From an uncultured Oscillochloris sp. (GTDB lineage: Bacteria; Chloroflexota; Chloroflexia; Chloroflexales; Chloroflexaceae), in NCBI GenBank assembly GCA_903916565.1, contig CAIWXH010000732.1:1-35254 (forward strand): a stretch of DNA of 35,254 bases, given 5' to 3'. The notes under the pieces were generated by a model. That model searched no databases and had not been told where the DNA came from. It worked only from the letters and a program-made list of their open reading frames with translations. Shown piece after piece: positions 1-35,254 of the stretch (its first letter is position 1; the number at the start of each line of letters is the position of its first letter). Both the position numbers and the translations under genes were made by a program.

Positions 1-1
1 G

Positions 2-2194
2 CTGCTCTGGGGCGCTTATCACCAAGGGGCCGACGGCGAGTCGCACATCAGCCTCGAACTCTTCACGCTGGCCGACTTGGCCGAAGCCTACCCGCGTTAT
101 AGCCGCTTCTTTCAGGTTCAGACGCCGCTGGAGAGCCTGCCCCTGGGCCTGCGCGAGCGCCTACGCAAGCCGCTGATGCTGCGTATGATCGCTGAGAGCT
201 ACCGCGATGGCCCGGTGGTGCTGTCGGCCCGTGGTTTTAGCCTCGGCCTCTTCCGTCGTTTCTACGACGAGCGGGTGCGCCAGCGGCGCGAACAGCTTTT
301 TATGGACGAGCTGGCCAATGAGTTGCTGCGACGTGGTCAGACGGCGGCCCCGCTGCACGAACTGGCCTATAACGAGCGGCTGCGTGATGAACTGCTCAGC
401 GAAGATCCTGACTCGACCTACATCCGGCTGCTTGATGGCGGCATTCTGGCCGAGCTGGGCGGCGACCTTTACACGGGCGAGGTGGTGAGCTTCGCCTATG
501 CCGAGCTAGGGGCATACGTTCTGGCCCGGCACCTGTTGCGCGACCCCGGTGCCCGTGGCGGGCTGCCCGCCGCCGTGGCTGCGCTGATGGCGCGCTCGCG
601 TGGCTTCCCCTTGGCCTTTGATGTGGCCCGCACCGCGCTGCTGATCGCCCGTCAGCCCGAGGCGTTCGCCGAGTTGGCCCAGTCGTCCGATATTGAGCTG
701 CGTGAACTGGTCGCCCAGACGCTTGTCGAGTTGCACGCTGACGAGCCAGCCGCCGCCGCCGAGCTAATTAAGAACCTCTGCCAGCGCGAGTCGGACGAGG
801 CCCGCCGCACTGGCCTCAAGGCGGCCTACTATATTGGGCCACGCGCCCGTGAGATTTTCCTCTGGGCAGCGGGCCGGGGCAGCCCTGCGCTGCGGCGTGT
901 CGCCCGCGACACGCTCTACCTGACGTGGCACCACGACCCCGAGTTTACCTACGGGCTGCTGCGCGACTTGGTCGCCCGCGTCGGCCCTGGTGCCCTGCGC
1001 GACCTGCGGAATATCCTTGAGTTCTTCTTCGAGCTGTCGGTGGTGATCTACAACAATCACCCCGAGCGCCCCGATGTGCGCGATACGACGGTGGATCTCT
1101 ATTATGAACTGGCCCGCCAACGCCTGCACCTCGACATCCTCAACACCGGGATGTTTGGCAAGACCATCGAGGATCTGATCTTCCAGGCGGTGGCGAGCGC
1201 CTTCTCGCAGCCTGTCCTCGACGCCGTGCTGATGGCCGAGGTGGTGCCCATCGAACAGTTCTTCGCGCTGCCCCAAGCGGAACGCGCCATTCTGGTGCAT
1301 GTTGCGCCGCTCTTTGACCCGGCCACGCCCTTGGTCGCTTATGCGGGTGAAATCGAGGCGCTGCTGCGCTCGGAGAATGTGTTTTTCAACCTCGTGGCGA
1401 TCACGCAGATCGCGCTGCACGCCGCCGAAAACCTCTCCGCCGCCGAGCCGGTCATCCGGGCGCTGTTCGAGCGCCTGCCCAGCGAGGGGCGGCTCTGGCT
1501 GCTGCTTAGCTTTAGCGTGCGCCTGCCCACCACGCCGCCAACATGGGCACCGCTGATCGAGTGGCTCACCGAGCGGATGTTTGTGGAACACCCCGCGATT
1601 ATCTATGGCGAGACCCCGAGCATCCTCCAGCGCCTCGCCGATGTGCTGCTGCTGCCCCTTGGGCACGTCTACGGCAAGGTCGGGCAGACGATGCCGCTGA
1701 TCGAGTTGATGCTGCAAGACGGTCTGATCCGTAACGATGAGCGGCTGGTCGAGCGGGTCGTCGCTGGCTTAGCCGCCGTCGGTTTTTACTACCCCGCGCC
1801 GGTTTTCCGCATGTTGGGCGATATGCTCACCGCACGCGAGGGGCGCGTCCCCGTCGCGCTGGTGTCAACCCTGGCGACCATCCGCACAATGCACCTCGAT
1901 GCCGTGGATGTCTTTATGACCCGCCACGAGCTGAGCGATGAGATCCAGCGCCGGGTGGCGGCGGCCGCTGATGTCGAGCTGGTGCGGCGCTACATTGACT
2001 GGCTGGGCCTCTATAATCAGGTCGTCCACTCGTGCATGTACTACCCGAAGATGCGCCGCCAGATGGCGATGGCCCTGATGGAGATGGTGGCACAGGCCAA
2101 GACGCCCCAAGAGGTGATTGGCGCCTACACGGCGACGGCGTTTCGGATGCTGCGCGAGGCTGGCTTTAAGCTGAGCGAGTGGACGACGCCGTGA
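2..2194 (+). CDS. NACHT/STAND-type NTPase C-terminal part with helical repeats (5'-truncated by window edge)
   Basis: The reading frame is open from the first complete codon at position 2, so the gene starts upstream of the window and about 730 residues are visible. The first TTG at 77 is only an internal codon. The early part has the look of the region after a NACHT NTPase core: a segment rich in the pattern LPLGLRERLRKPLML, then FSLGLFRRFYDERV, a winged-helix-like stretch, and a VSFAYAELGAYVLARHLL segment that resembles the end of the NACHT-associated helical domain. The remainder (from about residue 190) is leucine/alanine-rich helical sequence resembling HEAT/ARM-like repeats. The nucleotide-binding P-loop would lie outside the window. 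STAND proteins of this kind act as regulated switches in signalling or antiphage defence, but the effector end is not visible, so the role here is unknown. The stop at 2192-2194 abuts the convergent pseudogene. Confidence 0.6.
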   Translation: MLWGAYHQGADGESHISLELFTLADLAEAYPRYSRFFQVQTPLESLPLGLRERLRKPLMLRMIAESYRDGPVVLSARGFSLGLFRRFYDERVRQRREQLFMDELANELLRRGQTAAPLHELAYNERLRDELLSEDPDSTYIRLLDGGILAELGGDLYTGEVVSFAYAELGAYVLARHLLRDPGARGGLPAAVAALMARSRGFPLAFDVARTALLIARQPEAFAELAQSSDIELRELVAQTLVELHADEPAAAAELIKNLCQRESDEARRTGLKAAYYIGPRAREIFLWAAGRGSPALRRVARDTLYLTWHHDPEFTYGLLRDLVARVGPGALRDLRNILEFFFELSVVIYNNHPERPDVRDTTVDLYYELARQRLHLDILNTGMFGKTIEDLIFQAVASAFSQPVLDAVLMAEVVPIEQFFALPQAERAILVHVAPLFDPATPLVAYAGEIEALLRSENVFFNLVAITQIALHAAENLSAAEPVIRALFERLPSEGRLWLLLSFSVRLPTTPPTWAPLIEWLTERMFVEHPAIIYGETPSILQRLADVLLLPLGHVYGKVGQTMPLIELMLQDGLIRNDERLVERVVAGLAAVGFYYPAPVFRMLGDMLTAREGRVPVALVSTLATIRTMHLDAVDVFMTRHELSDEIQRRVAAAADVELVRRYIDWLGLYNQVVHSCMYYPKMRRQMAMALMEMVAQAKTPQEVIGAYTATAFRMLREAGFKLSEWTTP

Positions 2195-2702
2195 TCAGTC
2201 GGGGGTGCCCCCGACCTGCGCTTCGCGCTGGCGGAGGTGGGCCTCAAGGCTTGCCAGGAGCGTGGGTAGACTGACGGGCTTGACATAATAGGCGTCAGCG
2301 CCCGCCGCTAGGCAGCGCTCGCGATCCCCCGGCAGCGCCAGCGTCGTCATGACGATCAGCGGGAGACAGCGCATCTGCCCCTCGGCGCGCAGTTGGCGCA
2401 GTACCGCCGGCCCGTCCAGCCCTGGCATCTGAAGCTGAAGCTCCCCGGCGCATGCGCGATCAGCGCCTGAAAGCGGTGCTCAGTCTGTCTAAGCTGCTCG
2501 GCGGCACCCGTGCGCTCAGGTGCGGCCCTTCGCGCTCAAGGTGCGAGTCAGCTTGGTCACAGGCCAAACTGGCGTTCAGCGTTCCAAGCCGTTGACCACG
2601 CCGTCTGGCATCCAGTTCCTGTTCAGCCTTGGCTAAGCGCGCCCGCAGCGCTTGATTGGCTCTGACCAGCGCTTCGCTTGATCGTCGTTGTCCCGCCATC
2701 AT
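2195..2702 (-). pseudogene. Decayed PAS/receiver hybrid sensor kinase remnant
   Basis: Reading the minus strand from ATG 2702, a coiled-coil-like N-terminus (LVRANQALRARLAKAEQELD) is followed, after a frame change near 2520, by a segment typical of the entry into a PAS domain (AAEQLRQTEHRFQALIAHAP, about 2505-2448). It then jumps directly into the second half of a response-regulator receiver (MPGLDGPAVLRQL...GADAYYVKPV, 2428-2195). The PAS core, any kinase domains and the first half of the receiver are missing. The residue at the phospho-acceptor position before MPGLDG reads as Gln rather than Asp in the frame upstream of 2428. I infer a former PAS-containing hybrid kinase reduced by internal deletion plus a frameshift. 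A short in-frame receiver-only product from 2428 is possible but would be non-functional. Confidence 0.65.
2198..2215. terminator. Perfect GC hairpin between convergent genes
   Basis: GTCGGGGG and CCCCCGAC form an 8-bp perfect stem around a 2-nt centre (6-7 bp with a realistic loop). It sits just after the stop of the NACHT-like gene and inside the 3' end of the opposing receiver fragment. There is no U-tract, so it may only contribute to termination. Confidence 0.4.
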
Positions 2703-2965
2703 GTACCTGTTGACGTAGCCCTGTGTTGTGTATGTCCGTCATTAGCATGCTATGATTATGCTGCACATCATGTGGAGCGTCAATGGTCGCTTGGAACGGC
2801 GCGTATCGCGCACAACACCCGCGTCTGCTAAACAAAAAGCGAATCTCAGTGGCAGGGTGTTCATCGCTTGTTCATCAAAGAGAGGTAGATTGCACAGGCT
2901 ATGGCGTAAAGGCACCGCTAATCGAAGCGCCTTGTTGATCGTTATGTATGACCCTAAAGGGCACC
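2703..2965. other. Intergenic leader upstream of the ligase cluster
   Basis: Divergent spacer between the pseudogene and the acyl ligase. A weak sigma70-like match exists on the plus strand (TTGTGT at 2726-2731 and TATGAT at 2751-2756, 19-nt spacer). A plus-strand ORF through 2752-3030 has no recognisable protein features. No convincing RNA structure was seen. Confidence 0.3.
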
Positions 2966-4441
2966 ATGAACACAGCGAACTACCTGCTCGAAACCGGCGC
3001 AGACCACCGTCTTGCGCTCATCGACGGTGAGCAGAGCTACACCTACGGCGAGCTACGTGCAGCGGTCGTGGCGCTTACGCATGCGTTAGTTGCTAACGGG
3101 GTGCAGCCGCAAGCGCATGTTGCCATCTTTGGCCCAAACACGTATTTCTGGATCGCTGCCTATCTTGCGATCCTCAAGCTTGGTGCCGTTGCCGTGCCCT
3201 TTTCGCCTGCGGCCAAGCCAGCCCAACTCGCCGAGATGCAGAAGCTGGTGGCGTGCCAAGTGGTCTGTGCCCCGGCGGCGCAGCTCACCCCGGCGCATCG
3301 CACGGTTTTTGGCGACTGCGTGGTGATCACCGAGGCGGCGCTGACGGCTGATCTATCGGCGGGGCCAGTTGGGCCAAGCAGCGCCGAGGTTGCGCCCACC
3401 CAGCTTGCTGCGCTGATGCTCACCTCGGGCACCACCGCCCGTCCGCGTGCGGTCTGCGTGACGCATCGCAATATCCAGGCCAACACCAACTCGATTATTG
3501 CTGCGCTTGAGATCGGGCTGGATGATCGGATGCTGGTCGTGCTGCCCTTTCACTACTGCTTTGGCACCTCGCTGCTCCATACACATCTGCGCGCAGGTGC
3601 CACCCTGGTTTTGGCCAATAACGCCGCCTTGCCTGAGGTGCTGCTCAACGAACTGGAAGCCCATAGCTGCACCAGCTTTGCGGGTGTGCCGTCGGTCTAC
3701 CAGTTGCTCTTGCGGAACTCGACCTTTCCCCGGCGCAGCCTGCCCGCGCTTCGCACCTTTCAGCAGGCCGGGGGCAAACTTCAGCCAGTGTTGATCGAAG
3801 AGCTGACCGCGCTGCGGCCCACGGCGCGGATCTTCATTATGTATGGGCAGACCGAGGCGACCGCCCGGCTCTCGTACCTGCCGCTTGAGCAGATGCAGGC
3901 CAAGCGGGGGTCGATTGGCCGGGGCTTGCCGGGCGTTAAGCTGCGTGTGGTCAATGAGGCGGGCCAGGAGGTTCGTCCCGGCGAGGTCGGCCAGATTATC
4001 GCTTACGGCGAGAATGTGACCGCTGGCTACCTCAACGACCCCGAGTCGACGGCGCGCACGTTTGTTGGCGGGGCGCTGCATACCGGCGATCTCGCCACCG
4101 TCGATGCCGATGGCTACATCTACATTGTTGATCGGCAAAGCGACTTTATTAAGCCGCTGGGCCACCGCGTCAGCAGCCACGAGATCGAGGCGTGCGTGCT
4201 GGCGCTGCCCGATGTGCTGGCCGCCGCCGCCATCGGCGTGCCCGACCCGCTGCTTGGCGAGGCGATTAGGGTGTACGTGACGCTGCGGCCAGGGGCGGTG
4301 CTGGACGAGCAGGCGATGCTTGCCCACTACAAGCGCACGCTGCCGCGCTATATGACCCCTAAGCAAATCGTCATTCTGGCGCAACTGCCAATGAATAGTC
4401 AGGGCAAGGTGCTGAAGACGGCCCTGCGCCAGTTGGTCTAG
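2966..4441 (+). CDS. AMP-forming acyl/aminoacyl ligase (class I adenylate-forming enzyme)
   Basis: A 491-residue member of the ANL superfamily, which activates a carboxylic acid as acyl-AMP and passes it to CoA or to a carrier-protein thiol. Core motifs are present in order: A3 TSGTTARPRA (about residues 152-161; the usual Gly-x-Pro-Lys is Ala-Arg-Pro-Arg), A5 MYGQTE (about 292), A7 HTGDL (about 371), A8 DRQSDFIKPLGHRV (about 389) and A10 NSQGKVLK with the likely catalytic Lys481. I chose ATG 2966 because AAAGGG lies 4 nt upstream; an in-frame ATG at 2948 has no better site. A discrete acyl carrier protein and a holo-ACP synthase lie downstream on the same strand, so loading of that ACP is the likely job, as DltA does for DltC or as the ligases of exosortase-linked polysaccharide clusters may do. 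The substrate cannot be told from the sequence. Confidence 0.85.
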   Translation: MNTANYLLETGADHRLALIDGEQSYTYGELRAAVVALTHALVANGVQPQAHVAIFGPNTYFWIAAYLAILKLGAVAVPFSPAAKPAQLAEMQKLVACQVVCAPAAQLTPAHRTVFGDCVVITEAALTADLSAGPVGPSSAEVAPTQLAALMLTSGTTARPRAVCVTHRNIQANTNSIIAALEIGLDDRMLVVLPFHYCFGTSLLHTHLRAGATLVLANNAALPEVLLNELEAHSCTSFAGVPSVYQLLLRNSTFPRRSLPALRTFQQAGGKLQPVLIEELTALRPTARIFIMYGQTEATARLSYLPLEQMQAKRGSIGRGLPGVKLRVVNEAGQEVRPGEVGQIIAYGENVTAGYLNDPESTARTFVGGALHTGDLATVDADGYIYIVDRQSDFIKPLGHRVSSHEIEACVLALPDVLAAAAIGVPDPLLGEAIRVYVTLRPGAVLDEQAMLAHYKRTLPRYMTPKQIVILAQLPMNSQGKVLKTALRQLV

Positions 4442-4621
4442 CGTACGCTGCAAACCAGACCGTCTTCTACGGCGAATCACGCACGGTAAGCGCGATCTCG
4501 CGCCAAGCCGCCAAGCCGCCAACTAGCCGTGTGCGTGGGGTACGCCGAATGGTCAAGCGGAAATCGTTGCTTCTGAACCTGGCCTAGCCTGCGTTATTAC
4601 GCTGATACAAAAGGACTTCTG

Positions 4622-6631
4622 ATGTGTGGCATCGCGGGCACCTTAAACCTGACCCAACCGTTTGGCACGCCGCTGCCGAATCTCCAGGCGATGCTTGCGA
4701 TGCTCACCCATCGCGGGCCAGAGGAGGCCGGTTTCTACGTTGATGGCGCGGTCGGCTTGGCCCACGCTCGCCTCAGCATCGTCGGACTCAGCAACGGTCT
4801 CCAGCCGATCCCGAACGAAGATGGCAGCATCTGGGCGATTTGCAACGGGGAGTTTTTCAACTACGTTGAGCTGCGCGAGGCGCTGCGGGCCAGAGGGCAC
4901 GTTTTCAAGACGGCGTCGGACACCGAGGTGCTGGTGCATCTCTACGAGGAGCAGGGCTGGGCGGCGACCCGTGAGCTGAATGGGCAGTTCGCGTTTGCCC
5001 TCTGGGACAGCACGCGGGGCCGCCTGCTGCTGGGGCGCGACCGCCTTGGGGTGCGCCCGCTCTTCTACACGGTCTGCAACGGCCAGTTGCTGTTTGCCTC
5101 AGAGTTGAAGGCGCTGCTGGCGGGCGGCATTCCGCGCCAGCTTGACCGGCGGGCGCTGGCCCAGGTTTTTACCACGTGGTCACCGCTGCCGGGCCGCACG
5201 ATTCTTGAAGGGGTCAGCGAGGTCTTACCCGGTCACATTCTCTTCGCCACGACCGGCTCGCCCAAGCTGACCAGCGAGCAGTACTGGCGGCTGAGTTTCC
5301 CCGCGCTGGGCGAGCTTGAGCAGCGCAGCACTGAGGAGTATGTCGCGGAGATTCGCACAACCCTGACGGACGCCACGCGCATTCGCCTGCGGGCCGATGT
5401 GCCGGTCGGTGCCTATCTCAGTGGCGGATTGGACTCGACCCTGATTTCGAGCCTCGCCCAGGCGCAGTTGCCGCATCAGCTTCACACCTTCTCGGTGGCC
5501 TTTCACGACCCGGCCTTTGACGAGCGCGCCTACCAATATCAGGTCGCCAAAACGCTCGGCACGCTGCACCATGTTATTGAGTGCGACGCCGACTCCATTC
5601 GCGCCACCCTGCCCGCTGTCCTCTGGCACACCGAGGTGCCGCTGCTGCGGCTCACCCCGGTGCCGATGTACCTGCTCTCGCAGCTTGTGCATGCACATGG
5701 CCTGAAGGTGATGCTTTCGGGCGAAGGGGCCGACGAGTTTTTCGGCGGCTACGACATTTTCAAAGAGACGCTGGTGCGCCGCTTCTGGGCGCGCAACCCT
5801 GGCTCGCGGCTTAGGCCGCTGCTGCTGCGGCGCTTGTACAGTCACATCAGCGACCTGCAAAACATCTCGCCCGCGCTGCTCCAGCGCTTTTTCGGCCAAG
5901 GGCTTACCGAGACGGATCGGCCCGACTACAGCCACATGCTGCGCTGGCAGAATACCAGCCGAGCCAGACGCCTCTTTGCGCCCGACGTGACGCAGGCGCT
6001 GGCCGATTATCAGGTCATGGACGAGCTTGCGGCCAATCTGCCCGCCGAGCTGATGAACTGGGAGCCGCTGGCGCGGGCACAGTACCTGGAGATTACGACG
6101 TTTCTTTCGACCTATTTGCTTGGCTCGCAGGGCGACCGGGTGGGCATGGCGCATGCGGTCGAGTGTCGCCACCCCTTCCTCGACCATCGCGTCGTCAGCC
6201 TAAGCAACCGTATCCCGGCGCGGCTGAAGGTGCGCGGGCTGCGCGGCGAAAAGTACGTGCTGCGCCAAGCCGCGCAGGGTCTTGTGCCAAACGAGATTAT
6301 TGCGCGGGAGAAGCAGCCCTACCGAGCGCCAATCCGCAGCGTCTTCAGTGGCCGCCCGCTGCCCGACTATGCCCAGGAACTGCTGAGCGAGCGGCAGCTC
6401 CGCGCCACGGGCATCTTCGCCCCCGAAGCCGTCAGGCTGCTGCTGACGAAGGTGCAAAACTCGCCCGCGCTGAGTGAAGTTGACCAGATGGCCTTCATCG
6501 GCGTGCTGAGTACGCAGATGATCAACAGCTACTTTATCGAAGACTGGAACGCGCACGCGGCGGCCCGTCGTCGTGCGCTACCCATGACCGATGTGGGCGC
6601 GCAAGTGGTGGGCGGTGAGGGAAACCTGTAG
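4622..6631 (+). CDS. asnB: Glutamine-hydrolysing asparagine synthase family amidotransferase
   Basis: A 669-residue protein with the two-domain AsnB layout. MCGIAG at the N-terminus leaves Cys2 as the class II glutaminase nucleophile after Met removal. The glutaminase domain covers roughly residues 1-210, followed by an ATP-pyrophosphatase synthetase domain with the PP-loop SGGLDST at about residues 267-273. SGEGADEFFGGY and the late HPFLDHRVV segment are further typical family blocks. The start is fixed by Cys2 and by AAGGA at 4611-4615. The reaction transfers glutamine nitrogen to an adenylated carboxylate. The length is at the upper end for the family, as in the amidotransferases of polysaccharide and natural-product clusters, and the neighbours (ligase, ACP, NAD-synthase-like protein) argue for a dedicated amidation step rather than housekeeping asparagine synthesis. 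True asparagine synthase cannot be excluded. Confidence 0.88.
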   Translation: MCGIAGTLNLTQPFGTPLPNLQAMLAMLTHRGPEEAGFYVDGAVGLAHARLSIVGLSNGLQPIPNEDGSIWAICNGEFFNYVELREALRARGHVFKTASDTEVLVHLYEEQGWAATRELNGQFAFALWDSTRGRLLLGRDRLGVRPLFYTVCNGQLLFASELKALLAGGIPRQLDRRALAQVFTTWSPLPGRTILEGVSEVLPGHILFATTGSPKLTSEQYWRLSFPALGELEQRSTEEYVAEIRTTLTDATRIRLRADVPVGAYLSGGLDSTLISSLAQAQLPHQLHTFSVAFHDPAFDERAYQYQVAKTLGTLHHVIECDADSIRATLPAVLWHTEVPLLRLTPVPMYLLSQLVHAHGLKVMLSGEGADEFFGGYDIFKETLVRRFWARNPGSRLRPLLLRRLYSHISDLQNISPALLQRFFGQGLTETDRPDYSHMLRWQNTSRARRLFAPDVTQALADYQVMDELAANLPAELMNWEPLARAQYLEITTFLSTYLLGSQGDRVGMAHAVECRHPFLDHRVVSLSNRIPARLKVRGLRGEKYVLRQAAQGLVPNEIIAREKQPYRAPIRSVFSGRPLPDYAQELLSERQLRATGIFAPEAVRLLLTKVQNSPALSEVDQMAFIGVLSTQMINSYFIEDWNAHAAARRRALPMTDVGAQVVGGEGNL

Positions 6632-6650
6632 TGGTTCACCACTTGCCGCT

Positions 6651-6760
6651 GCCCCTCTCCCCCGGCCCCTCTCCCACACGGGGAGAGGGAGGATTCCGCA
6701 GCAGGAAGTGTTCGACTCCCCCTCTCCCGTTCTGGGAGAGGGGGCTGGGGGGTGAGGGGC
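6651..6760. repeat. 110-bp C-tract/G-tract palindromic repeat, copy 1
   Basis: Intergenic element built from CCCCTCTCCC blocks and their complements (GGGAGAGGGG), with a core ATTCCGCAGCAG. A second copy of the same length lies at 31594-31703 in the same orientation. The ends read GCCCCTC and GAGGGGC and the element folds into two hairpins. It lies between asnB and the NAD-synthase-like gene. Confidence 0.8.
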
Positions 6761-6813
6761 ATAAGACGGTAACGTAAAAGCAGCCTAGTTTTGTTACGAC
6801 AAGGAGGAAGCCA

Positions 6814-7782
6814 GTGCCGTTCGGAACTCATGTCCTTACCATTGATCCAGAGCTTGAGACCGCGCACATCGTCACCGTGCTGCGCCAGACAATTCAGCAG
6901 GACTTTCGCCGCAAGGGGGCCATCGTCGGGCTGAGTGGCGGCATCGACTCGGCGGTCGTTTTGGGGCTGGCGGTCAAAACTTTTGGCCCCGAGCGCGTGC
7001 TGGCGGTCATGATGCCCGAAAAAGCCTCTAGCCCGGTGAGTGAGCAGTACGCCAAGCAGCTTGCGGACAAGTATGGCGTGACCGCGATTACGGAGGATCT
7101 TACCGCTGGGCTGGCGGGGCTGAATTGTTACGAGCGCCAGGACGAGGCCGTGCGCTCGGTCTTCCCGGATTACGACCCTAGCCTGGACGCGATTAAGCTG
7201 GTGCTACCGACGGATCTGCTGGAGCGTGGGAGCCTGAATGTCTACTCGCTCAGCCTGAGTCGGCCCGGTGGCGCAGAGCGGCGGCGGGTGCTGCCGGTGG
7301 CGGCCTACCTTCAGATTGTGGCGGCCTCGAATATGAAGCAGCGCTCGCGCATGCTGATGGTCTACTATCACGCCGAGCAGCGCAACTACGCCGTGATTGG
7401 CACGGCCAACCGCAACGAGCACGCCCAGGGCTTTTTTGTCAAGTATGGCGACGGTGGGGCCGATATTCAGCCGATCCAGCATCTGTACAAGACCCAGGTG
7501 TATCAGTTGGCGCACTATCTGGGGGTCACCCAAGAGATTATTGACCGCACGCCGACCACCGACACCTACAGCGCCGAGCAGACTCAGGAGGAGTTCTACT
7601 ATCGGCTGCCGTTCGATCTGATGGATCTGATCTGGTACGGTCTCGACCACGAAGTCCCGGCGGCTGAGGTCGCGGTGGCCTTACAGCTCAGCACGCAGCA
7701 GGTCGAGAACGTCTACCGCGATCTGGCGCAGAAGAGCCGCTCGACCGCGTATCTGCGGGCCAAGCCGCTGATGGTGCGCTAA
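6814..7782 (+). CDS. NAD(+) synthase-like ATP pyrophosphatase
   Basis: A 322-residue N-type ATP-pyrophosphatase related to ammonia-dependent NadE. The PP-loop SGGIDSA starts at residue 41. GTANRNE and KYGDGGADIQPI match the NadE blocks after the helix that binds adenylate, and PTTDTYSAEQTQEEFYY replaces the usual NadE sequence ending in QTDE. The protein is longer than typical NH3-dependent NadE (about 270 residues) and has no glutaminase domain of its own. GTG 6814 is chosen because a strong AAGGAGG lies at 6801-6807 with 6-nt spacing. NadE proper adenylates deamido-NAD and amidates it. Here the gene sits among an AsnB-type amidotransferase, a ligase and an ACP, and I infer it adenylates or amidates the pathway intermediate rather than making NAD. 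That inference rests on context and on the divergent C-terminal motifs only. Confidence 0.75.
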   Translation: MPFGTHVLTIDPELETAHIVTVLRQTIQQDFRRKGAIVGLSGGIDSAVVLGLAVKTFGPERVLAVMMPEKASSPVSEQYAKQLADKYGVTAITEDLTAGLAGLNCYERQDEAVRSVFPDYDPSLDAIKLVLPTDLLERGSLNVYSLSLSRPGGAERRRVLPVAAYLQIVAASNMKQRSRMLMVYYHAEQRNYAVIGTANRNEHAQGFFVKYGDGGADIQPIQHLYKTQVYQLAHYLGVTQEIIDRTPTTDTYSAEQTQEEFYYRLPFDLMDLIWYGLDHEVPAAEVAVALQLSTQQVENVYRDLAQKSRSTAYLRAKPLMVR

Positions 7783-7784
7783 GA

Positions 7785-7864
7785 CCAGGTTTCAGGTGCC
7801 TGGTTTCAGGTTTCAGGCCGAGCGCTTTGCGTACACCTAGACTGTAAAGCATCCACAAGCCTTG
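7785..7864 (+). repeat. CAGGTTTCAGG stop-codon-associated element, copy 1 (80 bp)
   Basis: Begins 2 nt after the TAA of the NAD-synthase-like gene, with GGTTTCAGGTTTCAGGCCGA inside and AGCCTTG at the far end. It is related to the 90-bp copies at 16198 and 28079 but is 10 bp shorter and has a less perfect terminal repeat. Confidence 0.7.
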
Positions 7865-7892
7865 TCTAAGGGCTTGACTATTGTGACGGAGG

Positions 7893-7939
7893 GGGAGGGT
7901 GTTTAGTGGGAGGGCTTGGCCCTCCCTAAACACCCTCCC
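7893..7939 (+). terminator. Long near-perfect hairpin before the ACP gene
   Basis: GGGAGGGTGTTTAG at 7893-7906 and its complement at 7926-7939 extend through a second GGGAGGGC/GCCCTCCC pair to a TTG loop. This gives about 21 paired bases with one 2-nt bulge. No U-tract follows, so it may be a processing site, attenuator or mobile-repeat remnant rather than a classical terminator. It separates the first three cluster genes from the ACP/AcpS pair. Confidence 0.5.
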
Positions 7940-7988
7940 AGATGGGCCTTCTGTTTGCGCCAAGTATCTAATGCGAGAGGAGCCTGGA

Positions 7989-8249
7989 GTGGAGATCAAG
8001 GAACGCATCCGCGAGTTCATCGTTAGCAACTGCCTGTTCGGCGATACAAGCTTTGATTTGCGCGACGATACTGCATTGCTCGACTCAGGAATTATCGACT
8101 CGACGGGGGTAATCGAGTTGGTATTGTTCCTCTCCGAGGCGTTTGGCTTGGACGTGCCGCCGGAGGACATGCTCCCGGCGAATTTCAACTCACTTGGTCA
8201 ACTGACCAGCTATGTGCAGCAGCGGATTCCGGTGGCGTCTGCGCTGTGA
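7989..8249 (+). CDS. Acyl carrier protein (phosphopantetheine-binding)
   Basis: An 86-residue acidic helical protein. LLDSGIIDSTGVIELVLFL carries the attachment serine (Ser38 in IIDSTG), which AcpS-type enzymes modify with 4'-phosphopantetheine, and the surrounding D-S and following helix fit the PP-binding domain. GTG 7989 is chosen because AGAGGAG sits 6 nt upstream; ATG 7971 is in frame but overlaps that site, and longer versions run into the hairpin. The sequence is unlike fatty-acid AcpP (which has DSLDTVEL) and closer to stand-alone carrier proteins of D-alanylation or natural-product type. The stop overlaps the holo-ACP synthase start by 4 nt (GTGA), implying coupled translation. Likely partners are the AMP ligase at 2966 and AcpS at 8246. 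Confidence 0.85.
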   Translation: MEIKERIREFIVSNCLFGDTSFDLRDDTALLDSGIIDSTGVIELVLFLSEAFGLDVPPEDMLPANFNSLGQLTSYVQQRIPVASAL

Positions 8250-8638
8250 TTTATGGGATTGGGGTCGATCTGACGGACATTGAGCGCGTTCGCAAGCTGT
8301 TGGCTGGACGGCGCGAGCGCGCCCTTCAGATCATCTTTCGTCCGACCGAGCTTGAGCAGGTACGGGCGGTTGCGCCACTGCGCGAGGCCAGCTACGTCGC
8401 GGGGCGACTGGCGGCGAAAGAGGCCGTGCTGAAAGCGCTGGGGACGGGCATCGGGCCGCTGGCATTCCACGAGATTGCGATTACGCGCACCGACGCAGGT
8501 CAGCCGGGCGTCCAGATGTATGGCCGCGCAGCCCATCTAGCCGAGGAGCTTGGCATTCGTCGCTGGCACCTCTCGATCAGTCACGAGCGCGGCATGGCGA
8601 TTGCGTTTGCGGTCGCCGAACAAGACTTGGCCGCGTGA
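8246..8638 (+). CDS. acpS: Holo-[acyl-carrier-protein] synthase
   Basis: A 130-residue AcpS-family 4'-phosphopantetheinyl transferase that moves phosphopantetheine from CoA to the carrier-protein serine using Mg2+. Visible motifs are GIGVDLTDIERVR with the metal-binding Asp8, RLAAKEAVLKALGTG with Glu59, and the C-terminal HLSISHERGMAIAFAVAE. Length is normal for trimeric AcpS (about 120-130). The GTG start lies inside the last codons of the ACP gene (GTGA overlap), so the pair is probably translated together. It could be the cell's only AcpS or a pathway-specific copy; tight coupling to this ACP favours a dedicated role but does not prove it. Confidence 0.9.
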   Translation: MIYGIGVDLTDIERVRKLLAGRRERALQIIFRPTELEQVRAVAPLREASYVAGRLAAKEAVLKALGTGIGPLAFHEIAITRTDAGQPGVQMYGRAAHLAEELGIRRWHLSISHERGMAIAFAVAEQDLAA

Positions 8639-8777
8639 GGGCGCTTATCGCAATCATCTGGGAGTTATGCCGCACATAGCGCTGGTCGTCGGGGCGCAGC
8701 ATGCTGCGCCCGTACGGTTTGGCTCGTGGATGATGGATGACTAGGATAGGATTGCTAGAGCTGAAAGGTATGAACCC

Positions 8778-9581
8778 ATGCGCCTCTTTACTGGCTTGGC
8801 GCTTGTTGTGCTGGTGAGTCTTGGGAGCGTCGGCTGTACGCGGCAGCAACCGTTAGCTGAAGAGGTGTCTCCAGTGGAATTGAACAGCTTGGCCCAAAAG
8901 AGCATCTTTTTCGGTCACCAGTCGGTGGGGTGGAATATCATTCAGGGCATTGAGGAGACGCTCAAAGCGCAGCCGACGGTGACGCTGACCATTAGACAGG
9001 CTGAGCGCATTGACGCGACGCAGGGGCCGGCGTTCGTCCATGCGGAAATCGGCCAGAATTACGACCCGCTATCGAAGCTCCAAGCCTTCGAGCGCCTCGT
9101 GCGGGCTGGGATTGGCGACCGGGCGCAGATCGCGTTTTTCAAATTCTGCTACGTCGATTTCGACAAAAACACGGATGTTGATCAGCTTTTTACAGCCTAT
9201 CAGCAGACCATGGCCGATCTGAGTCAGGCGTACCCGCAGACGACCTTTGTCTACGTTACGGCACCGCTGATGGCACCGGAACAGGGGGCCAAAGCGCTGC
9301 TCAAGCGCCTGCTTGGGCGCAACGACGAGGCGCTGGCCAATCTGAAGCGGCATCAGTTCAACGAGCGCTTGCGGCGCGCGTACGCGGGCAACGCGGCGCT
9401 CTTTGATCTGGCCGCGCTCGAAGCAACCTACCCCGACGGCACGCTCTGCACGGTCACGGTGGCGAATCAGACGGTTCCGTGTCTGATCGTCGAGTATACG
9501 GACGACGGTGGGCATCTGAACGGGCTGGGACGCCAAGTGGTTGCGGCACAACTCCTGAAGTTTCTGGCCAAGCTGGATTAA
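8778..9581 (+). CDS. SGNH-hydrolase-like lipoprotein
   Basis: A 267-residue protein with an N-terminal export signal (residues 1-19, LVVLVSLGSVGC) and Cys20 as the likely lipidated residue, although Ser rather than Leu occupies the -3 position. After the linker, FFGHQSVGWN (residues 44-53) resembles SGNH block I with Ser49 as candidate nucleophile and His-Gln replacing the usual Asp. YTDDGGHLNGLG near the C-terminus gives Asp243-x-x-His246, matching block V. TTFVYVTAPLM in the middle has the shape of the strand before the block III Asn, but no clear Asn is seen. I infer a surface esterase or deacylase acting on an acyl group of the cluster product, or a non-catalytic SGNH fold. RBS AAAGG lies at 8764-8768. 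Confidence 0.55.
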   Translation: MRLFTGLALVVLVSLGSVGCTRQQPLAEEVSPVELNSLAQKSIFFGHQSVGWNIIQGIEETLKAQPTVTLTIRQAERIDATQGPAFVHAEIGQNYDPLSKLQAFERLVRAGIGDRAQIAFFKFCYVDFDKNTDVDQLFTAYQQTMADLSQAYPQTTFVYVTAPLMAPEQGAKALLKRLLGRNDEALANLKRHQFNERLRRAYAGNAALFDLAALEATYPDGTLCTVTVANQTVPCLIVEYTDDGGHLNGLGRQVVAAQLLKFLAKLD

Positions 9582-9664
9582 GGTTTCAGGTGCTAGGGTT
9601 CAGGTTTCAGGTGCTAGGTTGCAGGTTTCAGGTGCTAGGTTGCAGGTTTCAGGCCGAACGCAGC
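9580..9664 (+). repeat. Stop-codon-associated element with 21-bp tandem units, copy 2
   Basis: Overlaps the TAA stop (TAAGGTTTCAGG). The 21-bp unit that starts CAGGTTTCAGGTGC is repeated perfectly at 9601 and 9622, followed by CAGGTTTCAGGCCGAACGC. The CCTTG 3' end is absent. The copies suggest slippage expansion of the element's internal half-repeat. Confidence 0.75.
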
Positions 9665-9683
9665 AGCATAAGGATTATCAGCC

Positions 9684-10325
9684 ATGGATTGCACACGCAG
9701 CGTCGTACATGAAGATGGTGCGACGTATCGTCGCAGCAGGCACACGATCCTCCAGCGGCTGCGCGCCTATCTCAGGGGCCAGCGCTCGCAGGTGCATGGC
9801 AAGACCCTGCTGGCCTACGCGCTCTGTGCGCCCTTGCCGAAATATGTAGGGGCCGAGATCCGGGCCGCGATTCTCCGCCGTATCGGGTTCACGATTGGGG
9901 CCAATTCAGGCTTCTTTGGCACTCCGACGCTTTTTGGCACCGGTGACTACTATAAGCGCCTGGTGATTGGCAGCGACTGCTGGATCAATCTTGGCTGTTA
10001 CCTGGAGCTAAACGCGCTCGTCCAGCTTGGGGATCACGTCAATATTGGCCCGGATGTGATGATTCTGACCGGCTCGCACGAGATGGGCACGGAGGGGTGC
10101 CGTGCGGGCCGGTTTACGACGCTGCCGGTGACGATTGATAGCGGGGCCTGGATCGGTGCGCGCTGTGTTATTCTGCCAGGGGTGACGATTGGCAAAGGCG
10201 CGGTGATCGCTGCCGGGACGACGGTTCACCGTGACGTGCCGCCAAACATCATAATGATCGGCACGCAGGGCATGCCCATTGACAAGTGGATGGCGCTGAC
10301 CAAAGCGGGCGCTGCTACCCGGTGA
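9684..10325 (+). CDS. Left-handed beta-helix (hexapeptide) acyltransferase
   Basis: A 213-residue protein with a helical N-terminus (about 1-60) and then isoleucine/valine-rich hexapeptide turns typical of the maltose/NodL/CysE-like O-acetyltransferase group ([33 protein letters not shown], then V-x-x-DVPPN). The motif GSHEMG supplies the usual catalytic His. Such enzymes transfer acetyl or another short acyl group from CoA to a sugar or similar acceptor in the cytoplasm. ATG 9684 has AAGGA 10 nt upstream. It is the last gene of the same-strand series beginning at 2966 and could supply an O-acyl decoration that the SGNH-like lipoprotein later acts upon; that pairing is inference. Confidence 0.82.
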
Positions 10326-10371
10326 AGCGCGTTCGCGCCAAGCCGCCTGCGCCAATGGGGTAACGTACGCC

Positions 10372-10380
10372 TGCTATCAT
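10372..10380 (+). promoter_or_regulatory. Candidate extended -10 promoter for the hybrid kinase
   Basis: TGCTATCAT fits the extended -10 pattern TGnTATnAT, 64 nt upstream of ATG 10444. No good -35 box is visible. Confidence 0.3.
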
Positions 10381-10443
10381 TCCCTTGCCAGGGGTGGATG
10401 GCCTGTGTTTGGGTCGTCTACCCTGGATCGCAAAGGCATCGCT

Positions 10444-13400
10444 ATGGCCCCTAAGACCGGCTCACTCCCCGACGAGCGCGAACGACTGGCTGCGCTGTAC
10501 CGCTATCACATCCTCGACACCCCGGCTGAAAGCGACTTCGACGCCTTGGTTCAGTTGGCCGCCGCGATCTGTGCGGTGCCGATGGCTGCGATCAGCTTGA
10601 TTGACCTCGACCGGCAGTGGTTCAAAGCGTCGGTCGGGCTTGCGGTGGCAGAGACGCCCCGCGCCATCAGTTTCTGCGCGCACGCGATTATGCGGCCCAC
10701 CGAGGTGCTGTTGGTCGCTGATGCCCATGCCGACGAGCGCTTCCGTGATAACCCGCTGGTGACGGGCGAACCATACCTCCGCTTCTACGCTGGCGCACCG
10801 CTCGTGACCGCCGAGGGCTACGCCCTTGGCTCGCTCTGCGTGCTTGATTGCGAGACCCGCGAGCTTACCCCGCTCCAACTGAATGCGCTCAAGGTCATCG
10901 CGCAGCAGGTCGTGATGCAGATGGAGCAGCGGCGGCAGATTACGCTGCTGCAAGAGGCAGGGGCTGCCCGCGAGGCGAGCGAGCGGCACACCCAACAGCT
11001 TGTGGCCGAGCTACAGCGGCAGACCCAAACCCTTACCCTGCTTGATCAGGTGCGTACTAGCCTGGCCCACGAGGTTGAGCTTGCGGCGGTGCTGCGGACG
11101 ATTGTCGAGGCGAGCGCGACGGTTTTCGGCTACCCCTTTGCGAGCCTCTACCTGCGTCAACACGAGCTGCTGCTGCTTCAGCATCAGGTTGGCTACGCCG
11201 AACCCATTCGGGAGATTCCGCTTACCCGAGGGGTGATGGGGCGCGTTGCGCGCAGCGGCAGGCCCATTCTGCTCACCGACGTGAGCGCGTTCCCTGATTT
11301 CGTGGCCGCCGCCGCCGCAATTGTTGGCGAGGTGGCCGTCCCGCTGTGGATGCGCGGCGAGGTGGTCGGCGTGCTAAATGTCGAGAGCACCACCCCAGGC
11401 GCGTTGGGGCAGGCCGATCTCGATCTGCTGCTTACGCTGGCTGACCATGCGACCATCGCGCTTGAGCGTGCCCGGCTCTACGGGGATCTCCAAAGCACGC
11501 TCCGCGAGACGCTGCTGCTCAACCGGGTGATCACTGTCGCCGCCAGCGCCCCTGACCACATCGCGGTGCTGAATGTCGCCTGTGCCGAGTTGGCCCGTGC
11601 GTTGGATGTGCCGCAAGCGGCCTGCGCCCTCTTCAACGAGCCGCGCACGCACCTGACGGTGGTGAGCGAATATTGTGCGCCGGGGCGACCTTCGGGCTTG
11701 GGGTCGGTCATCCCGATGGTTGGCAATGTCCTGACTGAACTCGTACTCAGCCAGCGCTCGCCCGTGCAGGTGCCCGATATTCACACCGATCCGCGCACCG
11801 CCGCGACCGCCGCGCTCTTCGACCATCGCGGCACGGCGGCCATTCTGCTGTTGCCGCTGATTGTGCAGGACGAGATTGTCGGCACGATTGGCTTCGACTC
11901 ACTTACGCCGCGCTTTTTCACGCTTGAAGAGATCGCGCTGGCCCAGGCGGTCACCTGGACGGTTGGGCCAGCGCTAGAGAATGTGCAGCTTACGGCGGCG
12001 CTCAAGGCCGAGCTAGACGAGCGTGCGCGCACCGAGGTGGCCTTGCGCGAGGCGAAAGAGTCGGCGGAGGCGGCGACCCGCGCCAAGTCAGAGTTTTTGG
12101 CGAACATGAGCCACGAGATTCGCACGCCGATGAATGCGGTGATCGGCATGACCGGCCTGCTGCTCGACACCGAGCTGAACTATGAGCAGCGCGATTTCGT
12201 CGAGACAATTCGGAGCAGCGGCGATGCGCTGCTGACGATCATTAACGACATCCTCGACTTCTCGAAGATCGAGTCAGGGAAACTCGACCTTGAGCAGGCA
12301 CCCTTCGACCTGCGCGATTGTCTGGAGGCGTCGCTTGATCTGGTCGCCGCCCGCGCCGCCGAGAAGGGGCTTGACCTCGCCTACATGATCGCGTCCGAGG
12401 TGCCGCACACCGTGGTGGGCGATGTCACCCGCGTGCGGCAGATCCTCGTCAACCTACTCAGTAACGCGGTCAAATTTACGCCCACCGGCGAGGTGGTGCT
12501 TGCGGTCGCGATGCAGCACGAGGCGGGCCAGCCGAGCCGCATCCTGTTCAGCGTGCGCGACACCGGCATTGGCATCCCGGCGTCGCGGATGGATCGACTC
12601 TTTCGGGCCTTCAGCCAAGTGGACGCCTCGACCACGCGCCAGTACGGCGGCACCGGACTGGGGCTGGCGATCAGTCGGCGCCTCTGCGCGCTGATGGGCG
12701 GCGAGATGTGGGTTGAGAGCGAGGAGGGCGTGGGGACGACCTTTTTCTTCACCGTGACGGCCCCGGCGGCGATGGCCCCGCCGCGCATCTATCTGCGCGG
12801 CACGGTGCCCCAATTGGCCGGCAAGCGGCTGCTGGTGGTGGACGACAATGCGACCAACCGCCAAATCCTGACCCTTCAGGCCGAGGCATGGGGCATGCGG
12901 GTGCGGGCTGCGGCCTCTGGGAACGAGGCCATGGTCTGGCTTGAGCAGAGCGACCACTTTGATCTGGCGGTGCTTGATATGCAGATGCCAGAGATGGATG
13001 GGGTGCAACTAGCGACCGCGATCCATGCGCGGCGGCTGCCGTACAATTTGCCGCTGGTCTTGCTCACCTCGTTCGGGCGGCGCGAAGAAGATCTGAGTAC
13101 GGGGCACTTTGTCGCCAGCCTGACCAAGCCCGTCAAGGCGGCGCAGCTCTATGATATTTTGCTCAACGTGCTGAGTGATTCGGTCGCCCACCGCAGCCCC
13201 GCCCCGCCGCAGGTCACCTTCGACACCACGATGGCGACGCGGCACCCGCTGCGCCTCTTGCTGGCTGAAGACAATGTGATCAACCAGCGCGTGGCGATCA
13301 AGACCTTGGAGCGGATGGGCTACCGGGCCGACGTGGCGGCCAACGGCTTTGAGGTACTCGACGCGCTTTCGCGCCAGCGGTATGACGTGGTGCTGATGGA

Positions 13401-14019
13401 TGTGCAGATGCCCGAACTGGATGGCCTTGAGGCGACGCGGCGCATCGATTACGAGGTGCCACCCGCGCGACGGCCCTATATCATTGCGATGACCGCGAAC
13501 GCGATGCAGGGCGACCGCGAACGCTGTCTGGAGGCCGGGATGGACGATTATATCAGCAAGCCGGTGCGCGTCGAGGAGTTGGTGGCTGCGCTGGAGCGGA
13601 GCGCGGCCCGTCAGGATGGGGTGCGCTCTGAGGCAGCCCTTGCCAGTGCGCCGGGGGCGCTGATTGATCGTACGGTGCTTGATCAGCTCCAGGTGAGCTT
13701 GGGCGGTGGCGATCCAAGCATCGTGGCCGAGCTGATCGATCTGTTCTTTATTGAAACCCCTAAGCAACTCGCCGAGCTAGGGCAGGCGTTGCAGACCCAC
13801 GCCACCACCGACGCCATTCGCGCCGTCCATACCCTGAAGGCCAACGCGGCCATTCTTGGCGCACACGCCCTTGCGCTGCTCAGCGCCGAGTTGGAGGAGC
13901 TGGCGACACAGGGCGATCTATCCATCGTGCAGGCCCGTCTCGCCGAGCTTACGGGGACGCACGCCGACGCCTTCGCCGCGCTAGAGGCGCTGCGCCCAGC
14001 GTATCTTGCGCGGCCATGA
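10444..14019 (+). CDS. Hybrid histidine kinase, GAF-GAF-GAF-HisKA-HATPase-REC-REC-HPt
   Basis: A 1191-residue multidomain phosphorelay kinase with no clear membrane segments, so probably cytoplasmic. In order: an N-terminal GAF (about 15-165, the type that starts [17 protein letters not shown]), a second GAF (about 195-340), a third GAF (about 360-520), a coiled coil, HisKA with phospho-His557 in [11 protein letters not shown], HATPase_c with N-box [15 protein letters not shown] and [10 protein letters not shown], receiver 1 with Asp845 ([11 protein letters not shown]), receiver 2 with Asp986 ([11 protein letters not shown]) and KPV, and an HPt domain with His1129 in [12 protein letters not shown]. 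All key residues are intact. The start is ATG 10444 with AAAGG upstream; GTG 10405 is an alternative. The next gene is a REC-ParA protein, a natural candidate output. The input ligands are unknown. Confidence 0.92.
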
Positions 14020-14057
14020 GTGCCGGCACGGGTGCTGGCTGCGTAGTGTACAATCTA

Positions 14058-14097
14058 TGTGACGTTGGGGCGCACCGTTCTGTGCCCCAACGTCACA
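14058..14097 (+). terminator. Perfect hairpin after the hybrid kinase
   Basis: TGTGACGTTGGGGC at 14058-14071 pairs perfectly with GCCCCAACGTCACA at 14084-14097 around a 12-nt loop. It lies 38 nt after the kinase stop and before the REC-ParA start. There is no U-tract, so it may be a partial terminator or stabilising 3' structure. Confidence 0.55.
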
Positions 14098-14183
14098 CGG
14101 GTGTAAAGCGCTTCATCGGGGCGGTATCGCTCTGCCATGTTCATGCCATCGCTGCCAGCAGGTGCCGAGTACCGAAACAACGT

Positions 14184-15398
14184 ATGGCTATGGTGCCACG
14201 AATTTTACAGGTCGATGACGACCCGCTCACGCTGACCTATGTCGGTCGGATTTTGCGTACGGCTGGCTATGATGTGGTGACGGCGCGCAATGGAGCCGAG
14301 GCGCTGGCCCAGGTTGATAGCATCACCCCCGACCTCATTCTCCTTGATGTGCTGATGCCCGGCATTGACGGCTACGAAGTTTGCCGCCAACTGCGCCGTC
14401 GGCAGCCGCTCGCGCATGTGCCGATCCTGATGCTCACGGGGCACGACACCCTCGCCGAGCGGCTTAAAGGCTTTGATGCCGGTGCCGACAACTATCTCAG
14501 CAAGCCGGTGCATCCCGACGAGCTTCAGATTTTGGTGAAGGCGCTGCTGCAGCGCACGGCCCCCGAGGGTGGAAGTGCGCCGACGCAGCTTGCGCGGACG
14601 ATTGCCGTCTTTTCGCTGCGCGGCGGGGCCGGGGTTTCGAGCATCGCGGTGAACGTGGCGGTGGGCTTGGCGCAACTCTGGGGCAGCCGCACCACGCTGG
14701 TCGATCTGGCGCTGACCAATGGGCAGAGCGCGCTGATGCTCGATCTGCCGCTGCGGAATACCTGGGCCGAGCTTGCGCCGATTACGAATGCGGAGATCGA
14801 CGCCGAACTGCTTGAGGTAGTACTCCAGCCGCACGCAAGCCGCGTGCGCGTGCTGGCCGCGCCCCCGCGCCCCGATCTCAACGAGCTGATTACGGGCGAG
14901 AAAGTCACCCACGTTCTCGCGTTGCTCAAGGCGTCGAGCGCCTGTATGGTCATCGATACGGCGCATGACTTTACCGATCCTACCCTGGCTGGCCTCGACG
15001 CCGCCGATCAGATTGTGCTGGTCGTGGCCCCCGAGATGGCCTCGGTGCGCGCTGCCTCGTGCGCGCTCAAGGTCTTCCAGTCGCTGGGCTACTTGTCCGA
15101 GAAGGTCACGTTGGCGCTCAACTGGACGTTCGAGCGCAACGGGCTGGCGCGCAGAGAGATTGAGACGAGCCTGGGCCAGAGCTTCAGTCTGCTGATCCCC
15201 TTCGCCGCCGATGCCTTTGTCACCGCGATCAACACGGGCGTGCCGCCGGTGATCGGGCTGCCGAAATCGCCGCTTGGCGCGCTCTTCGAGGATATTGCCT
15301 TTATGCTCAGCAGCGCCGAGCAGCGGGCGCTGCGGCCAGGCCAGCCGACCCCCGCATGGCAGCGCGTCGCCCAGCGGGCGCAGCAGCGCCAACGCTAG
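14184..15398 (+). CDS. Response-regulator receiver fused to ParA/MinD-like ATPase (CpaE/TadZ type)
   Basis: A 404-residue protein. Residues 1-125 are a receiver domain (RILQVDDDPLT, phospho-acceptor Asp55 in LLDVLMPGIDG, KPV near 105). From about 140 a ParA/MinD-type domain follows (IAVFSLRGGAGVSSIAVNVA, LVDLALTNGQ, VIDTAHDF). This layout is that of CpaE/TadZ, which localises type IVc/Flp pilus machinery. The deviant Walker A, normally KGGVGKT, reads RGGAGVSS: both signature lysines and the Thr are lost, so ATP hydrolysis is doubtful, as in some TadZ proteins. ATG 14184 starts the receiver cleanly, though no strong RBS is visible; an in-frame ATG at 14016 overlaps the kinase and would add an unlikely 56-residue tail. 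Neighbours are the hybrid kinase and a Flp-like pilin gene, which supports a surface-appendage role. Confidence 0.82.
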   Translation: MAMVPRILQVDDDPLTLTYVGRILRTAGYDVVTARNGAEALAQVDSITPDLILLDVLMPGIDGYEVCRQLRRRQPLAHVPILMLTGHDTLAERLKGFDAGADNYLSKPVHPDELQILVKALLQRTAPEGGSAPTQLARTIAVFSLRGGAGVSSIAVNVAVGLAQLWGSRTTLVDLALTNGQSALMLDLPLRNTWAELAPITNAEIDAELLEVVLQPHASRVRVLAAPPRPDLNELITGEKVTHVLALLKASSACMVIDTAHDFTDPTLAGLDAADQIVLVVAPEMASVRAASCALKVFQSLGYLSEKVTLALNWTFERNGLARREIETSLGQSFSLLIPFAADAFVTAINTGVPPVIGLPKSPLGALFEDIAFMLSSAEQRALRPGQPTPAWQRVAQRAQQRQR

Positions 15399-15399
15399 A

Positions 15400-15452
15400 G
15401 CCAGGTGTCAGGTGTCAGGGTGTCAGGTGTCAGTCCAAGCGCAGCACCTTGT
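15400..15452 (+). repeat. Stop-codon-associated element, copy 3 (short)
   Basis: Starts 2 nt after the TAG of the REC-ParA gene. It carries CAGGTGTCAGG half-repeats in place of CAGGTTTCAGG, then CCAAGCGCAGCACCTTG. It is a shortened, diverged member of the family. Confidence 0.6.
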
Positions 15453-15486
15453 CTACCTGCGACTGAGCGCCCCCAGGAGTTTTTTT

Positions 15487-16173
15487 ATGCGTCAAGCGCC
15501 TCAGCGCGCGCGACCGGGTCAGTCGCTGGTCGAGATTGGTCTGTTGCTGGCCCTGATCGCGGCGGTCGCCGTGGTTGGGCTTGGGGTTACCGGCACCAGC
15601 ATTCGGACGGTGCTGTGTAATGTGGGGCGCACGTTTGGCGGGGGCGGGAGCTGCGGCACGCTCTTTAGCGATGACTTCACCAATCTGAAGGCGTGGCAGA
15701 TCGCCGCTGGCACCTGGGCCAGTGTTGATGGCGTCCTCACTGGTGGCCCCAGCGAGGGTCGGATCTTCACCCCGCTTGCCGCGAATGACTACGTGATCGA
15801 TGTTGATACGACCCACCTTGCCCAAGGGAATGGCTACGGGGTCTTCTTTCGTATCCAGGATTTCGGTAAAATCAATGGCTACTCGTTCCAGTACGACCCT
15901 GGCCTGGGCGGCTTTGCTTTTCGGAAATGGGTGGGTGGCAGCGAGATTTCCGCGCCGCTAGCCTTTGTCAAGGCACCGGCGGGGTACGATTGGTATGCGG
16001 CCAACCGCAAGCTCCAGCTTACGGTAAGCGGCGACACCTTCACCGCCTTGGTCGATGGGCAGGCGGTGCTTACGACCAAAGATAGCACCTACGCGGCTGG
16101 GGGCATGGGCTTTCGCACCTGGGATAGCACCAAAGCCAGTTTTGACAACCTGACGGTGCGCGCTGTCCCCTGA
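15487..16173 (+). CDS. Flp-pilin-like N-terminus fused to a jelly-roll (DUF1080/LamG-like) domain
   Basis: A 228-residue protein. Residues 1-12 are short and basic, then GQSLVEIGLLLALIAAVAVV (about 12-31) matches the class III/Flp prepilin pattern of Gly, a Glu five residues later and a hydrophobic helix. A Gly-rich linker with two cysteines follows. From about residue 57, LFSDDFTNLKAWQIAAGTW, GRIFTPLAANDYVIDVD, GYGVFFRIQD and FDNLTVRAVP have the strand pattern of concanavalin-like jelly-roll domains such as DUF1080 or LamG, which bind or cleave carbohydrate. I infer a pilus-displayed or membrane-anchored glycan-binding protein. AGGAG at 15475-15479 precedes ATG 15487. An earlier in-frame start at 15274 lies inside the upstream gene and is rejected. 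No catalytic residues could be assigned. Confidence 0.6.
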   Translation: MRQAPQRARPGQSLVEIGLLLALIAAVAVVGLGVTGTSIRTVLCNVGRTFGGGGSCGTLFSDDFTNLKAWQIAAGTWASVDGVLTGGPSEGRIFTPLAANDYVIDVDTTHLAQGNGYGVFFRIQDFGKINGYSFQYDPGLGGFAFRKWVGGSEISAPLAFVKAPAGYDWYAANRKLQLTVSGDTFTALVDGQAVLTTKDSTYAAGGMGFRTWDSTKASFDNLTVRAVP

Positions 16174-16197
16174 TCTGGCCGTGCGCCGCAGCGAAGG

Positions 16198-16287
16198 CAA
16201 GGTTTCAGGGGCCGGGTTTCAGGTTTCAGGCCGAGCGCATCAATAAGCGCTACACGTACCAGAACTGTCAAGCTGCTACGAACCTTG
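16198..16287 (+). repeat. 90-bp element with CAAGGTT...AACCTTG ends, copy 4
   Basis: Exactly 90 bp, with 7-bp perfect terminal inverted repeats and internal GGTTTCAGGTTTCAGGCCGA followed by GCGCATCA. It starts 24 nt after the pilin-fusion stop. It is the same length and layout as the copy at 28079. Confidence 0.85.
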
Positions 16288-16305
16288 TTTAAGCGAACAT
16301 AATCT

Positions 16306-16743
16306 ATGCCGTTTGAACGCTCACCCTCGCTGAAAGATTTCGCCCAAGGGATGCCGCCGAAGCTGCCGGATTCAGCGTGGAAGCAGCGCTGGATTCGGCT
16401 TGCGATTGTCGTCTTGAGCCTCGTGCTTGGCGGGCTGATTCTGCTGAATGTGACCCGGAGCCGCGTGATCGAGCGCATCAGCGGGAGCGGGACAGTCACC
16501 GGCCTGGTGCTGGATGCGCGTGGGCAGCCCGCCGTCGCCGAGATCCTCATTGAGCGAACGGCGCTGGTGACGCAGTCCGACCCGAGTGGCCGCTTTACGC
16601 TGCCGGGGGTTCCGGTGGGCCAGCAGTTGCTGGTCGTGGCGCACACTGGGGTTGGGGTCGAGTACCCGATTGTTGCGGTTGCGGGCGCAAGCGTTGATGT
16701 GGGCACCATGCGCGTCGAGACGACGGCGGTTCCCGTGCCGTAG
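16306..16743 (+). CDS. Single-pass membrane protein with carboxypeptidase-regulatory-like domain
   Basis: A 145-residue protein: a cytoplasmic N-terminus (1-28), one membrane helix (about 29-47, IRLAIVVLSLVLGGLILLN), then an extracytoplasmic beta-sandwich resembling the CarboxypepD_reg fold (SGTVTGLVLDARGQPAVAEILIERT, then SDPSGRFTLPGVPVGQQLLVV). Domains of this type are usually structural or adhesive and are common in surface proteins. It follows the pilin-like fusion on the same strand and may belong to the same surface structure. No RBS of note precedes ATG 16306. The exact function is unknown. Confidence 0.65.
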   Translation: MPFERSPSLKDFAQGMPPKLPDSAWKQRWIRLAIVVLSLVLGGLILLNVTRSRVIERISGSGTVTGLVLDARGQPAVAEILIERTALVTQSDPSGRFTLPGVPVGQQLLVVAHTGVGVEYPIVAVAGASVDVGTMRVETTAVPVP

Positions 16744-16762
16744 CACCAGGCTTAGGCCACGT

Positions 16763-16816
16763 CGGCGGAAATGGGCGGCAGTTTTTTTACCACGAAGCGC
16801 ACGAAGATCACGAAGG
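16763..16816. repeat. ACCACGAAG repeat, copy 1
   Basis: CGGCGGAAATGGGCGGCAG, then a T-run and ACCACGAAG with further CACGAAG units. A near-identical block lies at 21277-21320. It is a simple dispersed intergenic element, with nothing coding in it. Confidence 0.6.
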
Positions 16817-16873
16817 CTGCACCACCGCACAGAAGCCACGTTTGTTCGCGGTCAATTTTAGCGAAGGTATTGC

Positions 16874-16916
16874 GGCAGGATTTCAGGGCGGGCGGGGCTT
16901 ACCATGAAACCCTGCC
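16874..16916. terminator. Hairpin between convergent genes
   Basis: GGCAGGATTTCA at 16874-16885 pairs with TGAAACCCTGCC at 16905-16916 (11 of 12 Watson-Crick) around a 19-nt loop. It is placed between the stop at 16743 and the minus-strand stop at 16935, so it could serve both directions. The U-tract is lacking. Confidence 0.4.
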
Positions 16917-16934
16917 ACAATCGAGCTTTCCGCT

Positions 16935-19040
16935 TCACGCGAAATTATTTTCGCCCCAGACAGAGACGCGATTGCGCCCCATGCATTTGGCGCTGTAAAG
17001 CGCCTGATCAGCGCGCCAGATCAACTCTTCGACCGTCGTCAGCGTTGGCTCGGCGATGGCGACCCCCAGACTAATCGTGACTTGGATCGGCCCGCTCGTC
17101 GTCGTGAACACTGTGCTCGCGACCGTCTGGCGGAGCCGCTCGGCAATCTGGCGCACCTGGATCGGACTGATCGCCGGGCTGATCATCACAAACTCTTCCC
17201 CGCCATAGCGGGCGACGATGTCCGAGGTCCGCACCTGTTTCAAACAGGTGGCGACGTGCGTCAGCACTTGGTCGCCTACCGCATGGCTGAAGGTGTCATT
17301 CACGCGCTTGAAGTGATCAATGTCGATGAAGATTGCCGCCAAGTCGCCCCCGTAGTGCTGACTCCCGTAGTGCTGAAGTCGGCGAAACTCGGCCTCGGCA
17401 AGCACGTTGAAGCGACGGCGGTTATACAAGCCCGTGAGGGGGTCGGTGTCGGCAAGCGTCTGAACGGCTTGGAGCAGGCGTACATTGTCTAGCGCAAGCG
17501 TCACTTCATGGGCCACCACTTGGGTGATGCTGGCGTGTTCCAGACTGTAGGCCCCAGCTTCAAGGCTGCCGATGGTCAGCACGCCAATCACCTGTTGGCC
17601 TTTGAGCAACGGCACGCCCATCCAACTTCGCAGCTCCGAGGAATTCGCTAGGTTCAGTGTACTCGTCTCGTTGAGTGCCTCAGCCCCCAGGATGAGCGGC
17701 GTCCGCCGCTGGATGACCAGCGCATACGGTTGCTGATCGGCGCGTATGAACTGGCCCACGCTGCTCGCTTGGCCCAGGCTACTCTGCACGGAAACCACCC
17801 GTAGGGTTTCGCCTTCAAGCAGCAGCAGAACCGATTCCTGACTGGGGATGAGGGCATCCAGATGCACCAGAACCTGCCGTGCCATGCGGTCAAAATCAAG
17901 CTCTGTCGCCAGATCGAGCATGGTTTGGCGCAGATACGCGGTCAGATCGCGCTCACGCCGGAGTGACTGCTCGACCTCCTGAAGAGCGGCGTAGGTGCGC
18001 GCATTGACGAGGGCCAGCCCGCACAAACTTGTGATTGCCAGCCCAAGATTGAGGTACTCGGTGCGGTGTTCGGGCAGGGCGATGTTGTACACCGCGACGA
18101 GGCCCAGCGGCTCATGGTGAGAGTGGATGCGGAGGTAGAAGCCGTTCTCGCGCTCCATCAGGGCGTAGTCACCAGGCATGGTCGCCAGGGCTTGTTCGAG
18201 CGCGGTGCGGGCTTCAGGCTTGCCCTGGAGCGAAAAGACCTGGCTAATCTGGCCGGCCTTGATCTGAGCATAGTCCAACTCGGTGCAGCCAAACAGCATG
18301 GCGAACAGATTCTGGATCGCGGTGATCGTCGCCTCTTCTGATTGAATCTGGGACATCTGCACCAGCAGATCAAAGGCCATTGCGTACTCGGCGATCTTCC
18401 GGTTCGCCGGCTGAAGCATCTGTTGCGTCTGGGCTTCGACGATGCTCAGGCGCCACTCAAGCACAATTTTCGCCAGAAAGAGCTTTAGGTAGTCGAGGCT
18501 GATCCGCCGCACTCGGTATGGGCGATCCACATAGGCGGCGAACTGCTCTAGCTCTGCCAGCGCATCGAGGTCGGTGCCCGTATCAAGCAGCAGCAGTTCG
18601 CGGGCACACTCATGGAAGAACTGGCGTGCGCTCGCGCGGTCGAAGCCCCAGCGTTGGAGTTGCTCGCGCCAGCGCTTCAGCCAACTTGGGGTGAGCAGAT
18701 ATGCGCCCGTGCGCGTTTCGCTCTCCCAGATCTCACGACCAGTCACCATCGCGAGGCAATGATCCAGCCGTACCCACTGGTGCGGCAGCATGGGCGCATG
18801 TTCCGCAGCGCTCGGGGGAAGTGAGCACGCACCGATGATCAGCACCTCGGTGCCATCGGGCGGGGGCGGCCTAAAAACCCCGTGGACGGGCTGGCGCTGG
18901 CGCTGCGGTTGGCTGCATGGCAGCGTGTAGCCCTCAACTTGAACCCAGGTGTAGCCCAGTTCGCGGATGGCGCGGGCGACACTCTCTTGGTAGAGGGCAC
19001 AGACCCGCAGGCAGAGCTTAGGCTTCACGGTCGATCCCAT
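16935..19040 (-). CDS. Diguanylate cyclase with N-terminal DUF1638-like domain and GAF domains
   Basis: A 701-residue protein. Residues about 8-215 resemble DUF1638, a family seen beside corrinoid methyltransferases; the strongest match is the block around RLDHCLAMVTGREIWESET and GAYLLTPSWLKRW. A GAF-like segment (about 215-400), a coiled coil and a second GAF (about 410-545) follow. The C-terminal GGDEF domain (about 550-698) begins ADTDPLTGLYNRRRF and has the catalytic GGEEF at 613-617. An I-site RxxD (RTSD) lies five residues before it, so it should make c-di-GMP with product inhibition. The ATG at 19040 and a GTG at 19028 (GTGA overlap with the upstream stop) are both possible; longer versions lie inside the upstream gene. 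It is the last of a three-gene minus-strand operon with the MtaA-like and B12-binding genes. Confidence 0.82.
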   Translation of the reverse strand: MGSTVKPKLCLRVCALYQESVARAIRELGYTWVQVEGYTLPCSQPQRQRQPVHGVFRPPPPDGTEVLIIGACSLPPSAAEHAPMLPHQWVRLDHCLAMVTGREIWESETRTGAYLLTPSWLKRWREQLQRWGFDRASARQFFHECARELLLLDTGTDLDALAELEQFAAYVDRPYRVRRISLDYLKLFLAKIVLEWRLSIVEAQTQQMLQPANRKIAEYAMAFDLLVQMSQIQSEEATITAIQNLFAMLFGCTELDYAQIKAGQISQVFSLQGKPEARTALEQALATMPGDYALMERENGFYLRIHSHHEPLGLVAVYNIALPEHRTEYLNLGLAITSLCGLALVNARTYAALQEVEQSLRRERDLTAYLRQTMLDLATELDFDRMARQVLVHLDALIPSQESVLLLLEGETLRVVSVQSSLGQASSVGQFIRADQQPYALVIQRRTPLILGAEALNETSTLNLANSSELRSWMGVPLLKGQQVIGVLTIGSLEAGAYSLEHASITQVVAHEVTLALDNVRLLQAVQTLADTDPLTGLYNRRRFNVLAEAEFRRLQHYGSQHYGGDLAAIFIDIDHFKRVNDTFSHAVGDQVLTHVATCLKQVRTSDIVARYGGEEFVMISPAISPIQVRQIAERLRQTVASTVFTTTSGPIQVTISLGVAIAEPTLTTVEELIWRADQALYSAKCMGRNRVSVWGENNFA

Positions 19041-20077
19041 TGGAGTGGGTAGGTGCCCCAGCGCTGGACCCCTTCGGCAATGGCTAAGAGGGTTTCCTCT
19101 GGGACTTGAAAGGGAATCTCGCCGTGGTTGTCGGCCAGAATGAAGCCGCCCCCAGGCCCGGCAGCCGCAAGAGCCGCCTTGACCGCCGCCTCGGCCTGGG
19201 CTGGAGACCACTGACACATCGCAATCCCGTTCAGGTTGCCGATCAGGCTGAGTTTGGCGGCGGCGGCCCGTTTCAGTGCGGCGAGATCTTCATCCACGCT
19301 GACCCCAAGCGCCACCGCGCCGGTGCGGGCGACATCGCCCACCAGCGGTAGGCAGCGCCCCGAGGCGAAGTGAAACGCGACCGGCCCGTTGATGCGGGCG
19401 AGGATGCGCGTCGTCATTGGGTGATCGAGGCGCAGAAATTGCTCACGGGGCACCATCGAGGTCGAGGCAAGCGGGTTAAAGTAGCAGATCGCGGTTGCGC
19501 CCGCTGCTAATTGCGCGTTCGCCCAAGCGACGCAAAACGCCTCGTTGAGCTGCATCAGCAGCGCGAAGAGTTCCGGCTGTTCGTACATCAGGATGAGATA
19601 CGCCTCGAAGCCCAACTGCATCACTGGCAGTGAGAACGGGGCCATGACCACCCCGATGATCGGCGTCTCGCCCTGGCTTCGTTCGCGTAGGCGGCTGATG
19701 GTATCGAGGCTGCGCCGCAGACAAGGGGTGTCGGCAATCGTGGGCGGCTGAAGCGTGCGGATCTGGGCAGGCTGGCGGATCAAGGGTTCGCCGGCATTGG
19801 GCGGCCCGTCGTCGCGAAAAATGACCTCGCCGCCCCATGCCTCGACCTCAAGGGCCGCGTAGAAGAATGGGTACAGACAGTCGTTGCGGTACTTGCGGGC
19901 CATGCGAAGCTGGCCTTCAACCACATGCTCGGCGCGGGCAAAGTAGTCCTTGATCGACAAACCCAGCTCTTTGGCCCCGTGCATCGTTAGCAGCAGGAAG
20001 AGCGGCACGCGATCCGGCTCCTGATGCCCAAGCGTAACCAGCACTCGTTGCAACGAGGTCATTGGTGTGGGCGTCAT
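19025..20077 (-). CDS. Uroporphyrinogen decarboxylase / MtaA-like methyltransferase family protein
   Basis: A 350-residue TIM-barrel protein of the URO-D/MtaA/CmuA group (TSLQRVLVTLGHQEPDRVPLF near the start, FILADNHGEIPFQVPEETLLAI near the end). MtaA-type members carry methyl groups between corrinoid proteins and thiols using a zinc held by His-x-Cys and a distal Cys. Here the first site reads FHFASGRC (His present, Cys replaced by Ala) and the distal site reads ADNHGEIP (Asn-His where a Gly-Cys is usual), so zinc ligation, if any, differs. It is not a haem-pathway HemE by context: the start overlaps the B12-binding gene (ATGA) and the end overlaps the DUF1638-GGDEF gene. I infer a role in methyl-corrinoid transfer or sensing. 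Confidence 0.75.
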   Translation of the reverse strand: MTPTPMTSLQRVLVTLGHQEPDRVPLFLLLTMHGAKELGLSIKDYFARAEHVVEGQLRMARKYRNDCLYPFFYAALEVEAWGGEVIFRDDGPPNAGEPLIRQPAQIRTLQPPTIADTPCLRRSLDTISRLRERSQGETPIIGVVMAPFSLPVMQLGFEAYLILMYEQPELFALLMQLNEAFCVAWANAQLAAGATAICYFNPLASTSMVPREQFLRLDHPMTTRILARINGPVAFHFASGRCLPLVGDVARTGAVALGVSVDEDLAALKRAAAAKLSLIGNLNGIAMCQWSPAQAEAAVKAALAAAGPGGGFILADNHGEIPFQVPEETLLAIAEGVQRWGTYPLQWDRP

Positions 20078-20727
20078 GGCAACTCCTTCAGCAGTCGGCT
20101 GACGTGGCCCACCGCCTCGATGGCCGTTTTGCCCATCGCGTCAGCGCCGACGATGTGCCAGAGTTGCTCGTCAAAGCGAAATGGTGCGCCCCCGACGATC
20201 AGCTTGGGGTGCTGGTTCGCCAGCGTGAGTTGCCTGCGAACCTCTTTGATTCGTAGCGCCGAGGGCAGCATCAGCACCGAGATCAGCAGCACCGCGATGC
20301 GTTCCGCACGCACCTTCGCAACCAGCGTCTCGACATCAACGCGGCCAAAGTCGTTGACCTCGTAGCCGGTGGCGCGCAGCGACGAGTAGACCATCCGCTT
20401 CCCGAGCAAATGATAGTCTTCAAGCACGGCAATCGCCATCGGTGGCTGGCTGATGCGCTGGAGCTTTGCGGGCGGCAACAGGGTGTCTACGATCTCCTCG
20501 CAGATGCGCCCGCTCATATAGACTTGGGCCAGGGACAACTCACCCTGCTCCCACTGGGCACCAATCTGTTCGAGCGCCGGTACAATCAGTTGCTCGATCA
20601 GCGCAATGGCGTCAGTTTGATCGACAGAGCGGCTGAAGATCTGGCGTACGGCAAGGCGATCAATCGCCAAAAGCGCCTCTAGGAACTCATCAAGCGGCTG
20701 CGCTTGGCTAGCGAGGGAGACGAGCAT
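20074..20727 (-). CDS. Cobalamin (corrinoid)-binding protein
   Basis: A 217-residue protein with the two-part layout of methyltransferase corrinoid proteins: a helical cap (about 1-90, FLEALLAIDRLAVRQIF, then a block near IEQLIVPALEQIGAQWEQGELSLAQVYMSGR), then a Rossmann B12-binding domain. AVLEDYHLLGKRMV contains the D-x-H-x-x-G signature, with His as the lower cobalt ligand, and LIVGGAPF with GADAMG completes the nucleotide-tail pocket. ATG 20727 gives the usual family length; an in-frame start at 20904 extends into a repeat and is rejected. It is the first gene of the operon, with a 4-nt ATGA overlap to the MtaA-like gene. It likely carries methylcobamide for that partner; no substrate-specific first methyltransferase is in the window. 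Confidence 0.85.
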   Translation of the reverse strand: MLVSLASQAQPLDEFLEALLAIDRLAVRQIFSRSVDQTDAIALIEQLIVPALEQIGAQWEQGELSLAQVYMSGRICEEIVDTLLPPAKLQRISQPPMAIAVLEDYHLLGKRMVYSSLRATGYEVNDFGRVDVETLVAKVRAERIAVLLISVLMLPSALRIKEVRRQLTLANQHPKLIVGGAPFRFDEQLWHIVGADAMGKTAIEAVGHVSRLLKELP

Positions 20728-20850
20728 AGAATTCAGCGCTTCTGTGTGCGACTCCGACTGAACGCACCGCCGAGGGTACGCTCTACGGATGTTGCGGAAC
20801 TTCACTGGGAGTGGGAAAGGGTCTGCCGCGCCGGTAGCTGATACGTAAAT

Positions 20851-21021
20851 ACCCATGGCGGTTGCAACGTCGCCCGCCAGCCCCTGCCCGGTGGTTGAAG
20901 CCACGGGCTATGCGGTGCGAAGGCCGCCTACGCGGCCTCAACCAGCCTGCGAAGGCAGGCTTCGCACCCAAGAGCCAGGGGCTTCAGCCCCCCGGCATGC
21001 GACGTTGCAACCGCCATGGGT
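20851..21021. mobile_element. 171-bp MITE-like element with 23-bp perfect inverted ends
   Basis: Positions 20851-20873 and 20999-21021 are exact reverse complements over 23 nt (ACCCATGGCGGTTGCAACGT... at the left). The interior contains GGTTGAAGCCACGG, GCGAAGGC.../...GCCTTCGC and GGGGCTTCAGCCCC hairpins. No ORF is credible. CATGGCGGTTGCAAC occurs again at 35099-35113 beside the IS end. Confidence 0.65.
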
Positions 21022-21086
21022 GAATACATACCGCAGGTACTTGGCGACAGTGACTGCATTGTAACATAGCGCGCCTTCGCCACTGC

Positions 21087-21197
21087 CTAGCAGCCTGTCG
21101 GAGAGAGTGGGGTTTAGGGCGTCACAGAGCCATATTCCAAAAAAGCCGATTGGGCTTTGTGATGCGCTCTTCACGGTTTTCTCCGACAAACTGCTAG
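21087..21197. mobile_element. 111-bp MITE-like palindromic element
   Basis: The left end CTAGCAGCCTGTCGGAGA and the right end (complement CTAGCAGTTTGTCGGAGA) match in 16 of 18 bases. The symmetry continues inwards through GCGTCACAGAGCC/GGGCTTTGTGATGCGC. This suggests a non-autonomous derivative of an IS with such ends. No target duplication was confirmed. Confidence 0.6.
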
Positions 21198-21276
21198 GGC
21201 GTACCGTAGCGAAGGCCGTGTCAATGTCGCCAGATGCCCCCATGCCTGGTGGCTGAAGCCACGGACTCGTACACAG

Positions 21277-21320
21277 CGGCGGAAATGCGCGGCAGGTTTT
21301 TTACCACGAAGGCCACGAAG
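21277..21320. repeat. ACCACGAAG repeat, copy 2
   Basis: CGGCGGAAATGCGCGGCAG, then a T-run, ACCACGAAGG and CCACGAAGG. It matches the block at 16763-16816 with few differences. Confidence 0.6.
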
Positions 21321-21417
21321 GCCGAATCGCGTGCGGCTCGCTCTGTGCCTGACGAGAATCACCGCGCAACCCGGTATAGCAATCCTACACAGGTTATTGA
21401 ATCCGGGGGGCTTGTGG

Positions 21418-21516
21418 TGCGAAGCCTGCCTTCGCAGGCTATCCAGGCCGCGCAAGCGGCCTTCGCACACCATAGGGCGGCACGGGTGGAATTGCCCTAA
21501 TTGGCGAAGGTAGCGC
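21418..21516. repeat. Multi-hairpin GC repeat unit A
   Basis: TGCGAAGCCTGCCTTCGCAG starts a run of nested hairpins (AGCCTGCCTTCGCAGGCT, GGCCGCGCAAGCGGCC), and the tail is TGGAATTGCCCTAATTGGCG then AAGGTAGCGC. The same unit, lengthened by about 20 nt, follows at 21568. Confidence 0.7.
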
Positions 21517-21567
21517 AATCCCCCCTGGGTTGTGCAACCGGGGGACTAAAGTCCCCGGCGCTTGATC

Positions 21568-21685
21568 TGCGAAGCCTGCCTTCGCAGGCTATCCAGGCCG
21601 CGCAGGCGGCCTTCGCACACCATAGCCCGTGGCTTCCGCCACCGGGCGGCACGGGTGGAATTGCCCTAATTGGCGAAGGTAGCGC
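21568..21685. repeat. Multi-hairpin GC repeat unit B (direct duplicate)
   Basis: The same start and the same AAGGTAGCGC tail as unit A, with an inserted CCCGTGGCTTCCGCCACCGG hairpin. It is preceded by GGGGGACTAAAGTCCCC (21540-21556), another palindromic module shared with 25843-25859. Confidence 0.7.
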
Positions 21686-21713
21686 TACGCGCAAACAGGG
21701 TTTGAGCGTGTCG

Positions 21714-22118
21714 CTACTCCACCGCCTGGGCGATCAGATGGGCCATTACGTCGGCCTGATTGAGTGCGACATCAACGCCCATGGTCGGGCTGAACATCCA
21801 GGTGTGGTGCGGGTCATTCACGCGCGCTACCGCCCGCCCGACGCCGAAGACGAAGCGGGCGAGGCAGGTGATCACGAGGTTGGTCGCGTCAGATTTGGTG
21901 ACGGCGGCCACCACATCCGCCGTGCGTACCCCGGCGTCTTCCAGCGCCCGTGGGTCGGTGCCGTCGCCCACGATGACCAGGGCGTCGGGCGCGGTGCGGT
22001 GCAGCAACTGAACCGCCGCCTCGCGGGCTTCGAGCACGGTGACCCGGTGCCCATCCGTGCTGAGCAGGCCCGCCAGATACGAGCCGACTTGCCCGCCGCC
22101 AACGACTAAGATGTGCAT
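21714..22118 (-). CDS. TrkA-N (RCK) domain protein
   Basis: A 134-residue NAD(H)-binding RCK N-terminal domain: Rossmann motif VVGGGQVGSYLAG at residues 5-17, Glu at the end of strand 2 (TVLEA), GDGTDPRALEDAGV and DVVAAVTKSDATNLV. No RCK_C domain is present, unlike its upstream neighbour. Such proteins gate Trk/Ktr potassium uptake by binding NAD(H) or nucleotides. ATG 22118 is chosen because AAGGAG lies 7 nt upstream and the Rossmann fold starts there; the longer in-frame version runs through a repeat. It lies downstream of a second RCK gene and a P2C ATPase on the same strand. No TrkH/KtrB channel gene is in the window. Confidence 0.85.
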   Translation of the reverse strand: MHILVVGGGQVGSYLAGLLSTDGHRVTVLEAREAAVQLLHRTAPDALVIVGDGTDPRALEDAGVRTADVVAAVTKSDATNLVITCLARFVFGVGRAVARVNDPHHTWMFSPTMGVDVALNQADVMAHLIAQAVE

Positions 22119-22134
22119 GGCGAATCTCCTTCGA

Positions 22135-22176
22135 CAAGGTTTCAGGTGTCGGGTTTCAGGTGTCAGGCCGAGCGGG
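22135..22176 (+). repeat. CAAGGTTTCAGG element, copy 5 (partial)
   Basis: CAAGGTTTCAGGTGTCGGG, then TTTCAGGTGTCAGGCCGAGCG. The 3' part is replaced by an unrelated hairpin. This is the one copy that is not placed in sense after a stop codon; it lies between the two RCK genes in opposite orientation. Confidence 0.65.
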
Positions 22177-22186
22177 TACTTTCTCC

Positions 22187-22240
22187 ACAGCTCCACACCT
22201 CTGCACGACCGTCTGTGGAGCAGTAGAGCTGTGGAGCTGT
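22187..22240. terminator. Hairpin between the two RCK genes
   Basis: ACAGCTCCACA at 22187-22197 pairs perfectly with TGTGGAGCTGT at 22230-22240; an inner CTCCACA/TGTGGAG alternative also exists. It may be an intercistronic structure on the minus-strand transcript. Confidence 0.35.
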
Positions 22241-22273
22241 TTCCCAAACCGTCAGGCTGATGTGAGCTTTGTC

Positions 22274-22918
22274 TCATGCGCGCAGCAGCGCGGCCAGATG
22301 GTCGGCTGCGCTGGCGAGAACGACCAGGTGGAGCAGGTCGTCGGCTTCCAGAATGGTGCCAAGGTGCGGCAGAAAGGTCTTGCCGCCCCGGCTAATTGCG
22401 GCGACGTGGATTTCGCCAGGCCGCGTCAGCGCGCTGACGGGGCGCCCCACCAGTAGCGCCGGGACGTCGGCATTGACCACATCAACGTCGCTGCCCAGGC
22501 TGGCGACTGGCTCCAGCTCGGCGTAGCTCAGCAGTTCGGCGATTCGGTTGATGCCCCAGGTGGTCGTGGTCACGGTCTGAATGCCCAGTCGCCGGTAGAT
22601 TTCGGCGGCGCGGGGGCTGTAGACGCGGGCGATCACCCGTGGCACATGGAAGACCAGACGGGCCAGTCGCGCTGCGACAAGGTTGATGTCGTCGCGCACC
22701 GTCACGGCGGCCAGCCCATCGCTCTGCTCAATCGCCGCCGCGACCAGCACGCGGCGGTCAAGCACATCGCCCACCACTGTGCGCCCGCTGAAACCGGCGG
22801 GCAGACCGGCGAGGGCGGCAGGGTCCGAGTCCACAATGGTCACCGCATGCCCGGCGACGGCGAGTCGCTGCGCCAGCCCGCCGCCGATGCGACCGCAGCC
22901 CAGAATCAGTGCGCGCAT
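22274..22918 (-). CDS. TrkA family potassium regulatory protein (RCK_N-RCK_C)
   Basis: A 214-residue protein: an N-terminal Rossmann domain with GCGRIGGGLA at residues 7-16 and Asp at the end of strand 2 (TIVDSD), and VVGDVLDRRVLVAAAIEQSD. A C-terminal RCK_C-like domain (about 140-210) holds RPVSALTRPGEIHVAAISRGG and ILEADDLLHLVVLA. It likely binds NAD(H) or a nucleotide and regulates potassium transport at the inner face of the membrane. The start is 6 nt after the stop of the P-type ATPase gene with GTGAGG as RBS, so the two are probably co-transcribed, and the single-domain RCK protein follows. Confidence 0.87.
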   Translation of the reverse strand: MRALILGCGRIGGGLAQRLAVAGHAVTIVDSDPAALAGLPAGFSGRTVVGDVLDRRVLVAAAIEQSDGLAAVTVRDDINLVAARLARLVFHVPRVIARVYSPRAAEIYRRLGIQTVTTTTWGINRIAELLSYAELEPVASLGSDVDVVNADVPALLVGRPVSALTRPGEIHVAAISRGGKTFLPHLGTILEADDLLHLVVLASAADHLAALLRA

Positions 22919-22924
22919 ACTGCC

Positions 22925-25732
22925 TCACTTTGGTTGGCCGACAGACCGGCGGCGGAGGATGAGCTTACGCAGTTCGTCGGCGATCAGCAGGGCTGGCGTG
23001 CAGGCCAATAAAAAGAGCCAGTCTGTCGCCGAGAGCGGCGCGGTGCCGAAGATGCCTTGGAGCCAGGGGAGATAGACCAGCGCGACCAGCAGCGTCAGCT
23101 CGACGGCGATGCCGACCCAGATCATGCGGTTGGCGAAGAGCGGGATGGTGACGATGGAGCTGCGTTCGGTGCGCTGCGCGAAGAGGTTGCCGACTTGACA
23201 GGCCACAATCGCGCCGAGGGTCATGGTGGTCGCCGCCGCGTAGCTGGGGCCGCTGGCGGGCAGGCCAAGCCACTGACCGGCGTACCCGCTGCTCCAGTAA
23301 TGCGCGTAAAAGGCCAGCATCGCCACGGCGCTCTGCACCATGCCAAGGAAGAGCAGCGAGCGCAGCAGCAGCCCCCGGCTGATGAGATGGTCGCTGCGCC
23401 GCCGGGGCGGCTGATCCATCACCCCTGGCTCGGCGGGTTCGGCGCCCAGGGCCAGCGCGGGCAGCATATCGGTGCCCAAGTCAATCGCCAGCACCTGCAT
23501 CACCGTCAGCGCCAGCGGGATGCGCCCGCCGCTAAGCGCGAAGAGGACGAACGGCACCGCCTCGGGCATGTTGCTGGTGAAGATGTAGGTGACGAACTTG
23601 CGGATGTTCGCATAGACCGCCCGCCCCTCTTCAATCGCGTAGACAATCGTGGCGAAGTTGTCGTCGGTCAGGATCATATCGGCGGACTCGCGGGCCACAT
23701 CGGTGCCGGACAGGCCCATCGCCACGCCGATGTCGGCCTGCTTGAGCGCGGGCGCATCATTCACGCCGTCGCCGGTGACCGCCACGACATAGCCAAGCTG
23801 CTGCAGCGCGACGACCACGCGCAGCTTATGCTCAGGCGCGACCCGCGCAAAAATCACCTCGTCCTGAAGCGCCGCCGTAAGCGCCGCGTCGTCTAGGCTT
23901 TCAAGCTCGCTGCCGGTGATGATGCGCGGGCGCTCGCTCTGCACCAGGGTCAGACGGCGGGCGATGCTCTCGGCGGTCAGCCCATCGTCGCCGGTGATCA
24001 TCACAATACGGATGCCTGCACGGCGGCACTTTTCGACCGCCGCCGCCACCTCGGGCCGGGGCGGATCGTACATGGCAACCAGCCCCAAGAAGACCAGCTC
24101 GCGCTCGATCAGATCGTCGCTGTCCAGTTCGCCCTTGGCGGGCAGTTCGCGCATGGCCATGCCAAGCACGCGCAAGCCCGCGCTGGCGAAGCGGTCTTTC
24201 GTGGTGCTAATCGTAGCCCGCAAGTCGGCGTCAAGTGGCACCGTCTGGCTGCCGACGCGGGCGCTGGCACAGCGCGCCAGCACCTCGTTGGGCGCACCTT
24301 TCACATAGACGGTCGTCGCCGCCGCCCGATGCACGGTACTCATCAGCTTGCGGCGTGACTCGAAGGGTGCCTCGTGGATGCGCGGCGCCGCCAGCGCCTC
24401 GGTTTCCAGATTGAGGCCCGCCTTGCGGGCAGCCACCAGCAGCGCGGCCTCAGTCGGGTCGCCCAGAATCGTCCAGGCCGTCGGGTCGCCCGCGTTGGTC
24501 GCAGCGGGCGGCAGCAGCCGCGCATCGTTGCAGAGCGCGCTCGCCCGCAGCAGCAGCGCCACATCATCAGCGGGCGCAACCGTCAGTTGGTGGCCGCCTT
24601 CGCTAAGCGTGCCGACCGGCGCGTAGCCGCCGCCGTCCAGATCAATCTGGCGCCCGCCCGTCCAGAGGTGGCGCACCGTCATCGCGTTTTGGGTGAGCGT
24701 GCCGGTCTTATCGGTGCAGATCACCCCGGCGCAGCCCAGGGTTTCCACCGCCGAAAGACGCTTGACCAGCGCGTGACGCTGCGCCATGCGCTGCACGCCG
24801 ATGGCGAGCGACAGGGTGACGGTGGGCAGCAGCCCCTCGGGCACGAAGGCGACAATCATGCCCAGGGCGAAGATCACGCTTTCGGCGAGACTCACGCCGC
24901 CCACGGTCGCCGCGAGTACCAGGAAGACCAGGCCGACGCCGACGGCGATCCCGGTGACGACCCGCGTGACCCGGCCAAGCTCTTGCTGAAGCGGACTGGG
25001 CGCGGCGACGATGGACTGGGTCAGGCGGGCAATCGTGCCGAAGGCGCTCTGCATGCCGGTGGCGAAGACCAGCGCCTTGCCGGTGCCCGCGATGACGGTG
25101 GTGCCCGCAAAGACGACATTCGGCAGCGCGGCGCGTTCGACCGCGCCCTCGGCGCTGGCCTGGCTGCGCTTCGCCACCGGGCGGGACTCGCCGGTAAGGG
25201 TGGACTGGTCAACGCGCAGCTCGGCAGATTCAACCAAGCGCCCATCGGCAGCGACGAGGTCGCCTTCGGCCAAAAGCAGCAGATCGCCGGGGACAACCGC
25301 CTCGCGCAGCACCTCTTGGGCGCTGCCGTCGCGCAAGACGCGGGCGTGGGCGGGCAGCAAGGCGCGCAAGGCGGCGGCGGCGCGTTCGGCCTTGTACTCT
25401 TGCCAGAAGCTGAACAGCCCATTGATCAGATTGACTGTCCAGATGGCGACCCCAAGTTGCGGCATCTGGGCCAGGAAACCAACCAGCCCCCCGGCCCAGA
25501 GCAGCAGCGCCATCAGGTGTGTGAACTGTTCGAGCAGCGTGTGGAGCAGCGGCTTGCCCTTGGCCGTCTGGAGCGTGTTCGGCCCGTAGCGGCGCAGCCG
25601 CGCCGCCGCCTCGTCGGCGCTTAGGCCGCCCGCGCCCGTCCCCAGGGCCAAATACGCCTCGGGGATCGAGTGCTGCGGCAGGGTGCCCCAGTCTTGCTCA
25701 GATGTGGTAGATGCGACCGGCGGCGTAGCCAT
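22925..25732 (-). CDS. P-type cation ATPase, P2C (Na,K-ATPase-like) type
   Basis: A 935-residue P2-type ATPase with all catalytic parts: actuator TGES (STLTGESRPVAK), phosphorylation site DKTGTLTQ, KGAPNE in the nucleotide domain, hinge TGDGVNDAPALKQADIGVAMG and about ten membrane segments. Two membrane signatures favour the P2C class: the fourth helix reads PEGLLPTVTLS rather than PEGLPAVVT, and after helix five SNMPE and IDLGTDMLPALALGAE closely follow the Na,K-ATPase pattern IDLGTDMVPAISLAYE. It likely exports Na+ or H+ in exchange for K+; animal-type beta subunits are not needed by bacterial homologues. RCK regulators follow on the same strand. A repeat ends just upstream of the start codon. 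Confidence 0.88.
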   Translation of the reverse strand: MATPPVASTTSEQDWGTLPQHSIPEAYLALGTGAGGLSADEAAARLRRYGPNTLQTAKGKPLLHTLLEQFTHLMALLLWAGGLVGFLAQMPQLGVAIWTVNLINGLFSFWQEYKAERAAAALRALLPAHARVLRDGSAQEVLREAVVPGDLLLLAEGDLVAADGRLVESAELRVDQSTLTGESRPVAKRSQASAEGAVERAALPNVVFAGTTVIAGTGKALVFATGMQSAFGTIARLTQSIVAAPSPLQQELGRVTRVVTGIAVGVGLVFLVLAATVGGVSLAESVIFALGMIVAFVPEGLLPTVTLSLAIGVQRMAQRHALVKRLSAVETLGCAGVICTDKTGTLTQNAMTVRHLWTGGRQIDLDGGGYAPVGTLSEGGHQLTVAPADDVALLLRASALCNDARLLPPAATNAGDPTAWTILGDPTEAALLVAARKAGLNLETEALAAPRIHEAPFESRRKLMSTVHRAAATTVYVKGAPNEVLARCASARVGSQTVPLDADLRATISTTKDRFASAGLRVLGMAMRELPAKGELDSDDLIERELVFLGLVAMYDPPRPEVAAAVEKCRRAGIRIVMITGDDGLTAESIARRLTLVQSERPRIITGSELESLDDAALTAALQDEVIFARVAPEHKLRVVVALQQLGYVVAVTGDGVNDAPALKQADIGVAMGLSGTDVARESADMILTDDNFATIVYAIEEGRAVYANIRKFVTYIFTSNMPEAVPFVLFALSGGRIPLALTVMQVLAIDLGTDMLPALALGAEPAEPGVMDQPPRRRSDHLISRGLLLRSLLFLGMVQSAVAMLAFYAHYWSSGYAGQWLGLPASGPSYAAATTMTLGAIVACQVGNLFAQRTERSSIVTIPLFANRMIWVGIAVELTLLVALVYLPWLQGIFGTAPLSATDWLFLLACTPALLIADELRKLILRRRSVGQPK

Positions 25733-25740
25733 ATAGGAAT

Positions 25741-25866
25741 CCTACAGCCTGCCCGGTGGCTGAAGCCACGGGCTACGGGGGACGAAGGCCGCCTGCGCGG
25801 CCTTAACCAGCCTGCGAAGGCAGGCTTTGCAACCAAGAGCCGGGGACTTTAGTCCCCCGGATTCAA
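25741..25866. repeat. Multi-hairpin GC repeat upstream of the ATPase
   Basis: CGGTGGCTGAAGCCACGG, GGCCGCCTGCGCGGCC, AGCCTGCGAAGGCAGGCT and GGGGACTTTAGTCCCC hairpins in series, flanked by GAATCC (25737) and GGATTC (25859). The modules are the same as at 20880-21000 and 21540-21650. It separates the universal stress gene from the ATPase. Confidence 0.7.
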
Positions 25867-25890
25867 CAACCAGGATAGGATCGCCATAGG

Positions 25891-26829
25891 TTAGTCTGAT
25901 CGGTGCCGCATCTGGCCCGCAGCGCCGACGGCCTCGGCATACTGGGCAAGGCTGTGCATCACAAGCACCGGCACCTGCGTACCGTGAAGCACCTTGTCGG
26001 TCACGCTGCCCAGCGCGAAGTGGTGCAGCCCACTCTGACCGTGCGAAGTCATCACGATCAGATCCGCCGCGTGCTGCGCGGCCTCGTGGCAGATACTGTC
26101 GCCGACGTGGCCCTCACCGACCATGGTGATAATGGACAGATCGCGGCAATCCGCCACAAGCGCGCCTAGCTCGTGCAGCATCTGCTCGCGCAGGGTGCCT
26201 TTGGCGGCTGTGTTGTCGATCCCGTGCTGGGGCGTCAGCACCGAGAGCAGCATCAGCGTGGCGCCGGTGCGCTGGGCGAGGTCGAGCGCCATGGGGAGCG
26301 CCTCGCGGGCTAGGGGTGAGCCATCAAGCGGCACCATAATCCGCTGGAGCGCCGACGGCACCGGCGTGGTGTTGCGGATGGTCAGCAGCGGGCGGGCGGT
26401 CAACCGCATCACGCTATGGGCCACACTGCCGATGAGCCAGCGCCCGATCCCACTGCGCCCGTGGGTCGCCATCACGATCAAACGGGCGGCGCAGCGCTCG
26501 GCGGCGGCGACGATCTGCTCGACTGGCGTGCCAAAGGCGATCTCAGTTTGCACCTGCGCGCCCTGGGCGCGGAGCTTCGTGGCCTCCTGCTCAAGATAGG
26601 TACGGGCGTGCAGTTGCAAGGATGGATCTGTTTCAACCGTAACCGGGCCAGCGGGTGTCGCAATCCGCATCAGCCGTTCGCGCTCAATGATAAAGCCCTG
26701 CTGGTCGCCTTCAGTGACGACATGAAGCAGGCGAATCTCGGCCCCAAGCAACTTGCCAAACAACTCGGCGTGGGGCAAGGCCAGCCCCGCAAGTTCCGAA
26801 CCATCCAGCGGCACCAGGATCGTCTCCAT
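25891..26829 (-). CDS. Tandem universal stress protein (two UspA domains)
   Basis: A 312-residue protein with two UspA folds (about 1-150 and 160-295). Both end with the ATP-binding pattern G-x2-G-x9-G-S: VMATHGRSGIGRWLIGS in the first and VMTSHGQSGLHHFALGS in the second. Each domain starts with the usual ILVPLDGS or IMVPLDGS. ATP-binding Usp proteins are cytoplasmic stress-response factors, and some regulate ion transporters. GGAGAG lies 5 nt before ATG 26829. It is upstream of, and on the same strand as, the ATPase-RCK group, separated by a repeat of about 125 bp, so co-regulation is possible but unproven. Confidence 0.88.
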   Translation of the reverse strand: METILVPLDGSELAGLALPHAELFGKLLGAEIRLLHVVTEGDQQGFIIERERLMRIATPAGPVTVETDPSLQLHARTYLEQEATKLRAQGAQVQTEIAFGTPVEQIVAAAERCAARLIVMATHGRSGIGRWLIGSVAHSVMRLTARPLLTIRNTTPVPSALQRIMVPLDGSPLAREALPMALDLAQRTGATLMLLSVLTPQHGIDNTAAKGTLREQMLHELGALVADCRDLSIITMVGEGHVGDSICHEAAQHAADLIVMTSHGQSGLHHFALGSVTDKVLHGTQVPVLVMHSLAQYAEAVGAAGQMRHRSD

Positions 26830-27212
26830 TACAGCTCTCCTTACGTGTTGTCAACCGCACAGAGGCAGACACAGCAAGAGGTGTACCGCTGGATTAGTGA
26901 ATCTGGGGCGCAGGTTGTCGGGTGGCTGGGGGAAGGGAGCGGGGATGGTCGGCTAGCATCGCGACGATCTACGCTTGGGGGGGCGCACGCGCCTGGTTGC
27001 TGTTTTACCGCCTGCGTAGACTATAGCAAGGGTGGCGCTCATGTATAGGGGCGATCTGCACTACCCGGTGTGACCGTTTCGTGCCCCTTGGCCGTAAGGG
27101 CACAGACCCGGTGGCGGCTTTTTGTTGACCATACCAACCAAATAACTTGACAACCCGCACAGATACGGTACCATGCCTCTAGCAACTGACTCGCAACAGA
27201 AAGGATGTCCTG
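26830..27212. other. Divergent intergenic region with promoters
   Basis: It separates the minus-strand universal stress gene from the plus-strand DUF4395 gene. It contains the plus-strand promoter at 27147-27174 and a small hairpin (GTGCCCCTT...AAGGGCAC, 27081-27103). TTGTCAACCGCACAGA (26851-26866) resembles TTGACAACCCGCACAGA at the promoter and could be a shared operator. No gene is seen. Confidence 0.4.
27147..27174 (+). promoter_or_regulatory. Sigma70-like promoter of the DUF4395-thioredoxin pair
   Basis: A perfect -35 TTGACA at 27147-27152, a 16-nt spacer, and TACCAT at 27169-27174 (four of six to TATAAT). It lies 39 nt before the start codon. Confidence 0.5.
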
Positions 27213-27668
27213 ATGGCCGTGACGCTTCAAGATCGGGCGGTGCGCCCGCCTGCCCGCTTCGACCGTACGGCGCTGAAGGTGAACCAGACGGCGATCATCG
27301 TGCTGCTGGTGATCGCCTTTGTCGCCAATCAGCCTTGGCTTGTGGCACTAGTCGCCACCGTGATGATCCTGGGCACGCTTAGCCCTCAACTGGCTCTGTT
27401 CCAGCGGCTGTACCGCGACGTGCTGAAGCCGGCGGGCCTGCTGCGCCCCGACATTCACGACGAGGACGCCGCGCCCCACCGCTTCGCCCAGGGCTTCGGC
27501 GCGGCGGTGCTGGTGGCTGCCAGCGCCGCACTGTTCGCGGGGCTTTCCGGGTTGGGCTTGGGCCTGACCCTGCTGGTGATTGTGCTTGCAGGGATTAATC
27601 TCGCCTTCGGCTTTTGCGCGGGCTGCTTCGTCTACCTCCAGCTTTCCCGCTTGCGGCAGGCGAGGTAA
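27213..27668 (+). CDS. DUF4395 membrane protein
   Basis: A 151-residue integral membrane protein with about four hydrophobic helices (two at about 28-58, two at about 97-143), with the DUF4395 landmarks KVNQTAIIVLLV near the N-terminus and FGFCAGCFVYLQL at the C-terminus. The CxGC-like cysteine pair (Cys-Ala-Gly-Cys) in the last helix could be redox-active. RBS AAGGA lies at 27201-27205. The next gene, 4 nt downstream, is a membrane-anchored thioredoxin-like protein, the usual neighbour of this family. Together they may pass electrons or sulfur across the membrane; no activity is established from the sequence. Confidence 0.8.
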   Translation: MAVTLQDRAVRPPARFDRTALKVNQTAIIVLLVIAFVANQPWLVALVATVMILGTLSPQLALFQRLYRDVLKPAGLLRPDIHDEDAAPHRFAQGFGAAVLVAASAALFAGLSGLGLGLTLLVIVLAGINLAFGFCAGCFVYLQLSRLRQAR

Positions 27669-27672
27669 GCCG

Positions 27673-28077
27673 ATGCTTGAACGGCTGCTCATTCTGGCGC
27701 TGGTCGGCGCCATTGTCGTCGCGGTCTGGGCGCTGCTGCGCGAACGGCAGCGCCGACGGCTCAGCGCCTTGGCCGCGACCAGTCCCTTCGCCGACCTCGT
27801 GCCCACCGGGCGGGCGGCGGTCGTCGCCCTGACTCTGCCCACCTGCGTGGAGTGTCGGGCGCGGCAGGCGCCGGCCATCGAGCGGCTACGCGCCAGCCTC
27901 GGTGCCAGCATCCACATCGTCACGCTCTCGGCAGAGACACACGCCGACCTGGTCACGCAGCTTGGCGTGCTGACCGTCCCCTCGACGGTCGTGCTTGACC
28001 CCGCTGGCACGGTGTGCTTCCTGAACCAAGGCTTCGCCGACGAGACGCGACTGGCCCAGCAGGTCGCCGCGCTTTAG
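27673..28077 (+). CDS. Membrane-anchored thioredoxin-like protein
   Basis: A 134-residue protein with one N-terminal membrane helix (about 3-20, LERLLILALVGAIVVAVW) and a short thioredoxin fold. The active-site pair is Cys-Val-Glu-Cys in LPTCVECRARQAP, with the cis-proline loop VLTVPSTVVLDP. The Trp-Cys-x-x-Cys of classical thioredoxin is replaced by Thr-Cys-Val-Glu-Cys, so its redox potential may differ. ATG 27673 follows GAGG at 27662-27665, which overlaps the end of the DUF4395 gene, indicating translational coupling. Longer in-frame starts lie inside that gene. The likely role is thiol-disulfide exchange together with DUF4395. Confidence 0.82.
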   Translation: MLERLLILALVGAIVVAVWALLRERQRRRLSALAATSPFADLVPTGRAAVVALTLPTCVECRARQAPAIERLRASLGASIHIVTLSAETHADLVTQLGVLTVPSTVVLDPAGTVCFLNQGFADETRLAQQVAAL

Positions 28078-28078
28078 C

Positions 28079-28168
28079 CAAGGTTTCAGGTGCTTGGTTT
28101 CAGGTTTCAGGCCAAGCGCATCAGAACGCGCTGCGTGAGGCCAAACTGTGACGTACCTGCGAACCTTG
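28079..28168 (+). repeat. 90-bp element with CAAGGTT...AACCTTG ends, copy 6
   Basis: Begins 1 nt after the TAG of the thioredoxin gene. It has 7-bp perfect inverted ends, 90 bp long, with internal GGTTTCAGGTTTCAGGCCAA. It is the best match to copy 4. Confidence 0.85.
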
Positions 28169-28176
28169 TCTTAATG

Positions 28177-28230
28177 AAAAAGGCGGGGGCAGCGGGAGAG
28201 CTTGGATCTCCCGCTGCCCCCGCCTTTTTT
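28177..28230. terminator. Strong bidirectional intrinsic terminator
   Basis: An 18-bp perfect stem (GGCGGGGGCAGCGGGAGA at 28182-28199 with its complement at 28207-28224), a 7-nt loop, and AAAAA on the left with TTTTTT on the right. It serves the plus-strand thioredoxin operon and the convergent minus-strand ilvA. Confidence 0.92.
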
Positions 28231-28238
28231 AGCGTGCA

Positions 28239-28279
28239 GATGCGCTTGGCCTGAAACCCAGCACCTGAAACCTGAAACC
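28239..28279 (-). repeat. CAGGTTTCAGG element, copy 7
   Basis: Read on the minus strand it starts directly after the ilvA TAG: GGTTTCAGGTTTCAGGTGC, then TGGGTTTCAGGCCAAGCGCATC. It lies between ilvA and the bidirectional terminator, in sense with ilvA. Confidence 0.75.
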
Positions 28280-29791
28280 CTACGTCAAAAAGGCGAGATA
28301 GGCCGGATTCTCGCTCTCGTCAGCGTGGCGGTAGCCCAGACGCTCAAGTGAGGCGTGGAAGCGCGGCAGGTCGGCGGCGGGCACCTGGATGCCCGCCAGC
28401 ACGCGCCCGTGGGCGCTGCTGTGGTTGCGGTAGTGGAACAGGCTGATGTTCCACGACTCGTCGAGCGACTCAAGAAACTGAAGCAAGGCACCGGGGCGCT
28501 CGGGGAACTCGAAGCTGTAGAGCCGCTCGTTGGCGGCTTCGGGCGCGCGCCCGCCCACGAGGTGCCGCAGATGCACAATCGCCAGCTCGTTGTTGGTCAG
28601 GTCAAGCACCTCGTAGCCCTGGGTGGTGAGGTGGGCCAGGGCGGCGGCGCGTTGTCCGGCGTGGGCCAGTTCGATCCCGACGAAGATGCGCGCCTGAGCG
28701 CGGGGGGCGTAGCGGTAGTTGAACTCGGTGATATTGTGCCGGCCCAGGTCGCGGCAAAAACGCTTGAACGCCCCCGGCTGCTCGGGGATGCTGACCGCCA
28801 ACAGCGCCTCGCGCTGCTCGCCAAGCTCGGCCCGCTCGGCCACGTGGCGCAGCCGCCCAAAGTTCATATTGGCGCCGCAGGTCAGCGCCACAAGCGACTC
28901 GCCGCTGATGCCGCGCTCGGCGACGTAGCGCTTCATCCCGGCCACCGCCAGCGCGCCCGCTGGCTCCTGAATGGCGCGAGTATCGTCAAACACATCTTTG
29001 ATCGCGGCGCAAACTTCATCAATGCTGACGCGCACAACCTCGTCAACGAACTCGCGCACTAGGCGAAACGAGTGTTCGCCGACGCGCCGCACGGCCACCC
29101 CATCAACAAAAATGCCCACCTGAGCCAGCGTCACCCGCTCACCGGCGCGTAGGCTCTGGTACATCGCGTCCGAGTCATCAGGCTCAACGCCGACCACCAC
29201 AATCTGCGGGTTGATGCTCTTGAGGAAAACCGCGATCCCGGCGGCGAGGCCACCGCCGCCAATTGGCACGAAGACGCGGTAGCGCTCGGCGCGCATCTGC
29301 TGCGAAATCTCCAGGCCGATGGTGCCCTGGCCGGCAATCACCAGCGGGTCGTCGTAGGGGTGAATGAAGGTTAGCCCCGACTGGGCCTGCAGCGCGTAGG
29401 CGTGGGCCTCGGCGTCGCTGTAGCTGTCGCCGTGCAGCACCACCTCGGCGCCGCGTGCGCGGCAGGCGTTCACCTTAATCTCTGGGGTCGTCGCTGGCAT
29501 CACGATCACCGCGTGGACGCCCATGTGCTGGCCCGAGTAGGCCACGCCTTGCGCGTGGTTGCCCGCCGAAGCAGTGATGACGCCGCGCTGGCGCTCTTCG
29601 GGCGAGAGGTGCGCCATGCGGTTGTAGGCGCCGCGCAGCTTAAACGAGAAGATCGACTGGAGATCTTCGCGCTTGAAAAAGACCGCGTTGCCGAGCCGCG
29701 CCGACAGGCGCGGCGCGGGCTGGAGCGGCGTCTCGATGGCGACATCATAGACCCGGCTGGTCAAGATGCGCTGGAGATACTCAAGGTTCAA
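28280..29791 (-). CDS. ilvA: Threonine ammonia-lyase (threonine dehydratase), biosynthetic
   Basis: A 503-residue PLP enzyme converting L-threonine to 2-oxobutanoate and ammonia, the first step of isoleucine synthesis. The catalytic domain (about 1-320) contains FKREDLQSIFSFKLRGAYN with the PLP lysine, SAGNHAQGVAYS and the phosphate loop GGGGLAAG. Two ACT-like regulatory units follow (about 330-405 and 425-500, each starting near EQPGAF or ERPGAL), so this is the long, isoleucine-regulated form; E. coli IlvA is 514 residues. I chose TTG 29791 because it matches the family N-terminus and AGGTG lies 8 nt upstream. ATG 29872 is an alternative adding 27 residues; the longest version runs through repeats and is rejected. 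Confidence 0.92.
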   Translation of the reverse strand: MNLEYLQRILTSRVYDVAIETPLQPAPRLSARLGNAVFFKREDLQSIFSFKLRGAYNRMAHLSPEERQRGVITASAGNHAQGVAYSGQHMGVHAVIVMPATTPEIKVNACRARGAEVVLHGDSYSDAEAHAYALQAQSGLTFIHPYDDPLVIAGQGTIGLEISQQMRAERYRVFVPIGGGGLAAGIAVFLKSINPQIVVVGVEPDDSDAMYQSLRAGERVTLAQVGIFVDGVAVRRVGEHSFRLVREFVDEVVRVSIDEVCAAIKDVFDDTRAIQEPAGALAVAGMKRYVAERGISGESLVALTCGANMNFGRLRHVAERAELGEQREALLAVSIPEQPGAFKRFCRDLGRHNITEFNYRYAPRAQARIFVGIELAHAGQRAAALAHLTTQGYEVLDLTNNELAIVHLRHLVGGRAPEAANERLYSFEFPERPGALLQFLESLDESWNISLFHYRNHSSAHGRVLAGIQVPAADLPRFHASLERLGYRHADESENPAYLAFLT

Positions 29792-29963
29792 GGCTGGCCC
29801 ACCTGGCTCTGCGAGAAAGGGCACGCGCCGGACGGCGGCAGCGGGCGCGCTGAAGCTCAGACGCACGCCCATTATACGGCCCGGTTGGGGCAGGCGATGT
29901 TGGGCGCAATGAAAAGGCGTGTGCCGCACTACCACAAAAGCAATGCTGCGAGGCGTCTGGTCA

Positions 29964-30017
29964 TGCTGAGCGCCAGCGAAGCATCCCGACCGAGAGCCTG
30001 TGCTTCGCTCCTCAGCA
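29964..30017. repeat. TGCTGAG...AGCGAAGCA inverted repeat
   Basis: TGCTGAGCGCCAGCGAAGCA at 29964-29983 pairs, apart from small bulges, with TGCTTCGCTCCTCAGCA at 30001-30017. The half-site TCATGCTGAGCG...AGCGAAGCATC is a widespread dispersed bacterial repeat type. Confidence 0.6.
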
Positions 30018-30030
30018 CCATGGCACCAAA

Positions 30031-30060
30031 GACCTGTCAGGTGCAAGCACCTGACAGGTC
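30031..30060. repeat. Perfect 30-bp palindrome
   Basis: GACCTGTCAGGTGC, central AA, then GCACCTGACAGGTC: 14 bp of perfect symmetry. Each arm is itself partly palindromic (ACCTGTCAGGT). It could be a transcript hairpin or a regulator site. Confidence 0.7.
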
Positions 30061-30089
30061 TAGAGGTTGCGCCCAACACGCGCAGTGTT

Positions 30090-30134
30090 CGGCCTGACAC
30101 CTAACACCTGAAACCCGGCACCTGAACCCTTGGC
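30090..30134 (-). repeat. CAGGTTTCAGG element, copy 8
   Basis: On the minus strand it directly follows the TAG at 30135-30137 as GCCAAGGGTTCAGGTGCCGG, then GTTTCAGGTGTTAGGTGTCAGGCCGAAC. It is a diverged copy, in sense with the small membrane protein gene. Confidence 0.65.
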
Positions 30135-30461
30135 CTACTTCAGATACTCCAACAGTTGCCAAAGGCTAATCGGCAGTCCTGCGCCGATGAAGCCGACGAT
30201 GACCAGACGCTCGTAGTCGCGCCAGGCGATGGTTTCAGACGCGGTTGAGCGTGCGGCCAGCATCACCGGGATGCCGACTAATAGGACCCCGCCGACGACC
30301 TCAACGGCGACCCAACTGGGTTTAATCGGCAGCATCCGTTCGAGGGCGGCGAGCACCAGCGCGTAGGCGCTGCCAGAGATAACCGTCATTCGTGCGACCC
30401 GGCTCGTTAATGTGTGCGCCTGTGGATATTCAGATGACGCGGGAAAAGTGCCGAACGACAT
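30135..30461 (-). CDS. Small membrane protein of unknown function
   Basis: 108 residues with about three hydrophobic helices (about 28-45, 50-71 and 86-104; for example AVEVVGGVLLVGIPVMLA and LVIVGFIGAGLPISLWQLLEYL). No known family was recognised. ATG 30461 is chosen because AAGGGG lies 7 nt upstream; the in-frame extension to 30545 crosses a hairpin. It lies between ilvA and the SDR gene on the same strand, with its own spacing on both sides. Confidence 0.65.
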   Translation of the reverse strand: MSFGTFPASSEYPQAHTLTSRVARMTVISGSAYALVLAALERMLPIKPSWVAVEVVGGVLLVGIPVMLAARSTASETIAWRDYERLVIVGFIGAGLPISLWQLLEYLK

Positions 30462-30528
30462 AGATCGCCCCTTTCGTGCGTTGTTGAAAAAACACGAAGG
30501 TGTGTACGTGGAGGCTGATAAGCTCCAC

Positions 30529-30565
30529 ATGACCTTCGGCGACATAAACGTGTGCCGAAGGTCAT
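30529..30565 (-). terminator. 12-bp hairpin after the SDR gene
   Basis: ATGACCTTCGGC at 30529-30540 pairs perfectly with GCCGAAGGTCAT at 30554-30565, 24 nt after the SDR stop in the minus direction. A second stem (GTGGAG...CTCCAC, 30508-30528) follows. It could terminate the SDR transcript. Confidence 0.55.
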
Positions 30566-30589
30566 ACTTAGGCGGCCAATAGTTAAATT

Positions 30590-31483
30590 CTAGTTACAAC
30601 CGTTGCTTGCTGCATCCTCCGCAGCCGCCGCAGCCGGCACGCTCTGGTAGCTGAGCCACGGCGCAGCGGGGTGGCGCAGCAGGGCGCGGGCCGTCTCGCG
30701 CACCAGCCCACGCAGCAGGTGTGAGGCCACGGGTGCCCGCAGTTCGATGCCGGTGCGCCCATCGGTGGCGGCACCCGCCAGCCACAGCGCCAGGCGGGCC
30801 GACTCCTCGGGCGGGGCGGCGACGAGCCGGGCGATGCGGGCGAAGGCGCGGGCGCGGCCCTCGTAGCCCGCCACGACGGTCATCCGGCGCGTCAGGGGCG
30901 TGTCGAGCAGGCCGGGATTCAGCGTGAAGATGCCCAGGCCATTGGCGCGCTCCTCGGCGGCGAGGGCCAGCGTGAAGGTGCGAATCCATGCCTTGCTGGC
31001 GCCGTAGGCGTTGCCAAAGGGATTGGGCGCTCGCTCACCTTGGCCGACCATGTTGATCAGCTTGCCAGCGCGGCGTGGGCGCATCACGTGTAGCGCGGCC
31101 AGCGAGCCGTGGTAGGTGCCAAGAATGTTGGTCTGGATGACGCGGGTGAAGACCTCGGGCGCGATCAGCGCGGTTGGCCCCTGGGTGGCCGTCACCCCGG
31201 CGTTATTCACCCACAGGTCGATCTGGCCGAAGGCGCTGACGGCGGCGTGCGCCAGGGCGAAAACCTGGGCACGGTCGCGCACATCACAGGGCTGGCCGCG
31301 CACACGTGCGCCACGCGCCTGAAGCCAGGCCACCGCCCGCGCCACTTCGTCAGCCACATGGCTTGAGACCACCACCGTCGCGCCTGCCTCGGCGAAGGCC
31401 CGTGCAATCGCCAGCCCAAGCCCCTGCGTGCTGCCCGTCACCACGGCCACCTTACCGCCAAGCTCGCCCGTGCGCTGCTGCAT
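30590..31483 (-). CDS. Short-chain dehydrogenase/reductase (SDR)
   Basis: A 297-residue NAD(P)-dependent oxidoreductase of the classical SDR fold. Cofactor site TGSTQGLG (about residues 16-23), CDVRD, WVNNAG (about 90-95) and the catalytic Tyr-x3-Lys in NAYGASKAW (about 150-158) are present. In place of the usual Ser before the catalytic Tyr is the segment KLINMVGQGERAPNPF, so the classical catalytic Ser appears to be Gly or Met-Val-Gly, which is unusual. The substrate is unknown. ATG 31483 has GGAGG 5 nt upstream. The C-terminal 60 residues after the SDR core (from about 230) are Ala/Arg-rich and have no recognised domain. Confidence 0.85.
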   Translation of the reverse strand: MQQRTGELGGKVAVVTGSTQGLGLAIARAFAEAGATVVVSSHVADEVARAVAWLQARGARVRGQPCDVRDRAQVFALAHAAVSAFGQIDLWVNNAGVTATQGPTALIAPEVFTRVIQTNILGTYHGSLAALHVMRPRRAGKLINMVGQGERAPNPFGNAYGASKAWIRTFTLALAAEERANGLGIFTLNPGLLDTPLTRRMTVVAGYEGRARAFARIARLVAAPPEESARLALWLAGAATDGRTGIELRAPVASHLLRGLVRETARALLRHPAAPWLSYQSVPAAAAAEDAASNGCN

Positions 31484-31545
31484 CGTCGCCTCCCGCCCCA
31501 CTTTGTCTGCGCGAATCTGGCGCGGCCCTCATTGGGCGCGGCGCG

Positions 31546-31551
31546 ATTATA
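31546..31551 (-). promoter_or_regulatory. Candidate -10 box for the SDR gene
   Basis: TATAAT on the minus strand, 63 nt before ATG 31483. A matching -35 box is not obvious. Confidence 0.4.
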
Positions 31552-31593
31552 CCGCAGGGCGTTGGGGCGGGCGGGCGCGACGGCGCCTTCTCT

Positions 31594-31703
31594 GCCCCTC
31601 ACCCCCGGCCCCTCTCCCTCACGGGGAGAGGGGAGATTCCGCAGCAGAATAGGTTCGGCTCCCCCTCTCCCGTTCAGGGAGAGGGGGCAGGGGGGGTGAG
31701 GGC
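31594..31703. repeat. 110-bp C-tract/G-tract palindromic repeat, copy 2
   Basis: Same length, orientation and order of blocks as 6651-6760, with the shared core ATTCCGCAGCAG and the ends GCCCCTCACCCCC and GGGGGGTGAGGG. It lies in the divergent region between the SDR and methyltransferase genes. Confidence 0.8.
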
Positions 31704-31748
31704 TGGCGCGGAACAGGACGTTGCTCCACACCTTGTCTGCGCCTGATC

Positions 31749-31754
31749 TATAAT
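31749..31754 (+). promoter_or_regulatory. Candidate -10 box for the methyltransferase
   Basis: A perfect TATAAT 38 nt before ATG 31792, followed by four CACCG/GACCACC direct repeats (31756-31777) in the 5' leader. No clear -35 is visible. Confidence 0.45.
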
Positions 31755-31791
31755 CACCACCGACCACCGACCACCGACGAAGGATCAACCG

Positions 31792-32577
31792 ATGAGCGAG
31801 ACCGCACTGCGCGACTGGTGGGAAGAGTTGCTCCAGGTACACGAGTTTGCCCACTACCGCGACTACGCCGCCGATCTGACCCGCCGCGAAGTTGATTTTC
31901 TGGTCGAGGCACTGAGCCTGCGCGGGAGCGAGACGATCCTCGATTTGGCCTGCGGCGGCGGGCGGCACAGCCTTGAGCTGGCCCGCCGGGGGCTGACCGT
32001 GGTCGGGCTTGACGCCTCCGCCCCCGTCATCGCCCACGCCCAGGCCCAGGTTGCCGCCGAAGGGCTAAGCGTCGAGCTGATGCACGGCGATATACGCGCC
32101 CTGACCTACGCGGCCCGCTTCGACACCATTCTGGTCATGAACAGCAGCATCGGCTTCTTCGACGACGAGACGAACGCCGCCGTTATCGCTGGCTGTGCCC
32201 GCGCGCTCGCCCCCGGCGGGCGGCTGCTGCTCCAGTGCATCAACCCCTACCAGATTTCGGCCTACTTGCGCGACTTCCGGGCTGGCTGGTATCGTATTGG
32301 CGCGGGCTATGTGCTGCGCGAGGCGCGCTTTGAGCCGCGTGAGGCCGCGCTGCACATCGGCTACCGCTACCTCGATCCGGCCCAGGGGCTTGAGGTCGTC
32401 CACCCCGGCGACCGCATCCGCCTCTACAGCTTCCCTGAGCTGCGGCGCCTGCTCACTGACGCTGGTTTGCGCCCGCTCAGTGTGTTTGGCGACGCGGTGT
32501 TGCCGCCCGTCACCTTCGACGAGCAGAGCCAGTGGCAGGTGCTGATTGCCGTCAAGGATCAGCCGGTTAGCGCGTAG
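31792..32577 (+). CDS. SAM-dependent methyltransferase (class I)
   Basis: A 261-residue Rossmann-like methyltransferase. Motif I is LDLACGGGRHSLELARRG (about residues 48-65), followed by VVGLD with the acidic ribose-binding residue. ALTYAARFDTILVMNSSIGFF holds motifs II-III, and ALAPGGRLLLQ motif post-III. The sequence is of the Methyltransf_25/11 type seen in small-molecule and C- or O-methyltransferases; the substrate cannot be inferred. ATG 31792 has AAGGA at 31780-31784. It stands alone on the plus strand between minus-strand genes. Confidence 0.82.
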   Translation: MSETALRDWWEELLQVHEFAHYRDYAADLTRREVDFLVEALSLRGSETILDLACGGGRHSLELARRGLTVVGLDASAPVIAHAQAQVAAEGLSVELMHGDIRALTYAARFDTILVMNSSIGFFDDETNAAVIAGCARALAPGGRLLLQCINPYQISAYLRDFRAGWYRIGAGYVLREARFEPREAALHIGYRYLDPAQGLEVVHPGDRIRLYSFPELRRLLTDAGLRPLSVFGDAVLPPVTFDEQSQWQVLIAVKDQPVSA

Positions 32578-32821
32578 GGCTGAGGCAACACCGTCCTACG
32601 GCCCCTCGCCCGCTGGCTGAGGAATGCTGGTGGCGAAGGGGCTCAGGTCACCGAAAGCGGACGAATCACGAAGCCCCTGCGCGGGTGATAGGCACATCGT
32701 CGCACAGCGACAGCCGGATCTCCAGCGCCACCGCGTACATGCTGCCGCTGAGCGGAGATTCGCCAACAGCATAGCCACCGGGCGGGCGACGTTGACGTAG
32801 CCCTAAGCGCATCCGGCCACG

Positions 32822-34072
32822 CTACGCTGCGACTTGCGCCTCAATGCCCAGCGCCATGCGGTACAGGTGCAGCAGATCTGTGGCGATGCGGGGCGAGCTA
32901 AAGGCCACCGCCATACTCACCGCCCGTGCGCTGCATGTCTCCCAGGCAGCCTGGTCAGTCAGCAGCTCGACAATGGCCTCAGCAATCGCGGCGCCCGAGC
33001 GCGGGTCAACCACGCGCCCAGCCGCAGCAGCGGCGACATAGTCACTCACGCCGGTCGTGCGGGTGACGATGGGCGGGGTGCCGACGGCGGCGGCCTCGAC
33101 CACCACGCGGCTGAATGACTCGGCGACGGAGGGCACGACGGCTAGGTCGGCGGCAGCCAGATAGGTGATGGCCTCACTATGGGGAATGCCACCGACGAGA
33201 TGCACATCGTTGGCGACGCCCAGGCTCGCCGCACGTTGGGCCAAATAGGCGCCGTAGTCGCCGAAGCGCGGCGTCGAGCGACTAGGGCCAACAATCAGCA
33301 CCTGGGGCGCAACGCCGCCGCGCCGCGCCGGGGGCACGGCGTCAACCAAGTAGGCGATGCCCTTGAAGGGGTGCAATCGGTTCAGGCTCACGATAAGCGG
33401 GCGGGCTGGGTCGAGGCCGTGGCGGGCAACAATGGCCGCACGGCTACGCTGTCGCAGCGCGCCAAGGTCGCCAGGGGGCGGGTAACTGTCTGCCGTGATG
33501 TTGTAGGGGATCGCAACGACTTTGCCGGGGCGCGCACCCAAGCGCACCGCCAGCTCTTTAATCTGGGGCGAGTCGGCCCGCAGCACCGCTGCACGGCGGA
33601 AGATCCAGGGCAGCAGCGCCCGCACCGCCCGAAAGCGGCCATAGCCATAGTCGAACTCGGGTTCGGCCATAATGTCGGCGCCAGGGAGCGTGATGGCGAG
33701 GGGCGGCGCGTGCGCCCGTGGGGCCAACGCAGCCACCAGACCAAGGGGGAAGGCCGTCTCGATATGCACGAGGTCGTAGGTGCGCTCGGCAAGCAGGCGG
33801 CGATAGTGCAGCACGGCGCCTGCCAAGTACGGGTAGGGCAACAGTGCGGCGACGGCGCGATTCGCCACCTTTAGTGGTAGCCCCGCGCTCACTGGCAGCC
33901 GATGGACGGTGACGCCCTCTTCGACGGTGGTGGTGCGCGTGGGCAGGCCAGCCGCCAGGGCCAGCACCTCGGCCTCGACGCCGTGACGACGCCACTCGGC
34001 GATGACCTCGGTATGGATGCGATTGCCCATCGCCGCGCTATCGTAGCGCGGGATGCAGTAGAGAACGCGCAT
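32822..34072 (-). CDS. GT4 family glycosyltransferase
   Basis: A 416-residue GT-B fold protein. The N-terminal acceptor domain begins MRVLYCIPRYDSAAMGNRI. The C-terminal half carries LIVSLNRLHPFKGIAYLVDAV (about 230-250) and the retaining GT4 donor motif E-x7-E in ESFSRVVVEAAAVGTPPIV (about 318-336). It transfers a sugar from a nucleotide-sugar to a membrane lipid, protein or polysaccharide acceptor in the cytoplasm. The stop of the next upstream minus-strand gene (the methyltransferase) is 24 nt away, so the two are probably one transcription unit. No other glycan genes are adjacent. Confidence 0.88.
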   Translation of the reverse strand: MRVLYCIPRYDSAAMGNRIHTEVIAEWRRHGVEAEVLALAAGLPTRTTTVEEGVTVHRLPVSAGLPLKVANRAVAALLPYPYLAGAVLHYRRLLAERTYDLVHIETAFPLGLVAALAPRAHAPPLAITLPGADIMAEPEFDYGYGRFRAVRALLPWIFRRAAVLRADSPQIKELAVRLGARPGKVVAIPYNITADSYPPPGDLGALRQRSRAAIVARHGLDPARPLIVSLNRLHPFKGIAYLVDAVPPARRGGVAPQVLIVGPSRSTPRFGDYGAYLAQRAASLGVANDVHLVGGIPHSEAITYLAAADLAVVPSVAESFSRVVVEAAAVGTPPIVTRTTGVSDYVAAAAAGRVVDPRSGAAIAEAIVELLTDQAAWETCSARAVSMAVAFSSPRIATDLLHLYRMALGIEAQVAA

Positions 34073-34096
34073 GGTTGCTCGCGTAGGCGCGATCCG

Positions 34097-34954
34097 CTAA
34101 CCCTTCCGCAGCGTGAACATCACATAGAGCGGGTCGCTACGATCCAGGCGCTCTTCAAGGGGATGCACGATGAGGGCGAGCAGCAGATCTTTCAGCACGA
34201 ACTTACGCCAATAGCGCGTGAGCCGCGTCTCGTGGTAGCGCCCGTTGAGGATCGAGCGCCCGAAGCCGCGCAGCTTGCCGAGGCGCAGGTTCGCGGGGCG
34301 CACATAGACCCGCTGAATATCTTCGTCGGTGTAGAAGCGGAAGAACGAGCCAGCCTTGCCCTCCTGGACGAAGGCGTTGGGGCCAACCTGCACAAACTTC
34401 CGAATACCCTTGAAGAAATCGCGGCGCACCGTGCTGGTGTAGGGGATTGTCAGGGCAGCGAGGCCATCCTTGGCGAGCACCCGCCCAAGCTCAACACCGA
34501 CAGCGGCATCATCGGGAATATGTTCCAGCGACGAGACGGCGGAGACGCGCAGGACGCTGCCGTCGCGGATGGGCATGTGGGTGGCGCTGGCGACCAGGGG
34601 GAAGAAGCGCCCATCGCCGGGGCGGGCTGTCTCGCGGCGCTTCGCCAACTGCCAGCGCACGCGCTCGGGGGCAAGCTCAAGCACCACCACATCAACGCCC
34701 TCTTTCGCCAGCATGTGTGGGTACGACGAGGTGCCGGAGCCAAGGTCAAGCACCAGATCGCCACGGCGCAAATCGAGCGCCTTGGTGGCCCACGGGTACT
34801 CGATGATGCGCCAGAGACTGAAATCGTTGACGGTCTCGCGCAGCACACGCCAGCCGTTAAGGGCGATCTCGTAGGCGATGGTGCGCCACGCGGGGAGGCG
34901 CACGGGCCTGCGGGGCGGGGCGGCAGGAGCAGTCACAGCTTCCTCAACTACCAT
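34097..34954 (-). CDS. SAM-dependent methyltransferase (Methyltransf_11 type)
   Basis: A 285-residue methyltransferase with motif I VLDLGSGTSSYPHMLAKEGVDVVVLEL (about 70-96), a middle block VSAVSSLEHIPD and GLAALTIPYTS. The C-terminal 100 residues, rich in Arg/Phe/Tyr, are of a kind seen in class I methyltransferases linked to glycan genes. The start is ambiguous: ATG 34954 is preferred over TTG 34996 for codon type, but neither has a strong RBS. It is upstream of, and 24 nt from, the GT4 gene, suggesting methylation of a sugar or glycolipid intermediate. Confidence 0.78.
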   Translation of the reverse strand: MVVEEAVTAPAAPPRRPVRLPAWRTIAYEIALNGWRVLRETVNDFSLWRIIEYPWATKALDLRRGDLVLDLGSGTSSYPHMLAKEGVDVVVLELAPERVRWQLAKRRETARPGDGRFFPLVASATHMPIRDGSVLRVSAVSSLEHIPDDAAVGVELGRVLAKDGLAALTIPYTSTVRRDFFKGIRKFVQVGPNAFVQEGKAGSFFRFYTDEDIQRVYVRPANLRLGKLRGFGRSILNGRYHETRLTRYWRKFVLKDLLLALIVHPLEERLDRSDPLYVMFTLRKG

Positions 34955-35114
34955 GGTCTCGCTATACGCTGGAGCGCGAATGCTGCAAAGCGTCAATCAT
35001 GATGATTTGCAGATTTCACGCTACATGGTGGTGCAATAATTATCCTACATTCATTTTACCGCATCACAGTCACTTCTGCAAACCTGCCCCTTGCCTTCGC
35101 ATGGCGGTTGCAAC

Positions 35115-35254
35115 GGCTCTTGCGCACTTTTGGTGATTCGGGTCATCTGGCGTGCTTAGGCCATCAGTCGTAGCTTTAACAGATCGAGTTTCGCACGCCC
35201 ATACATCTGCCGTTTCACCTGCTTCAGCCGGTTGACGTGGCCCTCGGTCGGGCC
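35115..35254 (-). mobile_element. 3' end of an ISL3-like insertion sequence (cut by window edge)
   Basis: It contains the transposase C-terminus (35156-35254) and beyond it a candidate terminal sequence starting GGCTCTTGCGCACTTTTG at 35115, in keeping with ISL3-family ends that begin GGCTCT. The other end lies outside the window, so the boundary and target duplication are unverified. Confidence 0.6.
35156..35254 (-). CDS. ISL3-family transposase, C-terminal fragment
   Basis: A 32-residue partial reading frame from the right edge to TAA at 35156-35158. EGHVNRLKQVKRQMYGRAK followed by LDLLKLRLMA matches the conserved end of ISL3 transposases (usual form EGQVNRLKxxKRQMYGRA, then DLLR). The catalytic Glu-containing region is at the very edge (PTEGHVNRLK). 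The rest of the gene lies to the right of the window. No frameshift is seen in the visible part. Confidence 0.85.
   Translation of the reverse strand, partial: GPTEGHVNRLKQVKRQMYGRAKLDLLKLRLMA

Follow-up and report, generated by a model that had tools for sequence, protein, structure and literature searches.

Seven consecutive genes on the forward strand of the DNA analysed here (35,254 nt, hereafter the window; contig C732 of a 5.5-Mb genome that is 97% complete) include a four-gene core, made up of an AMP-forming ligase, an acyl carrier protein (ACP), an AsnB-type amidotransferase, and a NadE-like protein, which recurs as a conserved unit in many phyla. Our best explanation, to which we give a probability of roughly 45%, is that the seven genes encode an ACP-dependent pathway in which an acyl or aminoacyl group bearing an amide is assembled and then delivered to a molecule of the cell surface. 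The gene-cluster observation made in an earlier note on this DNA holds, and is stronger than was apparent to a sequence-only reader. The nearest relatives of the cluster are found in Oscillochloris genomes, and the host is a green filamentous, Oscillochloris-like bacterium.

All seven same-strand genes that had been claimed at 2966–10325 are present, with families assigned from profiles (for the sixth gene, from a structure model, fold search, and conserved residues). The AMP-forming acyl/aminoacyl ligase lies at 2966–4441 (PF00501, 250 bits, plus PF13193); an in-frame ATG occurs upstream at 2948, and the start used by relatives is the ATG at 2966 (‘MNTADYLL’). It is followed by the AsnB-type glutamine-hydrolysing amidotransferase (4622–6631; PF00733, 315 bits, plus GATase_7), a predicted NadE-family amide synthetase of subfamily PRK00876 (6814–7782; PF02540), and the ACP (7989–8249; PF00550, 24.4 bits), whose GTG start at 7989 was read from the sequence and whose end forms a GTGA overlap (8246–8249) with an AcpS-type phosphopantetheinyl transferase (8246–8638; PF01648, 61 bits; TIGR00516 above cut-off). 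An exported lipoprotein of SGNH fold (8778–9581) and a WcaF-like hexapeptide (left-handed beta-helix) acyltransferase (9684–10325; PF00132; PRK10502 at 82 bits, below cut-off) complete the set. The last of these had been described as an O-acyltransferase; it is indeed an acyltransferase, of the cytosolic hexapeptide type and not of the MBOAT kind.

The gap between asnB and the nadE-like gene holds a GC-rich inverted repeat (6640–6780) able to form a long hairpin of 141 nt, which folds far better than shuffled sequences (z-score −6.5). This hairpin is probably outside the pathway; it resembles a mobile or REP-type repeat and could break the operon. Apart from the ACP–AcpS overlap, the gaps within the gene set measure 100–206 bp and contain genome repeats, and an Rfam search returned no match. 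A 16-base repeat, GGTTTCAGGTGCTAGG, has 8 matches in the window against 0.01 expected, in gaps between genes (7788, 9582–9653, 22152, 28082, 28257, and 30100). Elsewhere in the window, the reverse strand (16935–20904) carries in a row a GGDEF/GAF protein with a DUF1638 match, a URO-D-family methyltransferase, and a B12-binding corrinoid protein, which from their families would form a corrinoid methyl-transfer set.

To read the neighbourhood of the core across genomes, we scanned genome contigs, found 249 relatives, and took the best 80 loci, a top-scoring selection in which bias is possible. The loci come from Chloroflexota, Bacteroidota/Ignavibacteriota, Calditrichota, Cyanobacteria, Acidobacteriota, Verrucomicrobiota, KSB1, Zixibacteria, and Aminicenantes, and 33 of the 82 non-redundant loci are well flanked, having 6 kb or more of sequence to either side. 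All four core genes lie within 6 kb in 27 of these 33, so that the ligase, ACP, AsnB, and NadE-like protein co-occur as a conserved unit; counted singly around the NadE-like gene, AsnB is found in 31, the ligase in 30, and the ACP in 30. Because the best-80 set could be biased, we also read six Chloroflexota loci from an even draw: the ACP and ligase are close by in all six, and AsnB is adjacent in five and near, on the opposite strand, in the sixth. Plasmid records added 116 further relatives, mainly on Sinorhizobium megaplasmids; the core is present on Sinorhizobium, Mesorhizobium, Shinella, and Azospirillum replicons, and asnB, ACP, ligase, and nadE are contiguous in annotated rhizobial replicon regions. 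The core gene order is repeated in other genera and phyla, beyond chance, and the independent occurrence of these genes in related genomes, which would have spoken against the cluster, is not what we see.

The expectation that the module would be found in many Chloroflexota was too strong. A PRK00876 protein above cut-off occurs in 8 of 158 Chloroflexia and 13 of 400 sampled Chloroflexota genomes, and we therefore regard the module as patchy in this phylum, though it spans many phyla; two other genomes of the window’s own genus lack the protein. (The family extends to archaea: Methanosarcina acetivorans has a PRK00876 protein above cut-off.) AcpS was rejected as a part of the core, since it adjoins the core at 1 of 82 loci, that of the window itself; two more phosphopantetheinyl transferase matches lie elsewhere in the window’s genome. 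The window holds a variant of this widespread operon type, itself patchy in distribution, that has an AcpS, an SGNH protein, and an acyltransferase of its own and a C-type ligase (ligase types are defined below).

A homologous set has almost certainly been worked on before. In Sinorhizobium meliloti, the pSymB gene SMb20650 is cotranscribed with that of the ACP SMb20651, and co-expression of SMb20650 with holo-SMb20651 in E. coli yields acylated SMb20651 (PMC7232532). SMb20650 bears the annotation of a long-chain acyl ligase and is unable to replace FadD (PMC7232532); the function of SMb20651 is said to need further work (PMC5686131). The operon with SMb20651 and SMb20650 is attributed to Ramos-Vega 2009 (through PMC7232532). 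On pSymB, the NadE-like locus has asnB, ACP, ligase, and NadE-like genes contiguous, the ligase following the ACP. A PF00550 scan of pSymB missed the ACP of this locus and found two other PP-binding ORFs, neither of which, by eye, has a ligase beside it. Given the ACP–ligase adjacency at the NadE-like locus and the lack of a ligase at the other two ORFs, the NadE-like locus is almost certainly the SMb20651/SMb20650 operon, although the record bears no gene names. As in the window, asnB, ACP, ligase, and nadE-like genes stand together on one strand; unlike the window, the S. meliloti operon has no adjacent AcpS, SGNH protein, or acyltransferase, and its ligase has a different pocket type. The 2009 work is said to describe an operon of asparagine synthetase, ACP, acyl ligase, and NAD synthetase, and to have found that the ACP carries fatty acyl groups when produced in E. 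coli. If so, the four-gene operon has already been described, and fatty acids are either a possible load of the ACP or an artefact of the E. coli host. In a probable homologue of the core, others have shown that the ligase acylates the ACP, and the earlier suggestion of a new pathway went too far, the ACP/ligase operon being published (PMC7232532). In our literature search on clusters of NadE-like, ACP, and AsnB genes, the SMb20651 papers were the only ones to touch on the module. As a side observation, an FkbH-like protein, an ACP-like ORF, and large ORFs resembling MBOAT and AlgJ proteins stand together, by eye, at 626–642 kb of pSymB (L148), possibly another carrier-based surface acylation set.

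The NadE-like protein has a GTG start and no glutaminase domain and matches PRK00876 at 447.9 bits (cut-off 313). Comparison of 82 family members with 18 canonical NadE proteins shows that the family keeps the ATP-pyrophosphatase core (SGG-DS, Thr197, Glu202, Lys210, Asp213, and Lys226), while sharing an insertion of ~45 residues (at ~115–163) that is absent from canonical NadE, and altered loops, with PTTDTY in place of PSxGLW. The structure model (pLDDT 92.7) renders the insertion as three beta-strands, and a fold search matches NH3-dependent NAD synthetases, 2e18 being the best. The protein thus has the fold and ATP-pyrophosphatase residues of the NAD synthetase family, and differs from it in the insertion, the changed loops, the genomic association, and the presence of a second copy in the genome.

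Automatic family names would make the AsnB and NadE-like proteins housekeeping enzymes of asparagine and NAD synthesis that merely lie beside unrelated genes, a reading to which we give almost no credence and which the second copies lead us to reject. Elsewhere in the window’s genome, PF02540 matches a frame on contig C289, whose 713 aa equal a canonical glutamine-dependent NadE in length, and, weakly, contig C235, and PF00733 finds a second AsnB on contig C777. The case that the earlier note had named as fatal to its proposal, in which the cluster would hold the cell’s only asparagine and NAD synthases, therefore does not apply. A separate canonical NAD synthase match is likewise present in 20 of 20 genomes that carry the NadE-like protein in other parts of the tree (split over pieces in one, G169). 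Since canonical NAD synthases exist separately in its own genome and in all 20 others, the NadE-like protein is probably not a housekeeping enzyme, and its tight conservation with the ligase and ACP also speaks against that role. The ‘NAD synthase’ annotation is probably wrong. The family can change substrate: in Francisella tularensis, one relative of NadE works as an NMN synthetase (PMC3376133).

The AsnB protein likewise has intact catalytic motifs: Cys2 is present (at least 95% conserved among 59 relatives), as is the SGGLDS loop. At four loci (L066, L082, L109, and L121, one of them on a short contig and one near a contig end), there is no AsnB, and the PRK00876 gene has a second, divergent paralogue at its side; by inference from these arrangements, the second amidation step may be fillable by either AsnB or a second PRK00876 paralogue.

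The ligase falls below cut-off for its best NCBIfam matches, PRK06187 and TIGR03098 (307 bits against 592 for the latter). By alignment to the usual adenylation-domain positions, we read a pocket code of ten positions, which is approximate. Thirty-three of 64 ligases have Asp at position 235 and the code DYYP[TS]TMKRK (D-type), and nearly all the rest have Cys, Ser, or Ile there and xxS(A/S)xAMARK, each type being nearly invariant across phyla. The window ligase reads CFSAQAMARK (C-type) and the S. meliloti ligase DYYPSTMKRK (D-type), a type spread across Chloroflexota, Cyanobacteria, and Acidobacteriota. On the NadE tree (a quick tree with many weak branches), ligase type switches at least 8 times, so the amide synthetases may not act on the ligase’s acid. 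Either both ligase types would activate one acid, or the amide synthetases would be independent of the ligase substrate. The ACP carries a DSTG phosphopantetheine site, and relatives keep the D-S motif.

One alternative we consider unlikely, yet worth real weight: that the amide synthetases act on the sugar acceptor, making uronamides from the carboxylates of uronic acids linked to nucleotides or lipids, and that the ligase and ACP separately supply an acyl or aminoacyl group that a FemAB-like or other transferase places on an amino sugar, in the manner of the Wbp/Vim pathway. NadE normally acts on a nucleotide-linked ring acid, which would suit such a role, as would the changes of ligase type while NadE stays the same. 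The second-best NCBIfam match of AsnB is TIGR03108 (436 bits), the family of WbpS and WbqG, which make uronamides (PMC7468200); the score is well under the cut-off of 817. A precedent is VimA, of the TIGR03019 FemAB family, for which addition of Ser/Gly to an amino sugar is proposed (PMC7468200). In Roseiflexus and Ignavibacteria the core has FemAB-like GNATs beside it, and in Azospirillum a GNAT. Neither in the window nor in S. meliloti does the core adjoin uronic-acid or FemAB genes. The linking-sugar pathway of type IX secretion (WbpS, VimA, VimE) shares with the core an AsnB-type amidotransferase and with its surroundings FemAB-like aminoacyl transfer to a surface sugar, but, in the PMC7468200 passages used here, involves no ligase, ACP, or NadE-like protein.

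The SGNH protein has no Pfam match and no match in a PDB sequence search, but its model (pLDDT 91) has an SGNH fold, with catalytic Ser49 and His246 (DGGH as DxxH) as in the SGNH hydrolase superfamily. Ser49, Asp210, and His246 are conserved; the motifs include FGHQSVG (block I), DGGHLN (block V), and a lipobox-like SVGC. Foldseek gives the peptidoglycan O-acetyltransferase PatB as best match (E 7.8e-8), alongside PAF-acetylhydrolase, sialate O-acetylesterase, and the periplasmic domain of a Salmonella LPS acetyltransferase. Of the 158 Chloroflexia, 6 have the SGNH protein; every one of the 4 genomes with Oscillochloris-type clusters does, and 4 of the 6 are among the 8 with the NadE-like protein (hypergeometric P 4e-5, overstated since the genomes are related). 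SGNH proteins of two related forms appear in 14 well-flanked loci.

The likeness to PatB might suggest cell-wall modification, with AsnB and the NadE-like protein amidating peptidoglycan carboxylates and the SGNH protein O-acetylating peptidoglycan. In one Oscillochloris genome (G032, locus L045, 14528–20000), the cluster indeed directly follows genes named by eye as murB-ddl-ftsQ-ftsA-ftsZ-like. We hold this to be very improbable: the mur/fts adjacency is confined to a single genome, the ligase and ACP are left unexplained, and, in contrast to PatA/PatB systems, the window’s genome has no PatA-like MBOAT to partner the SGNH protein.

Transferases around the core vary. An acyltransferase lies within 10 kb in 26 of the 33 well-flanked loci, and five kinds are represented: hexapeptide (12), Acyl_transf_3 (6), FemAB-like (5), MBOAT (3), and NRPS condensation (3). 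When 119 same-strand neighbours are sorted by family, NDP-sugar epimerases, FemAB/GNAT, glycosyltransferases, Acyl_transf_3, DUF362, sugar transferases, and polysaccharide deacetylases come out most often. Relatives of the core are thus often found among glycan genes with an acyltransferase, in keeping with the destination first proposed. A constant core adjoining varying transferases suggests that the core is a supply module for an activated group. A glutamine synthetase at one locus (L064) was rejected as a pathway part, since it scores above the housekeeping GlnA cut-off.

Some neighbourhoods fit a different product. Condensation–PCP–thioesterase proteins without an A domain adjoin the core in cyanobacteria and at one Acidobacteriota locus. 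In the cyanobacteria they might condense and release the product, which would be an unusual lipid or an amide metabolite, whether free or secreted; in S. meliloti, where the operon is self-contained and SMb20650 carries its long-chain acyl ligase annotation (PMC7232532), four genes would suffice. Rhizobial cores usually have no adjacent acyltransferase, and there is no polysaccharide locus around the genes in the window or in rhizobia. Glycan and acyltransferase genes are nevertheless the commoner neighbours, and a ligase that is no substitute for FadD (PMC7232532) sits poorly with a lipid product; we judge a metabolite or lipid decidedly unlikely.

Dlt and exosortase-linked modules had been named as known relatives of the cluster. 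Both are apt comparisons, but what defines them is missing here: neither an MBOAT (PF03062) nor an exosortase (PF09721) is matched anywhere in the window’s genome, and a full Dlt or exosortase system was rejected on this ground and on scores below cut-off. With DltABCD the core shares a ligase and carrier and, in some Bacteroidales, a DltB-like MBOAT beside it (187 bits against a cut-off of 375); it differs in the ACP’s low score against the DltC profile (28 bits, cut-off 68), in the lack of an MBOAT in the window’s genome, and in two additional amide synthetases. The XrtA/PEP-CTERM exopolysaccharide module (TIGR03098, TIGR03108, TIGR03019) supplies some of the closest curated families of the ligase, AsnB, and neighbouring FemAB proteins, but all scores are below cut-off, the genome has no exosortase, and the NadE-like protein is an addition; a PLP-dependent decarboxylase (TIGR03099) is absent from the annotated neighbours in the window. 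By the tests made, the module works like a carrier-based acyl-decoration route and is not a Dlt or exosortase system.

Returning to the preferred reading, an ACP-dependent supply of an amide-bearing group to the cell surface, in outline the model of the earlier note, we infer amidation on the carrier, the nature of the acid, its transfer, and a surface acceptor as follows. AcpS would convert the ACP to its holo form, and the ligase would adenylate an acid and load it on the ACP. AsnB, with ammonia from glutamine, and the NadE-like enzyme, with free or AsnB-derived ammonia, would each activate a carboxylate as acyl-AMP and convert it to an amide, the target most likely being the acid on the ACP or a precursor of that acid. 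Transfer of the group onto a sugar, or onto one linked to a lipid, would fall to the hexapeptide acyltransferase; outside the membrane, the exported SGNH lipoprotein may add, move, or trim an ester. Counting against this scheme, no glycan genes touch the window cluster, the genome offers the SGNH protein no MBOAT, the rhizobial operon usually lacks an acyltransferase next to it, and ligase type switches repeatedly on the NadE tree.

More broadly, though we hold this to be less likely than not, a NadE-type enzyme may have been recruited in bacteria of at least 8 phyla to amidate a carrier-linked or nucleotide-like acid, which would make the core a widespread, undescribed route to amide-bearing surface-glycan decorations in which AsnB and the acyltransferases are exchangeable. 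A four-gene unit with a carrier protein and two ATP-dependent amide-forming enzymes is present on well-studied rhizobial megaplasmids and in many phyla. Its NadE-like member, annotated as an NAD synthase, can mislead metabolic models, and the link to S. meliloti, a tractable organism, makes the function of the module testable.
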